NCBI RefSeq assembly: GCF_003945765.1
Contig: NZ_CP027712.1
Coordinates: 3,596,001 to 3,660,000 of the forward strand
DNA length: 64,000 nt
DNA from: Pseudomonas chlororaphis subsp. chlororaphis
Lineage (GTDB): Bacteria > Pseudomonadota > Gammaproteobacteria > Pseudomonadales > Pseudomonadaceae
Direction: 5' to 3'
The notes under the pieces were generated by a model that was not told the origin of the DNA, ran no database searches, and saw nothing but the letters and a program-made list of their open reading frames with translations. Of this stretch, positions 1 to 64,000 are shown piece by piece (the stretch's first letter is position 1; each line of letters starts with the position of its first letter). Made by a program: the position numbers and the translations under genes.

Positions 1-39
1 CCTAACCTGCGGCCATTCCCCAGCCCACAGGACGCTGCC

Positions 40-1431
40 ATGACCCCGGTTTCCAGCCAGACCCACGCCCTTTCGATCAACCCCGCCACGGGCGAGCAGA
101 TCGCCCATTACCCCTATGAATCCGCCGAGGCGCTGGACGCCGCCCTCGCCCGCGCCGCCGCGGCCGCCGCCCAGTGGCGCCGCACCGGCCTGGAACAGCG
201 CTCGGCCCTGTTGCTGGCCCTGGCCAAGGCCCTGCGCGACAACGGCGAGCCCCTGGCCCGCAGCATCACCCTGGAAATGGGCAAGCCAATCGCCCAGGCC
301 CGCGGCGAGATCGAGAAGTGCGCCCAGCTCTGCGAGTGGTACGCCGCCGAAGGCCCGGCGATGCTCGCCCCCGAGCCGGCCCCGGTGCCGAGCGGCAAGG
401 CGCGCATCGAGTACCGGCCGCTGGGCCCGATCCTTGCGGTGATGCCGTGGAACTTCCCGATCTGGCAGGTGCTGCGCGGCGCGGTGCCGGCGCTGATCGC
501 CGGCAATACCTACGTGCTCAAGCATGCGCCGAACGTCATGGGCAGCGCCTACCTGCTGCTGGAAGCCTTCCAGCGCGCCGGTTTCCCCCAGGGCGTGTTC
601 GAGGTGATCAACGTCACCGCGGACGGCGTCTCCCGGGCCATCGCCGACCCACGGATCGCCGCCGTGACCCTGACCGGCAGCGTGCGCGCCGGCATCGCCA
701 TCGGCGCCCAGGCCGGCGCGGCTCTGAAGAAATGCGTGCTGGAACTCGGCGGTTCCGACCCCTTTATCGTGCTCAACGACGCCGACCTGGACGCCGCCGT
801 GCAGGCCGCGGTCATCGGCCGCTACCAGAACACCGGGCAAGTCTGCGCCGCCGCCAAGCGCCTGATCGTCGAGCAAGGGGTGGTCGAGGCCTTCACCGAG
901 AAGTTCGTCGCCGCCACTCGCCAGCTGGTAGTCGGCGATCCACTGGCCGGCGCCACCTACATCGGCCCCATGGCGCGCTTCGACCTGCGCGACGAACTGG
1001 ACGAACAAGTGCAGGCCACCTTGAGCGAAGGCGCGACCCTGCTGCTAGGCGGCGCCAAGGCCGAGGGTCCGGGCAACTTCTACCTGCCGACGGTGCTGGC
1101 CGGCGTCACCGACCGGATGACCTCGTTCAAGCAGGAACTGTTCGGCCCGGTGGCCTCGATCATCAGTGCCCGGGATGCCCGACACGCCCTGGAACTGGCC
1201 AACGACAGTGAGTTCGGCCTGGCCTCGACTATTTACACCCGGGATGTCGCCCTGGCCGAACGCCTGACCGCCGAGCTGGAAACCGGCGGCGTGTTCATCA
1301 ACGGCTATTGCGCCAGCGATCCACGGGTGACCTTCGGCGGCGTGAAGAAAAGCGGCTTCGGCCGTGAGCTGTCGCACTTCGGCGTCCGCGAGTTCTGCAA
1401 CGCACAGACGGTATGGCTGGACCGCAACTGA
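40..1431 (+). CDS. sad: NAD(P)-dependent succinate-semialdehyde dehydrogenase (Sad/YneI type)
   Basis: This 463-residue aldehyde dehydrogenase matches the length of E. coli Sad (YneI). It probably oxidises succinic semialdehyde to succinate in the cytosol, closing the 4-aminobutyrate/putrescine route. The catalytic general base is Glu235 in the ELGGSDP motif and the nucleophile is Cys269 in the NTGQVCAAAKR motif. The PWNFP stretch near residue 134 belongs to the cofactor fold. An AGGA-type ribosome site lies about 7 bases before the ATG. It stands alone here, far from the aminotransferase at the other end of the window. The substrate is inferred from family resemblance; other short aldehydes are possible. 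Confidence 0.85.
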   Translation: MTPVSSQTHALSINPATGEQIAHYPYESAEALDAALARAAAAAAQWRRTGLEQRSALLLALAKALRDNGEPLARSITLEMGKPIAQARGEIEKCAQLCEWYAAEGPAMLAPEPAPVPSGKARIEYRPLGPILAVMPWNFPIWQVLRGAVPALIAGNTYVLKHAPNVMGSAYLLLEAFQRAGFPQGVFEVINVTADGVSRAIADPRIAAVTLTGSVRAGIAIGAQAGAALKKCVLELGGSDPFIVLNDADLDAAVQAAVIGRYQNTGQVCAAAKRLIVEQGVVEAFTEKFVAATRQLVVGDPLAGATYIGPMARFDLRDELDEQVQATLSEGATLLLGGAKAEGPGNFYLPTVLAGVTDRMTSFKQELFGPVASIISARDARHALELANDSEFGLASTIYTRDVALAERLTAELETGGVFINGYCASDPRVTFGGVKKSGFGRELSHFGVREFCNAQTVWLDRN

Positions 1432-1448
1432 TCCCCCACCCCCGACAC

Positions 1449-1550
1449 TGTTGGAGCGAGCTTGCTCGCGATGAGCCTGAGAACGCCGCGCATATCGGCT
1501 GGATTCGCGTCATCGTTGGCGATCATCGCGGGCAAGCCTCGCTCCTACAG
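1449..1550. repeat. REP doublet (inverted pair)
   Basis: Two Pseudomonas-type REP units face each other. The left unit (1449-1475) contains GAGCGAGCTTGCTCGCGATG and the right unit (1521-1550) contains CATCGCGGGCAAGCCTCGCT, with about 45 bases between them. The arrangement is the usual BIME-like doublet found between genes in this genus. Confidence 0.85.
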
Positions 1551-1588
1551 TGAGTCTCCTGTTCCTTCAGCCACCCGTCGTGTCACGG

Positions 1589-1798
1589 TCAGCGGCGGTC
1601 ATCGGACAGTGGCGTCGGTTCGTTCGGTGCCGGCAGATCGGGGATCATTGGCCGTTCCCTGTCATCGTCACGCCGCTTATCGCGTTCGGCATCGCCGTTG
1701 ACGTTGGGATCGATCACCGGGTCGTGCCGGCGAGCCGGTTGCAGAGGGTCGGGTTCAGGAGTGCGGGGCTCGCTGGGGTCATGCATCGACTGGGACAT
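1589..1798 (-). CDS. Small Pro/Asp-rich hypothetical protein
   Basis: This 69-residue reading frame begins MSQSMHDPSEPRTPEPDP and is rich in Pro, Asp, Glu and Arg, so it is probably disordered. I chose the ATG at 1798 because GAGG lies 6 bases upstream; the frame could extend further upstream but without a better ribosome site. It lies between the REP doublet and the ClpP-like gene, on the opposite strand. I do not recognise a family or function. Confidence 0.45.
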   Translation of the reverse strand: MSQSMHDPSEPRTPEPDPLQPARRHDPVIDPNVNGDAERDKRRDDDRERPMIPDLPAPNEPTPLSDDRR

Positions 1799-1995
1799 GG
1801 TGCACCTCACGGCAGGCCCGGTGAATCCGGGCCCTACTCCGTCAGGCAGCGGGCCGGGCCAGGGGGTGCAAGGCAATGGATGAGCGGTCGCCCGGCCCTC
1901 CTGGCCAGACACCTGCTCAGCGAAACTTTCGCCGCCACCCGGGCTCAATCGTAGAGCCAGGTCACGCACCGTGGCCCATACCGGGAGGCCGTCCG

Positions 1996-2553
1996 ATGAC
2001 CGAGCACATCGTGCATTTTCACTGCCAGATCGACCAGGGCACCAGCGAACGCTTTCGCGACAGTTGCCTGGAAGCCATCGAACAAGGCGCCACCTCGCTG
2101 CTGCTGAATCTTTCCACCACCGGCGGCAGCACCAACTTCGGCTTCACCCTCTACACCTTTCTCAAATCGCTGCCGGTGCCGCTGTGCGCGATCAACGCCG
2201 GCAACATCGAGTCGATGGGCATCATCATGTTTCTCGCCGCCAACCGGCGCATCACCGCGCCGCATTCGCGCTTTCTGATCCACCCGATGAACTGGTACTT
2301 CAGCCAGAACTCGGTGGATCACCAGCGCCTGCGCGAATACCTCTCCAGCCTGGACAACGACCTGGCGCGCTACGTGAAAATCTATGAGCTGGAAACCGCT
2401 GACGCGGCGACCCAGCTGGATATCTTCAAATGCCTGTCGGCCGAGGAAAAGGTCATCGCCGCCCATGAGTCGCTGGCCTACGGCATCGCCCACGAGGTGC
2501 GCCAGGTGATCTTCGCCGACGACGTCAGGCACTGGAAAGTCTCGGGCGGCTGA
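1996..2553 (+). CDS. ClpP-like serine protease/crotonase-fold protein
   Basis: The 185-residue protein has the ClpP/crotonase fold pattern: a Gly-rich turn TTGGSTNFGF near residue 41, the nucleophile-elbow-like ESMG with Ser73, and a candidate catalytic His96 in the RFLIHPMNW segment. The start at ATG 1996 is supported by GGGAGG 7-8 bases upstream. It is not next to clpX or clpA, so it is not the housekeeping ClpP; it resembles the short stand-alone ClpP-like proteins of pseudomonads. Whether it is an active peptidase and which unfoldase, if any, it uses cannot be told from sequence. Confidence 0.75.
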   Translation: MTEHIVHFHCQIDQGTSERFRDSCLEAIEQGATSLLLNLSTTGGSTNFGFTLYTFLKSLPVPLCAINAGNIESMGIIMFLAANRRITAPHSRFLIHPMNWYFSQNSVDHQRLREYLSSLDNDLARYVKIYELETADAATQLDIFKCLSAEEKVIAAHESLAYGIAHEVRQVIFADDVRHWKVSGG

Positions 2554-2804
2554 TCGCGCAGCCCCAAACACATGACCCACGACCTAAGCACCCAACCGAT
2601 GCTCGCCCGCTACGAGAACCATAAAAAGCGCCGCCGAAGCGGACGGGCCATGGGCATAAACGCACAGGCTGGAGCCGGCATGCATGCGCCCCCTCACGAC
2701 CAGTCCACTCGTCGTTCCGCAAGAAACTTTTTCAAACTTTCGTTTGCGGTTGTGTTTCCCAATCTTGCGAGGTGTCAAATCGCTCACTATCGAGGATTGA
2801 AAAA

Positions 2805-2987
2805 ATGGCTACCAGCGGAAAAAACCCACTCATGGGCAACAAGGACACTCAAAAGCCCTCCCCGACCGGCAAGAAATCCGGCGGCCAGGGCTCGGGGGGC
2901 AACATCCCCGCCGATCGGCAAAAAGCCCCTGACGCAGGCAAGAAAGGCGGCACCCAAGGCTCCGGCGGCGGTACCCGCAAAGCCTGA
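2805..2987 (+). CDS. Small Lys/Gly-rich low-complexity protein
   Basis: The 60-residue product is dominated by Gly, Lys, Ser, Pro and Gln and contains an imperfect internal repeat (KKSGGQGSGG then KKGGTQGSGGG). It has no hydrophobic core and is probably disordered. GAGG about 9 bases before ATG 2805 sets the start. A strong intrinsic terminator follows directly, so it looks like an independent transcription unit. I do not know its function. Confidence 0.6.
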   Translation: MATSGKNPLMGNKDTQKPSPTGKKSGGQGSGGNIPADRQKAPDAGKKGGTQGSGGGTRKA

Positions 2988-2995
2988 TCCACAAC

Positions 2996-3032
2996 GCCGG
3001 AGTGTCGTCCCTGACGCACTCCGGCTTTTTTT
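2996..3032 (+). terminator. Rho-independent terminator
   Basis: A GCCGGAGTG / CACTCCGGC stem is followed by seven T residues. It sits just after the small Lys/Gly-rich gene. Confidence 0.88.
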
Positions 3033-3144
3033 GCCCGGACCGCCCATGCCACCTGCCTGCCCGCGCCGGTTGTCGTCGAGCGCGACCGGCTATGCTTGCA
3101 CCACGGCGAAACCACATTAGCCAGCCTTCGATGAAAAGCGACGC

Positions 3145-3603
3145 ATGAAAATAGGCCTGATCTCCGACACCCACGGCTTGCTCCGTCCCGGCGCGCTGGC
3201 GGCGCTGCAGGGCTGCGCGCACATCCTGCATGCCGGTGATATCGGCGACCCGCAGATGCTCGCCACCCTCGGACACCTGGCGCCGGTGACCGCGGTATTC
3301 GGCAATGTCGATCAGCCCCATGACTGGGCCCGGGCATTGCCCCATCACATCACCGTGCAGCTCGATGGCGTCGACCTGCTGCTCTGCCATGTCCTGGCCG
3401 AGGTGCCAAAGCCTCTGCCGCCGGGCGTGCGGGTGGTGGTCACCGGCCACTCCCACCGGCCGCTGCAGTTCTGGCAGGACGATGTGCTCTACATCAACCC
3501 GGGCAGCGCCGGGCCAAGGCGTTTCAAGCTGCCGGTCAGCCTGGGGTATCTGACCATCGAGGCCGGCCAGGTCGAAGGCCGGTTGATCGAACTGGCGGTC
3601 TAG
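3145..3603 (+). CDS. YfcE/MJ0936-family metallophosphoesterase
   Basis: This 152-residue protein is a compact calcineurin-like phosphodiesterase. All metal ligands are visible: Asp8 and His10 (SDTH), Asp32 (GDIGD), Asn54 (GNVD), His82, and His102/His104 (GHSH). The length fits the YfcE group. It probably hydrolyses a phosphodiester in the cytosol; the natural substrate of this group is not well known. A pronounced AAAAGCGACGC leader precedes ATG 3145 with no perfect ribosome site. The roughly 250 bases after it hold no gene that I can support. Confidence 0.85.
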   Translation: MKIGLISDTHGLLRPGALAALQGCAHILHAGDIGDPQMLATLGHLAPVTAVFGNVDQPHDWARALPHHITVQLDGVDLLLCHVLAEVPKPLPPGVRVVVTGHSHRPLQFWQDDVLYINPGSAGPRRFKLPVSLGYLTIEAGQVEGRLIELAV

Positions 3604-3851
3604 CGGTCTGGCTGTCTAGCGGCCTGGCCCGGGCCCGGGCATGACCGGCTATCGGAGCGCGCCCATCGGCCGCGCTTTGCAGGGTCCACACTTAATCCAG
3701 CGAATGGCGGCGTTCATGACGAAAGCCGTGCGAAGCCACTTGGCCGGGCCGCGTTGCGCCCTCGAGCAGAAGATTCCGTACCCGGCCCCGCGCCCCCGAG
3801 AAGGTGGCGCGCAAGGATGGCCGAGGGCGCGCAATGCGCAGGAGAAAAGCG

Positions 3852-5387
3852 ATGACCTTTTATGTCGTGGCCCGCCTCGACCAGTTGCCCGAAGACCGCG
3901 GCACCCGGGTCCAGGTCGGCGCCGAAGCCGTGCTGCTGGTTCGCACCGGCGATCAGGTCCGGGCCTACCAGGCCGATTGCCCCCACGCCGGGGCGCCGCT
4001 GGAACAGGGCGCGGTGTATCAGGGACGACTGATCTGCCCCTGGCACAAGGGCGCCTTTGCCTGCGACAGCGGACTGGTCTGCGAGCCGCCTCCGCTGGCG
4101 AGCCTCAAGCGCTACAAAGTCGACATCCGCCATGACAACCGGGTCTGGGTTGCCGACCAGCCCATGGCCGAACCCGCCCCGCCACGGCAGGCCGACTCGC
4201 GCCGGCTGCTGGTGATCGGCGCCGGCGCTGCCGGGGCCGCCGCGGTAGCGACCCTGCGGGCCAAGGGCTTCGCCAGGAACCTGACCTGGATCGACAAGCA
4301 AGCGCGGCCCGCCTATGACCGCACCGCCCTGAGCAAATACGTGCTGGCCGGCGAGATGCCGCCGGAGGAAGTCCCGGCCCTGCTCGAGCCGGAGTTCTAT
4401 CGCAAGGCCGATCTACAGGTGCTGCAGGCCGAGGTCCTGCGCCTGGACCCACGTCGGCGGCAGATCCTGTTGGCCAACGGCCAGCGCCTGGACTACGACG
4501 CCGCGCTCCTGGCCACCGGCGCCGAGCCGCGCCTGCCGGCCATCGAAGGCGCCGACCTGCCGGGGGTGTTCATGCTGCGCTCGCGGGAGGATGCCGCGCG
4601 CCTGCTGGAACAGGCCCGCCCCGGTAAACGCGTGGCGATCGTCGGCGACAGCTTTATCGGCCTGGAAGCCGCCTCGGCCCTGCGCAAGCGCGGGCTGATG
4701 GTGCACCTGATCGGTCGCCACCCGGTACCGCTGCAACGCCAGTTGGGCGAACGCATCGGTAACGCCATACGGGCCCTGCACGAACGGCACGGGGTGATCT
4801 ACCACGCCGGTTGCGAAGCCCGGGCCCTGGTCGGCGAGGGCCAGGTGCAACAGGTGGTCCTCGACAACGACCAGCGCATCGCCGTCGACCTGGTGCTGTT
4901 CGGCATCGGCGTCAGCCCTGCCACGGCCTTCGTCGAAGGCCTCGACCGGGCCGAGGACGGTTCGCTCAAGGCCGATGCCGGCCTGGCCGTGGCCAATGGC
5001 CTGTGGGCGGCCGGCGATCTCGTGAGTTACCCCTGCGACGGCCGCACGCAGCGCATCGAACACTGGCGCGTGGCCCAGCAACAGGGCCGGCTCGCCGCCT
5101 GCAATATGCTCGGCGAACAGCTGAGTTTCAGCGTGGTGCCGTTCTTCTGGACCTATTTCTACGACCAGACCTTCGAGGTGCTCGGCCATGCCCGCCGGTG
5201 GAACCAGATCGTCTTCGAGGGCGAGCCGGAGCAGTACCGCTTTATCGCCCTGCTGTGTTTCAACGAACAGGTGGAGTCGGTGGTCGCCTGCGAATACCCG
5301 CGGGCCATAGCCCTGTTGTCGCAGCGCATGCAACGGCCGCTGTCGCGCAGCGAGGCCCTGGAGCTGATCCATGGCACGCAGGAATAA
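3852..5387 (+). CDS. Rieske-fused FAD/NAD(P)H-dependent ferredoxin-type reductase
   Basis: The 511-residue protein joins an N-terminal Rieske [2Fe-2S] domain (Cys43, His45, Cys62, His65) to a pyridine-nucleotide disulfide-oxidoreductase core. The FAD-binding GAGAAG lies at 123-128 and a second, NAD(P)-binding turn GDSFIG at 265-270. This is the architecture of AIFM3-like proteins and of reductases that feed oxygenases. AGGAG 7 bases before ATG 3852 fixes the start; the frame is open upstream but lacks a ribosome site there. No oxygenase is nearby, so the electron acceptor is unknown. A role in redox defence or in serving a distant oxygenase is possible. Confidence 0.85.
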   Translation: MTFYVVARLDQLPEDRGTRVQVGAEAVLLVRTGDQVRAYQADCPHAGAPLEQGAVYQGRLICPWHKGAFACDSGLVCEPPPLASLKRYKVDIRHDNRVWVADQPMAEPAPPRQADSRRLLVIGAGAAGAAAVATLRAKGFARNLTWIDKQARPAYDRTALSKYVLAGEMPPEEVPALLEPEFYRKADLQVLQAEVLRLDPRRRQILLANGQRLDYDAALLATGAEPRLPAIEGADLPGVFMLRSREDAARLLEQARPGKRVAIVGDSFIGLEAASALRKRGLMVHLIGRHPVPLQRQLGERIGNAIRALHERHGVIYHAGCEARALVGEGQVQQVVLDNDQRIAVDLVLFGIGVSPATAFVEGLDRAEDGSLKADAGLAVANGLWAAGDLVSYPCDGRTQRIEHWRVAQQQGRLAACNMLGEQLSFSVVPFFWTYFYDQTFEVLGHARRWNQIVFEGEPEQYRFIALLCFNEQVESVVACEYPRAIALLSQRMQRPLSRSEALELIHGTQE

Positions 5388-5408
5388 CCTTGACCCGCGC
5401 CCATCCGC

Positions 5409-5435
5409 GCGCTGCCGACAACCACTCGGCAGCGC
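5409..5435. other. Perfect 10-bp hairpin after the Rieske reductase gene
   Basis: GCGCTGCCGA and TCGGCAGCGC pair perfectly around a 7-base loop, 22 bases after the reductase stop codon. No T tract follows, so it may act as a transcript-stabilising or weak termination hairpin. Confidence 0.4.
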
Positions 5436-5589
5436 CATGGAACCCCGGGTAAAAGGCGATTCTCCAAATTCAGGCAAGGTCTCGATATCTCGGCCAGCGG
5501 CCGAGGCACCCGGTGCAAGGTGAATACCCATGGGCTCAGGTGTCTTGCCGTGGCCGGCCCTATGCAGGATTAAGGAGGACGATGCATCC

Positions 5590-5814
5590 ATGAGCAGGAC
5601 AGAACGAATCAACCGGGAGCTGGCGAACAACGCCCGGCTGTTTGCCGAAGCCGACCGCCTGGATGTCCAGGCCTATGAGCTGCTTAACACCGACCATGTC
5701 GACGACGACCGCCTGGCCCTGTTCAGCAGCGCCAAGCAGCGGGCCAACGAAAAATACCTGGAAGCGCGCAACGACTGGCTGCGCATCAAGCAGTTGATGG
5801 ACGGCACCGACTGA
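5590..5814 (+). CDS. Small charged hypothetical protein
   Basis: The 74-residue product is hydrophilic and predicted alpha-helical, with many Arg, Glu and Asp. AAGGAGG lies about 11 bases upstream of ATG 5590. An earlier ATG at 5582 is closer to that site but opens only a three-codon frame whose stop overlaps the true start (ATGA). I do not recognise a domain. It stands alone between the Rieske reductase and the convergent ydiJ gene. Confidence 0.6.
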   Translation: MSRTERINRELANNARLFAEADRLDVQAYELLNTDHVDDDRLALFSSAKQRANEKYLEARNDWLRIKQLMDGTD

Positions 5815-5886
5815 AGCCCCCCGTGCCGGCGGGAAGATCCGGGATGCTGGGTTTGCGGTCGCTGCGTCGGAATGCCGCCCAAACCG

Positions 5887-5916
5887 AGCGCAGCCTCGCG
5901 GGCTCGGCAGCGGCTA
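5887..5916. repeat. REP unit (single)
   Basis: GCAGCCTCGCGGGCTCGGCA and the following GCGGCTAC match the REP family seen twice at 45070-45214 with only small changes. It lies between the small charged gene and the end of ydiJ. Confidence 0.7.
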
Positions 5917-5931
5917 CATCGCCCCCTGTCG

Positions 5932-8900
5932 TCAGGTCGCTAGCGGGCGTTTGCGCAGTTGTTCCAGCAGAGCCTGGAGTGGATGCTGCAGGCCCTGCCC
6001 CTCCTGGCGCTTGACCTGGCTGCGGCAGGAGTAACCGTCGGCCAGCAGCCGGCCGCCCTGGCCGTGGCGGGCCACCAGCGGCTGCCAGGACTGCTGGTAG
6101 ATCACCTGCGAAGTGGCCAGGTTGCGGGCCTCGTGGCCGTAGGTACCGGACATGCCGCAGCAACCGCTGGCCAGCACTTGCAGCTTCAGGCCCATCCGCG
6201 CGAACACCTGTTGCCACAGGCCGATGCTACCCGGCTCGTTGGTCTTCTCGGTGCAGTGCGCGAGGAACTGATAGGGCTCGGCCTCGGCGGTCGGGTTCGC
6301 TTCGGCCGATGCCTCACTAGGTACTGCAGGCAGCACCCGGGCCAGCCATTCCTGCGGCAGCAGCACCTCCGGCGCCTGAGCCGCCCCCAAGGTCTTGCGG
6401 TACTCCTGGCGGTAGACCAGGGTCATCGCCGGATCGAGGCCGACCAGGGGCACCCCGCTGGCCTGCAGCTTCAGCAGCGACTGCGCGTTGTAGCGCGCGG
6501 CCCGGGCAAAGGCGCCGAGGAAACCCTGGACCTGCAAGGGCTTGCCGTTTGGCGCGAACGGCGCGAGGTAGATCTGGAAGCCCAGGCGCTCGATCAGCTC
6601 CAGCCACTCGGCCGCCAGCGGCGTCTCGAAGAACCGGGTAAAGGCGTCCTGCACCAGAATCACGCTGCGTTCGCGCTGTTCGGCGGACAGCGCCGCCAGT
6701 TGCGCGGCGTTGGCCATGCGCACATTGCGCCGGCGGCACACCGCCTGGAAATCCAGGGTGCTGAGCAACGGGCTGTCGACCATCCCCGCCAGGTGCTGGA
6801 GCGCCCGGCTCACCGGCGCCGCGCCGATCAGCGCGTTGTACAGCCGCGGCAAGCGCGCCAGATAGGGAACGCTGAACTCCAGGGAGCCGATCAGGTAGTC
6901 CTTCAGCGGGCGCAGGTAGCGGCCGTGGTACAGCTCGAGGAAGCGCGAGCGAAACTCCGGCACATTGACCTTGACCGGGCACTGCCCCGCGCAGGACTTG
7001 CACGCCAGGCAACCGGCCATGGCGTCGTACACCTCATGGGAGAAGTCCTCGCGCCCGGCCAGCTGCGCCGCGCTGTTGTAGACGCGCCGGGCCAGGTTGG
7101 AAAGCCGCGCGCCACCGCCGTTCAGCACGTCCACCCCCTGTTCGCCCTGCAGGCGCAGCCACTCGCGGATCAGCGAGGCGCGGCCCTTGGGCGAATGAAT
7201 GCGGTTGCGGGTGGCCTTCCACGACGGGCACATGGCGTCGTCCGGGTCGAAGTTGTAGCAGGCGCCGTTGCCATTGCAATGCAGGGCGCTGTCGTAGCTC
7301 TGCCAGACGCGCTCGTCGATGGTGCGGTCGAGTTCGCCGCGCAGCACCACTTCGTCGACCCGGGTCAGGCGCGCCTCCGGCACCGAGGCCGGGGTGGCGA
7401 TCTTGCCGGGGTTGAGCTGGTTGAACGGGTCGAACGCGGCCTTCAGGGCCTGCAGCGACGGGTAGAGCTCACCGAAATAGTCCGGCACATACTGCGAGCG
7501 CAGGCCCTTGCCGTGCTCGCCCCACAACAGGCCGCCGTGCTTGTGGGTCAGCGCCGCCACCGCATCGGAGATCGGCCGGATCAACGCCGCCTGCTTGGGG
7601 TCCTTCATGTCGAGGATCGGCCGCACGTGCAGCACGCCGGCATCGACATGGCCGAACATACCGTATTGCAGGCCGTAGCCATCGAGCAGCGCACGGAATT
7701 CGAGGATGTAGTCCGCCAGGTTCTCCGGTGGCACCGCGGTGTCTTCGACAAAGGGCTGCGGCCGCGCTTCGCCCTGGACGTTGCCCAGCAGGCCCACCGC
7801 GCGCTTACGCATGGCGTACACCTGGTTCACCGCCTGGGCGCCGATGGCCAGGGTATGGCCCAGGCGCACCACCGAGCTGTCCTGCTGCAGGTGGCGGACG
7901 AAGGCGTCGACCCGCTGCTCCAGCTCTTCCTGGTCGTCACCGCTGAACTCGATCAGGTTGATGCCCAGGGTCGGGGCGTCCGCCTGCTCGGGGAAATACC
8001 GCGCCACGCCGTGCCAGACGATGTCCTGCATGGCCAGCATCAGCACCTTGGAGTCCACCGTCTCGATCGACAGCGGCTTCAGCGCCATCAGCGCCTTGGC
8101 ATCGCGCAGCGCATCCATGAAGCCGGCGTAGCGCACGTTGACCAGGATCGAGTGCCGGGGAATCGGCAGCACATTCAGCCGCGCCTCGACGATAAAGCCC
8201 AGGGAGCCCTCGGAGCCGCAGAGCACGCTGTTGAGGTTGAATTGCTCCGGACTCTCGCGCAGGTGCGCCAGGTCATAACCGGTCAGGCAGCGATTGAGCT
8301 TGGGAAAGATCGCCTCGATCAGCTCGGCCTGGTGGTCGGCGATGTCCTGGGCACAGCGGTAGACCTCGCCGATCCGCCCGGGCTGCGCGGCCTCTTCGGT
8401 CAACTGGCGGTTGTCGATCGACGCGCTGTCCAGGCGGCTGCCGCCCAGCAGCACGGTACTCAGCGCCAGTACGTGGTCGCGGGTCTTGCCGTAGGTGCAG
8501 CTGCCCTGGCCGCTGGCGTCGGTGTTGATCATGCCGCCGACGGTGGCGCGGTTGGAGGTCGACAGCTCCGGGGCGAAGAACAGGCCATGGGGCTTGAGGG
8601 CGGCGTTGAGCTGGTCCTTGACCACCCCGCTCTGCACCCGCACCCAGCGTTCCTCGACGTTGATCTCGAGGATCTGGTTCATGTGCCGCGACAGGTCGAC
8701 CACGATGCCGTCGGTCAGCGACTGGCCGTTGGTGCCGGTGCCGCCGCCACGGGGGGTGAGCACCACCGCGCGATGTTCCGGGCTCGCCGCCAGCCGCGCC
8801 AGGCGTTCCACGTCCGCGACATCCCGGGGGAAAACCGCGGCCTGCGGCAGCCGCTGGTAGATCGAGTTGTCGGTGGCCAGCACCGTGCGCAGGCCCAGGT

Positions 8901-9003
8901 CACGGGCGATCTCGCCACGAAAACCGTCGGCGGCCAGGGCGTCGAGGAAGCTTTGGTAGTGGGCCAGCGGGTCGCGTTCGGGGGCAAGCAGAGCAATCAT
9001 CAA
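5932..9003 (-). CDS. ydiJ: FAD-linked oxidase/Fe-S protein YdiJ (D-2-hydroxyacid dehydrogenase)
   Basis: At 1023 residues it matches the length of E. coli YdiJ (1018). The N-terminal half is an FAD_binding_4 domain (RGGGTGTNGQ at 85-94) followed by an FAD-oxidase C-terminal domain. The middle carries a ferredoxin-like segment (CLACKSCAGQCP) preceded by further cysteines (CNGNGACYNF, MCPSW). The C-terminus holds a CCG-type cysteine motif (SGCCGMSG). Such enzymes oxidise D-2-hydroxyacids, notably D-2-hydroxyglutarate, and pass electrons to the respiratory chain. The start could be the first or second ATG. It is transcribed divergently from a LysR gene, its likely regulator. Confidence 0.88.
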   Translation of the reverse strand: MMIALLAPERDPLAHYQSFLDALAADGFRGEIARDLGLRTVLATDNSIYQRLPQAAVFPRDVADVERLARLAASPEHRAVVLTPRGGGTGTNGQSLTDGIVVDLSRHMNQILEINVEERWVRVQSGVVKDQLNAALKPHGLFFAPELSTSNRATVGGMINTDASGQGSCTYGKTRDHVLALSTVLLGGSRLDSASIDNRQLTEEAAQPGRIGEVYRCAQDIADHQAELIEAIFPKLNRCLTGYDLAHLRESPEQFNLNSVLCGSEGSLGFIVEARLNVLPIPRHSILVNVRYAGFMDALRDAKALMALKPLSIETVDSKVLMLAMQDIVWHGVARYFPEQADAPTLGINLIEFSGDDQEELEQRVDAFVRHLQQDSSVVRLGHTLAIGAQAVNQVYAMRKRAVGLLGNVQGEARPQPFVEDTAVPPENLADYILEFRALLDGYGLQYGMFGHVDAGVLHVRPILDMKDPKQAALIRPISDAVAALTHKHGGLLWGEHGKGLRSQYVPDYFGELYPSLQALKAAFDPFNQLNPGKIATPASVPEARLTRVDEVVLRGELDRTIDERVWQSYDSALHCNGNGACYNFDPDDAMCPSWKATRNRIHSPKGRASLIREWLRLQGEQGVDVLNGGGARLSNLARRVYNSAAQLAGREDFSHEVYDAMAGCLACKSCAGQCPVKVNVPEFRSRFLELYHGRYLRPLKDYLIGSLEFSVPYLARLPRLYNALIGAAPVSRALQHLAGMVDSPLLSTLDFQAVCRRRNVRMANAAQLAALSAEQRERSVILVQDAFTRFFETPLAAEWLELIERLGFQIYLAPFAPNGKPLQVQGFLGAFARAARYNAQSLLKLQASGVPLVGLDPAMTLVYRQEYRKTLGAAQAPEVLLPQEWLARVLPAVPSEASAEANPTAEAEPYQFLAHCTEKTNEPGSIGLWQQVFARMGLKLQVLASGCCGMSGTYGHEARNLATSQVIYQQSWQPLVARHGQGGRLLADGYSCRSQVKRQEGQGLQHPLQALLEQLRKRPLAT

Positions 9004-9160
9004 AAAGGTTTCCAGGCAGAGAAAAGGCGCAGCGGTGCATGCAAAACACGTATGCTTGCACGCAGCTCGAGGGGCGGCGGCCAGCCGAAAAAGCCTATTT
9101 TCCTAAAGCCTTGCACCGTGGGCAAATGTATTTCATGTGCTTTTTCCATGAGTTTTATGA
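9004..9160. promoter_or_regulatory. Divergent promoter region ydiJ / LysR gene
   Basis: This 157-base interval separates two divergent genes and must hold both promoters. An imperfect dyad GCATGCAAAACACGTATGC around 9037-9055 has the size of a LysR-type site. The assignment rests on position and symmetry only. Confidence 0.45.
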
Positions 9161-10063
9161 ATGAACCCCAGACGACTCACTCCGTCGATGTCGGTGCTGG
9201 TGGCCTTCGAGGCCGCGGCGCGGCATGGCAGCTTCACCAAGGCCGCCGAAGAACTGGCGCTGACCCAGAGCGCCGTCAGCCGCCAGGTCCAGGCCCTGGA
9301 GTCACTGCTGGAAGTGCCGCTGTTCAGCCGTGACGGCCGGCATATCGAGCTGACCGCCGCCGGCGCGCTGTATCACCACGAACTGGCGGCGGCCCTGGCG
9401 CGGATCCGCAACGCCACCTTGCAGACCATCGCCCACAAGGCTGGCGGCGGTCCGCTGCACCTGGCGGTGCTGCCGACCTTCGGCTCGAAATGGCTGCTGC
9501 CGCGCATGCATGACTTTTACGCCAGCCATCCGGGCACCCTGGTGCATATCCATTCGCGGATCGTCACCAGCGACCTGTCGAAAGACACCGCCGACATGCA
9601 CGCGATCATCTGCGCCGGCACCGGCCACTGGCCCGGCTACGAGGCCCATCGGCTGCTGTCGGAAAAGCTCACGGTGGTGGCCAGCCCCAAGGCCCTGCCC
9701 GAGCACGCTTCGATGTCCGTCGCCGAGGTGGCCGGGCAGCTGCTGCTGAACGTGGTGTCGCGTCCCGACGCCTGGCCCGAGTGGTTCGAGCAGAACGGCT
9801 TGCATCCGCGGGCGATGCGCATGGGCCCGGGGTTCGAACTGACCGCGCACCTGATCCAGGCGGTGGTCGCCGGCATCGGCATCGGCCTGGTGCCGCGCAT
9901 CCTGGTGCAGGACGAGATTCACAGCGGCGAGCTGGTGGCGCTGTTCGAGCCGGTGGACAGCGGCCGCGGCTATTACCTGGCCTACCCCAGCCGCTATCAG
10001 CACCTGCCATCGTTGCAGGCGTTCAGCCGCTGGCTGCTGTCGATCCCCTTTCCCGACAGCTGA
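9161..10063 (+). CDS. LysR-family transcriptional regulator (GcvA-like)
   Basis: The 300-residue protein has an N-terminal winged helix-turn-helix (residues about 8-66, with FTKAAEELALTQSAVSRQVQALE) and a C-terminal effector-binding domain. The wording RLTPSMSVLVAFEAAARHGSF is typical of the GcvA subgroup. It is divergent from ydiJ, which suggests it controls that gene in response to a hydroxyacid; this is inference. Its stop lies one base from the stop of the convergent dioxygenase gene, leaving no room for a terminator. Confidence 0.85.
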   Translation: MNPRRLTPSMSVLVAFEAAARHGSFTKAAEELALTQSAVSRQVQALESLLEVPLFSRDGRHIELTAAGALYHHELAAALARIRNATLQTIAHKAGGGPLHLAVLPTFGSKWLLPRMHDFYASHPGTLVHIHSRIVTSDLSKDTADMHAIICAGTGHWPGYEAHRLLSEKLTVVASPKALPEHASMSVAEVAGQLLLNVVSRPDAWPEWFEQNGLHPRAMRMGPGFELTAHLIQAVVAGIGIGLVPRILVQDEIHSGELVALFEPVDSGRGYYLAYPSRYQHLPSLQAFSRWLLSIPFPDS

Positions 10064-10064
10064 C

Positions 10065-10826
10065 TCAGTCGTATTCCGCTTCCTCATGCTCGCCCAGCAA
10101 CCGCCGCTGGCGCGCCGAGGCCGCCGCCAGCACCTCCGAGTTGAAACGCCAGTGCAGGTAGGGCGAAAACTTCTGCGCCACCATGCGCCGGCCATAGTGC
10201 ACCTGCAGCAGGTAGCGGATGCGTTCGGCGCTGCTGTTCTCGCTGCCGGCATGCCACAGCTCGCTGCGAAACATCAGCGCGTCGCCGGCCTGGCACAGCA
10301 CGGCCTGGGCAGTTTGGCCATGCCAATGTTCCTCGCCGGCCCGTGGCGGCCGCCCGGCGCGATGACTGCCCGGCACCACGCGGGTCGGGCACAGGTCCTG
10401 GTCCATATCGTCCAGGTACAGGTGGCAGGTGCAGATCTGCATCGGCAGCTCGAAGGCCGGATCGCTGAGCAGGCTGCACGGCAGCTGCATCGCCAGGTAA
10501 TCCAGGTGCAGGCCCATCCCCTGGAAACCTGGATGACAGCGCCAGGCGGTCTGGCCGATGACATGGCAATCGTCACCCAGCGCCGCTTCGGCCAGCTCGA
10601 TCACCCCCGGCAGGTCGAGAAACGCCAGCCACAGCGGGTCGCGGTTGAACACGCACTTGTAGTGCTCGAGCAAGCCGCTGTAGTCCCAATGCTGGGGTTC
10701 GAGGCCGTCGATGGCGTGGCGTAGCAAGTTGATCCGGTCCGCGTCGAGCACCCCGGGCAACAGCACGAAGCCTTCGCGGTGCAAGGCCCGCAGGCGTTCG
10801 GCGGTCAGTGCTGGCATGCAGGCCAT
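10065..10826 (-). CDS. Phytanoyl-CoA dioxygenase (PhyH) family protein
   Basis: The 253-residue protein has the non-haem iron triad of 2-oxoglutarate dioxygenases: His107 and Asp109 (GLHLDY) and His192 (ELWHAGSEN), with Arg202/Arg204 placed to bind 2-oxoglutarate. The VPGSH motif at 151-155 is typical of PhyH. It probably hydroxylates a small molecule; the substrate is unknown. A second ATG (10817) is also possible. The upstream small gene stops 5 bases before this start, so the two are likely co-transcribed. Confidence 0.78.
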   Translation of the reverse strand: MACMPALTAERLRALHREGFVLLPGVLDADRINLLRHAIDGLEPQHWDYSGLLEHYKCVFNRDPLWLAFLDLPGVIELAEAALGDDCHVIGQTAWRCHPGFQGMGLHLDYLAMQLPCSLLSDPAFELPMQICTCHLYLDDMDQDLCPTRVVPGSHRAGRPPRAGEEHWHGQTAQAVLCQAGDALMFRSELWHAGSENSSAERIRYLLQVHYGRRMVAQKFSPYLHWRFNSEVLAAASARQRRLLGEHEEAEYD

Positions 10827-10831
10827 GATGG

Positions 10832-11062
10832 CTAGTCGATGGGGCCGATATTGATCAGCCGGTCGCTGCCCAGCCCCGGCACCCTGGCCAGCACCCCGAC
10901 CGGCGTGGCGGCGGAAAACTCGATGACATAGCCCATGCCGCTGCCGTCCTCTTCCATGGCCACCACCCAGCGCGCCACTTCGTCGGGGTTCAGGCTCAGC
11001 GCCCGCGCCACCCGGCGCTGACGGCGTTCCTCGAGCGTTTCGTCCAGGGAGTCGTCGTTCAT
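10832..11062 (-). CDS. Small hypothetical protein upstream of PhyH gene
   Basis: The 76-residue product begins MNDDSLDETLEERRQRR, has a charged N-terminus and a C-terminal half that looks folded (WVVAMEEDGSGMGYVIEFSA). I chose ATG 11062 because GGAGG lies 9 bases upstream; the in-frame TTG three codons earlier is too close to that site. It is tightly coupled to the PhyH gene. I do not recognise the family. The 287 bases from here to the pyocin gene hold no other gene that I can see. Confidence 0.55.
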   Translation of the reverse strand: MNDDSLDETLEERRQRRVARALSLNPDEVARWVVAMEEDGSGMGYVIEFSAATPVGVLARVPGLGSDRLINIGPID

Positions 11063-11349
11063 CTGGCTCAACCTCCGGCGGATAGCAGCCCCTCCGGGCC
11101 TGGTGCGGCCCTTACAACGGCTGTGAAAATCATTGTGGGCAAAAGTTGAATCCCGCTCCGTGCGCCGTGACGAACGGCAGCGTTTAGCGCCAGAAATGGA
11201 TCGCCGGTTTTATCGCCGGCCCACAAGCGAGTTTTCTTTCGAGCGTTTCAGAAAGGGCCTAAAGCGCCGCGCCGGACCGGCCCCCTAGCATGCGTGGCTT
11301 ATCCAGAAGCCGGGGCCGCTCATGCATTTACTGATTTGCGCTTACTGAC

Positions 11350-12738
11350 ATGCGCTTGTTGAAAGCCTCCGACCGGCAGGCATGGAATGCGCACGATCCG
11401 TATTTCGCCGAAACCCAGGTGCGCATGGCGCTGCAACGCAATCGGTCAAGCCTTGCGGGGTTGGACGAGCTGTTGCGCGAGCACTACACGATCAACAGCG
11501 ATCGGGAGATTCTGGCCGCCGTCAGAAACGGCGACTGGGTGCTGGTCACCGACAGCTCCAGCGCAGGAATCGGCAACCTGCTCTGCCCCGCGCCTGAACC
11601 GCAGCCGGTCTACCTTCGGCCAGACCCCTGGCCCGATCCCGTTCCTCGCACCGACCTGGTCTTCGCCAAGTCCATCAGCAGCGCGCCCTGGGGCACCACC
11701 CAGGCCGGCAGCGCCAGCGAGCCCGCAGGCAATTTCGGCAAGACCATGCTGATGGCCTCCTCGGCGACCGAGGTCGGGCTCGGCAGGGTCGCCGGCGAGC
11801 TGCTCCTCAGGAGCTTCGCCTGGTCAGTGCAGATGGCCGGCACCGCGGCCAGGACAGTCAGCGGCCCGGCTGGACAGGTGCTGCTCCTGGCCATGACCCC
11901 GACCCGGCTTGGCGACGACGCCTTCTACAGCGAAGAACAACTGCGCGAGCTGCGTGCCGCCACCACCCGGGTGCGCTTCCAGTTCCGCCGCGACAGCCAG
12001 GGCGCGCTGCAAATCCATGGCATCCACACCAGCGCCCAGTCGGGCCAGGACAGCGTCCCGGTGATCAAGGCCCACTGGAACGCCGACAAAAACGCCATGC
12101 AGGCCCACCTCGGCACGCTCACCATCACCTGGACACCGCACAACGGCCCAGTGGTCACCGCCCCGACGCCCTACCCGGGGGTGACCGACGAACTGGCCAA
12201 CCTCATGGTCCACCCCATCGCCGAAGGCGGCGACAGCCAACTCCAGGGCGCGCCCCTCGACGAGCTTAAGGTCGAAGACTGCATCATCACCTTCCCGATC
12301 GGCAGCGGCCTGCGCTCGTTGTACCTGGTCTTCGCCAAACCCATGGTCAACCCACTGGAAGTCGGCCCGGCGAATGATCTTTCCAGTAGAAGCGCCAAGG
12401 ATGGGTTGGATATTGATCACATACCGTCGCAGAAGGCGTTGGAGTTTTTTTTGAATGAAAACGTTCCGGGCATACCCGAAGCAAAAATAAGGAAACACCT
12501 ACTGAAAGCCCCCAGCATTGCAATTCCCCGGAAGGTGCACCAAAAGTACAGTGAGACGTATGGCGGTAGAAACAACAAGGCCCAGCAGGCTAAGGATGCC
12601 GCTGACCTGCGCACAGCCGTAGACAGCAACCTCGAAGCCATCAAACCCTTCCTGCTTGAAGAAGGCTTCACCGAAGAGCAAGTCGAAAAGGCACGAAGCG
12701 ACCTGCATAACCTCCATCAGGAACAAGGCTGGTATTGA
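11350..12738 (+). CDS. Compact S-type pyocin-domain bacteriocin, putative HNH-type nuclease
   Basis: The 462-residue protein contains a pyocin_S-type translocation domain (about residues 142-320, ending near [20 protein letters not shown]) and a C-terminal toxin module (about 345-462). The toxin has [10 protein letters not shown] (Asp356, His357) and [14 protein letters not shown] (His397), a layout like metal-dependent HNH/endonuclease VII toxins. Classical S pyocins are much longer; here the N-terminal ~140 residues are short and do not look like a receptor-binding domain. The VFAKS...EPAGNFG stretch near 105-130 resembles linkers found in type VI-associated pyocin_S effectors. The base composition becomes AT-richer from about 12370. 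The next gene starts one base after the stop. Target and delivery are inferred. Confidence 0.75.
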
Positions 12739-12739
12739 T

Positions 12740-13222
12740 ATGAACGCTGCAATGATCGATGACTTGGTCAAAAACCTCGGGCGCACTTACCCCGAAATGA
12801 TTGCCTCAGGAATGTATCTACCAGGAGGGCCACCAAAGGGCATCTTTGATGACAGCGACAGGGTGACAGTGTCGCCGGAGCCAGGGATCGAATTGGGTTT
12901 TTGGGCCAGCACTCAACGTTTTGAAAACCTGTTCATTACCTTTCTTGAGGGTTTTGAAGGAGAACCCATATACCGAGGGAGCCTTCCCTACCAGCTCAAA
13001 ACGAAGATGAATCAGGCGTGGGTTAAATCTCAATATGGCGAGCCGCTGGAGTCAGGAGCGCCTTATAGAGTTCCTATCTCCGGCATGACAGGCGGCTGGG
13101 ATAGCTATCGTTTTCCAGGCATGTCCAAGAGCGTCCATGTGTTGTTCAAGTACACCGTTGAAATGGAAGTGGAAGGCATCGTCTTCAGGCTGAACGAAAG
13201 ATCCCAAGCACAGCATCTATAG
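12740..13222 (+). CDS. Probable pyocin immunity protein (DUF6392-like)
   Basis: The 160-residue protein starts one base after the toxin stop codon and shares its AT-rich composition, as expected for the cognate immunity gene. The sequence (for example [17 protein letters not shown] and [14 protein letters not shown]) resembles the DUF6392 group, which I recall next to pyocin-type toxins. It has no signal peptide or membrane segment, so it should act in the cytosol by binding the toxin domain. The immunity role is inferred mainly from position. Confidence 0.7.
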
Positions 13223-13276
13223 GAAGACAGCCCGTGCTCCCCCAAGCGGAATGAAGCAGCACAAGGTGCTGCTCCC

Positions 13277-13717
13277 TCAATGCCCCCGAATATAGTGCTC
13301 CAACTGCCGAATCAGGTCCGCCTGTTCGACAATCGCTTCCTTCACCAGATCACCAATCGACAGCAAGCCAATCAGTTGCTCGCCTTCCAGCACCGGCAGG
13401 TGGCGCAGGTGGCTGTCGGTCATCACGGCCATGCAGCGTTCGATGCTGTGCTGGCTGTCGGCGGTGACCACGGGGGCGCTCATGATGGCGCGGACCGGGG
13501 TGCCTACCGATGAGCGGCCTTGCAGCACCACCTTGCGTGCATAGTCGCGTTCGCTGATGACGCCGACCACCTGCCCGGCTTCCATCACCGGCAATGCGCC
13601 GACGTTTTTCTGCGCCATCATCTGCAGTGCTTCGAGCACCATCTGGTCCGGGCCGATACTGTGCACCTGGCGGTGTTCCACGGCCTTCAACTTCAGCAAC
13701 TGAGCAGCGGTTTTCAT
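13277..13717 (-). CDS. CBS-domain protein
   Basis: The 146-residue protein consists of two CBS repeats (about residues 13-70 and 78-135), visible as ALPVMEAGQVVGVISERDYARK and HLPVLEGEQLIGLLSIGDLVKE. CBS pairs bind adenine nucleotides and sense energy state. It follows nirBD on the same strand after about 100 bases, but nothing ties it functionally to nitrite reduction. Confidence 0.85.
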   Translation of the reverse strand: MKTAAQLLKLKAVEHRQVHSIGPDQMVLEALQMMAQKNVGALPVMEAGQVVGVISERDYARKVVLQGRSSVGTPVRAIMSAPVVTADSQHSIERCMAVMTDSHLRHLPVLEGEQLIGLLSIGDLVKEAIVEQADLIRQLEHYIRGH

Positions 13718-13821
13718 GGGCGTCTCCGATACTTGAGCAACAGGGGTTCCGGCCCCGCGCCGGGTGGCGCGGAGTCAGGCATGCATATAGGTTGAATCGT
13801 GGATTGGCTAAGGCGCGCGGC

Positions 13822-14211
13822 TTAGCGCACGCCGATTTCCACCACGTCGCCACGCAGCCGCGCCGGCCAGGTGCGCAGGCGTTGCTCCGGGTATTCCAGG
13901 CAGGTGCCGTCGGCCAGGCGGAAGTGCTGCTTGTACAGGGGCGAGGCGATCACCAGCTCATCCTTGATGCAGCCCACCAGGCCACGCCCGATCACGTTGG
14001 CGCCGGACTGCGGGTCGTGGTTGTCGATGGCGTAGAGGGTCTGCTGCGCGGCATCCGGCAGGTAGATCAGCGCCACCTGGGCGCCGTCGTGCCAGACCAC
14101 CACACCGCTGTGGCTGACCAGATCCTGGCGGCTGCACACCGCCTGCCACTGCACGCCGGGCTGCTCGGCGAATCCACTTTCGATAGGTTGCAGGCTTGGC
14201 GACAGGCTCAT
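13822..14211 (-). CDS. nirD: Nitrite reductase (NADH) small subunit
   Basis: The 129-residue NirD is a Rieske-fold subunit that, as usual for NirD, lacks the cluster-binding Cys/His pairs. The segment YAIDNHDPQSGANVIGRG is diagnostic. Its ATG overlaps the nirB stop (ATGA), so the two are translationally coupled. Together they reduce nitrite to ammonium with NADH in the cytosol for nitrogen assimilation. Confidence 0.93.
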   Translation of the reverse strand: MSLSPSLQPIESGFAEQPGVQWQAVCSRQDLVSHSGVVVWHDGAQVALIYLPDAAQQTLYAIDNHDPQSGANVIGRGLVGCIKDELVIASPLYKQHFRLADGTCLEYPEQRLRTWPARLRGDVVEIGVR

Positions 14212-16772
14212 CAGAGCACCTCCTCGGTGACAGGGATCAGGTTGAGTTCGGCGGCCATGATCGGCCGACGCTGGCCGCGTTCCTCGACAAAATGAATGTC
14301 CGGGTCGGGGCGCTGGTCGTTGACGAAGGTGCGGAAGCGCTTGAGTTTTTCCGGGTCCTTGAGGGCGTTGGCCCATTCGCATTCGTAGCGGTCCACCACC
14401 AGTTGCATCTGCGCTTCCAGCTCGGCGCCCAGCCCCAGGCTGTCGTCGATCACCACCGCCTTGAGGTAATCCAGGCCGCCCTCCAGGCTTTCGCGCCACA
14501 CCGAGGTGCGTTGCAGGCGGTCGGCGGTGCGGATGTAGAACATCAGGAAGCGGTCGATGTAGCGGATCAGCGTCTGGTCGTCGAGGTCGGTGGCGAACAG
14601 TTCGGCGTGGCGCGGACGCATGCCGCCGTTGCCGCAGACATACAGGTTCCAGCCGTTCTCGGTGGCGATCACGCCGACGTCCTTGCTCTGCGCCTCGGCG
14701 CATTCGCGGGTGCAGCCGGATACCGCGAACTTCAGCTTGTGCGGCGAGCGCAGGCCCTTGTAGCGGTCCTCGATCTCCAGGGCCATGCGCACGCTGTCCT
14801 GCACGCCGTAGCGGCACCAGGTACTGCCCACGCAGGACTTCACGGTGCGGGTCGACTTGCCATAGGCATGCCCGGTCTCGAAACCGGCGGCGATCAGCTC
14901 GGCCCAGATATCCGGCAACTGGTGCAGTTGGGCGCCGAACAGGTCGATGCGCTGACCGCCGGTGATCTTGGTGTAGAGCTCGTATTTCTTCGCCACCTGG
15001 CCGATCACGATCAGCTTGTCGGCAGTGATCTCGCCACCGGCGATGCGCGGCACCACCGAGTAGGTGCCGTTCTTCTGCATGTTGGCCATGAAGGTGTCGT
15101 TGGTGTCCTGCAGCGGCACCAGGGAGCGGTCCATGATCGGCTGGTTCCAGCACGAGGCGAGGATCGAGCCCACCGCCGGCTTGCAGATATCGCAGCCAAC
15201 GTGGCCGCGGCCATGCTTGGCGAGCATCTCGTCGAAACTGAGGATGCCCTCGACCCGCACCAGCGCGTACAGCTCCTGGCGGGTATAGGCGAAGTGTTCG
15301 CACAGGCTCTTGTCGACGCTGACGCCACGGGCGATCAGCTCATGCTCGAACACCTGCTTGAGCAGGCCGGCGCAGCCGCCGCAACCGGTGCAGGCCTTGG
15401 TCCGGGCCTTGAGCTGGCCGAGCTCGGAACAGCCACCGTCGATGGCCGAGCAGATCGCGCCCTTGGTCACGTTGTGGCAGGAACAGACCGTGGCCGACTC
15501 GGGCAAGGCGCCCGGGCCAAGGGTCGGCGCGCCGGCGCTGGACGGCAGGATCAGGCCGGCCGGTTCGGCGGGCAAGGCGATGCCGTTCTGCATGTATTGC
15601 AGCAAGGTGTCGTAGTAACTGTTGTCGCCCACCAGCACCGCGCCGAGCACCTGCTTGCCGCTGGCATCCACCACCAGGCGCCGGTAGCTGGCGGTGGCCT
15701 CGTCGATGAACTGGTAGCTGCGTGCGCCCGGGGTCAGGCCCTGGGCATCGCCGATGGAACCGACATCCACCCCCAGCAACTTGAGCTTGGTCGACATGTC
15801 CGCGCCCATGAAAGGCTCGCCCGGCTCGCCGCACAGCTGGGCGGCGACGCTGCGGGCCATCTGGTAACCCGGGGCCACCAGGCCGAAGATACTGCCGTTC
15901 CAGCTGGCGCACTCGCCGATCGCGTAGATGTGCGGGTCGCCACTCAGGCACCGGTTGTCCACCACCACGCCGCCACGCGGGCCGATCTCCAGGGCGCAGT
16001 CGCGGGCCAGGGCATCCTGGGCGCGAATCCCGGCGGAGAACACGATCAGGTCGGTTTCGAGGAAGTCGTCGCCGGCGAAGTTCATCCGGTAGCGGTACTG
16101 CTCGCCGGCGCTGATCGACTGGGTGCCCTTGCCCAGGTGCACGCCGACGCCCAGGGCTTCGATCCGCGCCTTCAACGCGCGACCGCCCTGCTCGTCCAGC
16201 TGCACCGGCATCAGCCGCGGCGCGAATTCCACCACATGGGCTTCCAGGCCCAGGCTCTTCAAGGCGTTGGCCGCCTCCAGGCCGAGCAGCCCGCCGCCCA
16301 CCACCACGCCGCGCCGGGCATTGGCGGCCGCGGCGCGGATGGCGTCGAGGTCTTGCAGGGTGCGATAGACCAGGCGCGAGTCGTCTGCGGCGCCCTCGAT
16401 CAGCGGCACGAAGGGATAGGACCCGGTGGCCAGCACCAGCTTGTCGTAATGCACCGGGCCGGCGGCGGTGATGACCTGGCGGTGCTCGCGGTCAATGCGC
16501 AGCACCGCCACCCCCAGGTGCAGGGTCAGGCCCGGGGTCTGGTACAGCGCGGCATCGCCCAGGGCCAGGGATTCGGCGTCGCGACCGGTGAAATACTCGG
16601 ACAGGTGCACCCGGTCGTAGGCGCGCATCGGTTCTTCGCTGAAGACGTGCAGGCGGTACTGCTCGAGGGCACCGCGCGCCACCAGCTGTTCGACGCAATG
16701 ATGTCCGACCATGCCGTTGCCGATCACGATCAGGGTTTTGTGTGTGTTCAAAGGGGCAACAATGGCATTCAT
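14211..16772 (-). CDS. nirB: Nitrite reductase (NADH) large subunit
   Basis: This 853-residue enzyme carries an N-terminal FAD/NAD(P)H reductase (IVIGNGMVGHHCVEQL), a BFD-like [2Fe-2S] domain (CSCHNV...CTGCGGC) and a C-terminal sirohaem/[4Fe-4S] nitrite-reductase domain (CVGSTWCRYG and SGCTRECAEAQ). It reduces nitrite to ammonium by six electrons. I start it at ATG 16772 (MNAIVAPL), the usual Pseudomonas N-terminus, although the ribosome site is weak. The leader upstream carries a sigma-54-like promoter and an ANTAR-type attenuator, so expression probably responds to nitrogen limitation and nitrate/nitrite. Confidence 0.94.
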   Translation of the reverse strand: MNAIVAPLNTHKTLIVIGNGMVGHHCVEQLVARGALEQYRLHVFSEEPMRAYDRVHLSEYFTGRDAESLALGDAALYQTPGLTLHLGVAVLRIDREHRQVITAAGPVHYDKLVLATGSYPFVPLIEGAADDSRLVYRTLQDLDAIRAAAANARRGVVVGGGLLGLEAANALKSLGLEAHVVEFAPRLMPVQLDEQGGRALKARIEALGVGVHLGKGTQSISAGEQYRYRMNFAGDDFLETDLIVFSAGIRAQDALARDCALEIGPRGGVVVDNRCLSGDPHIYAIGECASWNGSIFGLVAPGYQMARSVAAQLCGEPGEPFMGADMSTKLKLLGVDVGSIGDAQGLTPGARSYQFIDEATASYRRLVVDASGKQVLGAVLVGDNSYYDTLLQYMQNGIALPAEPAGLILPSSAGAPTLGPGALPESATVCSCHNVTKGAICSAIDGGCSELGQLKARTKACTGCGGCAGLLKQVFEHELIARGVSVDKSLCEHFAYTRQELYALVRVEGILSFDEMLAKHGRGHVGCDICKPAVGSILASCWNQPIMDRSLVPLQDTNDTFMANMQKNGTYSVVPRIAGGEITADKLIVIGQVAKKYELYTKITGGQRIDLFGAQLHQLPDIWAELIAAGFETGHAYGKSTRTVKSCVGSTWCRYGVQDSVRMALEIEDRYKGLRSPHKLKFAVSGCTRECAEAQSKDVGVIATENGWNLYVCGNGGMRPRHAELFATDLDDQTLIRYIDRFLMFYIRTADRLQRTSVWRESLEGGLDYLKAVVIDDSLGLGAELEAQMQLVVDRYECEWANALKDPEKLKRFRTFVNDQRPDPDIHFVEERGQRRPIMAAELNLIPVTEEVL

Positions 16773-16813
16773 AAATAGCACCCGACCCAAGCCAATCACG
16801 GTTTTTTTAAAGC

Positions 16814-16851
16814 AAAAAAAAAAGCGCCTGAAACCTCACGGTTCCAGGCGC
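16814..16851 (-). terminator. Leader terminator of the nirBD attenuator
   Basis: On the minus strand a 12-bp stem GCGCCTGGAACC / GGTTTCAGGCGC (one G-T pair) closes a GTGA loop and is followed by ten T residues. It lies 42 bases upstream of the nirB start, inside the leader rather than after a gene. Its 5' arm is shared with the second ANTAR hairpin. Confidence 0.88.
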
Positions 16852-16895
16852 CTTTGCCTGTTATTTGCGGTGTGCGATCGGGCTGCTGTGCCTGA
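16845..16895 (-). promoter_or_regulatory. ANTAR-type (NasT-responsive) antiterminator hairpins
   Basis: Reading the minus strand, hairpin P1 (16895-16878) has loop ACAGCA on a TCAGGC/GCCCGA stem with one A-C mismatch. Hairpin P2 (16860-16845) has loop AAAGGC on a perfect CAGGC/GCCTG stem. Both loops are hexamers with A at position 1 and G at position 4, the signature bound by ANTAR proteins such as NasT. The 3' arm of P2 is the 5' arm of the terminator, so P2 and the terminator exclude each other. The linker between hairpins is 17 bases. Confidence 0.75.
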
Positions 16896-16991
16896 CTCAC
16901 CGAGTGCCCATGGCCGGTTGGCCGATCGATCTGCGTTGACCGAGGGGGCGGCCCGCCCGCGACATGCGCGGTGGGGCGTTAGCGGCTGTCT

Positions 16992-17007
16992 TGCAGCCTT
17001 TGTGCCA
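16992..17007 (-). promoter_or_regulatory. Sigma-54-type promoter for nirBD
   Basis: The minus strand reads TGGCACAAAGGCTGCA, matching the -24/-12 consensus (TGGCAC-N5-TTGCA) at correct spacing with one change in the -12 TTGC. Transcription from here would run through the attenuator to nirB with a leader of about 210 bases. A GGTGCA half-site at 17107-17112 could belong to an NtrC site but no full dyad is clear. Confidence 0.65.
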
Positions 17008-17167
17008 GGCGGCGCCGCACGCCTTGAAAGGCCGTGCTGGCGGGGTTGCGCGGTCATTCTGCAAGGATCACGGATAGCCTACCCTGTGCCAGGAATCGCC
17101 TTAGCCTGGTGCAAGGCCGGAGCCGCGAGCCTTATAAAAGTGCAAACTTGGCCGATTCGCCGACGCG

Positions 17168-17782
17168 TCAGCGGGTGGAAGCCAGGCGCTGCAAGAACGC
17201 CGCGCGCCGCTCGCGGTCCTGCTCTTCCTTGGCCAGCAGCTGCGGCAACAGCGCCTCGGCCCGTTGCCCATCGAGGATGAACACGCCGTCGTCGTCGCCG
17301 ATGGCGATATCCCCCGGCTTGACTCGCACCCCGGCCACTTCGATGGGCAGGTTGACCTCCCCTTGCTCGCCGATGCCGCGGGTGGTGTAGGCGCTGACGC
17401 CACGGCTGAACAGCGGCAGGCGATGCTCGCGCAAGGCGGCGACATCGGTGACCGCGCCCTCCACCACCACCCCGGCCAGGCCCTTGATCAACCCGGCCAG
17501 GGTGCGCAGTTCGCCCCAGCAGGCGCACTCCTGATCGCCCACGCACTGGATCACCAGCACGTCCCCCGGTTCGCTGAGCAGCAGCGCGTCGCGCAGGATG
17601 GCGCCATCCGGAGCGAAGACCTTGACCGTGACCACATTGCCGAGCATCCGCAGGCCGTCGAACAGCGGGCGGATACCGCGCAGGTAACCCTCATCGCCAA
17701 AGTGGCCAATGGTCGAGGCCGCGATGCCGTGGTAATGCTCAAGCAAGGCGGCGCTGGCGTGGTGTTGGCGCGGAGCGATCAT
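17168..17782 (-). CDS. RraA-like / class II pyruvate aldolase-fold protein
   Basis: The 204-residue protein has the RraA/HMG-aldolase fold: GDVLVIQCVGDQECACWGEL, GVVVEGAVTDVAAL, and the C-terminal PGDIAIGDDDGVFIL. In active 4-hydroxy-4-methyl-2-oxoglutarate/oxaloacetate-type enzymes the second motif reads D-G-x-x-R-D; here it is E-G-A-V-T-D, so the catalytic Arg is Thr112 while Asp113 remains. I start at ATG 17782, where GAGG is 8 bases upstream; an ATG at 17788 is too close to it. It overlaps the FhuF-like gene by 4 bases and is the last gene of the achromobactin operon. A role with 2-oxo acids of the pathway is conceivable but unproven. Confidence 0.72.
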   Translation of the reverse strand: MIAPRQHHASAALLEHYHGIAASTIGHFGDEGYLRGIRPLFDGLRMLGNVVTVKVFAPDGAILRDALLLSEPGDVLVIQCVGDQECACWGELRTLAGLIKGLAGVVVEGAVTDVAALREHRLPLFSRGVSAYTTRGIGEQGEVNLPIEVAGVRVKPGDIAIGDDDGVFILDGQRAEALLPQLLAKEEQDRERRAAFLQRLASTR

Positions 17783-18558
17783 CGGCATTTCCTCGGGCGC
17801 AACAGCGGACAGGTGGAGCAGTATTCGGCGGGTTCGGTGGCCTCGTAATAAAAGCAGCAGGTGCGGCGAAAGCGGATGCTCTTGCCCTCCTCCAGTTGCG
17901 TCGGCGGCCGGCGGAAGTGCCGCAGCGGGTTGTAGTCCAGGCCGAACAGCGCTGGCGCGGCCTCTTGCAGCAGCCAGTCGAAGTCCGCCTCATGACGCAG
18001 GCGGATCAGCGGGTCCTCGACCTTGCCCATGCGTTTTTCGTACAGCGAATAGACCCTCACCGCGGTGTTTTCCCAGAGGATACGCCGGGAGATGCCGCTG
18101 ACCCGGTTGAAGGTCTGCCACAGCGGCGCCAGCAGCCCGGCGAACAGCGCCTCGACAATCGCCGCGCGCCAGGCGTCGCGCTCACCCGCGGCATACGCCT
18201 GGGGCGGCCGGTCTGCCAGCGGCATCGACGACGTCCAGAGCCCGTCGTCGTGGCCGTACTCGATCACGCAGTCGTCCAGGGACAGCAGCAGGCCCTGGTC
18301 GCACACCGACATGGCGTACAGGCAGGCGCCGGTGGCGAGGAAGGAAAAACGCTTGGCCAGCAGCGAGGCGGTGATCGCCCGGGTCGGCGAACCGATCACC
18401 GGCCCCAGCTGGTCGAGCAGCGTGATACAGGTGTCATCGTCGAGCAAAGCGCGGGCGCTGAGGGAGCGCTGGCGGTCGCGTTGGGCCATGGGTTTCAGGC
18501 GCAGCGGCCCAGATAGCACGCTCCAGTCTTGCGGGTTGAAGGCGGCTTGCAGGTTCAT
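17779..18558 (-). CDS. FhuF-like siderophore-iron reductase
   Basis: The 259-residue protein ends with a cysteine pattern Cys234-Cys235-x11-Cys247-x2-Cys250 ([20 protein letters not shown]), the [2Fe-2S] signature of the FhuF C-terminal domain. Such proteins reduce Fe(III) from hydroxamate or carboxylate siderophores in the cytosol. Its start overlaps the cbrD stop (ATGA). I do not recall this gene as part of the basic Dickeya acs/cbr set; its place here suggests intracellular iron release from achromobactin. Confidence 0.85.
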
Positions 18559-19346
18559 CGCGGCAGTTCCCGGCCAAAGGGAATGCACAGCGGCGTGCCG
18601 AAAAACGGATCGGCGATGATCCGGCAGTTGAGGTCGAACACCTGCTTGACCAGTTCCTCGGTCAGGATCTCCTCGGGCCGGCCCTGGGCGAACGCGGTGC
18701 GCTGGTGCACCGCCACCATATGGTCGGCGTAGCGGCAGGCCAGGTTGAGATCGTGCAGGACCATGACGATGGTCTTGTTCTCCTGGCGATTGAGCTCGCG
18801 CAACAGGTCCAGCACTTCGATCTGGTGCGCCAGGTCGAGAAAGGTGGTGGGCTCGTCGAGCAGCACGATCTCGGTGTCCTGGGCCAGGGTCATGGCGATC
18901 CACACGCGCTGGCGCTGGCCGCCGGACAAGGCATCCACCGGCCGCTCCGCCAGCGCCCGCACGCCGGTCTGCAACAGGGCGCGCTCGACCATGGCTTCGT
19001 CCTGGGCCGACCATTGCTGCATCCAGTTCTGGTAGGGATAACGCCCCAGCGCCACCAACTGGCGCACGGTGATGCCTTCGGGGGCGCTGGGCATCTGCGG
19101 CAGGATCGCCAGTTCGCGCGCCACCGCCGCGGTGGATTTGCGCTGGATATCCTCGCCATTGAGGATCACCGAACCCTGCTGCGGCTTGAGCAGCCGCGCC
19201 AGGGATTTGAGCAGGGTGCTCTTGCCGCAGCCGTTGCTGCCGATCAGCACCGACACCTGGCCCGCCGGCAGTTGCAGGTCCAGCCCGTCGATAATCACCT
19301 GGCGCTGATAGCCCAGGGTCAGTTGCTGGGTTGCCATCGAGGACAT
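18555..19346 (-). CDS. cbrD: Achromobactin ABC transporter ATP-binding protein
   Basis: This 263-residue FecE/FepC-type ATPase has Walker [10 protein letters not shown] (36-44), signature LSGGQRQR, Walker [11 protein letters not shown] and the H-loop VLHDLN. It powers uptake of ferric achromobactin through CbrB and CbrC at the inner membrane. It begins 10 bases after cbrC ends. Confidence 0.92.
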
Positions 19347-19356
19347 CGGGAATTCC

Positions 19357-20388
19357 TTAGTGCCGCTGGTTGATCAAAAGATAAAGAAAGAACGGCGTGC
19401 CCAGCACCGCGACAAAGATCCCCGCCGGCAGATCCAGCGGCAGGAACAGGGTGCGCCCGATCAGGTCGGCTAGCATCACCAGGTTGGCGCCGACCAGCGC
19501 CGCCATCACCGCCTGCCCGGCAAAGCCCAGGGCCACCAGGCGCTTGGCGATATGCGGCGCGATCAGCCCGACAAAGGCAATCGCCCCGCCCCAGGCCACC
19601 GCCGCCCCGGCCAGGGCCACGCTGACCAGCAACAGGCCGGCGCGCAGCCACTGTACCCGCACGCCGATGCCCTGGGCCAAGGCATCGTCCAATTGTTGCA
19701 CCCGCACCTGGCGCGCCAGCCACACCAGCAACGGCAGGATCGCCAGCAACCAGCCGGCCAGGGCCCGCGGCTCCGGCCAGCTGGCGCCATAGACGCTGCC
19801 GGTGAGCCAGACATAGGCCGACAAGGTGGTGGTCAGCGGGCTGAACACCAGGACAAAGGTGGTCACCGCCGCCAGCAGCGCCGACACGCCGACGCCGATC
19901 AGCACCAGGCGCAGCGGCGAGGTGCCCTGCCTCCAGGCCAGCAGGTAAATGGCCAGGGCCGCCAGCCCGGCACCGAGCATCGCCGCCAACGGCAAGAACT
20001 GCGGGCCCAGCAGCAGGGAGAAGAACGACAGGTACAGCACCGCCGCGGCACTGGCGCCGCTGGTGATGCCCAGCAGATCGGGGGACGCCAGCGGGTTGCG
20101 GATGATGCTCTGCAAAATCAGGCCGGACACCGCCAGCGCCGCGCCGACCAGGGCCGCCAGCAGCAGGCGCGGCAGGCGCAGTTGCTCGACGATGAACAGC
20201 AGGCGCTCGTCGCCGCCGTGCCACAGCAGCCCCAGCACGGTCAGCGGCGACAGGTTGAGCTTGCCCAGGGACAAGGCGCCGAGCATCACCAGTGCCGTCG
20301 CCAGCACGGCCAGCAACAGCCGCCACAGGGTCGCCAGGTCGATGCGCCGCGAAAAGCCGGCGGTGCGCAGGGTCAGGGTGTTATTCAT
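19357..20388 (-). CDS. cbrC: Achromobactin ABC transporter permease
   Basis: The 343-residue protein is a FecCD/BtuC-family permease with about nine hydrophobic segments. Family-typical motifs include [19 protein letters not shown] and [11 protein letters not shown]. It pairs with CbrB to form the channel. Its ATG overlaps the end of cbrB by 8 bases. Confidence 0.92.
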
Positions 20389-21370
20389 AACGGCCTCCGC
20401 GACGGGCCAGGAAAATAAAGAACGGCGCGCCGAACAAGGCGGTCATCACCCCCACCGGCACCTCCTGTGGCAGGATCACCAGGCGCCCCAGGGTGTCGGC
20501 TAGCAACAGCAGGATCGCCCCCAGCACCGCGCACCCCGGCAGCAACCAGCGATGGTCGATGGACAGGCTCTTGCGCACCATGTGCGGCACCAGCAGGCCG
20601 ATGAAACCGATGCTGCCCGCCAGCGCCACCGCGCTACCCGCCAGGCCGATGATCAGCACGCTCATCAGCCAGCGGATCAACCCGGTGCGCTGCCCCAGGC
20701 CGATGGCGATGGCTTCGCCGGCGTTGAGCACATTGACCTGCCCGGCCAGCAGCAACGCACCGAGCAAGGCCAGCAAAACGCCCATCAGCAGCGGCGCGGC
20801 CAGCCCCAGGTCACGCTCGGACAACGACCCGGCGAGCCAGAACAGCACGGTGTCCAGGCCCTCCTCGTTGACCACCAGCAACGCCTGGCTGAAGGCGGAA
20901 AACAACGCGGTGATCGCCGCCCCCGCCAGGACGATGCGCAGCGGGTTGAGGCTGCCCTGCCCGCGATTGCCGATCAGCCACACCAGGCTGCCGGCCAGCG
21001 CGGCGCCGATAAAGGCGCACCACAGCCACTGGCTCATTGACGACAGGGCAAACAGCGACGAGCACAGGATGATCGCGAAGGTCGCCCCGGCATTCACCCC
21101 GAACAACCCCGGCGATGCCAGCGGGTTGCGGGTCAGCGCCTGCATCAGCGCCCCCGCCACCGCCAGGCTCGCACCCACGGCGACGGCCATCAGGGTGCGC
21201 GCCAAGCGAGTGTTGAAGATCAACTGCTGGCCGGCGCTGAGGCTGTCCGGTTGCAGCAGGCCCTTGAGCAACTGCGACGGCTCGATCCAGGTCGCCCCGG
21301 CCGCCAGGCTCAGGCCAGCGCACAGCAGCAGGACGACCAGCGCCAGGCCGAGTTTCAGCCCGCGACTCAT
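20381..21370 (-). CDS. cbrB: Achromobactin ABC transporter permease
   Basis: This 329-residue FecCD-family permease has the family motifs [19 protein letters not shown] and [12 protein letters not shown] and many hydrophobic segments. I start it at ATG 21370 ([10 protein letters not shown]), which overlaps the cbrA stop as ATGA; the longer upstream frame is just cbrA read in another frame. It is the partner of CbrC. Confidence 0.92.
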
Positions 21371-22257
21371 GAAGACGCCACCAGGCGGGCAATGTCGTCG
21401 AGCATCAGGTTGGCGCCGAGGATCCCTCCGGAGAAACTCCAGGCGATGCCATCGACCCGCCACACCTGCTGCTGTTGCACGGCGCGCAGCTGTTGCCAGA
21501 ACGGGTAATGCACCAGCCGTTCATAGTTGTGCCGCACCGCCTGGCTGTCGCGCTGGAATACAAAAAACAGGTCGGCATCGACCACGGGCAAGTTCTCTTT
21601 GCTGGTGAGTTTGATATAGGTGCCCCGGGACTCGCGGGCGACCGGGTTCCAGGCGAAGCCCAGCTCCGTGAGCACCGAGCCGGCGAAACTGCTCGGCAGG
21701 TAACTGCGGATGTGGTCTTCACGCACATCCAGCACCGACACCGTGGGCGGCCAGCGCCCGGCGAAAGTCACCTGCAACTGCTCGCGCAAGCGCGCCACCC
21801 GCTGCTGCCATTGCCCCAGCAGGCTGCTGGCCTGCTGCTGGCGGTTCAGGGCCGCGCCCATCAACGCCAGGGTGCGCTTGAACTCGAAGACTTCCTCGAG
21901 CATCAGCACCGTGCCCATGCGTTCGAGCAGCGGCGCGATGCGCTGGTGGCGAAAACGCGAGGCGACGATCACGTCCGGCTCCAGCAGCACGATGTCCTCA
22001 AGGCTGGGCTGGGTTTCCAGGCCAACATGAGGAACCTTCGCCAGCGCCGGGCGCAAATAACGGAAGGTCGGCTTTTCGCTCGAAGACTCCACTACGCCGC
22101 AGGGCGTCACGCCCAGCGCCACGGCGCTGTCGGTGGCGCCCTGGAACAGGGTGACCAGGCGCAGCGGTTCGGCGCGGGCGATCCGTGGCAAGGCCAGCAA
22201 CCCCAGGGACAGGCGCAACAGCGTGCGCCTGCCGGGATGGATCAGCGGTTCAGGCAT
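21367..22257 (-). CDS. cbrA: Achromobactin periplasmic binding protein
   Basis: This 296-residue FecB/FhuD-type binding protein has an N-terminal export signal (residues about 1-29, [18 protein letters not shown], with a twin-arginine flavour). The periplasmic-binding fold shows [17 protein letters not shown]. It hands ferric achromobactin to CbrBC. The start overlaps the end of acsA by 8 bases (ATGCCTGA). Confidence 0.9.
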
Positions 22258-24133
22258 CGGGAGCCAGCCGCTGGAACGGGTTGACCACTTCGCCCTTGCC
22301 GAACGGCATGCTGCCCGGGCCGCCGGCGCGTTCGATCATCGGCGTCAGCAGCAGCTTCTGCGGCCAGCGCGGCGCTTCGAACAGCTGGTGCCTGATCATC
22401 GCCCGCGCCTCGTCGTCGAAGTCGATGCTCTGCAACAGAGCGTCCAGCACCTGGCGCAAGGTGCTCCACAGCGTGGTGGCCGGCACGGCGTAGACCTGGG
22501 CCAGGGTGTCGATGATCGCCCGCACGTTGACCTGGATCGCCAGGGTCTGCAGCCAGAACAGCAGGTCTTCGGGACGCTGGTGGTACAGGGTGTTGGCGTG
22601 GCCCTTCTTGATCCGGTATTCCGGGTCGGCCATGCCGTTGCGTTCCAGCCACGGCACGAAGATGCGCAGCGAATCGTGGTCGCGCAGCAGCAGGCCCTGG
22701 GCCTGGCCGGCCTTCCACACCAGCACCGCGTTCTGCCCGTGCACCTCGCCGAGCATGCCCAGGCGGAACATCCGCAGGTTGACGTCGAAGAAGCGCTGGC
22801 ACAGCTCGCCGAACAGGGTCAGCACCGAAGCCTGGGTCACCGGCAGTCCGCGGTACTGCATCCACTCATCGAAGAAGTGCCGGTTGCTGCCGGGCAATGG
22901 CGTGCCCAGGGCGGCCATCGGCAGCAGGCGGCAGTCCGGGTCGTCGAGCAAGGCTTGCGGGTAACCGCGGACCATCGCCGACAGGTGCCGCGGCGCCTCG
23001 TCGAACAGGGTCGCCTGGGGCGGCATGAAGGCCCACCACTTGCTCTCGTCGCACAGGTGCAGGCTCTGTTCCAGCACCGGGTCGAGGCGTCGCACCTGAT
23101 GCAGCAGCGCTTCGCTGAGGCCGCCGTTGATCATCTTCACCGCCGGCAGGTAGCGCGAGGCGCCCAGGGAATAGATGGCCATCGGCAGCTTGAGGTAGTC
23201 GGCGCTGGCGAAACAGGGGGTCATCGAGCGCAGCGACGAGGTGGCGAATACCGTGGCCTCGCTGAAGTCCAGGCGCTGGCAGTCGCCACGGGCAAAGGCA
23301 TCGCCCAGTTGCGCCGGCAATACATGCTCGAACTGCCACGGGTGCACCGGCAAGGCCACGTGGCTGTCACCGATGCCGCGTTCGCGCAGTTCACCGGCCA
23401 GGCGTGCCTGCAAGGCTTCGGGCAACAGGTAGCGCGCCGGGTAGACCTGTTCCAGGTCTGTCACGCCCTCGCCGCCTTGCAGCAGGTCCTTGCGCACCGC
23501 CACCCAGTTCAGCGCCACCGGCTGGGCGAACTCGGCCTGGTACTGCTGGTATTCGGCCTGCAGCAAACCCTGCTTGGCCTTGGCCAGCGGGTGGTACGGA
23601 CGATCGCGCAGCGAAGCCCACTGCTCCATGGTGCGGAAAAAGGTCGCGCCGTCCTGGGCCATCAGGCCCTGGTGGTCGACCCGGTGCTCCAGGGACAGGG
23701 CGGTCTGCCAGACGCTGATATGCAGCACTTCGAGGAACAGCGTCAGGCCCTTCTCGTTGTCCTGGAAACGCGGGCCCATGCCGGTGAACACCCGGCGCAT
23801 GAAGTCCACCGGGCCCAGCGCCGTCCAGCGCTGCTCCTGACGGGCCAGAACCTGCGTGCCCGGAACCTTTTCCCACTGCTGGGTGATGCCCGGGCGCAGG
23901 GCGATGCTGATAAAGCGCTGTTCCTGGGCGTCGCAGCACCATTCCCAGATCCGCTGCTGCCCATCCGCGCCTTCAAGGGTTGGGGCTTCAAGGGCTGGGG
24001 CTTCTGGATGGGCCTGGCGCCATTGGCTGGCGGTCAGCAGCGGCAAGGGTTCGCGGCCAAAGAAGTCTTCGGCCAGCAGGCAATCGATCAGGTCCTGCAT
24101 CACCAGTTCGGCGGCCATGGAGGTGAAATTCAT
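22250..24133 (-). CDS. acsA: Achromobactin NIS synthetase AcsA
   Basis: At 627 residues this is a full IucA/IucC-family NRPS-independent siderophore synthetase. The ATP-binding elements are YHPLAKAKQG (His181) and LPVHPWQ (His264), and EVHGQN lies further on; the C-terminal part has the FhuF-like fold of the family. It adenylates a carboxylate of a citrate-derived intermediate (or 2-oxoglutarate) and joins it to an amine during achromobactin assembly. It starts 4 bases after acsB ends. Confidence 0.92.
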   Translation of the reverse strand: MNFTSMAAELVMQDLIDCLLAEDFFGREPLPLLTASQWRQAHPEAPALEAPTLEGADGQQRIWEWCCDAQEQRFISIALRPGITQQWEKVPGTQVLARQEQRWTALGPVDFMRRVFTGMGPRFQDNEKGLTLFLEVLHISVWQTALSLEHRVDHQGLMAQDGATFFRTMEQWASLRDRPYHPLAKAKQGLLQAEYQQYQAEFAQPVALNWVAVRKDLLQGGEGVTDLEQVYPARYLLPEALQARLAGELRERGIGDSHVALPVHPWQFEHVLPAQLGDAFARGDCQRLDFSEATVFATSSLRSMTPCFASADYLKLPMAIYSLGASRYLPAVKMINGGLSEALLHQVRRLDPVLEQSLHLCDESKWWAFMPPQATLFDEAPRHLSAMVRGYPQALLDDPDCRLLPMAALGTPLPGSNRHFFDEWMQYRGLPVTQASVLTLFGELCQRFFDVNLRMFRLGMLGEVHGQNAVLVWKAGQAQGLLLRDHDSLRIFVPWLERNGMADPEYRIKKGHANTLYHQRPEDLLFWLQTLAIQVNVRAIIDTLAQVYAVPATTLWSTLRQVLDALLQSIDFDDEARAMIRHQLFEAPRWPQKLLLTPMIERAGGPGSMPFGKGEVVNPFQRLAPDA

Positions 24134-24137
24134 CGGA

Positions 24138-24911
24138 TTATTTTCCTTCTAGAGAAAGGGTGGCCAACCTGGCCTGGAGAGCACGAAAGGCAATGCCGCG
24201 TTCGTCGCCGAGGACAAAGGCCCGGACCCCGCGCTCGCGCCAGCGGCCCAGGTCGCCCTGCTGCCGGGGAATGGCGCAATACGGCACGCCGGCATGGTCC
24301 GCCGCCTGCCAGGCATCGAGCAGCGCCTGCTGGACCGCCGGCTGGTCGATCTGCCAGGGCATGCCGAGGGATTGCGAGAGGTCGGCCGCGCCTTCGAGGA
24401 TCATGTCCAGGCCCGGCACCGCGGCGATCTGCGCGGCGTTGCGCACGCCGGCGACGCTTTCGATCATCGCCACCAGCATGATCTGCTCGTTGGCCTGCCC
24501 CACGTACTGCGCCAGGCTGTGCTTGCCGAAACTGCCGGGGCGCCCGGCGTTGAGGCTGCGCTGGCCCAGCGGGTGGTATTTGCAGGCGGCAATCGCCGCC
24601 TGCAACTGCTCGGCGGATTCGATCATCGGCAGCACGATGCCCTGGGCGCCGCCGTCGAGCAGGCGCAGCATTGTCTTGGGGTTGAGGTCGGCGACCCGCA
24701 CCAGCGGCGTCAGCTCGTAGGCCTCGGCGGTGCGGATCATGTGCTCGACGGTTTCCGGATTGATCAGCACGTGTTCCATGTCGATGATCACGAAGTCGAA
24801 CCCGGCCTCGGCGATCAGCTCGATGGCCGCCGGCGCCGGGATCGAGCTGATCAGCCCGTACACCGCCTGCCCGGCCGCCAGTTTGCGTTTCAGCTGGTTG
24901 CTTCTCAGCAT
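24138..24911 (-). CDS. acsB: HpcH/HpaI-aldolase-fold protein AcsB (possible citrate synthase)
   Basis: The 257-residue protein belongs to the HpcH/HpaI aldolase superfamily: FDFVIIDMEH (Glu46, His47), PLVRVADLNP, and GIVLPMIESAEQ are visible. In staphyloferrin B clusters the homologous SbnG makes citrate from oxaloacetate and acetyl-CoA, so AcsB may provide citrate for the first NIS step. That function is inference from the family. Its start overlaps the acsC stop by 7 bases. Confidence 0.88.
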   Translation of the reverse strand: MLRSNQLKRKLAAGQAVYGLISSIPAPAAIELIAEAGFDFVIIDMEHVLINPETVEHMIRTAEAYELTPLVRVADLNPKTMLRLLDGGAQGIVLPMIESAEQLQAAIAACKYHPLGQRSLNAGRPGSFGKHSLAQYVGQANEQIMLVAMIESVAGVRNAAQIAAVPGLDMILEGAADLSQSLGMPWQIDQPAVQQALLDAWQAADHAGVPYCAIPRQQGDLGRWRERGVRAFVLGDERGIAFRALQARLATLSLEGK

Positions 24912-26794
24912 GCTTGCGGCCTGTAGGCATGAAGTGGGTTGGGCACCGACTTGAAGCGCCGCTCGCCGTCGCCCAGCAGGCGGCGCTTGGTCAGTTCTTC
25001 GACTTCGTAGCTCGGCGCGAACACGTCGAACAGGCCGAAACGGTCGCGGTGCTGCGGATGGGCGTCCTGGTAGTCGAGGATTACCTCGGCGGTCATTTGC
25101 CAGAACTGGCCTTCGTCGAGCTGGTAGTGCTGGCGCAGAAAGATCGCCATCTCCGCCAGGCAGATGAAGAAGAAGCAGTCGCAGGAGAAATCCCGTACCG
25201 CGTTGACATCGTCGGTGAGGATGAAGGAGTTGCGATTCAGCTTGGCGTGGCTGGCCGGCAGCGGCACCAGCTCCGGGCACAGCTCGGGGCGCGCCAGGTG
25301 CGCCGGCGAGTAGCGCACGCCGTCGTGGAAGTCCTTGAGGGCGATGCGCTGCGGCCAGCCCTGCTTGACGATCAGCACGATGTTCTGGCCGTGGGATTCC
25401 ATGCCGATGCCTTCGGCGTAGAGCATGTGGATGATCGGCGGCACCGTCACCTGCAGCAGCTGGCGGGTCCAGGCCTGCAGGCCGTACTGGCGGATCCAGG
25501 CGTCGATGAACGGCTGCTGCGGCCCTGTGCCGTAGCGGTTCTCCACATGGCTCAGGCCGTTGAACGGCACCGCCTGCTCGTCCGCCTTCAGGTACTGATG
25601 GAGGCTTTCGCGCCAGATCGCCCCCAGGGTGCCGTAGGCCTGGGGACTGCGGGACGGAGGCAGGTGCTGGTAGTCGAAGCTGACCCCGGCCACTTCGCCG
25701 AGGATCACGAAATCCAGCTGGCGCGCGGTGCTGTCGCTGGCGATCAGCTGTTGCAGCCAGTCGGTGATGATCGGCCCGTTCAGCACCGTGTGCCGGGCCA
25801 GGATGCGCGTGCTGGAAGTGTTGGTCATGCTCATGGCCAGCTTGACGTAGGGCCGCTGCTTGGCCGTGGCGTTGGCCAGGGTGCGGATCGACTGCTGGGC
25901 CTTGTACTGATCATCCGAGGTGCCGAGGTAGATCAGCTCGCCGCTGAGCAACTCCGGGTAGAAGGTCGAGACAATCAGGTTTTCCCACTGCCACGGGTGC
26001 ACCGGCAGCAGCTGGTAGTCGTCCAGCGCCCTACCCTGGCTGGCCAGTTGTCGCTCGACCTGCTGCCAGCGCTCGGCGCCCAGCTCCTGGCGGATAAAGG
26101 CCGGGAAGTCGAGTTTCTGCGAATGGTTGAGCGAGGCCCGGTTGCGCGCAACCGCCAGCCACACCACGGCGATCGGCGTGGCGAATTCCGGGCCGTAGGC
26201 CTGGTTGTCCGCCAGGGAAAAGCCGATGCGCGACTTGTAGCACGGGTGGTAGCTGTGGGCGTCCATGAAGTGCTGCTCCAGGGCGTCCACGTCCAGCTGG
26301 CAGGACGGTTTCTCGGCCTGGTAGCCCTGGCTGCGCGCTTGCAGATCCTTGAGCTGGGTCTGCTCCAGTTCCTGGATGAAACGCCCCAGGTGCGGGCTGT
26401 CCTGATAGTCACCAAGCAGCTCGGCCAGGGCCTGGTGCAGGTCCGGCACGCTGCGCCGGCCGCGGCTGTCGAGGCGTTCGAGGCTGGCGGAATCGAGGCG
26501 GATCAAATCGAAGCTGGCGCTGAGCAGGCCGTTGCAGTGGTACTCCACCCGCTGCTGCTGGCCGTCGATGCCGAGCACCACAAAACGGCGCTGGCCGCTG
26601 TCATGGCCGTGCGGGCCGCCCTCCAGCGGCTGGCTGTCGAACGGCAGCACGCCTTCATACAGCAGGGTCTGCAACAGCTGGCCAACCACCCGCTGCTGGA
26701 CTTTTTCGTCGATACGCCCATCCACCGTGGCCAGCCAGGCACCGGGACCGGAGGGCTGGCTTGAGGTTGTCGAGATTGCAGTCGCCATGTTCAT
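24905..26794 (-). CDS. acsC: Achromobactin NIS synthetase AcsC
   Basis: This 629-residue IucA/IucC-family synthetase has YHPCYKSRIG (His183), LPVHPWQWEN (His266) and GMESHGQNIVL, the ATP-binding signatures. It performs one of the later condensations in achromobactin synthesis, joining diaminobutyrate-type amines to the citryl core. It begins 18 bases after yhcA ends, the largest gap in this run of genes. Confidence 0.92.
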   Translation of the reverse strand: MNMATAISTTSSQPSGPGAWLATVDGRIDEKVQQRVVGQLLQTLLYEGVLPFDSQPLEGGPHGHDSGQRRFVVLGIDGQQQRVEYHCNGLLSASFDLIRLDSASLERLDSRGRRSVPDLHQALAELLGDYQDSPHLGRFIQELEQTQLKDLQARSQGYQAEKPSCQLDVDALEQHFMDAHSYHPCYKSRIGFSLADNQAYGPEFATPIAVVWLAVARNRASLNHSQKLDFPAFIRQELGAERWQQVERQLASQGRALDDYQLLPVHPWQWENLIVSTFYPELLSGELIYLGTSDDQYKAQQSIRTLANATAKQRPYVKLAMSMTNTSSTRILARHTVLNGPIITDWLQQLIASDSTARQLDFVILGEVAGVSFDYQHLPPSRSPQAYGTLGAIWRESLHQYLKADEQAVPFNGLSHVENRYGTGPQQPFIDAWIRQYGLQAWTRQLLQVTVPPIIHMLYAEGIGMESHGQNIVLIVKQGWPQRIALKDFHDGVRYSPAHLARPELCPELVPLPASHAKLNRNSFILTDDVNAVRDFSCDCFFFICLAEMAIFLRQHYQLDEGQFWQMTAEVILDYQDAHPQHRDRFGLFDVFAPSYEVEELTKRRLLGDGERRFKSVPNPLHAYRPQAC

Positions 26795-26812
26795 ACCTTG
26801 TGCGAAGAAGGG

Positions 26813-28228
26813 TTAACGGTGTTCGAGGGCGCCGGGCACAGCCTCGGCGGTCTCGTCGGAAAGGGGAAAACGCCAGGCGCAGGGCAGTGCCAGCAGGATC
26901 AGCAGGCCGGTGGCCACGAACACCTCGCTGATGGCGGATGACATGCCCGCCTGGGCCTGCACGCCGCCATCGATCAGGCGGAACTCCAGCCACAGCGAGG
27001 CGATGACAATGCCCAGGGACGACACCAGGCGCCGCGATATGTTGTTCATCGCCGCGCCCTGGGTGACCATCGGCTCGGGCAAGGCATTCAGCCCGGCGGT
27101 GGTCACCGGCATGTAGGACAGGCCCAGGCCCGCGCCGCGCAGCATCATCAGCGCGAACACCAGGCCGATCGCCGCATTGGCCGGGAGCAGGCCCAGGGCC
27201 AGGGTCGACAGCCCGGTCAGCAGCAGGCCGATGGACACCACCCGGCGCGGCCCGTGGCGATCCAGGGCGCTGCCGCCCATGCGCCCGAACAGACTGGCGA
27301 ACACCGCCGTGCACAGCAGCGCCAGGCCGGTCCAGATGGCGCTGTAGCCGAGCACCGTCTGCACCAGCAACGGCAGCAGCACCAGGCACTCGAACATGCC
27401 CACCGACTGCACCACGGCGATGATCACGCTCAGGCGGTAACCGCGCAGGGCGAAGATCCGCAGGTTGAGCAGCGGCGCCTCGCGGCGCAGCTCCAGACGG
27501 ACAAAGGCCACCAGGCACAGCAGCGCTACCAGCAGCATTCCCAGGTTCATAGGGTTGGCCAGCGCGGCAGCGTGGTGCAGGCGGCTAATGGCAATCATCA
27601 GCAGGCCGATGCCCGAAGCGATCAGCAGGTAGCCGGCCAGGTCGAACGGCTTGCGCTCGGCCGGCTCGGAAGCCGGCAAGACCGCGAGGCCCATCAGCAG
27701 CGCGACGACGCCGATCGGCACGTTCATCAAAAACAGCGAGCGCCAGCTGAACCACTCCAGCAGCAGGCTGCCGCACAGCGGGCCCACCGCCGGCGCCAGC
27801 ATCACCGCCGCGCCCCACAGGCCGGTGACCCGGCCGCGCTCGTCCTTGGCGTACACCGCGAAGATGATCGCCAGGGACAGCGGGATCATCAGCCCGCTGG
27901 CGATGCCCTGCACCACCCGCGCGGCGATCACCAGGGCGATGGAATCGGCCAGGGCACCGAGCAGCGAACCGCCGATAAACAGCGCCACGCCCCACAGGTA
28001 CAGGCGTCGCCGACCCAGGCGCTGGCTGAGGAAGCTGGTCAGCGGCATGGTCATGCCCATGCTGGTCATGAAGGCCGCGACTATCCAGGTGGCCATCAGC
28101 GGGCCGATGGCGAAGGCCTGCATGAACGCCGGCAGCGCCGGGTTCAGCGAGCTGTTGTTGAGGCTGACGGTCATAGTGCCGAGCAGCACGTTGACCACCA
28201 CCCAAGCGCGCGGTGCCTTGAAACTCAC
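26813..28228 (-). CDS. yhcA: MFS transporter YhcA, probable achromobactin exporter
   Basis: The 471-residue protein has about 14 hydrophobic segments and the DHA2/EmrB-type pattern, including the motif GRRRLYLWG after TM2 and VVQGIASGLMIPLSLAI. It sits in the achromobactin operon at the same place as yhcA of Dickeya. Export of the finished siderophore is the likely role. Its start overlaps the acsE stop (ATGA). Confidence 0.9.
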   Translation of the reverse strand: MSFKAPRAWVVVNVLLGTMTVSLNNSSLNPALPAFMQAFAIGPLMATWIVAAFMTSMGMTMPLTSFLSQRLGRRRLYLWGVALFIGGSLLGALADSIALVIAARVVQGIASGLMIPLSLAIIFAVYAKDERGRVTGLWGAAVMLAPAVGPLCGSLLLEWFSWRSLFLMNVPIGVVALLMGLAVLPASEPAERKPFDLAGYLLIASGIGLLMIAISRLHHAAALANPMNLGMLLVALLCLVAFVRLELRREAPLLNLRIFALRGYRLSVIIAVVQSVGMFECLVLLPLLVQTVLGYSAIWTGLALLCTAVFASLFGRMGGSALDRHGPRRVVSIGLLLTGLSTLALGLLPANAAIGLVFALMMLRGAGLGLSYMPVTTAGLNALPEPMVTQGAAMNNISRRLVSSLGIVIASLWLEFRLIDGGVQAQAGMSSAISEVFVATGLLILLALPCAWRFPLSDETAEAVPGALEHR

Positions 28229-29445
28229 AGAGCGGCTCCTTCGAGCAATTCACCCTGGCGCAGGAAGTGCTGCGCCGGCCGCGGATGGCAAAGGAAATCG
28301 GCGTGGGAAATGTTGTAGCCATAGGCCCCGGCCATCGGCAGCACCAGCAGGTCGCCGACGCTGACGCCCTTGAGCGGCTGGGCCCGGCTCAACACATCCT
28401 TGGGCGTGCACAGCTGGCCGACCACGGTCCAGGCCTGCTCCGCGCTGTGCGCCGGCTGCGGCGTGCGTGGCAGGTGAATCAACGGATGGTCGTGGCTCTG
28501 CGCCGCGGGCAGGCGGAACTGGTGGGTGCCGCCGCGGCACACCAGGAAGTGCTCGCCGTGGCTGGTCTTGGTGTCCAGCACTTCGATCACGTAGTAACCG
28601 CAGAAGGCGCTGATAAACCGCCCGGGCTCGAAGCGCAGAATCGGCGCCTGAGCGCCCTGCTCCGCCAGCCGGCGTTCCAGGTAGCGGCACAGGCGCTGCC
28701 AGTCGAACTGCTGGCCGCTGAGGTAATCGACGCCGATGCCGCCGCCGACATTCAGGTGGGTCAGGTGCTCGGGATGCGCCGCCAGGGCCTTCCACAGCGG
28801 CCAGCGTTGCAGATAGAAGTCCAGCAACTGTTCATGGCGCTCCACCGACTGCTGGTGGGACATGGCGTGCACATGGAAACCCTTGAGGCGCAGATGGCTG
28901 GCGCGGTCGACCCTTTGCACGGCCTCGGCCAGCTCCGCCTCGTCGATGCCGAACGGCGTGGCGGTGCCGGCCATGGCCAGCCGGCTCGACTGGTTCTGCG
29001 GCAACTGCGGGTTGATGCGGATGAACACCGGCTGTACTCGCCCTGCTTCTTCGGCCAGGCGTTGCAGGCGCTCGATCTCGTTGAGGCTTTCCAGGTGCAC
29101 CGCTTCCACCTGATGGGCCAGGGCCGCGCGCAGGTCGGAATCGAGCTTGCCGGGGCCGGAAAACACATAGGGCTTGCGGGTCGGACAGGCCACCACCCGC
29201 TCGATCTCGCCGCCCGAGGAAATCTCGAAACCACTGACCAGCGGGGCCAGCGCCGCCAGTACCGGCGCCTCGCTGTTGGCCTTGATCGCGTAATACAGCT
29301 CGACCCCGGCCGGCAACGCCGCCATCACCTGGCGCACATGGGCCTGCAAGGCATCCAGATCGTAGATAAAGGCCGCCAGCGGGTCGGCACTGCCGGCCCG
29401 GGCCTGGTCGATGGCGCGCAGGACTGCCTGGGACAACTCAGCCAT
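28225..29445 (-). CDS. acsE: PLP-dependent decarboxylase AcsE
   Basis: The 406-residue enzyme is a fold-type III (LysA-like) decarboxylase: the PLP lysine is Lys55 in YYAIKANSEA, the phosphate-binding glycine motif is NVGGGIGVDY, and the C-terminal catalytic cysteine is in QLCTPKDVL. In achromobactin synthesis it is thought to decarboxylate the serine-derived part, giving ethanolamine. It overlaps acsD by 8 bases. Confidence 0.92.
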   Translation of the reverse strand: MAELSQAVLRAIDQARAGSADPLAAFIYDLDALQAHVRQVMAALPAGVELYYAIKANSEAPVLAALAPLVSGFEISSGGEIERVVACPTRKPYVFSGPGKLDSDLRAALAHQVEAVHLESLNEIERLQRLAEEAGRVQPVFIRINPQLPQNQSSRLAMAGTATPFGIDEAELAEAVQRVDRASHLRLKGFHVHAMSHQQSVERHEQLLDFYLQRWPLWKALAAHPEHLTHLNVGGGIGVDYLSGQQFDWQRLCRYLERRLAEQGAQAPILRFEPGRFISAFCGYYVIEVLDTKTSHGEHFLVCRGGTHQFRLPAAQSHDHPLIHLPRTPQPAHSAEQAWTVVGQLCTPKDVLSRAQPLKGVSVGDLLVLPMAGAYGYNISHADFLCHPRPAQHFLRQGELLEGAAL

Positions 29446-31240
29446 AACGGGCCTCCTCGCTCCATGGCGAACTCAGGTTGACGTAGCCGGCCTGGCGGTC
29501 GGCCTTGGCGGCCAGGCGCACCTTGAGATTGGTCTTGCAGGCAATCGGCTGGCCGGCGATCAGCGCGTCCAGTTCCGGCGCCGGGCGTACCAGCTCGTCA
29601 CGGATGCGCCGCAATTGCTGCTCGACCCGTTGCCACATCAGCGGCGCCAGGTGCGGGCGTTCCCAGCTCAGGGCCAGCACCGCTTCCGACAGGTTGTTGA
29701 TCAGCAGGCAATAGGTGATGCGGCTCCAGCCCTGCTCGCGGGAATACAGCAGCGACTGGCGCACCCGCGGGTGCAGGCCGACCTCGATCTGCGCCATGCC
29801 CAGCTCATCGGTAAGCTTGACCCCCTCGAAGTCCCGCAGCAGCAGCTGTTGCGGCTGGCCCTGGTCGTGGATCAGCACGCTGTTCTGCAGGTGCGGCTCC
29901 ATCACCACGCCGTGGTTGAAGAACAGCGCCAGCACCGGCCGCAGCAGCAGCGCCTGGTACTGGTCGAACCAGTCCACCAGTTGCTCGTCCGTCAGTTCAC
30001 TGGCGTTGAAGCCTTGCAGGAAGTCATGCACCAGCGGCCGCGAATGGATGTCGCGGGCGAACAGGGTGCCGGCCATCACGCTGCGCTCGGCGCCGGCGCG
30101 GCGGCAGAAGTTCTCCCGCAGGATCGCCCCGGTCTGTTCGCGGAACCAGTGGGCGTCGGCTTCGCTGGCCTGCAGCGGCGCCCAGCTCATGGAACCCGGC
30201 TCGGCCACCGCCGACAAGCCGCCCAGGGTTTCGGCCTGGGTCCGCTGCAGGCGCTGGAACAGCTGGTCGATGATCAGCGTGCTTTCCAGCTCGTACCAGG
30301 CGTTCTTGCGCACGCAATTGGTGATGCGCACGTTCAGCGAGCCCTTGATGAAAAAGTCGTGGTCCTCGATGTACCAGGTGCGCATCGAGGCCGTCGGGCT
30401 GGCGAGCGGCCCAGTCGGCCCGTGGTCGATCACCTCGCCCAGTTCCAGCAGGCGCTGCACGCGGCGGTCCTGCATGAACAGCTCGGCCTGCACCGGGTGC
30501 ATACAGATCATCGCGTGCCCCGGGCGCGCCCGGCCCTGGTCGGCGAAACCGGCCATCACCTGCTCTTCGCTGAGGCCGCTGGCGGTCACCCGCAGGCCCT
30601 GGCGCGGCACTTCGAACAGGTGCAGCGCGGTCTCGGCCTGGAATTCCGGGGCATAGGTTTCCTGGGCCAGGTGTGCCGGCCACAGCCGCGCCTTGGGCGC
30701 CGGATGGTTGGGGTGGCCGAACCACAGGCCCTGTTCGCTGGCCAGGTAGCCGCTCAGCGGCGCCGGGCCCTGGCCGTCCATGTTGTGGGCGACGATGGCG
30801 GCGGTCAGCGACTGGCTTTGCAGCACTTGGTCCAGCAGCTCGTCGTTGCTGGCCCGGGTCATGTGTTCGCAGGCGCCGAGCAGTTGCTCGACGAACTCGG
30901 CAAAGGCCAGGCAGCGCCAGGTCTCGCCTGCTTCGCGCCGGGCATACACGTCCGACAGGTAACGGTGGCTGCCCAGGTGGTCGCGGCGGTCGACCATGAC
31001 GAAGAACTGCTGCTGGTTGGGCAGGTCGATGGTCAGCGGGATGCCCTTCCATTCCAGGCCGTCCAGGTAACTGCCGGGGGCGATGCCCTGCATCTGTGTC
31101 GGCCAGCTGTAACTGAGGCAGTTTTCCGGCAAGGCGAACTCTTTGATCAGGCAATTGAGCAAGGCGCGAGTGGTCGCCAGCTCACTGACCATCTTCGATA
31201 AAACATGCTTTGATAAAACATCGCGATCTGAATAATTCAT
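29438..31240 (-). CDS. acsD: Achromobactin NIS synthetase AcsD (citrate-serine ligase)
   Basis: This 600-residue IucA/IucC-family enzyme has GHPNHPAPKAR (His176/His179), MHPVQ (His248) and EPHLQNSVL. AcsD of Dickeya joins L-serine to citrate, the first committed step. I start at ATG 31240 (MNYSDRDVLS), with GGAG 6 bases upstream; a longer frame to 31291 lacks such a site. It begins the tightly packed gene run, 235 bases after acsF. Confidence 0.93.
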   Translation of the reverse strand: MNYSDRDVLSKHVLSKMVSELATTRALLNCLIKEFALPENCLSYSWPTQMQGIAPGSYLDGLEWKGIPLTIDLPNQQQFFVMVDRRDHLGSHRYLSDVYARREAGETWRCLAFAEFVEQLLGACEHMTRASNDELLDQVLQSQSLTAAIVAHNMDGQGPAPLSGYLASEQGLWFGHPNHPAPKARLWPAHLAQETYAPEFQAETALHLFEVPRQGLRVTASGLSEEQVMAGFADQGRARPGHAMICMHPVQAELFMQDRRVQRLLELGEVIDHGPTGPLASPTASMRTWYIEDHDFFIKGSLNVRITNCVRKNAWYELESTLIIDQLFQRLQRTQAETLGGLSAVAEPGSMSWAPLQASEADAHWFREQTGAILRENFCRRAGAERSVMAGTLFARDIHSRPLVHDFLQGFNASELTDEQLVDWFDQYQALLLRPVLALFFNHGVVMEPHLQNSVLIHDQGQPQQLLLRDFEGVKLTDELGMAQIEVGLHPRVRQSLLYSREQGWSRITYCLLINNLSEAVLALSWERPHLAPLMWQRVEQQLRRIRDELVRPAPELDALIAGQPIACKTNLKVRLAAKADRQAGYVNLSSPWSEEARYG

Positions 31241-31419
31241 ACATGCTCCACAGTAGCCCGTGCGGTCACTGGCTGCGTACTGTCGCGGCAAATAGTTAGT
31301 TGCTATTCGGCCATACCGAAAGCCGACAGATACCCGTCAAACGAACTCGTCCGCCTGCACTTTCCTGCAACCTTTAACAAGAAAAACCTGTCGCCTGACA
31401 GTTATTCAACCAAGACTTA

Positions 31420-31443
31420 AAAGTGTGAAAAACGACACACTTT
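31420..31443 (-). terminator. Hairpin between acsF and acsD
   Basis: AAAGTGTG and CACACTTT pair perfectly around an 8-base loop 33 bases after the acsF stop. On the minus strand it is followed only by TTTTAAG overlapping the stem, so it is at best a partial terminator or an RNA-processing/stability element separating acsF from the rest. Confidence 0.45.
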
Positions 31444-31475
31444 CATCGAATACGCTTCATTTCAAGAACAGCACT

Positions 31476-32852
31476 TCAAGCACGTGCCTGCAATAAGGCG
31501 TCCGCCATTGCGCGAGTAAATCGCTGGATAACTTGCTGGCACTGTTCGTCGTCGACGACCAACGGCGGCAACAGGCGGATCACATTGCCGCGACGTCCGC
31601 CGCGCTCCAGCAGCAGGCCCTGTTTGAAGCAGTGCTGCTGGATGGCCACGGCCAGGCCCGGGTCCGACGGGAAATGCCCGTGGCGGTCGGCCGGCTGGCG
31701 TTCGTCGACGATCTCGATGCCCAGCATCAGGCCACGCCCGCGCACCTGGCCCAGGGCCGGATAGCTCGGCTGCAAGGCCATCAGTTGCTCCTTGAGCCAC
31801 TGCCCGCGACGTTCGGCCAGGGCCGCGATGTTCTGCTCGCGCAACACTTGCAGGGTCGCCAGGCCCGCGGCCATGGCCATCTGGTTGCCGCGGAAGGTGC
31901 CGGCGTGGTTGCCCGGCTCCCAGGCATCGAATTCGCGCTTGATGCCCAGCACCGCCATCGGCAGGCCGCCGCCCACCGCCTTGGACATGACGATCATGTC
32001 CGGCTCGATGCCGGCGTGCTCGAAGGCGAACATCTTGCCGGTGCGGGCAAAGCCGGCCTGCACCTCATCGAGGATCAGCACGATGCCGTGCTGGCGAGTC
32101 ACTTCGCGGATCGCCCGCAGCCAGCTGGCCGGCGCGCAGTTGACCCCGCCCTCGCCCTGCACCGCCTCGAGAATCACCGCCGCCGGCAGCGACACGCCGC
32201 TTTCCACGTCTTCGATGAACTGGGTGAAGTAATGGGTCAGCGCCTCGACCCCGGCCTCGCCGCCGATCCCCAGCGGGCAGCGGTATTCGTGGGGGTACGG
32301 CATGAACTGCACGCCCGGCATCAGGCCGGCGATGGCGTGCTTGGGCGCGGTATTGCCGGTCAGCGCCAGGGCACCGTGGGTCATGCCGTGGTAGGCCCCG
32401 GAGAAACTGATGACGTTGTGCCGCCCGGTATGGGTCTTGGCCAGCTTCAGCGCCGCTTCCACCGCGTCCGCCCCGGACGGCCCGCAGAACTGCAGGCAGT
32501 AGTCGCGGCCCTGGCCCGGCAGCAGGCTGAGCAGGGTTTCGCTGAAGGCGTCCTTGACCACGGTGGTCAGGTCCAGAGTGTGCATGGGCAGGCCCGAGGC
32601 CAGGAAACTGTCGAGACTGGCCATGATCGCCGGGTGGTTGTGCCCCAGGGCCAGGGTGCCGGCGCCGGCCAGGCAGTCCAGGTAGGTCTTGCCTTCGACG
32701 TCGGTGACCCAGACCCCATGCGCCTTGGCGATGGCCAGTGGCAACTTGCGCGGGTAACTGCGCACATTGGATTCGAACTTGCCTTGCCGGGCCAGATAGT
32801 CGGCATTGGTTTTTTGCAGAGGACTAGTGCGCAATATGCCATCATTCAACAT
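31476..32852 (-). CDS. acsF: Diaminobutyrate-type aminotransferase AcsF
   Basis: This 458-residue class III aminotransferase has PLP lysine Lys291 (VMSKAVGGG) and the Asp262 that binds the pyridine nitrogen (ILDEVQAGF). It resembles L-2,4-diaminobutyrate:2-oxoglutarate aminotransferases and should make diaminobutyrate from aspartate semialdehyde. I start at ATG 32852 (GAGG about 9 bases upstream) instead of the longer frame to 32909, which would cover the Fur box. It is the first biosynthetic gene of the locus. Confidence 0.92.
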
Positions 32853-32880
32853 CTGTTCACCCTCGTTAAATTCGACATGC

Positions 32881-32899
32881 AAATTATTATCATTAATAA
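32881..32899 (-). promoter_or_regulatory. Fur box of the acsF promoter
   Basis: The sequence AAATTATTATCATTAATAA reads, on the minus strand, TTATTAATGATAATAATTT, a close match to the GATAATGATAATCATTATC Fur consensus. It lies about 30 bases upstream of the acsF start, within the likely promoter, so iron-loaded Fur should repress the biosynthetic genes. Confidence 0.78.
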
Positions 32900-33212
32900 A
32901 AACGCACAACTACTTATTCAAACTTATTTGGAATAGTCGCATGACACTTGCGGATATAAGTTAACTATCGCGCCCACGCCAAAAACCAAGTTGATAAACT
33001 TGGTAAAACGTCATTTATGACGTATGAAACTGCCATGTTATTGCCATCTTTCCGACAACTTCATTAGTTGCCATTAAATGGCCAACACCTCATTCAAGAG
33101 GCGAGCAAGTTGATCAACTGATAATGGGCATACTTTCTTCCTCGACCAAAGGAACCGGTCATGACCAACACGGCGGTGCGCCCTTCCCTGTGGCGCTTGT
33201 CCGCATCGCTTC
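32900..33212. other. AT-rich, dyad-dense region between receptor gene and acsF
   Basis: No gene is supported here. Several perfect dyads stand close together: ACCAAGTTGATAAACTTGGT (32985-33004), ACGTCATTTATGACGT (33008-33023), GCCATTAAATGGC (33070-33082) and AGTTGATCAACT (33108-33119). The acsF promoter should lie at the left end. The dyads could bind regulators or be remnants of a mobile sequence. Confidence 0.6.
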
Positions 33213-35627
33213 TTAGAAACCCACGGTTGCCGAGAGCAACAGGGTCCGTGGCGTCGCCAGGGTCAAGCCCGGCTCGCTGTCGTCCGAGGCCCCGGCCGAA
33301 CTCCAGTAACGCTTGTCCAGCACGTTCTCGACATTGGCGCGCAAGGTGATGTCCTTGTCGTCGAGCTTGAAGGCGTAGCGCGCGCCCAGGTCGAAACGCT
33401 CCCAGGAGTCGATTTCCTTGCTGTTGGCCTGGTCCAGGTACTGCGAGCTGGAGTAGATGCCGCGTGCGGTCAGGGTCAGGCCCTGGACCTTCGGCACGTC
33501 CCACTCGGCCCCCAGGTTGACGTTGTACTTCGGCGTGGCCGGCGCGCGATTGCCGTCGAAGGTACCGTTGGTGGTGTCCTTCAGTTCGCTGTCGATGTAC
33601 ATCACCCCGCCCAGCAGGCGGAAGCCCTTGAGCGGTTCGCCGAACACGCTGAGCTCGACGCCGTCGTTCTGCCGTTTGCCGTTCGGGCCGAAGACCCGGG
33701 TGGTGGCGTTGGTCTCGTAGGCCGGCTGCTTGATGCGGAACACCGCGGCGGTCAGGGCGAAGGCCCCGGCGTCGTACTTGGCGCCGGCCTCGACCTGGCG
33801 GCTGATGAACGGCGGGAAGATTTCGTCTTCGTTGATCGAGGTCGACGGCGCGATCTTGCCCTGGCTCAGGCCTTCCATGTAGTTGACGTACAGCGACAAC
33901 TGATCGGTGGCCTTGAACAGCAGGCCGCCCGAAGGCGAGACCTTTTCCTCGTCATAGGCGGTGTCGCCTTTGACGCCGTCGCTCCAGTCGTCGACCTTGA
34001 CCCGTTGCCAGCGCGCGCCGAGGGTCAGCAGCAGGCGGTCATCGAAGAAGCCCAGGGTGTCGGACAGCGCCACACCGCTGAAGCGGTTCTCGGTGTAGAC
34101 CTTGGGGTCGAAGCGCGTCGGCCGCGACGGGGTTGGCGTCGGCCGTGGGTTGTAGAGGTTGCTGGGAGATGCGGCATAGCGCGCGCCGCCGTTTTCGAAA
34201 TCCATGTAGAAGTAGCTGGCCGCCAGGTTGACCTCATGGCTCACCGGGCCGGAGTGGAACCAGCTGCGCACGCCCGCCGTGGTGGTGCGCACGTTTTCGT
34301 CGCGAGTGAAGTCGCGCGGCTGCACGCTGAAGTCGCCGGCGTCGTTGGTGATCGACACGGCATGCCGGAGGAAGTCGTGGTTGCTTTTGCGCGCGCCGAC
34401 GCCGCCGTACAGCATGATCGAGTCGTTGACGTCGTATTCGGCATTGACCGTGCCGAAGGTGTCCTTGGTGCGTGCCTTGCTCCAGGACTGCGCATAGTTG
34501 TGCCGCACGTCATCCGCGTCCGGCACCTTGGCGTTGGCGCCTATCTGCACCCGCTCCTGGGGCGCGTCGGTGTCGCGTTCGGTATGGCCGATGTCGGTCG
34601 ACAGGCGCAGGCGTTCGCCACGGAAGTCCAAGCCCAGCACCGCCATCTCGCGGTCGACGCTCTGGTGATCCCATTCGGTGTCGCCGGACTGCTTGACCGC
34701 GTTCAGGCGCACGCCGAACTTGTTGTCCTCGCCGAAGCGCCGGCCAATGTCCACCGCGCCGCCCACTTGGCTGTCCGAGGCGTAGCTGCCGGTGAGTTCG
34801 GTAATGGGCTTGTCGGTGGCGCGCTTGGGCACCACGTTGATCCCGCCGCCGACGCTGCCCCGCGGCGAGATGCCGTTGATCAGTTGGGTCGGGCCCTTGA
34901 GGATGTCCACCCGGTCGGCCATTTCCATGTCGATGGTGTAGGTCGGCAGCACGCCGTACAGGCCGTTGTAGGCGACATCGCTGTTGAACAGGCTGAAGCC
35001 GCGGATGGTGAACTGTTCATAACGGCCGCCCGCCGGGTTGGTGGCGCGCACCGAGGGGTCGCTGGCGATCAGGTCGCCGAGGGTCCGCGCCTGCTGGTTC
35101 TTCACCACCTCGCTGGTGTAGGTGGTCATGCTGAACGGCGTTTCCATGAAGTCCTTCGAACCCAGCAGGCCTTGCGAGCCACGGCGCGCCACCTGGCCAC
35201 CAGCGAAGACGTCGCTGTCGGTCGCGCCGCTGGCGCCGAGAATCGAGGTCGGCGCCAGTTGCAGGCTGCCGCCTTGCGGCGCCGGGGTCAGGATGTACGC
35301 CTGCTCACCCACCGGTTGCAGTTGCAGGCCGGAGCCTTGCAGCAAGCGGGCAAAGCCCTCCTCCACCCCGTACTCGCCGGACAGGCCGCCGCTGTTGCGG
35401 CCGCTGACCAGCTGTGGGTCCACCGACAGGTTGACCCCGGCGAGGCCGGCGAAACGGGTCAGCGCGGCGCTCAGCGGGCCGGCCGGCACCTGGTAGCTGC
35501 GCCGCGCAGCGTCGTCGGCCCAACTGGCCTGGATGAATAACGGGCTGGAACTGAGTGTCAGGATGAGGCCCAACTGCAACAGTCCGGGGGAAACCGGACG
35601 CAAACGGTATGGCAATACTACGGGCAT
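33213..35627 (-). CDS. acr: TonB-dependent achromobactin receptor with signalling (STN) domain
   Basis: The 804-residue outer-membrane protein has an export signal (about 1-38), an N-terminal secretin/TonB signalling domain (about 42-105, LSAALTRFAGLAGVNLSVDP), a plug, and a beta-barrel ending in the outer-membrane signature TVGF with terminal Phe. The plug shows TIRGFSLFN and RVDILKGPTQLINGISPRGSVGG. The STN domain marks it as a transducer working with the FecR/FecI pair just upstream. The ligand is taken as ferric achromobactin because of the neighbouring genes. The ribosome site is weak. Confidence 0.9.
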   Translation of the reverse strand: MPVVLPYRLRPVSPGLLQLGLILTLSSSPLFIQASWADDAARRSYQVPAGPLSAALTRFAGLAGVNLSVDPQLVSGRNSGGLSGEYGVEEGFARLLQGSGLQLQPVGEQAYILTPAPQGGSLQLAPTSILGASGATDSDVFAGGQVARRGSQGLLGSKDFMETPFSMTTYTSEVVKNQQARTLGDLIASDPSVRATNPAGGRYEQFTIRGFSLFNSDVAYNGLYGVLPTYTIDMEMADRVDILKGPTQLINGISPRGSVGGGINVVPKRATDKPITELTGSYASDSQVGGAVDIGRRFGEDNKFGVRLNAVKQSGDTEWDHQSVDREMAVLGLDFRGERLRLSTDIGHTERDTDAPQERVQIGANAKVPDADDVRHNYAQSWSKARTKDTFGTVNAEYDVNDSIMLYGGVGARKSNHDFLRHAVSITNDAGDFSVQPRDFTRDENVRTTTAGVRSWFHSGPVSHEVNLAASYFYMDFENGGARYAASPSNLYNPRPTPTPSRPTRFDPKVYTENRFSGVALSDTLGFFDDRLLLTLGARWQRVKVDDWSDGVKGDTAYDEEKVSPSGGLLFKATDQLSLYVNYMEGLSQGKIAPSTSINEDEIFPPFISRQVEAGAKYDAGAFALTAAVFRIKQPAYETNATTRVFGPNGKRQNDGVELSVFGEPLKGFRLLGGVMYIDSELKDTTNGTFDGNRAPATPKYNVNLGAEWDVPKVQGLTLTARGIYSSSQYLDQANSKEIDSWERFDLGARYAFKLDDKDITLRANVENVLDKRYWSSAGASDDSEPGLTLATPRTLLLSATVGF

Positions 35628-35696
35628 GGGAGGAAGCTCTCGTTTTTTTGTTCACTTACCTGGAATGACCGGCGAGGCAAAAAAAAGGGACAGGCT

Positions 35697-36674
35697 TCAG
35701 CCAATATTTTTTTGCGGGGTGTTTGTCGGCGGGGTTTCTTTTGCCGAAGTCAGGGTGACCCAATAACGGGTGCGCGAATGCACCTCCAGCGGCAGGCTGG
35801 CGGCCAGCAGCGACAGCACGCGGTCGGTGTTGTCGAGACGGAAGCTGCCGGTGACGCGCAGGGCTTCCAGTTCCGGTTCCCAACGCAGCAGGCCCGGGCG
35901 ATAACGACCGAGCTCGCGCAGGAAATCCCCCAGGGGCTGGTTCTGCGCCATCAGCACGCCGTCGCGCCAGCCCGGCAACTGCGCGTCGAAGGCATCGATC
36001 TGCCCGGCGCCGTCCACCCACAGCCGCACCCGCTGGCCTTCGCCCAACTGCAATTGCGGGCCGAACAAGGGTTGCAGTTGCACCGAGCCGCTGACCACCG
36101 ACACCCGGCAATCGTGTTCATTGAGGCGCACGCAGACTTCGCTGCGGCTGACGACGATGCGGCCATAAGGCGCCTGGATGGTCAGCGGCGCGCTGCCGGT
36201 GACCTTGAGCGCCATCTCGCCGCGCACCAGGGTCACCTGCCGGGCGCCCAGGTCGACGTTGACCGCGCTGGCGGTGTTCAACTGCAAGGCGCTGCCATCG
36301 GCCAGGGATAATTTGCGATGTTCGCCGGTACCGGTCTGCAGGTCGGCGCGCCATACGTCCAGGGGCAGTTGGCGCCCCAGCAGCCAGGCAGTCGGCACCA
36401 GTGCGGCGACGCCGAGGGCGCGCTTGAGTACCGCGCGCCGCGACGGCTCGGGACGATCCAGGGTGGCCAGCGCCAGGGCCGAGGGCAGCGCGGAGAAACG
36501 CTGGCGCAGCAGCTGCGCTTTCTGCCAGGCGCTTTCGTTCTGGCTGTTGCTGTTGCGCCAGTGCTGCAGGCGCGCGTGATCGTCGGCGTTGGCCGCGCCG
36601 GACTCCAGCAGCGCCAGCCACTGGGCCGCCGCGCGGGCCACCTCGCGGGTTTCGCTGGACGGCGCCGAGCGCAT
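35697..36674 (-). CDS. FecR-family anti-sigma factor/sensor
   Basis: The 325-residue protein has a cytosolic N-terminal domain with the FecR-type WLALLESG...DHARLQHWRNSNSQNESAWQ pattern, one membrane segment (about 88-100, LGVAALVPTAWLLG) and a periplasmic FecR domain (about 110-205, DGSALQLNTASAV). It relays receptor occupancy to the ECF sigma factor. Its ATG overlaps the sigma stop codon (TGATG); a GTG one codon earlier is an alternative. The receptor gene follows after 69 bases. Confidence 0.9.
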   Translation of the reverse strand: MRSAPSSETREVARAAAQWLALLESGAANADDHARLQHWRNSNSQNESAWQKAQLLRQRFSALPSALALATLDRPEPSRRAVLKRALGVAALVPTAWLLGRQLPLDVWRADLQTGTGEHRKLSLADGSALQLNTASAVNVDLGARQVTLVRGEMALKVTGSAPLTIQAPYGRIVVSRSEVCVRLNEHDCRVSVVSGSVQLQPLFGPQLQLGEGQRVRLWVDGAGQIDAFDAQLPGWRDGVLMAQNQPLGDFLRELGRYRPGLLRWEPELEALRVTGSFRLDNTDRVLSLLAASLPLEVHSRTRYWVTLTSAKETPPTNTPQKNIG

Positions 36675-37183
36675 CACAGCTCCACCAGCAGGCAGTGTTC
36701 GTAGGCCTGGGCCATGTAGCGCTTGACGGTGCGTTCCGAGACGTCGAGGCGTTCGGCGATCTCGCGATAACCCAGCCCTTCCAGCTGGCTCCAGAGAAAC
36801 GCCCGGCGCACCAGGGGCGCCAGGCCGTCGAGCAATTCGTCGAGGGCTTGCAGGGTTTCCAGCAGCACCCAGCGCTGTTCCGGGGACGGCACGCTGTCTT
36901 CGGGCAGGCTGGCCAGCGCGTCCAGGTAGGCCTGCTCCAGTTTGCGCCGGGTGTAGAAGTTGCTCAGCAGGCGCTTGCCCACGGTCACCAGGTAGGCCCG
37001 CGGCTCGCGCAGGTCGACCAGTTGCTGGGAACTGGTGAGCACGCGCAGGAAGGTGTCCTGGCTCAGGTCCGCCGCATCCCAGGCGTTGCCCATGCGCTGG
37101 CGCAACCAGCTCTCGAGCCAGCTGCGATGGTCGCGGTACAGGGCATGTAGGCTTTGCTCCGGTGGCGTCGCTGCTTCAATCAT
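36674..37183 (-). CDS. acsS: ECF sigma factor, FecI type (AcsS-like)
   Basis: The protein has the ECF layout: region 2 (LYRDHRSWLESWLRQRMG...AADLSQDTFLRVL) and region 4 (YREIAERLDVSERTVKRYMAQAY). In P. syringae the ECF factor AcsS controls achromobactin genes, and this gene has the same setting. I start at ATG 37183 (169 residues, MIEAATPPEQ), because a promoter with -10 near 37223-37228 would leave almost no leader for the earlier ATG at 37213; that longer form (179 residues) remains possible. The symbol is by analogy. Confidence 0.88.
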   Translation of the reverse strand: MIEAATPPEQSLHALYRDHRSWLESWLRQRMGNAWDAADLSQDTFLRVLTSSQQLVDLREPRAYLVTVGKRLLSNFYTRRKLEQAYLDALASLPEDSVPSPEQRWVLLETLQALDELLDGLAPLVRRAFLWSQLEGLGYREIAERLDVSERTVKRYMAQAYEHCLLVEL

Positions 37184-37213
37184 GTCAAGAGCCCTGCGCG
37201 AAGGATCATTCAA

Positions 37214-37232
37214 ATGAGACTGATTCTAATTA
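37214..37232 (-). promoter_or_regulatory. Fur-like box upstream of the ECF sigma gene
   Basis: ATGAGACTGATTCTAATTA lies immediately upstream of the sigma gene and overlaps a plausible -10 (TAGAAT on the minus strand, 37228-37223). It resembles Fur sites before fecI-type genes in Pseudomonas but is less perfect than the acsF box. Confidence 0.55.
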
Positions 37233-37373
37233 ATATTCATAAGGCAAACCAAGTCCTTTCGTGTGATTGAGTTCTGGTTTTCGTCTGCTGGGGAACATCG
37301 GCGGGTGCTCTGGAACCATGGTCCCAGGGCTGAAGACATCCAGGTGAAGCACCCGGTCGGCTGCTGAAACAGC

Positions 37374-37396
37374 GCCCGGCCCCTTGCGGGCCGGGC
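37374..37396 (-). terminator. Possible terminator after the phospholipase C gene
   Basis: A strong GCCCGGCCC / GGGCCGGGC stem lies 13 bases after the plc stop codon on the minus strand. The following GCTGTTTCAG has only a short T run, so termination efficiency is uncertain. Confidence 0.5.
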
Positions 37397-37408
37397 ACGG
37401 GCGCGCGC

Positions 37409-39556
37409 TTACACGCCCATCAACGGGTCGCTGATGCTGTGCGCACCGGTTTCCAGGCGCCCGGCCAGGCGCCGCAGCCAGCCGCCCTCGCCGCGCAGGG
37501 TCAGGTCGTACCAGCCGCCACTGGCCTGGCAGGCGAACATCTGGTGGACCTCGCTGCGCCCGGGCACGTCGAAACGCCATGGCCCCTGATGGGTGTAGGG
37601 GCAACGCTCGATGGTGATCGATACCGGCTCCTTGCCCGGGTTGCTCAGGGTCAGCTGCAGGTTGTTGCCGCGGCTGAACATCGATACCTCGGGCTGGCGC
37701 TCCAGCAGGTTGCCGTGGAAGCTGCGGTGGAAGCCGTTAGGCCCCAGCAGCCACAGCTTGTAGCGGCCCGCGGTCTGCCAGCTGTCCTTGAGCTGCTTGC
37801 CCGCCTCCACCGTATAGCGACGGGGAATGTCCAGCAGGTGCAGGCGATCGTAGACATGGAACACCGCGCCCTGCTCGCCGCTGTTCTGCAGGCTCAGGGT
37901 CAGGCTCAACGCCTTGCGCTTGGCCTTGGCCTCGACATTCAGCCGATACGGCAAGGCTCGCGATGGCCGGGCCACGCGCTGCTGCTGCTGCGGCAGTTGC
38001 TGGCGGCTGGGGTCCGGCAGCGGCACCTGGGCCAGTTGTTCCTGGCGCTGGCGCAACAGGTCCGCGGCCTGGCGGGTGGTGGTGTGCAGCGGCGGGAGGA
38101 TTTCGCTGTTGGGATTGACGAAGTTGAAGGCCGAAGTCAGGTCGCCGCACACGGCACGGCGCCAGGCGCTGATGTTCGGCTCGCGCACGCCGAAGCGCTT
38201 CTCGAGAAATTGCAGGACCGAGGTGTGGTCGAACGCCTGGGAGTTGACCCAGCCGCCGCGGCTCCAGGGCGACAGCACCAGCATCGGCACCCGCGGGCCA
38301 GGGCCGTAGATACCGCCGTCCGGACGCGGTTGCTGGGTGGTCCCCGGTGGCGCCGGGTGGGTGAACACCTCACTGTCGAAATCCACCGTGGACTTGCCGG
38401 CGAAGCTGCCATCCAGGCGCCGCGAAGGTGCCGAGGGCGACGGCAGATGGTCGAAGAAACCGTCGTTCTCGTCGTAGTTGACCAGCAGCACGGTCTTGCT
38501 CCAGACCTCGGGGTTGTCGGTCAGCGCCTTGAGGATTTCCTGGGTGAACCAGCCACCCTGTACCGGGCTCGACGGCCCCGGGTGCTCGGAATAGGTGGCC
38601 GGGGCGACGATCCAGCTGACCTTGGGCAGCTTGCCCTGCTGCACATCGTTGCGGAACCCGGCGATCATGCCCTCCAGGTCGCTACCGCTGCGCGCCGGCA
38701 AGGTGTTGCCGTTGCCCTTGTACAGCGGCACCCGGGCATTCAGCGCATCGCTGTACGGCACGAAGGCAGTGAAGTCTTCCGGCGGCTGCGCCGGGTTGCC
38801 GGCCGCCACGCTGGCGCGGCGGTACTGGCGGAAACCGGCCAACGGGTTGTCGCCGAAGTTGTCCGGCAGGTACTGGTAGATCTTCCAGCTGACGCCCCGC
38901 TCTTCCAGGCGCTCGGGGTAGGTTTTCCAGGTGTAGCCGACGTCCACTGCGCCCGGGCCGTCCCATTCGTTGACCACCGCCGCCACGTTGGCGCCGGTCG
39001 GGCCGTTGGTGCCGGTCCAGTGGAACAGGCGGTTGGGGTTGGTCCCGGCGTGCACCGAGCAGTGGTAGGCATCGCACAGGGTGAAGGTGTTGGCCAGGGC
39101 GAACTGGAACGGCAGCTCCTGCTCGCGGTAGTAGCCCATGGACGTGTTGGTCTTGAAGGTCGGCCAGGCGCTCATGCGCCCGCTGCCCCAGGCCGCGTGC
39201 TCGTCGATCCACGAATGCGGCGTGCCGTTGACCCGCTGCGCGTTGCCCCGCGAGCTGTCCAGGTGATACGGCAACACCACTCGCCCGATGCCCTGCTGCT
39301 CCCACACCGAACGCTTGCCGGGCAGCGGGATGGTGAAGCGGTCGCTGAAACCGCGGACCCCGGGCAAGGTGCCGAAGTAATGGTCGAAGGAGCGGTTTTC
39401 CTGCATCAGGATCACCACGTGCTCGACGTCGCGGATAGTGCCGGTGCGGTTGTTGGCGGGGATCGCCAGGGCCTGGCGGATGGAGTCTGGCAGTAAGGTA
39501 AAGGCCGAGCCGATGGCGGCGGCCTGCATGAGCTTCCTGCGAGTGAGAGTAGGCAT
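37409..39556 (-). CDS. Phosphocholine-specific phospholipase C (PlcN/PlcH family), Tat-exported
   Basis: The 715-residue protein starts with a Tat signal (TRRKLMQAAAIGSAF), followed by a phosphoesterase domain with VVILMQENRSFDHYFGTL (metal/phosphate site) and YDENDGFFDH. Two C-terminal DUF756-type beta domains follow (about 505-700). It cleaves phosphatidylcholine or sphingomyelin outside the cytoplasm, releasing phosphocholine as a phosphate and choline source. A PhoB-type box upstream suggests induction by phosphate starvation. I cannot tell the haemolytic from the non-haemolytic type by eye. Confidence 0.92.
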   Translation of the reverse strand: MPTLTRRKLMQAAAIGSAFTLLPDSIRQALAIPANNRTGTIRDVEHVVILMQENRSFDHYFGTLPGVRGFSDRFTIPLPGKRSVWEQQGIGRVVLPYHLDSSRGNAQRVNGTPHSWIDEHAAWGSGRMSAWPTFKTNTSMGYYREQELPFQFALANTFTLCDAYHCSVHAGTNPNRLFHWTGTNGPTGANVAAVVNEWDGPGAVDVGYTWKTYPERLEERGVSWKIYQYLPDNFGDNPLAGFRQYRRASVAAGNPAQPPEDFTAFVPYSDALNARVPLYKGNGNTLPARSGSDLEGMIAGFRNDVQQGKLPKVSWIVAPATYSEHPGPSSPVQGGWFTQEILKALTDNPEVWSKTVLLVNYDENDGFFDHLPSPSAPSRRLDGSFAGKSTVDFDSEVFTHPAPPGTTQQPRPDGGIYGPGPRVPMLVLSPWSRGGWVNSQAFDHTSVLQFLEKRFGVREPNISAWRRAVCGDLTSAFNFVNPNSEILPPLHTTTRQAADLLRQRQEQLAQVPLPDPSRQQLPQQQQRVARPSRALPYRLNVEAKAKRKALSLTLSLQNSGEQGAVFHVYDRLHLLDIPRRYTVEAGKQLKDSWQTAGRYKLWLLGPNGFHRSFHGNLLERQPEVSMFSRGNNLQLTLSNPGKEPVSITIERCPYTHQGPWRFDVPGRSEVHQMFACQASGGWYDLTLRGEGGWLRRLAGRLETGAHSISDPLMGV

Positions 39557-39621
39557 ACGCGGTTGAATTCCTTGAAGTTACAGGGCGGGAAATAGCGACC
39601 CACGCAAAGTAGTGACCTCAA

Positions 39622-39639
39622 GTAACAAGCAAGTTACAC
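39622..39639 (-). promoter_or_regulatory. PhoB box of the phospholipase C promoter
   Basis: The minus strand reads GTGTAACTTGCTTGTTAC: two 7-mers (GTGTAAC, TTGTTAC) separated by 4 bases, the layout of a Pho box. Ten bases further is TACTTT, a possible -10, which is the normal distance. A third half-site CTGTAAC lies at 39577-39583. The box is 66 bases upstream of the plc start. Confidence 0.65.
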
Positions 39640-39846
39640 GGCGGTTGCAGGCTGCGGTCAAGGCATTCATAGATCTTGATACAGCCGCATTAACTCTCTA
39701 AGCCGATGATTTTTAATTACATTTCTAAATAAAGAATATTTCGTGAACTTCATCCCGAGTTGCTCCTTGTATTCGGAAAAATGTGACGGCGTTCTGCTTT
39801 AATCCTATTTGCACAATGCCACTACTTCAGTTTGCAAGGAGCAATC

Positions 39847-42561
39847 ATGGACTCGACCCAGCACTACGAGGGGGAAAGGAAGCGTATCGAGAACCGCCGT
39901 ACTGCATTGGGTCTCAAATACCTTGCCGCGCCGGCCGGCCAGCCTCCCAGGATCTGGGGGCTGGCGCTGTCCGGGGGCGGCATCCGCAGCGCCACCTTTT
40001 GCCTGGGGGTGCTGCAGGCAATGGCCCGGGCCGATGCGCCGGAACAGGCCAACCCACGACCGTCGAAGACACCGCAAGACAACCTCACCACCACCCTGCT
40101 GCCGCGTTTCGACTACCTCTGCACGGTCAGCGGCGGCGGTTATATCGGCAGTTTCTTCTCCAGCCTGTTCATCCCCAATCGCCTGCGCCGGGAGCAGGCC
40201 CAGGAGCGCGCCGAAGCCTCGCACCTGTCGCCCGCCCAGCAAGCGGCCAGGACTGCGGCGGTCAACGCCTATCAGGTCCTGCACTACGAGCCGCCGGGAC
40301 GTATCAGCACCCACACCGACTACGCCAGCGTCAGCGACAAGGACATCGGCAAGGGACCCACGGCCTGGCTCCGGGAGAACGGCCGCTACCTGACCCCGAC
40401 CGGCTCGGGGGACGCGCTCTACGCCCTGGCGATCACCTGGCGCAACTGGCTGTCGCTGCACTTTGTCATCGGCATGCCGATCGTCCTGATCCTGTCGTTG
40501 CTGATGCTGTTGCAAGTGAAGTACCTGCCCAATCTGTTCCTGCTGCCCGGCGCGGTATTCCTCCTCGGCTTGCTGCCCTGCTGCCTGGCCTACTGGCTGG
40601 TGCTGCCGAAAAACAGCCTGAGCAATCCTCCGGCCCTGAGCAACCTGGCGGCCGTGGCTTGCACGGTGATGGCGCTGCTCTTCATCGGCATCTGGGCCCT
40701 GCTGCAACAGCCGGACGACAGGGCCAACGTGCGCCACCTGTTCCTCGGGTTCGCCGCCATCGCGCTGCTGGGCATCGCCTACGCCTGGCTGCTGATCTGG
40801 CGCCTGAAATACCGCACCCGCAAGGCCAACGACGAAGACGGGATCTTTACCGTGCGCAACTACCGGGTCGAGGTCACCCGGGTGCTGTCGCAGATCATCA
40901 TGGCCCTCGGCGCGCTGCTGTTCGCCGCGTTCCTGGTGTCGCTCTCCGAAACAATCTACCTGCACCTGCAGACCCTGACCCAGGGCTCCATCGGCATTCT
41001 TCCACTGCTGATCTGGCTGGTGCGCCGCCTGGCGCTGTTGCGGGACGAGAAGAGCCTGCCAGACTGGCTGCGCCTGCTGCCCCTGGAGGTCATGAGCCTG
41101 GTCGGCGGCCTGCTGTTGCTGGCGGCGGTCTGCCTGGCGTGGATGCTGTTCGTGATATGGGTCACCGCCGATGGCAGCATCCGCCTGCAGGAAGACGGCT
41201 ATGTGCTGCGGCTGGCCCTGCTGGCCGGGGTGGCAGCGGCCCTGACCTGGGTCAGCAGCCGCTTCGTCGGTTTCCTCAATACCTCGTCGTTGCAGTCCTA
41301 CTACAGCGCGCGCCTGGTCCGCGCCTACATGGGCGCCACCAACGGCAAGCGCTTCGACGGCACGCCCGAGCAACGGCGCAAGCACATGAGCGTGGCCGAG
41401 CCACTGAGCAACGACGATATCAGCGTCGAGCACTACTACGGCACGCCGAACGCCGGCCCGCTGCACCTGATCAACGTGACCATGAACCTCACGGTCGACC
41501 CCGCCGAGCAACTGGTGCAGCGCGACCGCAAGGGCAAGCCGCTGTGCCTGGCGCCGGGCAGCGTCAAGGGCGAAGGGACCTTCATCCTCGATGGCAAGGT
41601 CTATCAGCGCGACCTGGAGAATATCCCCGCTTCGGAAATCGCCTACCCGCTGACCATCGGCCAGTGGATCGGCGTTTCCGGCGCGGCCTTCACCACCGGC
41701 CTGGGGCGCGCCACCAGCCTGGGCATGTCGCTTCTGCTGGGCCTGGCCAACGTGCGCCTGGGCAACTGGTGGCCCAGCCGCTTTATCGACGCTAAACCGG
41801 AAAAGCCCAGGCAATCCCTGGGCCTGAAGCTGTCGCGCTGGCTGCCGACCCAGACCTACCTGTTCTACGAACTGACCGCGCACTTCCATGGCCATCGGCG
41901 CGCCTATCAGTACCTCTCGGACGGCGGCCACTTCGAGAACACGGCGGCCTATGAACTGCTGCGCCAGGAGCGCCAGGTCGAGCTGATCGTGATGTGCGAC
42001 TGTGGCTGCGATCCCGACTACCGGTTCGACGATCTGAGCAATCTCATCCGCCTGGCGCGCATCGACCACGGCCTGGAGATCAGGGAAGACGCAGAGATCG
42101 TCGGGGACGATGTACTGGGCAAAGTGTTCGGGCGCATGGAGGACTTCAAGATCGCGCCGTCGCCGGCGGACCCGCATTGCGCGCTGCTGCTCAACGTCTA
42201 CGCCTGCACCGAGCCGGACACCCTGGTCAGTCGCATCCTGGTGCTCAAGCCCCGGCTGATCCCCTCGGTATCGCCGGATGTGCAGAACTACGCGCTGATC
42301 AACACGTCCTTCCCCAACCAGCCCACCGTCGACCAGTTCTTCGACGAGGCGCAGTTCGAAAGCTACCGCCAGCTCGGCTTGAGCATCGGCCAGCAGGTCT
42401 TCGGCAAGGGGGGCAACGGCGATGCCATCGCCCAGGCACTGTGGCGCTACCTGCGCGACCACCCTGTGGGAAGCGCGCACGAGGATGACCAGCCCAAGCC
42501 GCCGCGTCCGAGCCGCAATGGCCAGCGCCGCCCTTCGGCAGACAGGCCTCCCCGCGCATGA
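39847..42561 (+). CDS. Membrane-embedded patatin-like phospholipase
   Basis: The 904-residue protein carries the patatin elements spread over its length: oxyanion-hole GGGIRS (43-48), nucleophile Ser95 in TVSGGGY, and the catalytic Asp692 in SDGGHFEN. About eight hydrophobic segments between residues 205 and 475 are inserted between Ser95 and Asp692. It should be an inner-membrane lipid acyl hydrolase; the substrate is unknown. AAGGAG 6 bases before ATG 39847 fixes the start. The roughly 290 AT-rich bases before it hold the divergent promoters. Its C-terminal tail is Pro/Arg-rich. Confidence 0.82.
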   Translation: MDSTQHYEGERKRIENRRTALGLKYLAAPAGQPPRIWGLALSGGGIRSATFCLGVLQAMARADAPEQANPRPSKTPQDNLTTTLLPRFDYLCTVSGGGYIGSFFSSLFIPNRLRREQAQERAEASHLSPAQQAARTAAVNAYQVLHYEPPGRISTHTDYASVSDKDIGKGPTAWLRENGRYLTPTGSGDALYALAITWRNWLSLHFVIGMPIVLILSLLMLLQVKYLPNLFLLPGAVFLLGLLPCCLAYWLVLPKNSLSNPPALSNLAAVACTVMALLFIGIWALLQQPDDRANVRHLFLGFAAIALLGIAYAWLLIWRLKYRTRKANDEDGIFTVRNYRVEVTRVLSQIIMALGALLFAAFLVSLSETIYLHLQTLTQGSIGILPLLIWLVRRLALLRDEKSLPDWLRLLPLEVMSLVGGLLLLAAVCLAWMLFVIWVTADGSIRLQEDGYVLRLALLAGVAAALTWVSSRFVGFLNTSSLQSYYSARLVRAYMGATNGKRFDGTPEQRRKHMSVAEPLSNDDISVEHYYGTPNAGPLHLINVTMNLTVDPAEQLVQRDRKGKPLCLAPGSVKGEGTFILDGKVYQRDLENIPASEIAYPLTIGQWIGVSGAAFTTGLGRATSLGMSLLLGLANVRLGNWWPSRFIDAKPEKPRQSLGLKLSRWLPTQTYLFYELTAHFHGHRRAYQYLSDGGHFENTAAYELLRQERQVELIVMCDCGCDPDYRFDDLSNLIRLARIDHGLEIREDAEIVGDDVLGKVFGRMEDFKIAPSPADPHCALLLNVYACTEPDTLVSRILVLKPRLIPSVSPDVQNYALINTSFPNQPTVDQFFDEAQFESYRQLGLSIGQQVFGKGGNGDAIAQALWRYLRDHPVGSAHEDDQPKPPRPSRNGQRRPSADRPPRA

Positions 42562-42606
42562 CACTGGAAATGGCGCCGACCCTGCGGGCCCGCGCCCAGG
42601 AACAGC

Positions 42607-43512
42607 TCAACGCTGGCCGCGGCGCAGGGTCTCGCTCGGCAGTTCCTTGAACAGCGCGCGGTAACTGCTGGAAAACCGCCCGAGGTGCCAGAACGACCAG
42701 CGCATGGCCACCTCGGCCACGGTGGTTTCGTCCGGGCCGCGGCGCAGCAGTTCGCGGTGCGCACTGTTCAGCCGGCGCAGGCGCAGCCACTGGGTCGGTG
42801 CCATGCCGGCGAAGGCCTTGAACGCGCCTTGCAACTGGCGCAGGGAAACCCCGGCCACCTGCGCCAACTCCAGCAGGTTGAGGCTGTCTTCCGGGCCGTC
42901 CGCCGCCCATTGGGCCACCCGCTGCATGATCGCCCGCTCCTCGGCGCGCCGGCGCAGGCCGCCACCGTCCAGGCGCACACAGGCGTTGTCGAGGATAAAC
43001 AGGCAGTCCTCCAGCAACTGCTGGGTCAGGGCTTCGCGGCTGGGTGGGTCGAGGGTCTGCGACAGGCGGGTCAGGGTCGTGCTGAGCCAGCGGCTGAACA
43101 AGGCGTTCTGCCCGCAGTTGAGCGGTGCCAGGAACAGGCCATCGAGGCGCTGCGCGTCGAGGCCATGGCCGCGGACGAATTCCGGGCCGAACACCACGGC
43201 GATTTCCTGGTAGTTCTCCGGGGTGATCCAGATGTTGCGGCTCTCGCCGTTGAGCAGGTACAGGGCGTTGTCGCTGCGATCGAAACAGAACGCCAGGGAG
43301 TCCTGCGGCGCGCTGAAATTCTGCTCGACCCGGGTGTTCATGCACTCCTCGTAGATCTGCACCCCTTGCAGGTCCAGATAACGCACCTGCCCGGCGAAAT
43401 GCCCGGGCGACATCTGCTGGTAATGCTGCACCCAACCCGGGGTGGCACGGATCTGATCGGCCACATCGAAGGTGTTGAAGGCCTGGACCTGGAGAGCTGT
43501 CGACGCTGTCAT
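42607..43512 (-). CDS. AraC-family transcriptional regulator
   Basis: The 301-residue protein has a C-terminal double helix-turn-helix (about 210-300, LLELAQVAGVSLRQLQGAFKAFAG and VAEVAMRWSFWHLGRFSSSYRALF) and an N-terminal sensing domain. It is convergent with the patatin gene and divergent from the gamma-glutamylpolyamine synthetase gene, which it probably regulates. The overall form resembles EutR/ArgR-like members; the ligand may be an amine. Confidence 0.82.
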   Translation of the reverse strand: MTASTALQVQAFNTFDVADQIRATPGWVQHYQQMSPGHFAGQVRYLDLQGVQIYEECMNTRVEQNFSAPQDSLAFCFDRSDNALYLLNGESRNIWITPENYQEIAVVFGPEFVRGHGLDAQRLDGLFLAPLNCGQNALFSRWLSTTLTRLSQTLDPPSREALTQQLLEDCLFILDNACVRLDGGGLRRRAEERAIMQRVAQWAADGPEDSLNLLELAQVAGVSLRQLQGAFKAFAGMAPTQWLRLRRLNSAHRELLRRGPDETTVAEVAMRWSFWHLGRFSSSYRALFKELPSETLRRGQR

Positions 43513-43674
43513 GAAGGGACCTTGCGCACTCTTTTGGTGCGCTTTGGTGCTGCTTAAAGTGGATAGATGGAACCGCGAGGCTTGCCCAAGATAGTCGTCA
43601 ACGCGCCACAGGGGAAGCCTTGATAGGCGACTCCAAGTGCTGGCGCGTCACCGACAATCATTGACGAGGTCCTT

Positions 43675-45033
43675 ATGAATGCCCCTTTCGATCAGCTGTC
43701 TACCTGGCTGAAAGAACACAAGATTACCGAAGTGGAGTGTGTGGTCAGCGACCTGACCGGCATCGCCCGCGGCAAGATAGCGCCCACCAACAAGTTCCTG
43801 CATGAGCGAGGCATGCGCCTGCCGGAAAGTGTGCTGTTGCAAACGGTAACCGGGGACTTCGTCGACGACGACATCTACTACGACCTGCTGGACCCGGCGG
43901 ACATCGACATGGTCTGCCGCCCCGACGCCTCGGGCATTTACCTGGTGCCCTGGGCCATCGAGCCGACCGCCATCGTCATCCACGACACCTTCGACAAGTT
44001 CGGCAACCCCATCGAACTGTCGCCGCGCAACGTGCTGAAGAAAGTGTTGCAGCTGTACGCCGACAAGGGCTGGCAGCCGATCGTCGCGCCGGAGATGGAG
44101 TTCTACCTGACCCAGCGCTGCGAAGACCCGGACCTGCCATTGAAGGCGCCGCTGGGCCGTTCCGGCCGGGCCGAAAGCGGACGCCAGTCGTTCTCCATCG
44201 ACGCCGCCAACGAATTCGACCCGCTGTTCGAGGATGTCTACGACTGGTGCGAAGCCCAGGGCCTGGACCTCGATACACTGATCCACGAAGACGGCCCGGC
44301 GCAGATGGAAATCAACTTCCGCCACGGCGACGCCCTCGACCTGGCCGACCAGATCACCGTGTTCAAGCGCACCCTGCGCGAGGCCGCGCTCAAGCACAAC
44401 GTCACCGCCACCTTCATGGCCAAGCCGGTGGCCGACGAACCCGGCAGCGCCATGCACCTGCACCAGAGCGTGGTCGACAGCGCCACCGGCAAGCCGATCT
44501 TCGCCGACGCCGAGGGCCGCATGAGCGAGCTGTTCCGCCATCACATCGGCGGGTTGCAGAAGTACATCCCCCAGGTGCTGCCGATGTTCGCGCCCAACGT
44601 CAATTCGTTCCGCCGCTTCCTGCCGGACACCTCGGCGCCGGTCAACGTCGAATGGGGCGAAGAGAACCGCACCGTCGGCCTGCGCGTGCCGACCTCCGGC
44701 CCGGAAGCCATGCGCGTGGAAAACCGCCTGCCCGGCGCCGACGCCAACCCTTACCTGGCCATCGCCGCCAGCCTGCTGTGCGGCTACCTGGGCATGGTCG
44801 AGGGCATCGAGCCGAGCGCCGCGGTGGAAGGCCGGGCCTATGAGCGGCGCAACCTGCGCCTGCCGATCACCATCGAAGACGCCCTGACCCGCATGGAAGA
44901 GTGCCCGACCATCGAGCGCTACCTGGGCAGCAAGTTCGTGCGCGGCTACGTGGCAGTGAAACGCGCCGAGCACGAGAACTTCAAGCGCGTGATCAGCTCC
45001 TGGGAGCGCGAGTTCCTGTTGCTCAGCGTCTGA
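43675..45033 (+). CDS. Gamma-glutamylpolyamine synthetase (glutamine synthetase family)
   Basis: The 452-residue enzyme belongs to the PuuA/SpuB/PauA branch of the glutamine synthetases. Visible elements are the metal-binding APEMEFYL, ATFMAKPVADEPGSAMHLHQS, and the catalytic NRLPGADANPYLAIAA. It ligates glutamate to putrescine or a related amine with ATP, the first step of the gamma-glutamyl catabolic route. GAGG 6 bases upstream of ATG 43675 supports the start. The following genes (amine-binding protein and gamma-glutamylputrescine oxidase) fit the same route. Confidence 0.9.
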   Translation: MNAPFDQLSTWLKEHKITEVECVVSDLTGIARGKIAPTNKFLHERGMRLPESVLLQTVTGDFVDDDIYYDLLDPADIDMVCRPDASGIYLVPWAIEPTAIVIHDTFDKFGNPIELSPRNVLKKVLQLYADKGWQPIVAPEMEFYLTQRCEDPDLPLKAPLGRSGRAESGRQSFSIDAANEFDPLFEDVYDWCEAQGLDLDTLIHEDGPAQMEINFRHGDALDLADQITVFKRTLREAALKHNVTATFMAKPVADEPGSAMHLHQSVVDSATGKPIFADAEGRMSELFRHHIGGLQKYIPQVLPMFAPNVNSFRRFLPDTSAPVNVEWGEENRTVGLRVPTSGPEAMRVENRLPGADANPYLAIAASLLCGYLGMVEGIEPSAAVEGRAYERRNLRLPITIEDALTRMEECPTIERYLGSKFVRGYVAVKRAEHENFKRVISSWEREFLLLSV

Positions 45034-45069
45034 GGCCTGCGCGATTCGGGCGCTACCGCGCACACCGTT

Positions 45070-47660
<2,591 letters not shown>

Positions 47661-47764
47661 AAGCTCAACGGGTTTACCCGCGGTTTCTCGGCTGAGGCGC
47701 CCGACGCCCTCGCCGGCTGTTCGCCCCGACCATTGCCACCCGGGCTGGCCTGAAGCCTCGACCA

Positions 47765-48097
47765 GTGCGAAGATGCGCGCCGCAAATCGGCTTGCTAAGG
47801 AATGGCATCATCAAAGCGCTCACTGCTCTCGTCCTGCTCGGCACACTCGCCCTCTCGGGCTGCGGCACCCTGATGGCCCGTGCCAGCAATCAATACATTT
47901 CCTACGACTTCTACAAAGGCACCCAGCAAAATATCCAGCTGCTGACCATGCGTGACGCCCGCGGCTACGACGGCTACGCCACTATCTACTGCTGGATGAG
48001 CATCGTCTGCCCGCTGGTGGCGGTGGTAAGCCTGCCGGTGGATGCGGCGGTCGATACCGTGCTGCTGCCCTACGACGCCAAGGGCGTTTATTACTGA
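47765..48097 (+). CDS. Small YceK/YidQ-like lipoprotein
   Basis: The 110-residue product has an export signal with lipobox LALSGCG (acyl Cys33), then a short domain with YDGYATIYCWMSIVCPLVAVVSLPVDAAVDTVLLPYD, typical of the YceK/YidQ group. The start is uncertain: the frame opens with GTG 47765, and the only ATG near a good ribosome site (TAAGGA at 47796) is out of frame. It is probably anchored in the outer membrane. Function unknown. Confidence 0.7.
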   Translation: MRRCAPQIGLLRNGIIKALTALVLLGTLALSGCGTLMARASNQYISYDFYKGTQQNIQLLTMRDARGYDGYATIYCWMSIVCPLVAVVSLPVDAAVDTVLLPYDAKGVYY

Positions 48098-48193
48098 AGC
48101 CGTGGCCGGTCGCTGGCGGCATGGGTGAATGGACTGCCGCTATCGCTGGCCAGCCAGGCGCCTACAGACGCGCCATTGCGACCCCCACGATTC

Positions 48194-48234
48194 TGTAGGA
48201 GCCAGCGGGCGGCGATCCGACTTGCCGGCGATGG
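48194..48234. repeat. Degenerate REP-like unit
   Basis: TGTAGGAGCCAGCGGGCGGC with the following CTTGCCGGCGATGG resembles the TGTAGGAGC...TTGCCGGCGAT REP class but with an imperfect stem. It lies between the convergent lipoprotein and EAL genes. Confidence 0.5.
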
Positions 48235-48288
48235 CGCCATCAAATACGCCGCCGTCATCTCTGACAAGCACCGGCAAACCGCCCCCGC

Positions 48289-49056
48289 TCAGTCCGCCAC
48301 CACTCGCTCGGCCACCACCCCACGCAACCGGCACGGCACGCCCAGGCGGTCGAGCCGTGGCCGGCCGAACAGGTAGCCCTGGCCCCATTCGCCACCGCAG
48401 GCCGTGGCCAGGGCGCGGTCGGCTTCGCTCTCGATGCCTTCGATGATCACGCAGGGCGCCAGGGTCTTGCACAGCTGCACCAGGTGTTTCAGGGTCTGCA
48501 CGCTGTTGGGTTCGCTGCGGGCGCGTTGCAGGTAACCCTGGTCGATCTTGACCATGTCGGGGCAGGTCCGGCGGATGAACTCCAGGGTGCCGAGGCCGGC
48601 GCCGAAGTCGTCCACCGCCACCCGGCAGCCCAGCTCGCGCAGGCACAGGACAAACTCGATGGCCGCCTCGGTGCTCGGCGGCGTGGCGCTTTCGGTGATT
48701 TCGATCACCAGCCGCGCGGCCACTGAAGGGGCGTCGCGCAACTGCGCAAGGGTGGCGGACCAGAACGGATCGACGATCGCGCTCTGCGCCGAGATGTTGC
48801 AGCCCAGGCGCAGGTGCTCGTCGTCCAGCAGGCGCTCGATCACGCCCCCCACCACGCTGCGGTCCAGCTCGCGCATCAGTTGATGGCGTTCGAGCATGGC
48901 GAACGGGTAGACGCCATTGCCGGGCTGCTCGACATGGCGCAGCAAACCTTCCAGATACAGCACCCGGCTGGTGTCGGGCAGCCGCACCACCGGCTGGAAG
49001 GCCAGCGCCAGTCGCCCCTGCGCCAGTTCCCGATAGAAGTCTTTGACGCTTTGCAT
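48289..49056 (-). CDS. EAL-domain protein, probable c-di-GMP phosphodiesterase
   Basis: The 255-residue protein is a lone EAL domain. The metal and catalytic residues are kept: Glu36 (in EGLLR instead of EALLR), Asn87 (CNISA), Glu119 (EITES), Asp149/Asp150 (DDFGAG), Lys170 (KIDQ), Glu206 (EGIES) and Gln226. So hydrolysis of cyclic di-GMP to pGpG is expected. There is no membrane or sensing domain; it is cytosolic. It is divergent from the following AraC gene across 250 bases. Confidence 0.88.
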   Translation of the reverse strand: MQSVKDFYRELAQGRLALAFQPVVRLPDTSRVLYLEGLLRHVEQPGNGVYPFAMLERHQLMRELDRSVVGGVIERLLDDEHLRLGCNISAQSAIVDPFWSATLAQLRDAPSVAARLVIEITESATPPSTEAAIEFVLCLRELGCRVAVDDFGAGLGTLEFIRRTCPDMVKIDQGYLQRARSEPNSVQTLKHLVQLCKTLAPCVIIEGIESEADRALATACGGEWGQGYLFGRPRLDRLGVPCRLRGVVAERVVAD

Positions 49057-49306
49057 GACAGATCCGTAGTCGAAGCGGCGACAGCGCGCCGGGTGGGCTT
49101 GGCCAGGATGCGTCGGCGCGCCCGACGTGATAATGGCTCATTGCTATTTATGATCCCCCCTGCCCGGACGGCTCGAAAGTGTTCCCGGATACCTTTCGTT
49201 TGTCCTTGGAAACACCGCACCGCCCTTTCTCGACTGTGGCCCGAGGTTTATTGCGATCATGCGCCAGCGCCAATGACATCAATTAGCCACCAGTCCAGGA
49301 AGTACT

Positions 49307-50311
49307 ATGCACAGAATGACCGGCACCAGTTTCCGGGTGCTTGCCGATGTCCTGACCGATGCCGGAGTCAAGGTCGAGGCCTTGCTCAAGCGCCACGGCA
49401 GCAGCCATCAGGAGACCTGTGAAAACCCCATGGGCGTCAGGCTGGAGCTGGTCTACGCGTTGCTGCAAGACGCCGTGCAGCTGTGCGGCAACCCGGACCT
49501 CGGCCTGCTGGCGTACACCAAGGCCCACCCGGCCAACCTGGAAGTGCTCGGCTACGCGCTGATGTCCGGCGCCACCCTGGACACCGCGCTGCAACGCCTG
49601 GTGGACTATCACTCGCTGGTCAGCAACGGCTTCTACCTGTGCCTGGAGCGCAGCCCCCAGGCCGTCACCCTGATCGGCTTCGACATCGCCCTCGAACCGG
49701 GCCTGGTGCCGCGGGCCTTCATCGATGCCGGCGCGGCGCAGACCCTGGGCCTGGTGCACTGGCTGCTGCCCGGGCACAAGCCGCAACCGCTGGCGGCGAG
49801 CTTCACCTACCCGCGCCCGCCCGACACCCGCGCCCTGGAGCACCTGCTGGGCGCCAACCTGCAGTTCGACGCGCCCTACAACAGCCTGAGCTTCAGCCCG
49901 CGCGATTGCGCCATGGCCCTGCCCAGCGCCGACCCGGCCCTGGACGTGCTGCACATGGAATACGCACGAACCCGCCTCAAGCTGCTGCTCGACGGCTCGA
50001 TGACCGCGCAGGTAAGGCGGGTGCTGTCCGAGCGCCTGGCCCAGGGCGGGCCCAGCGACCTGCGGCATATCGCGCAGCTGGTGGGGGTCAGCAGCCGCAG
50101 CCTGCAGCGACGCCTGGGCAACGAAGACATGCACTTCTCGGCGCTGCTCGACGAGGCGCGGTTGATGCTGGCCCACAGTTTCCTGCGCAACTCGGCGCGC
50201 AGCGTCAAGTACATCGGCGCCCTGCTCGGTTTTCGCGACCAGAGCAGCTTTCACAAGGCCTGCCGCCGCTGGTTCGGCATGACCCCGGGGCGTTATCGCC
50301 AGGAAGGCTGA
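49307..50311 (+). CDS. AraC-family transcriptional regulator (OruR/GliR-like)
   Basis: The 334-residue protein has an N-terminal Arabinose_bd-type domain (about 20-200) and a C-terminal AraC helix-turn-helix pair (LRHIAQLVGVSSRSLQRRLGNED and SVKYIGALLGFRDQSSFHKACRRWFGMTPGRYR). AGGAAG about 6 bases before ATG 49307 supports the start. Its target is not evident; a convergent SnoaL-like gene lies beyond a shared terminator. Confidence 0.87.
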   Translation: MHRMTGTSFRVLADVLTDAGVKVEALLKRHGSSHQETCENPMGVRLELVYALLQDAVQLCGNPDLGLLAYTKAHPANLEVLGYALMSGATLDTALQRLVDYHSLVSNGFYLCLERSPQAVTLIGFDIALEPGLVPRAFIDAGAAQTLGLVHWLLPGHKPQPLAASFTYPRPPDTRALEHLLGANLQFDAPYNSLSFSPRDCAMALPSADPALDVLHMEYARTRLKLLLDGSMTAQVRRVLSERLAQGGPSDLRHIAQLVGVSSRSLQRRLGNEDMHFSALLDEARLMLAHSFLRNSARSVKYIGALLGFRDQSSFHKACRRWFGMTPGRYRQEG

Positions 50312-50318
50312 AGACAGC

Positions 50319-50350
50319 AAAACGCCGGGCACAAGTCCCGGCGTTTTTTT
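50319..50350. terminator. Bidirectional Rho-independent terminator
   Basis: AACGCCGGG / CCCGGCGTT form a stem with a 7-base loop, followed by seven T on the plus strand and preceded by four A, so it can serve the AraC gene and, less strongly, the convergent SnoaL-like gene. Confidence 0.88.
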
Positions 50351-50370
50351 CAAGGTGCGGCAGCGCTTGC

Positions 50371-50895
50371 TCAGCGATGGCTGGCCTGCAATGGCGGCTG
50401 CGCCTGGGGCATGGCCGAGGAATGGTGGTTGAGGATCTTCCACTGGCCGTCGATGCGCTCGTAGAGGAAGGTGTAGCGCGCCTGGACCTGGCGGGTCGCG
50501 CCACCGGCCTCGTGCAGGGTGAAGGTGTAGACGCCGCTGTCCATGGCCGCATCCGCGCCCAGGTGGCGGATTTCCCGGTAGTTGATCTGGCCCACCGGCT
50601 TGCCCGCGAGGAAGTGCTCGAAGTAGTCCTGGATCTGCGCCGGGGTGGTGCGCACCTGGTTCGACACGGTCGGCTGGAGGATCGCGTCGGCGGCGTAAAG
50701 ACTGGTTACGTTTTTTGCGCTGCCGGTTTGCAGGGCCGCGTTCCAGCGATCGAACAGGCCGGCGATCTCCCGGTCGCCCTGGTTCTGCGGCTGCGCGGCG
50801 ACGGTGCGGTACACATAAGGCGTGGCGTCCAGGGCCTGGGCCAGGGGCGCGGTCAGCGCCAGCAACAGGGCAATGGCGGTGGTTGGCAGTTTCAT
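50371..50895 (-). CDS. Exported SnoaL-like/DUF4440 protein
   Basis: The 174-residue protein begins with an export signal (MKLPTTAIALLLALTAPLAQA) and then an NTF2/SnoaL-type fold: IAGLFDRWNAALQTGSAKNVTSLYAADAILQPT and FLYERIDGQWKILNHHSSAMP. Such proteins (SgcJ/EcaC or CaMKII-association type) bind small ligands; the function is unknown. GGAG 6-7 bases before ATG 50895 sets the start, and a longer frame upstream is rejected. Confidence 0.8.
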   Translation of the reverse strand: MKLPTTAIALLLALTAPLAQALDATPYVYRTVAAQPQNQGDREIAGLFDRWNAALQTGSAKNVTSLYAADAILQPTVSNQVRTTPAQIQDYFEHFLAGKPVGQINYREIRHLGADAAMDSGVYTFTLHEAGGATRQVQARYTFLYERIDGQWKILNHHSSAMPQAQPPLQASHR

Positions 50896-51065
50896 CGGAA
50901 GGCTCCAGTGGGTTTCAATGCGCCCACTTTGCCCACCCGTTGCGGCCTCGCCATCGGCCAACCGGTGCCGGCGGCCTATGCCATTCGGCAGATAGGCCCA
51001 CAGCCGGCAAGCGGGTCTAATGCCTGCTCGCGAGCGCACACCCTTCACGCTGGAGCCTGTTTTTC

Positions 51066-52250
51066 ATGCAAAGCCCGACCCACGACCCCGGCAGCGCCCT
51101 GGCCATTCGCAGCCAGTATCGCCAGGCGCAAAGCCGCGCGGCGCGCCTGCGCCTGCTGGTGGACACCGGCCAGGAACTGACCCAGTTGCCGCCCGCGGCC
51201 ATGCGCCAGCGCGCCCTGCAGCGGGCCTGTGCCTTTATGGCGATGGACCACGGCCTGCTGCTGGAATGGCACCCCGCCCAGCCGCCCCAGGCCACCGCCC
51301 AGCACGGTGGCAGCGAACGCCTGGCCGCCCTGCACGAGCTGGCCAGGTCTGCGACCCTGCACCCCGAATGGCTGCCGCAGACCGATGCCGCCCTGCCCCA
51401 GGTGCTGCGCATTCCCCTGCCCGGCGCCGACGGCCTGGCCTTCGGCGCCTTGCTGCTGGCCAACAGCGTGGCCCTGGCCGCGCCCGACAGCGAGGACCTG
51501 GAATCCCTGCAATTGCTGGCCACCCTGCTGGCCGCGCACCTGGAAAACCAGCGCTTGCTCCAGGCCCTGCAAGCCCGGGAACGCACCATGTCGGAACTGG
51601 TGCACCGGCTGTTCAGCGCCCAGGAAGACGAACGCAAGCGCGTGGCCTACGACCTGCACGACGGCCTGGCGCAAACCCTGGCCGGGCTGCACCAGCGCCT
51701 GCAGGGGTTTGCCGGACGCTGCCCGACATTGCCACAGGAGCTGCACAACGAGCTGCAGACCATCCTGACCCTGGCCCAGGGCTGCGTCGGCGAGGGCCGG
51801 CAGTTGATCGGCGGCCTGCGCCCCAACGTGCTGGACGACTTTGGCCTGTACAAGGCCATCGACAAGGAAGCCGACCGCCTGCGCGACGCCGGTCTCGAGG
51901 TGCACTGGCGGCAACAGTCCAGCGCGCGCCTGCCGGGCGCCAGCGAGATCGCCCTGTTCCGCATCGCCCAGGAAGGCATCAACAACATCCTCAAGCATGC
52001 CCGCGCCAGCCGCGTCGAACTGAGCCTGCAACTGGCCGACGGCCAGGCCGCGCTGGCGCTGGCAGACAACGGCGTCGGCTTCGCCCTGGGCACCCCGCTG
52101 TCCAGCTGCGGCAGCCAGCACCTGGGCCTGGCGGCGATGCGGGAGCGCGCCAGCCTGCTGGGCGGCGAGCTGTCCTGGCACAGCGCCCCCGGCCACGGTA
52201 CCCGCCTGCTGGCCCGGGTGCCGCTGCCCGCTGCTGGAGAACAGCCATGA
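51066..52250 (+). CDS. Cytosolic sensor histidine kinase (GAF + HisKA_3)
   Basis: The 394-residue kinase has an N-terminal GAF-like domain (about 25-160), the NarL-type phosphoacceptor box DERKRVAYDLHDGLAQTL with His198, and an ATPase domain (HWRQQ...EGINNILKHA, DNGVGF, GTRLLARVPL). No membrane segment is seen, so it senses a cytosolic signal or a partner. It overlaps the response-regulator gene by 4 bases and starts a four-gene phosphorelay operon. Confidence 0.9.
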   Translation: MQSPTHDPGSALAIRSQYRQAQSRAARLRLLVDTGQELTQLPPAAMRQRALQRACAFMAMDHGLLLEWHPAQPPQATAQHGGSERLAALHELARSATLHPEWLPQTDAALPQVLRIPLPGADGLAFGALLLANSVALAAPDSEDLESLQLLATLLAAHLENQRLLQALQARERTMSELVHRLFSAQEDERKRVAYDLHDGLAQTLAGLHQRLQGFAGRCPTLPQELHNELQTILTLAQGCVGEGRQLIGGLRPNVLDDFGLYKAIDKEADRLRDAGLEVHWRQQSSARLPGASEIALFRIAQEGINNILKHARASRVELSLQLADGQAALALADNGVGFALGTPLSSCGSQHLGLAAMRERASLLGGELSWHSAPGHGTRLLARVPLPAAGEQP

Positions 52251-52915
52251 ACCCTGCCCTGCGCCTGGTGCTGGCGGACGACCATGAAGTCACCCGCACC
52301 GGTTTTGTCGCCCTGCTGGCCGGCCACCCGGAGTTCGAGGTGGTCGGCCAGGCCCGGGATGGCCAGGAAGCCCTCGAGCTGTGCGAGCGCCTGCAACCGG
52401 ACATCGCCATCCTCGACATCCGCATGCCGCTGCTCAACGGCCTGGGCGCCGCGCGCCTGCTGCAACAGCGGCAACCGGCGATCAAGGTGGTGATCTTCAC
52501 CATGGACGACAGCCCCGATCACCTGGAAGCGGCGATTGCCGCCGGCGCTGTCGGCTACCTGCTCAAGGACGCCAGCCGCGGCGAAGTGCTCGGCGCCCTG
52601 CAGCGGGTGGCCCAGGGCGAGGAAGCCCTCAACAGCAGCGTCAGCGCCCGGCTGCTGCGGCGCATGGCCGAACGCAACGCCGGCGGCAGCGCCCAGGCCG
52701 CAACCCTGACCGCCCGCGAACGTCAGGTGCTGGGCCTGGTGGCCGGCGGTTTCAGCAACCGCGAGATCGGCGAAAAGCTCGGCATCACCACCGGCACCGC
52801 CAAGGCCCATGTGGAACGGGTGATCGGCAAGCTCGGCGCGGCGGACCGCACCCAGGCCGCGGTGCGCGGCATCGCCCTGGGGCTGGTGGCGCAGCCCGCG
52901 GGAGACTGGCCATGA
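52247..52915 (+). CDS. NarL/FixJ-type response regulator
   Basis: The 222-residue regulator has a receiver domain (Asp11/Asp12, phosphoacceptor Asp57, Thr85, Lys107) and a LuxR-type helix-turn-helix (about 155-215, LTARERQVLGLVAGGFSNREIGEKLGITTGTAKAHVERVIGKL). It is the likely DNA-binding output of the kinase encoded just before it. It overlaps both neighbours by 4 bases. Confidence 0.93.
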   Translation: MNPALRLVLADDHEVTRTGFVALLAGHPEFEVVGQARDGQEALELCERLQPDIAILDIRMPLLNGLGAARLLQQRQPAIKVVIFTMDDSPDHLEAAIAAGAVGYLLKDASRGEVLGALQRVAQGEEALNSSVSARLLRRMAERNAGGSAQAATLTARERQVLGLVAGGFSNREIGEKLGITTGTAKAHVERVIGKLGAADRTQAAVRGIALGLVAQPAGDWP

Positions 52916-55254
52916 GGCTGCTGGCCAGCCGGCACTGGCTCGACCTGCCCCTGCGCGGCAAGGCGCTGGTGGTGATCTCCCTGCCGCTGGTGATCCTGCT
53001 GCTGTCGCTGGTGCTGATCTACATCACCGAACGCCAGACCGCCCGCGCCGAGGAAGACGTGCGCCGGGTGCTGCTGGTGCAGGGCGACATCCAGACCGTG
53101 CACACCCTGCTGGCCGAAGCGGCGGCCAGCGTGCGCGGCTACCTGCTAACCCGCCGCGAAGACTTCCTGCCCAGCTACGAACGTGCCCAGCCGCTGATCC
53201 AGGCCGCGCTGCAACGGCTGGACAGCAACATTCGCGATGCGCGCATGCGCGACCACCTCAAGGCCATCGCCCCGCTGATCGGCCACAAGCTCGACGGCCT
53301 GGTGGCCCTGCGCAACGGCCGGCCCGACGACAGCGCCAGCATCACCGCGATCCTGATCGAGAACAAACAGGTGCTGGACGTGCTGCGCGAGCAGATCAGC
53401 GCCATGCGCATCCGCGAAGACGGCTTGCTCGCCGAGCGCAGCGCCGCGGCCTCGGCGACCCGCATGCGCCTGCTGCTGGCCACGCTGCTGGCGGCGCTCT
53501 GCGGCCTGTTCGGGGCGATTGTCGCGGTGCTGTTCTTGTCCAAGGGCATAGTCGCCCGGGTGCAGCAGGTGCAAGGCAACGCCCAGCGCCTGGCCCTCGG
53601 CCAACCGTTGCGCCCGCAAGCCCCGGAACAGGACGAAATCGGCCAGCTCGGCACCCGCCTGGTGGAAGCCGGGCAACTGCTGGCCGAGCGCGAGCGGGCC
53701 CTGCGCGACAACGAAGAACGCTTGCGGCTGATCATCGACGGGGTCAAGGACTACGGGATCTTCGCCCTCGACACCCAAGGCCGGGTCACCACCTGGAACG
53801 CCGGCGCCGAGCGGATCAAGGGCTACAGCGAACAGGAAATCCTCGGCCGGCACTTCTCGCTGTTCTACCTGGCGGAAGAATGCCCGGCGCACCCGGACAT
53901 GGCCCTGCGCGAAGCCACCCGCGACGGCCATTACATGGAAGAGGCCTGGCGCTGCCGCAAGGACGGCAGCCGCTTCTGGGCCAGCGTGGTGATCACCGCG
54001 CAGTACGATGCCAGCGGCGCGTTGCGCGGTTTCTCCAAGATCACCCGCGACATCACCGACCGCCGCGCCGCGGAAATCGCCCTGCGCACCGCCCGCGAGG
54101 AAGCCGAAAGCGCCAGCCGCGCCAAGAGCGAATTCCTCTCACGCATGAGCCACGAACTGCGCACCCCGCTCAACGCCATCCTCGGTTTTGCACAACTGCT
54201 GGACATGGACTCGCCGAGCGGCCAGCGGCCCCAGGTCGGGCATATCCTGCGCGCCGGCCAGCACCTGCTGACCCTGATCAACGAGGTGCTGGACATCGCC
54301 CGCATCGAGGCCGGGCACCTGGCGCTGAATGTCGAGCCGATCGCCCTGGCCGCGGTGCTGCACGAGGCCCTGACCCTGGTCTCGCCGATGGCCACCGACG
54401 CCGGCATCCAACTGGCCGCCCTGCCCGCGCTGAATGAACACAGCGGGGTGATCGCCGACCGCCAGCGGCTGATCCAGGTGCTGCTCAACCTGCTGTCCAA
54501 CGCCATCAAGTACAACCGGCCCCAGGGCCAGGTGCGGATCGCGGTCAAGGTCCTGGACACCCGGGTCGAGGTGGCGGTCAGCGACACCGGCGCCGGCATT
54601 CCCCTGGAGCGCCTGGACCAGTTGTTCCGTCCCTTCGAACGCCTGGGCGCCGACCCGCGGGTGGAAGGCACCGGCCTGGGCCTGGCCCTGAGCAAGAGTC
54701 TGCTGGAAATGATGGACGGCAGCCTGCGGGTGCACAGCACGCCGGGCCAGGGCTGCTGCTTTACCTTGCAACTGCCCTTTGTCCAGGTGGCCGCGACCGG
54801 CGCTCCCCTGGCCCTGGAGCAACAGCTATTGGAACAACCAACGGCGGTGCTGCCGGCCCGGGCCGAGGCCGTGGCATACCGCGGCCAGGTGCTGTGCATC
54901 GAAGACAACCTGTCGAGCCTGGCGCTGATCGAAACCCTGCTGCAACGCCGCCCGGGCATTCGCCTGCTGTCGAGCATGCAGGGCCAGATGGGCCTGGACC
55001 TGGCGCGCCAGCATGCACCGCAACTGATCCTGCTGGACGTCAGCCTGCCGGACCTTGCAGGCCTGGAAGTGCTGCGCCGGCTGCGGGAATCGCCGACCAC
55101 CGCCAGCACCCCGGTGCTGATGATCACCGCCGACGCCAGCGCCCTGACCCACCGCGCCCTGTTGCAGGCCGGGGCCACGGCAATCCTGACCAAGCCCATT
55201 CATATCCCGGCGTTTCTCGCCCACCTTGAGCAACATTTACCGGAGCCCGCATGA
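52912..55254 (+). CDS. Hybrid sensor histidine kinase (CHASE3-HAMP-PAS-HisKA-HATPase-REC)
   Basis: This 780-residue membrane kinase has TM1 (about 18-38), a periplasmic CHASE3-like domain (39-180), TM2 (186-208), HAMP (210-262), PAS (268-385), a HisKA box SRMSHELRTPLNAI with His414, an ATPase (NLLSNAIKY, DTGAG, GTGLGL) and a C-terminal receiver with Asp709 (LILLDVSLPD). No Hpt domain is present. GGGAG lies about 7 bases before ATG 52912. Overlaps on both sides tie it to the response regulators. Confidence 0.92.
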   Translation: MRLLASRHWLDLPLRGKALVVISLPLVILLLSLVLIYITERQTARAEEDVRRVLLVQGDIQTVHTLLAEAAASVRGYLLTRREDFLPSYERAQPLIQAALQRLDSNIRDARMRDHLKAIAPLIGHKLDGLVALRNGRPDDSASITAILIENKQVLDVLREQISAMRIREDGLLAERSAAASATRMRLLLATLLAALCGLFGAIVAVLFLSKGIVARVQQVQGNAQRLALGQPLRPQAPEQDEIGQLGTRLVEAGQLLAERERALRDNEERLRLIIDGVKDYGIFALDTQGRVTTWNAGAERIKGYSEQEILGRHFSLFYLAEECPAHPDMALREATRDGHYMEEAWRCRKDGSRFWASVVITAQYDASGALRGFSKITRDITDRRAAEIALRTAREEAESASRAKSEFLSRMSHELRTPLNAILGFAQLLDMDSPSGQRPQVGHILRAGQHLLTLINEVLDIARIEAGHLALNVEPIALAAVLHEALTLVSPMATDAGIQLAALPALNEHSGVIADRQRLIQVLLNLLSNAIKYNRPQGQVRIAVKVLDTRVEVAVSDTGAGIPLERLDQLFRPFERLGADPRVEGTGLGLALSKSLLEMMDGSLRVHSTPGQGCCFTLQLPFVQVAATGAPLALEQQLLEQPTAVLPARAEAVAYRGQVLCIEDNLSSLALIETLLQRRPGIRLLSSMQGQMGLDLARQHAPQLILLDVSLPDLAGLEVLRRLRESPTTASTPVLMITADASALTHRALLQAGATAILTKPIHIPAFLAHLEQHLPEPA

Positions 55255-55703
55255 ACCACGATTTGCGCATCCTGATCATCGACGACCAGCGCCCCAACCT
55301 CGAGCTGATGGAGCAACTGCTGGCCCGCGAAGGCCTGCACAACGTGCTGAGCAGCACCCAGCCGCTGCGCACCCTGGAGCTGTTCAACAGCTTCGAGCCG
55401 GACCTGGTGATCCTCGACCTGCACATGCCCGAATTCGACGGCTTCGCCGTGCTCGAACAGCTCAACCGGCGGATCCCGGCCCACGATTACCTGCCGATCC
55501 TGGTGCTGACCGCCGACGCCACCCGCGACACCCGCCTGCGCGCCCTGGCCCTGGGCGCCCGCGACTTCATCAGCAAGCCGCTGGACGCCCTGGAAACCCT
55601 GCTGCGGATCTGGAACCTGCTGGAAACCCGCGCCCTGTACAAAGCCCTGCGCCAGCAGGTGCCGGCGCAGCAGATCGAGCTGCTGCGCCGGCATCGGCAG
55701 TGA
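55251..55703 (+). CDS. Single-domain response regulator with C-terminal helix
   Basis: The 150-residue protein is a receiver domain (Asp11/Asp12, Asp56 in ILDLHMPEFDG, Thr87, Lys109) followed by about 35 helical residues without a recognisable output domain. It may act as a phosphate shuttle or sink for the hybrid kinase, or bind a partner. It starts within the stop of the hybrid-kinase gene (ATGA). Confidence 0.88.
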   Translation: MNHDLRILIIDDQRPNLELMEQLLAREGLHNVLSSTQPLRTLELFNSFEPDLVILDLHMPEFDGFAVLEQLNRRIPAHDYLPILVLTADATRDTRLRALALGARDFISKPLDALETLLRIWNLLETRALYKALRQQVPAQQIELLRRHRQ

Positions 55704-55717
55704 ATGGGCGAGCGACC

Positions 55718-56977
55718 CTAGAGGTTGTACTCATCCAGCCTCGGCGAGTCGCCCACCTGCTCGATCAGCGCGGCATCGATGCGCAGCAGGTTTTCCGGCT
55801 GGTACGTCAGTTGACTGCCCCAGGGCTGGTCGTCGGCCAGGGAGCCTTTCAGGCGGACGGCCACGGAGTCATGCACCCGGACTTTCTGCCCGGCCCCAGG
55901 CACGGGAATCTCCCGCGACCTGGGTTTGCCGAACGGCGGCATCGAACCGTACTCACGGACCCGCTTGTGGGTCTTCGGGTTCCAGACCAGGCGTGGCACC
56001 CACTCGGCGATCAGCCAGTTGCGGGTCAGGGAATCGTGGGCCTGGGCCAGCGGATCCTGTAGCACAGAGGGTGGATAGAGTTCTGCGCGACAGGCTTCGG
56101 CATCGATGCTCAACCCGGCCTCCAGGCACTCGCCGACCATCCAGCGCAAGGCAATCAACGCCAGCTGCGATTCGCCGGCGGGGTAACCGCCGCCCACATC
56201 CGAATGCACGCCGGCGAACCAGACCTGCTTGAGGTTCACCCCCTCGTCCTCTGTCCAGAGGTTCTGGCGGAAAAAGCTGCGGCGTTCGTCCAGGGACACC
56301 GCATGGCGGATGATCTTCACATCCTTGTTCCGGCGGGTGTAGGGAACGATCAGCGGGTCGTACACCCAGCCCACCGAACTCACGGTGTCGAACAGCCCGA
56401 GAAAGTGAATGCTCACCGGCCGGGCAAAGCTGCCCTTGAACGCCCCCATCAACTTGAAGTCCGGCTTTTTGTCCGCGCTCATGCGCCACCAGGCGTAACT
56501 CATGGCGCGTTGGCGATTCGGTTTGGAGCTGTTTCCATCGGGTTGCAGGCGCGTGGTCAGCAGCGACCAGGCAAAGTCCATTAGCTGGACCTGATGGGCC
56601 GGCAACAGGCCGATGGTATGCAGCAGCGCCGCCAGCACCCGCACCGCGTAGGAGCCGCGGGAGAAGCCGAAGAGGAAGATCTGGTCGCCGTCCCTGTAGT
56701 TCTCCATCAGGAAGCGGTAGGCATTGAGCACGTTGCGCTTGATGCCCCAGCCGAACATCAGCCCGGCGATGCGCGACGGCACCTTCTGCCATTCGAACAG
56801 GGTTTCGCTGAGCCCGAAGGTGCCCACGCCCTGGTCGTAATAGGCCAGCAGCGTTTCGCTGTCCTTGGGTAGCGAGCGAAACAGCCGGACCACGTTGGTC
56901 GGTTCGTCACTGAAACGGTTGTTGGTGCCATCGATGCAGACGATCAGCTGGCGCGCCTTGATCCTTGTGTTCTCCAC
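55718..56977 (-). CDS. DUF2235 alpha/beta-hydrolase (Tle1-like lipase)
   Basis: The 419-residue protein matches DUF2235: N-terminal CIDGTNNRFSDEPTNVVRL, nucleophile elbow GFSRGSYAVR with Ser106, a candidate acid Asp197 (LFDTVSSVG) and the conserved HSDVGGGY (His258, Asp260). Members include the type VI phospholipase effectors Tle1, but no vgrG, PAAR or immunity gene is nearby. It has no signal peptide. It is convergent with the phosphorelay operon, 14 bases apart. The 234 bases beyond its start hold only a terminator. Confidence 0.8.
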   Translation of the reverse strand: MENTRIKARQLIVCIDGTNNRFSDEPTNVVRLFRSLPKDSETLLAYYDQGVGTFGLSETLFEWQKVPSRIAGLMFGWGIKRNVLNAYRFLMENYRDGDQIFLFGFSRGSYAVRVLAALLHTIGLLPAHQVQLMDFAWSLLTTRLQPDGNSSKPNRQRAMSYAWWRMSADKKPDFKLMGAFKGSFARPVSIHFLGLFDTVSSVGWVYDPLIVPYTRRNKDVKIIRHAVSLDERRSFFRQNLWTEDEGVNLKQVWFAGVHSDVGGGYPAGESQLALIALRWMVGECLEAGLSIDAEACRAELYPPSVLQDPLAQAHDSLTRNWLIAEWVPRLVWNPKTHKRVREYGSMPPFGKPRSREIPVPGAGQKVRVHDSVAVRLKGSLADDQPWGSQLTYQPENLLRIDAALIEQVGDSPRLDEYNL

Positions 56978-57161
56978 GACCTGGTTACCCCATGGCAGTC
57001 AAGTGAGGTTCCCGCGCGGCCAATCGGCCAGGCGAGGACCGGTGTCACCCTACGTCCGTGTCATGACAACTGCTGCGGTAAAGCCTGAAGGGCTCTCCAA
57101 GGCATAGCAGCATTAACGGCACCCGGCCATAAAGGCCCGGGCAATAAATGTCCGGACCATG

Positions 57162-57183
57162 AAAACCCCTCCGCAAGGAGGGG
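57162..57183 (-). terminator. Rho-independent terminator after the OprD-family gene
   Basis: On the minus strand CCCCTCC / GGAGGGG pair around a 4-base loop and are followed by TTTTC. It lies about 30 bases after the porin stop codon. Confidence 0.75.
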
Positions 57184-57211
57184 CCGGGCGCTGACGGGCC
57201 GTGCCTGCGCG

Positions 57212-58567
57212 CTAGAACCTGCCGCCCAATGGATACTCGATCGCCAGCCGCAGCTGGTCGGCATCCAGCTCGGCCTGGGCTGTATTGCCGCGGTGCACGG
57301 CGTGGCGCAGGGTGACGGCGAGGTTTTTCGCCGGGCCGGACTGCACCACGTATTTGGCCTGCAGGTCGCGTTCCCAGTGCTTGCCGCCTTCGCCGTAGCC
57401 CAGCCAGGCGTAGCCGCCGCGCGGGTCCATGTGGCTGCCGTCGATGCCGCTGCCGCGCACGTACAGGGCGCTGAAGGTCAGGCCGGGCACGCTGTAGCCG
57501 GCCATGTTCAGGTCGTAGCGGGCCTGCCAGGAGGCTTCCTCAGGGGCGTTGAAGTCCGACAGGGCCACGGCGTTGCTCAGCAGGATCGCGCCACGGGTGA
57601 CGTAGTCGTAAGGCGTGTCGCCGTCGACCTTCTGGTAGCCCAGGCCAAAGCTGTGGGCGCCGCTCTTGTAGGTCGACATCAGGCTCCAGGTGGTGTTGTC
57701 AATGCGCCCCGACAAGGCCTTGCCGGTGTCCTGGGTGCGGTACAGGTTGAAGTCGAACGTCAGGTCCTGGCCCTGGCTCAAAGGAAGGTTGTAGAAGGCG
57801 CCGAGGTACTGCTGGCGCCAGGTGTCTTCGTACAGGGCGCTGAACAGGCTGGCGTTGAGGCCCTTGATTGCAGTATTGCGCACACCGACCAGGTCGAAGC
57901 TGTCGCCCTGCTGGCCATTGGAGTAATTGACCACGAAACCCTGGTCGTGGCTGGTGGCGTTGCGGTCGGTGCTTTCGTTGAAGTGGCCGCCGTACAGGGT
58001 GGTGTCGCTCAGCTCGCGGCTGGTGAGGAACCAGCCGGTGGCGGTCTCGGGCAGCAGGCGGCTGTCGGAGGAACCGAACACCGGGGTCTTGACCCGCTGC
58101 TCGCCGTAGCGCAGTTCGGTGGAGGAAAAACGCAGCTTGGCCACCGCGCCGCCGCGGCTGAACTCGTCCTTGGGATGGCCGTCGTTGTCCACCCCCAGCA
58201 ACCGCGCCTTGCCGGCCCGGCCACCGCCGCTGTCGAGTTTCCAGCCGGAATACACATGGGCGTCCAGGCCGAAGCCGAGCGTGCCCTGGGTGAAGCCGGA
58301 GCTGTAGTCGGCCATCAGGCCGTAGGCCCACTCCTCGGCCAGGTCGCTGCGTTCGGCGCGGGGCTTGTAGGCGTTGCGCGCGCCGTTGCTCAAGGAACCG
58401 TGCCGATAGTCGCGACGGTCGTAGAGGCTGCGGTTGAACAGGCTCCACTGGCTGTCTTCGATAAAGCCCTTGGCATTGTCCTGCTCCGCGGCCAGCGCGA
58501 GCAGGCTCTGGCCTCCCCAATGCCAAAAAAATGCCAACAACAGGGTGTGTCGGGTCAAGGTCTTCAC
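57212..58567 (-). CDS. OprD-family outer-membrane porin
   Basis: The 451-residue protein has an export signal (about 1-29), the OprD-type start KGFIEDSQWSLFNRSLYDRRDY, alternating beta strands, and a C-terminal Phe. It forms a substrate-specific pore for small acids, amino acids or, for some members, metal complexes. The start is GTG 58567 with GGAG 7 bases upstream; longer upstream reading is out of context. It is the last gene of a run with the DUF1624 and DUF4198 genes. Confidence 0.9.
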   Translation of the reverse strand: MKTLTRHTLLLAFFWHWGGQSLLALAAEQDNAKGFIEDSQWSLFNRSLYDRRDYRHGSLSNGARNAYKPRAERSDLAEEWAYGLMADYSSGFTQGTLGFGLDAHVYSGWKLDSGGGRAGKARLLGVDNDGHPKDEFSRGGAVAKLRFSSTELRYGEQRVKTPVFGSSDSRLLPETATGWFLTSRELSDTTLYGGHFNESTDRNATSHDQGFVVNYSNGQQGDSFDLVGVRNTAIKGLNASLFSALYEDTWRQQYLGAFYNLPLSQGQDLTFDFNLYRTQDTGKALSGRIDNTTWSLMSTYKSGAHSFGLGYQKVDGDTPYDYVTRGAILLSNAVALSDFNAPEEASWQARYDLNMAGYSVPGLTFSALYVRGSGIDGSHMDPRGGYAWLGYGEGGKHWERDLQAKYVVQSGPAKNLAVTLRHAVHRGNTAQAELDADQLRLAIEYPLGGRF

Positions 58568-58647
58568 TGTGGAACTCCCGAAAATCGATAAATGGCGGGC
58601 GATAAGAGGCAGTGCGCCGCTATACGGGCGCACCACCGGGATCCCAC

Positions 58648-59853
58648 TCAGAGGTATTTGAGGATCGCGATATCGCGGCGACGCTGCTTGAGGCCGGCGA
58701 ACCAGCGCGTCGGGAAGAACAACAGCACGCCGAGGACCAGGCTCCACAGCCAGACGCCGGACAGGTTGTCGAAGCCGTAGTAAGTGCCCTGGTTGGCGCC
58801 CCAGATGGCCACGGCCACCAGGTACATGGCCTTGAGCACGTACAGGTGCAACAGGTAGAAGAACATCGGCGCGCCGCCGTAGATCGCCAGTTGCGCGGTC
58901 GACCAGCGTTCCTGGACCTTCTCGAAGTACGCCAGGAGGATCAGCCCCAGGCCCAGGGTCGGCATCAGGAACATCAGCGACGGCGGGTACTTCTTGGCGC
59001 TCATGAAGCTCATGAAGGTGCGCAGCGCATCGCCGGTCTGCACCCAGGGTTTCTCGCCGTAGACGTTCAGGTAGCGGATGAACACGAAGGCCACCAGCAG
59101 GCCGACACCGACCTTGAGCAGCCGCGAAATCCGCGCCGCCGGCTGCACGTCCTTGCCGAACCACGGGCCGATGGCCCAGCCCAGCAGGATCACGCCGATC
59201 CACGGCAATACCGGGTAGGTGGTGCGGGCGCGGGTGAACTCGGTGATGTCGATGAACACCCGCTGGTGCAGGATCGACCAGGGCACGAAGAACGGCGACT
59301 CGGGGCCCACCACCACATCATCCAGCAGGTTGTGCCCGGCGACGATGGCCACCCCCAGCACGATCAGCCAGCTGCGCTTGAAGTGCAGCAGGCCGGCCAG
59401 CACGATCATGCAGATGCCGATGCACCAGATCACCTGCAGCCACAGGGTCTTGGGCGGGAACTCGGCGTTCCAGGCAAAACACACGAAGGTCAGTTCGAGG
59501 AACACCAGGAACAGGCCGCGCTTGAGCAGGAACACCGAGGTTTCCCCGAGGCTGTGTTTCTGGCTGTAGAGCCAGGCCGACAGGCCGGTGAGGAAAATGA
59601 ACACCGGCGCGCAGATCTCGCTGAGCATGCGGGTGAAGTACAGGTCCGGGGTCACGCTCAGGGCGTCGATCGGGTCGGTGACCTGGCGATGCAGGAGGAA
59701 GGTCTCGCGCACGTGGTCCACCAGCATGCACAGCATGACGAAGCCACGCAGGGCGTCGATCGCCAGCATCCGCGTATTGGCCTTGGCCACGCTGCCCGCC
59801 AGTGCAGGGGACGCAACGCCCGCCTGCCCTGCCAATCCAGTAGAAAGAGTCAT
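58648..59853 (-). CDS. DUF1624/HGSNAT-like multi-pass membrane protein
   Basis: The protein of about 401 residues has roughly ten hydrophobic segments and begins with the DUF1624 signature RMLAIDALRGFVMLCMLVDH, as in heparan-alpha-glucosaminide acetyltransferase-like proteins and YeiB. The family may transfer acyl groups across the membrane; the substrate is unknown. I start at ATG 59853; a GTG three codons earlier is possible. About 80 bases separate it from both neighbours in the same direction. Confidence 0.82.
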   Translation of the reverse strand: MTLSTGLAGQAGVASPALAGSVAKANTRMLAIDALRGFVMLCMLVDHVRETFLLHRQVTDPIDALSVTPDLYFTRMLSEICAPVFIFLTGLSAWLYSQKHSLGETSVFLLKRGLFLVFLELTFVCFAWNAEFPPKTLWLQVIWCIGICMIVLAGLLHFKRSWLIVLGVAIVAGHNLLDDVVVGPESPFFVPWSILHQRVFIDITEFTRARTTYPVLPWIGVILLGWAIGPWFGKDVQPAARISRLLKVGVGLLVAFVFIRYLNVYGEKPWVQTGDALRTFMSFMSAKKYPPSLMFLMPTLGLGLILLAYFEKVQERWSTAQLAIYGGAPMFFYLLHLYVLKAMYLVAVAIWGANQGTYYGFDNLSGVWLWSLVLGVLLFFPTRWFAGLKQRRRDIAILKYL

Positions 59854-59932
59854 ATCAGTCACTCATGTTGAAGGTCGTTGAACCTGGGCAAAACCCTGTC
59901 GCCGACTCGGCACAGGGGGTCGGGACACGGGG

Positions 59933-60703
59933 TCAGGATTGCTTTTTCAAACGCGCGACTTCCGAGGCCGGCAGCGTTGAAGGCGCCCGTGGCAACGGTG
60001 GCTTGCCCTGTGGCTGGTGGAACGACAGCGTGGAACTGAAGCTCTTGAGGTCGTAGGCCTCGGCCTGGTTGTCCGGGCCCTGGCGGGTGCCCGGGGTGCG
60101 GTCCTTGTATTCGGCGGCCACCACGTAGGTGCCCTGCCACGGCAGCGCGAAGCTGACCTTGCCGTCCTTGTCGCTGGTCTGGGTGAAGACTTCGCCCGAG
60201 CCGGTTTCCAGGATCACGGCCTGGGCGGCCAGCGGCTTGAGCCCATAGAACACCTGGAACTGCGCCTGGCCCGCGGCGGCCACGCCGGTGGGGACGATGT
60301 CCAGCGCCAGTTCCGGCTGGCGCGCGCGCAGGTCGCCGACCCAGCGGGTGGCGGGCGTCCAGTAGGTCTTGAGGGTCTTGCCGCCTTCGTGCAGGTCGAA
60401 GATCGGATACTGCGTGTCCTGCGCCAGCAGGCTTTCGTCGGCCTTGGGCTGATGGCCGACGCTGAACGACTGGCGTTGCAGGCTCAGCCCCAGGGCAGGA
60501 TTCGCCGCCGACCAGCCCTTGAGCTGGCGAAAACGGTCGAGGCCGCCAGGGGTCACTTCCAACATGTTCTTGTCGTACTCGCCGTAATACAGCGTCAGGG
60601 GCTGCCCCGGCGTGTGCTCGTACCAGATCTGGTGGGCCTGGGTACCGCCGGCCAGCATCAGCGCGCCCAGCCCTATCAATGTGTTTGCCGTGCTCTTGTG
60701 CAT
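59933..60703 (-). CDS. DUF4198 periplasmic protein (metal-linked family)
   Basis: The 256-residue protein has a signal peptide (about 1-22, ending GGTQA, next HQIWYEH) and the DUF4198 pattern including a C-terminal carboxypeptidase-regulatory-like fold (SGEVFTQTSDKDGKVSFALPWQGTYVVAAEYKD). COG5266 members are linked to Ni/Co uptake. The His just after the cleavage site is typical and may bind metal. AGGAG 8 bases before ATG 60703 fixes the start. A Zur-like palindrome lies far upstream. Confidence 0.82.
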   Translation of the reverse strand: MHKSTANTLIGLGALMLAGGTQAHQIWYEHTPGQPLTLYYGEYDKNMLEVTPGGLDRFRQLKGWSAANPALGLSLQRQSFSVGHQPKADESLLAQDTQYPIFDLHEGGKTLKTYWTPATRWVGDLRARQPELALDIVPTGVAAAGQAQFQVFYGLKPLAAQAVILETGSGEVFTQTSDKDGKVSFALPWQGTYVVAAEYKDRTPGTRQGPDNQAEAYDLKSFSSTLSFHQPQGKPPLPRAPSTLPASEVARLKKQS

Positions 60704-61090
60704 CGTGTTGCGCTCCTTTGTGCTCTCATTCAACGAATCGCCGCCCCCGCTCTGATGGCGTTGAACTTCCCGGGGAGACGATGCGCACCTACCACTGGCT
60801 GGCATTACAGCGCAGGCTGTTCTGTGCTTTGTTCCGATTTGCCGCGGCACACGCCCGTCGCCTGCCGTTTTCTCGGGATAAACAGCGATTTATGCGGTGT
60901 GCGCCAGGCTGAAGCATCCAGGGGTCAGCGGTGCGTGGATTGTCCGATCGGGGTGCACGCGGGGCTTTTCATGCCCGGTGTTGCTTCCTTGCGCGCCACC
61001 CGCTGTCACTCACGGGCCCGGCAAAAGGCCGGCCCAGACGCATGCGCGCCCGGTCAGGGGCGCGCGTGAGGGTGATTGATCAGACGACAA
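60704..61090 (-). other. Long leader/intergenic region before the DUF4198 gene
   Basis: About 390 bases separate the Zur-like box from the DUF4198 start. Two very short minus-strand frames overlap as ATGA: 61043-60969 (24 residues) and 60972-60925 (15 residues). A plus-strand frame at 60781-60912 (43 residues) has a weak ribosome site. None is convincing as a gene. No known riboswitch was recognised. Confidence 0.4.
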
Positions 61091-61109
61091 AATGTTATCA
61101 GATAACATT
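61091..61109 (-). promoter_or_regulatory. Zur-like operator (perfect palindrome)
   Basis: AATGTTATCAGATAACATT is a perfect 9-1-9 palindrome, flanked by A/T-rich bases so that the wider match resembles the Zur consensus ATGTTATAnTATAACAT except for the central C and G. It lies after the Lrp gene and upstream of the DUF4198-DUF1624-OprD run. A GntR-type site is an alternative. Confidence 0.55.
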
Positions 61110-61130
61110 TCGTTTTGAGAGAAGAACGCG

Positions 61131-61619
61131 TCAGTGGCGCAACAATTTACGCAGGGGCACGCCGTCCTTGAGGACCGGCGACTTGATGACGATGTAGCTG
61201 AAGTACTTGGAGATGCCGATGTTCTTGTCCAGCAGGCTTTCCACCACCTCCTGGTAATGCTGGATGCTGCGGGTCATGAACCGCACCAGATAGTCGTAGC
61301 CGCCGCTGATCAGGTGACACTCGAGCACCTCGTCCACCAGGCGGATATTCGACTCGAACTTGGCGAAGTCTTCGCGCTTGTGGTCGCTCAGGGTGATCTC
61401 GGTGAACACCATGACCGAGTCGGTGATCTTGGCCAGGTTCAGGTGCGCCTTGTAGCTGGAAATGTAGCCGGCCGACTCCAGGCGCTTGACCCGCTGCAGA
61501 CACGGACTGGCCGACAACCCCACGGCGTCGGCGAGGCTGACATTGGTCATGCGTCCGTCTTTTTGCAGCTCAACCAAGATGTTGATATCAATACGGTCCA
61601 GTTTGACTAAACCTTCCAT
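61131..61619 (-). CDS. Lrp/AsnC-family transcriptional regulator
   Basis: The 162-residue protein has an N-terminal helix-turn-helix (LDRIDINILVELQKDGRMTNVSLADAVGLSASPCLQRVKRLE) and a C-terminal RAM domain (about 70-150) that binds amino acids. It is in the same orientation as the HAD and aminotransferase genes and probably regulates the aminotransferase. Confidence 0.9.
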   Translation of the reverse strand: MEGLVKLDRIDINILVELQKDGRMTNVSLADAVGLSASPCLQRVKRLESAGYISSYKAHLNLAKITDSVMVFTEITLSDHKREDFAKFESNIRLVDEVLECHLISGGYDYLVRFMTRSIQHYQEVVESLLDKNIGISKYFSYIVIKSPVLKDGVPLRKLLRH

Positions 61620-61662
61620 CGTTTACCTCTTGATTGCTGTGGGATGCAATCGACAAGCAAGA

Positions 61663-62322
61663 TCAGCGCCGTAACGACGCCTGATGCTGGGCCACCAGGT
61701 CGGCCATGCTGTTGATGCAGTAGTCGGCGGCGCAGGGTTGCGGATTGCGGCTGCCGGCGCGGCAAATCAGGCACAGGCCCGCCGTCGCTTGCGTCGCGGT
61801 GGCCGGCGGCCGGGTCACCTGGAGAATGTCCTCGGCACGCAGGTCGTTGTCCGCCAGCCACTGGCGATCCTGCAACGGCTGGCTGGCCAGGGAGATGAAG
61901 TCGTCCTGGGCGATCCCCAGCCGCTCGCACAACAACGCGCGGTCCTCGGCATCGCGATCGCCCAGCACCAGCAGGCGATAGAACTTGCGCAGGTACAGCA
62001 TCGCCCCCGGCGCGTCCTCGAACAGCGACCAGCCCGGCACCGAACGGGCGAAGCTCATGCCCTCCTCCCAGGACGCCTTCAGGCCCCAGCGCTCGGCCAG
62101 CTGGCGATGGGCGAAACACAGCAGGCCGCTGAACCCCAGCTCGGCGAAACGCGGGTACAGGCCCCGCACCGTTTCGGCGAATTCGCCCAGCACCTGCTCC
62201 TTGTCCGCTTGCCCGCGGCGACTGTCGAGCAAGGGCTGCAAGGCGGCCCAGACCCCCGAGTCGCGGTCCACCAGGACCGCGTCGCAGTCGATCAGCAACG
62301 CACGATAATCAGTCAGCCCCAT
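61663..62322 (-). CDS. HAD-superfamily hydrolase
   Basis: The 219-residue protein has the HAD motif I as LLIDCDAVLVD (Asp12, Asp14) and a helical cap (about 20-100); motif II/III are seen as LLVLGDRDAED and later acidic residues. It fits the haloacid dehalogenase/phosphatase group of about 220 residues. AGGAGG about 10 bases before ATG 62322 supports the start. Its substrate is unknown; the neighbours suggest amino-acid metabolism. Confidence 0.75.
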   Translation of the reverse strand: MGLTDYRALLIDCDAVLVDRDSGVWAALQPLLDSRRGQADKEQVLGEFAETVRGLYPRFAELGFSGLLCFAHRQLAERWGLKASWEEGMSFARSVPGWSLFEDAPGAMLYLRKFYRLLVLGDRDAEDRALLCERLGIAQDDFISLASQPLQDRQWLADNDLRAEDILQVTRPPATATQATAGLCLICRAGSRNPQPCAADYCINSMADLVAQHQASLRR

Positions 62323-62418
62323 GGCGTGTACAGCCTCCTATGATGCGTTCCATCGATCCATGCTCCAAAAATGCCCACCGGTGGCGCCCGGCAGCCCGGC
62401 GCCGACCGGGGCATCAGC

Positions 62419-63708
62419 TCAGTTCAAGACTCGTGCCAGCGCGGCGTCGAGAATCGCCAGGGCTTCGTCGATCTGCTCGGGAGTTGTTACCAGCGGTGCC
62501 AGGAAGCGCAGGACGTTACGGTGGACCCCGCACTTGATCACCAGCAACCCGCCCAGGCGCGCCTGGTCGATCAGCCGCTGTGTCAGCTCGGCATCCGGGC
62601 TGCGCGCCGCGTCGTCCTTGACCAGTTCCAGCGCCAGCATGAAGCCGCTGCCACGCACATCGCCGATGCACGGGTACAGCCGCTGCAGGCGCAGCAACCC
62701 TTCGCGCAGACGCAAGCCCAGCGCCACGCCACGGGCCAGCAACTGTTCCTCTTCGTAGGTATCCAGCACCGCCAGCGCCGCGGCGCAGGCCAGGGCGTTG
62801 CCGCCATAGGTGCCGCCAAGGCCGCCGGGCAGAGGCGCGTCCATGATCTGCGCCTTGCCCACCACGCCGGACAGCGGCAAGCCGCCGGCCAGGCTCTTGG
62901 CCACGGTGACCAGGTCCGGCTGGATGCCGGCGTGCTGGAAGCCGAACCAGCTGCCGGTGCGACCGAAGCCAGTCTGGATTTCATCGAGGATCAACACGAT
63001 GCCGTGTTGCGTGGCCAGGGCGCGCAAGGCCTGGAGGAACTCCACCGGAGCGGCGAGGAAACCGCCGTCGCCCTGCACCGGCTCGATGATGATCGCCGCC
63101 ACGCGCTCGGGCGCGACCTGGGTGGCGAACAGCTCCTGCAACGCCTGCAGTGCCATCTCGCTGCTGACCCCGCGATAGGCGTTCGGGTACGGCGTATGGA
63201 ACACCTCGGGGGCAGTGCCGAAGTTCTGTTTATACGGCTGGCTCATGCCGGTCAGCGTGCTGCCGAGCAAGGTGCGGCCATGGAAACCACCACGAAAGGC
63301 GATCACCGCCGGACGCTGGGTATGGGCGCGGGCGATCTTCACCGCGTTCTCCACGGCCTCGGCACCAGAGGTGAAGAACGCTGCCTTGTAGGGCTCGGCG
63401 CCGCCGATCATCTGGCTCAGGCGCCGGGCCAGGTCCAGGTAGGGTCTGTAGGCCACCACCTGGAAGCAGGCGTGGGAGACTTTCTGCAACTGCGCCTGCA
63501 CCGCCGCCACCACCCTGGGGTGGTTGTGGCCGATGTTCAATACGCCGATGCCGCCAACGAAATCCAGATAGCGCTCGCCGTCCACGTCCCACACCTGGGA
63601 GCCCTCGGCGCGGTCGATGACCAGCGGATGGGCAGTGACCACGCCCCGCGGCACGAACCGATCGCGCTGCTGGAGCCAATGAGGTGTTTCGTCGACCTTG
63701 CTATTCAT
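62419..63708 (-). CDS. Class III aminotransferase, 4-aminobutyrate type (GabT-like)
   Basis: The 429-residue enzyme has PLP lysine Lys271 (VTVAKSLAGG), Asp242 (LILDEIQTGFGRTG) and FFTSGAEAVENAVKIAR. It resembles GabT/PuuE-type transaminases converting 4-aminobutyrate (or a similar omega-amine) to the semialdehyde. I start at ATG 63708 with AGGAA about 5 bases upstream instead of the earlier ATG. Together with a Sad-type dehydrogenase it would complete 4-aminobutyrate breakdown, though that gene is at the other end of the window. About 270 bases upstream of it hold no gene until 63981. Confidence 0.88.
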   Translation of the reverse strand: MNSKVDETPHWLQQRDRFVPRGVVTAHPLVIDRAEGSQVWDVDGERYLDFVGGIGVLNIGHNHPRVVAAVQAQLQKVSHACFQVVAYRPYLDLARRLSQMIGGAEPYKAAFFTSGAEAVENAVKIARAHTQRPAVIAFRGGFHGRTLLGSTLTGMSQPYKQNFGTAPEVFHTPYPNAYRGVSSEMALQALQELFATQVAPERVAAIIIEPVQGDGGFLAAPVEFLQALRALATQHGIVLILDEIQTGFGRTGSWFGFQHAGIQPDLVTVAKSLAGGLPLSGVVGKAQIMDAPLPGGLGGTYGGNALACAAALAVLDTYEEEQLLARGVALGLRLREGLLRLQRLYPCIGDVRGSGFMLALELVKDDAARSPDAELTQRLIDQARLGGLLVIKCGVHRNVLRFLAPLVTTPEQIDEALAILDAALARVLN

Positions 63709-63980
63709 GGCGTTCCTCATACTGAGCCAGGCAACCGGGAAGCGGTTGCGATGGCTTCAGATTAAGGCTTCGACGGAACCGACTCAGCCGAACTTGGCCC
63801 CTGAGGAATCCGGATCCACTGTTTTCACCCCGGCAAACGGCAGATTCCTTCAGCCCCGCCGAATCTGCCGGCCAGGGCCGCGAAGCGTGCTGTACAAGGC
63901 TTTCGGGCGCGGCCTTTCGACAGATCCTGCTTTGCCGTTGCGGCATCATGAAAGCATCCCCCGTCGATCAGGAGCCGCCC

Positions 63981-64000
63981 ATGGCCCTTCTCTATAAAGC
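63981..64000 (+). CDS. Start of a gene cut by the window edge
   Basis: ATG 63981 is preceded by AGGAGCCGCCC, a good ribosome site, and the first residues read MALLYK. The frame runs off the window. The start is like that of 2-hydroxyacid dehydrogenases of the GhrA type (MxxLYK), but six residues cannot establish this. Confidence 0.45.

Follow-up and report, generated by a model that had tools for sequence, protein, structure and literature searches.

Known systems

Attenuation of nirBD under the control of NasT, downstream of a sigma-54/NtrC promoter, has already been published for Pseudomonas (PMC12830290), and the RNA targets of ANTAR proteins are described as preferring hexaloops of the A1/G4 kind that are closed by a C-G pair (PMC7496416). 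The linkers of natural EutV targets are 5-12 nt long, and a linker of 14 nt or one lengthened by 20 nt is harmful (PMC3369931, PMC8934654). In the EutV crystal structure a single dimer is not in contact with the two hexaloops of the same RNA; one hairpin has been proposed to act in recruitment, and lengthening the linker abolishes the effect (PMC8934654). NasT that has been freed from NasS is reported to form an oligomer that is broadly consistent with a hexamer (PMC3795266). How an ANTAR dimer makes use of two hexaloops is unsettled, and a family of leaders in which nature has already done the mutagenesis offers a way of approaching the recruitment model. The nirBD leaders are such a family: upstream they carry two hairpins that can stand in for one another and differ in their distance from P2, some relatives lack the one and some the other, and the type of regulator has changed in several lineages.

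The nirBD leader

The window (the whole stretch of 64,000 nucleotides analysed here) contains the following features of the nirBD leader and its genes, all on the minus strand:

17007-16992 (-), sigma-54-type (-24/-12) promoter, TGGCACAAAGGCTGCA, read in the sequence by pattern only
near 16981 (-), start of transcription, predicted by spacing from the -24/-12 promoter
16906..16949 (-), domain D0, outer helix GCCC (16949-16946) / GGGC (16909-16906), from the consensus fold and the MFE fold
16943-16926 (-), hairpin P0, TCGGTC-AACGCA-GATCGA, A1/G4 hexaloop with C-G closing pair, from comparison and covariation
16923-16912 (-), small hairpin GGCC-AACC-GGCC, inside D0 together with P0
16868..16902 (-), domain D1, outer helix CGGTG (16902-16898) / CACCG (16872-16868) around P1
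16892-16881 (-), hairpin P1, GGC-ACAGCA-GCC (loop 16889-16884), below which come an A-C mismatch and more pairs
16861..16867 (-), 7-nt linker CAAATAA, from D1 to P2
16860-16845 (-), antiterminator hairpin P2, CAGGC-AAAGGC-GCCTG, from fold and comparison
16851-16824 (-), intrinsic terminator of 12 bp with GTGA loop, T10 at 16823-16814, one arm shared with P2
14211..16772 (-), nirB, assimilatory nitrite reductase large subunit, NCBIfam TIGR02374 above cut-off, ATG at 16772
13822..14217 (-), nirD, small subunit, NCBIfam TIGR02378 above cut-off (this is the stretch tested; the nirD start lies inside it)

A preliminary description of this stretch had proposed a sigma-54-type promoter, two hairpins with A1/G4 hexaloops (ACAGCA in P1 and AAAGGC in P2) and, with one arm in common with P2, a terminator of 12 bp and ten T, all in front of nirBD. 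Each of these elements is found when the minus strand is read, and both nir genes score above the cut-offs of their protein models. What that description left out is P0, together with the two outer helices. Stems of at least 3 bp carrying A1/G4 hexaloops, by which ANTAR targets are recognized, occur here three times (P0, P1, P2) and not twice, each with a C-G pair closing the loop; the last of them, P2, is exclusive with an intrinsic terminator; and the genome encodes an ANTAR protein, NasT. Rfam is of no help: at the gathering threshold no family matched the 64-kb window, and the comparison with its ANTAR model, which had been suggested as a check, gave no match at either the gathering or a low threshold. 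(The low-threshold matches, to a plasmid ctRNA, a snoRNA and others, include none to ANTAR and look like chance.)

P2 and the terminator are alternative folds. The two are mutually exclusive because the 3' arm of P2 is contained in the 5' arm of the terminator; the common arm is 16845-16849, and the leader was folded both including and omitting the 3' arm of the terminator. For the terminator region the fold has -29.1 kcal/mol, a value that none of 200 shuffles reaches (z -5.6). RNA cut before the 3' arm of the terminator folds into the three hairpins P0, P1 and P2, with an energy that is not below that of shuffled sequences (z -0.95). In the source genome the P2 pattern occurs exactly only once, at nirB; if as many as two mismatches are allowed it has 134 sites, vs 61 for the pattern read backwards.

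The surroundings of the operon deserve a brief description. Upstream, the genes at 17779-27000 of the window have the look of a siderophore cluster, which we take to be of the achromobactin type: a FhuF-like protein falls below its model cut-off, and an ABC transporter and IucA/IucC-like genes are recognizable by eye. On the other side, a 462-aa frame at 11350-12738 resembles, by eye, an S-type pyocin that ends in a nuclease, followed by a possible small partner gene at 12656-13222 (the whole stretch being 11350-13222).

Leaders of related genomes

Comparison was based on 222 loci upstream of nirB, which came from genomes of the genus and of the family as well as from named contigs (a fetched subset of the 242 genus and 82 family genomes that have a nirB match). 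P2 and the terminator are present in 215 of the 222; setting aside the 7 loci lacking P2 and then 25 duplicates among the 215 left 190 distinct leaders. The rule for finding P2 required A1 and G4, and a stricter P2 pattern missed P2 in 11 loci. A promoter-like site of the sigma-54 type is present in 185 of the 190 leaders, vs 1 in the reversed-sequence control. Of 185 upstream stretches, 61 contain putative NtrC half-sites, as compared with 1 for the control; the window's own, TGCACCA, is at 17113. (The nirB genes without a P2 attenuator are those of L212, L215, L220, L229, L230, L232 and L233; in the first five a sigma-54-like site is seen by eye shortly before the start codon.)

P1 is a real hairpin, because its stem covaries: the covariation that had been looked for in related leaders is there (score 0.313 vs 0.225), and the outer pairs yield 0.296 vs 0.204, although both are weaker than the corresponding values for P0. 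(A technical note on these scores: the finding rules required three inner pairs of P1 and four of P0, with A1 and G4 preferred, so that the inner pairs are paired by construction; the pair counts were accordingly redone on the outer pairs. The P1 alignment took in 80 of 113 distinct sequences, that of P0 all 91.) Two features of P1 had been noted as slightly unusual. The A-C mismatch is real, and the same pair is unpaired in 41 of 80 compared P1 hairpins. The 17-base linker is correct in length if P1 is taken alone, as a hairpin of 5-6 pairs (17-18 nt), but is 7 nt when measured from the outer helix of D1; its length is accounted for by the P1 domain, from whose end to P2 there are only 7 nt. 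Linker and mismatch both fit P1 as the tip of a longer, interrupted helix; a longer-RNA fold pairs the outer-helix bases of D1 differently.

The third hairpin is the better conserved of the upstream pair. A P0-type A1/G4 hexaloop hairpin upstream of P1 turned up in most of 30 genus leaders that were scanned, and in its stem both sides have changed in 79 cells, vs 27 in shuffled alignments (score 0.315 vs 0.170, 0 of 500 shuffles). The three outer pairs, which lie outside the finding rule, have 57 such cells vs 28 and a score of 0.439 vs 0.196 (again 0 of 500). Support for the upstream RNA is comparative, since this part alone folds no better than shuffles (z -0.17 for the P0 domain, 0.28 for the P1 region). 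A consensus fold of the 128 of 190 leaders that have an A1/G4 P0 70-92 nt before P2 and a P1 hairpin consists of two domains, one with the GCCC/GGGC helix and P0, the other with an outer helix and P1, followed by P2. In the window only 3 nt separate D0 from D1; P0 lies about 80 nt before the P2 loop, which speaks against its use as a recruiting hairpin, given that EutV tolerates short linkers only; compaction by the two domains might bridge this distance. On these comparative grounds we consider it fairly likely that P0 is a functional NasT hairpin.

How are the two upstream hairpins distributed? Among the 190 leaders, 95 have A1/G4 versions of both, 71 of P0 only, 14 of P1 only and 10 of neither: P0 is retained in 166 and P1 in 109. 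In the 71 leaders with only P0, P1 is absent (35), has G1 (34) or differs otherwise (2); in the 14 with only P1, P0 has G1 (8) or is absent (6). By NirB sequence the closest named records are those of Pseudomonas sp. NFIX28 (98%) and P. chlororaphis PCL1601 (95%), and the latter (L058) has lost P1 and kept P0. A group that we take to be P. putida-like (the name is our own reading) has only P0 and P2, with P0 nearer to P2. On a nirB tree the ten leaves with neither hairpin fall into about five groups; with these ten removed, the tree calls for 6 losses and 1 gain of P0 and 11 losses and 3 gains of P1, and no leaf lacks both. When the six losses of P0 are placed at random, 3.4-3.6% of trials (0.034-0.036) are free of leaves that lack both hairpins, which is a modest statistic on a tree built on about 420 nt of nirB; the history of loss is also uncertain, because one of the P0 "losses" concerns a clade of 24, of which 22 regained it. 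In many relatives, to go by their leaders, one intact upstream hairpin seems to suffice.

NasT and its replacements

The single PF03861 match in the source genome (6.81 Mb, one contig) is a 191-aa NasT with its ANTAR domain above cut-off and a receiver-domain match just below cut-off; before it lies a NasS-type protein that is NMT1-like. Forty hand-chosen, related genomes were searched with this NasT: the 10 with neither upstream hairpin, the 7 without P2 and 23 others. All 23 of the last kind, which have P0 and/or P1 (4 both, 13 only P0, 6 only P1), encode full-length NasT at 66-100% identity. Among the matches listed, NasT appears in none of the 10 genomes with neither hairpin, and the 7 genomes without P2 have no NasT and no ANTAR C-terminus either. 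For nine of the ten, the search matched best to the C-terminal part of an open frame of 430-505 aa, and all nine frames encode proteins that combine NIT with ANTAR, as NasR does; the tenth genome has a completeness of 70%. Of 33 tested genomes with P2, 32 have either NasT or a protein of the NIT-ANTAR type. The ten leaders concerned (L137, L156, L171, L173, L177, L178, L194, L200, L203 and L210) keep P2, and neither the script nor the eye found an A1/G4 hairpin of P0 or P1 type in them. In these chosen, related genomes, then, P0 and/or P1 co-occur with NasT, both being missing where it is missing.

Mechanism and alternatives

That NasT controls the nirBD leader by antitermination is very probable on this evidence. 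The best overall reading, and a probable one, makes P2 the switch and has P0 and/or P1 recruit NasT to it. The sigma-54 promoter, most likely activated by NtrC upon nitrogen starvation, would give rise to a leader of about 168 nt ending at the terminator. Nitrate or nitrite would release NasT from NasS, and the freed NasT would hold the hairpin with the P2 hexaloop, block the terminator and let transcription proceed into nirBD. Bringing NasT to P2 would be the task of the upstream A1/G4 hairpins, P0 and/or P1; the idea of recruitment is taken from the hairpin proposed for EutV (PMC8934654). With P0 and P1 each borne on its own longer helix, the leader would be a three-hairpin variant of the two-hairpin ANTAR antiterminator.

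The geometry of NasT antitermination had been recognized in the preliminary description, and comparison supports its sigma-54-type promoter, its ANTAR-type attenuator, its NasT and its placement at nirBD. Its choice of P1 and P2 as the sole NasT pair, with P0 unrelated, fares less well. P1 is the closer of the two to P2, which follows the base of the D1 outer helix after 7 nt; it has A1/G4 in 109 leaders and covaries, and it is the only upstream hairpin in 14 leaders and in 6 of the 23 tested NasT genomes, which is a counterweight in its favor. Against this, P0 is retained in 166 leaders; 71, including that of the close relative L058, have it without an A1/G4 P1, and so do 13 of the 23 NasT genomes; and the other NasT-type leader of this genome, at narK, combines an AACG-type loop with one of the AAAG type. 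We regard a P1-P2 pair to which P0 contributes nothing as doubtful. Suppose, alternatively, that P0 is not RNA structure at all but a DNA inverted repeat for a dimeric regulator, of which symmetric covariation is also to be expected. The 28 G-U or U-G cells in the three outer pairs of P0, the asymmetry of its loop letters A1 and G4, its position downstream of the promoter, and the joint disappearance of P0 and P1 with NasT make this highly improbable.

Two further alternatives were weighed. RNAs of the EutX/Rli55 type sequester EutV, and the terminated nirBD leader might do the same for NasT, with P0 and P1 making up a complete two-hexaloop site even though P2 is locked. Both hairpins are indeed present in 95 of 190 leaders, and the gap of 3 nt between D0 and D1 in the window also speaks for it; yet 85 of the 180 leaders other than those with neither retain only one, so that sequestration is no family-wide function, and as an account of the leader we think it distinctly unlikely. 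A terminator that simply works constitutively, free of ANTAR control, can point to its own strength, but against it stand P2 in company with the terminator at 215 of 222 nirB loci, and NasT or a NIT-ANTAR protein in 32 of 33 tested P2 genomes; we give it almost no credence. Returning to recruitment of NasT by the upstream hairpins, a bolder version, though rather unlikely, can be tentatively entertained: the leader may be a three-site ANTAR RNA on which NasT docks at P0 and P1 before P2 is made and is then passed on to P2, the terminated leader serving as a NasT sink and P0 and P1 being partly redundant. The comparison, at any rate, suggests which hairpin to mutate in a given nirBD leader.

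A second leader behind nasT

The same genome has another leader of this kind, between nasT and a NarK-type gene, with the hairpins GGTAACC-AACGGC-GGTTGCC and CGAC-AAAGAC-GTCG and a terminator. Its loops resemble nirB P0 and P2 more than the window's P1. Of 21 stretches downstream of nasT that were inspected, 8 have an A1/G4 hairpin pair (20 of the stretches are from the 22 other NasT genomes, plus the source genome, which is one of the eight). The genes behind nasT (L234:3312-12142, that is, C1:2097311-2106141) encode a transporter of the NarK type, a PP2C-kinase protein, a 938-aa protein that is the second in this genome to resemble NirB, and a molybdopterin reductase similar to NasA; NirB-type proteins thus number two here.

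A covariance model built on P0, P1 and P2 and run over the source genome gives a convincing match to the nirB leader alone, at E 1.1e-36, the next match (0.002) being its opposite strand; the narK leader was not found. Among 115 genomes of the order, 26 matched at E <= 0.01, 24 of them in other families and mostly weak. Two of eight loci inspected, L279 and L272, have AACGGC beside AAAGGC (the L279 pair and the second hairpin of L272 by script, the AACGGC hairpin of L272 by eye), and the gene behind has, by eye, the look of a nitrate-transport binding protein.

Comparison with known systems

The core of the switch is known and already published for Pseudomonas. Three or tandem hairpins with NasT were not found in the open-licence literature, a scope outside which two primary Pseudomonas papers lie; likewise not found in it are a leader with three hairpins, upstream hairpins that are partly redundant, and the absence of both of these from leaders in genomes that lack NasT.

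The nirBD leader (nalA) of P. aeruginosa and P. putida (Romeo 2012; Nie 2024), as presented in PMC12830290, has the same type of promoter, the same regulator, NasT, a terminator and the same place. The P. aeruginosa operon is cited by the name nirBD-PA1779-cobA; in the window, a gene with CBS-domain matches (13277-13717) comes directly after nirD on the same strand. With the antiterminators of eut/EutV, nasF/NasR and amiE/AmiR, as described in PMC3369931, PMC7496416 and PMC8934654, the window's nirBD leader shares the A1/G4 hexaloops, the C-G closing pair and a hairpin held in common with the terminator. The narK leader between nasT and narK is like the nirBD leader in having an AACG-type and an AAAG-type loop and a terminator, but makes do with two hairpins and a short linker where the nirBD leader has three. 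Set against ANTAR dual-hexaloop RNAs, then, the nirBD leader stands apart by its three hexaloops, its long, structured spacing and upstream hairpins that are partly interchangeable.
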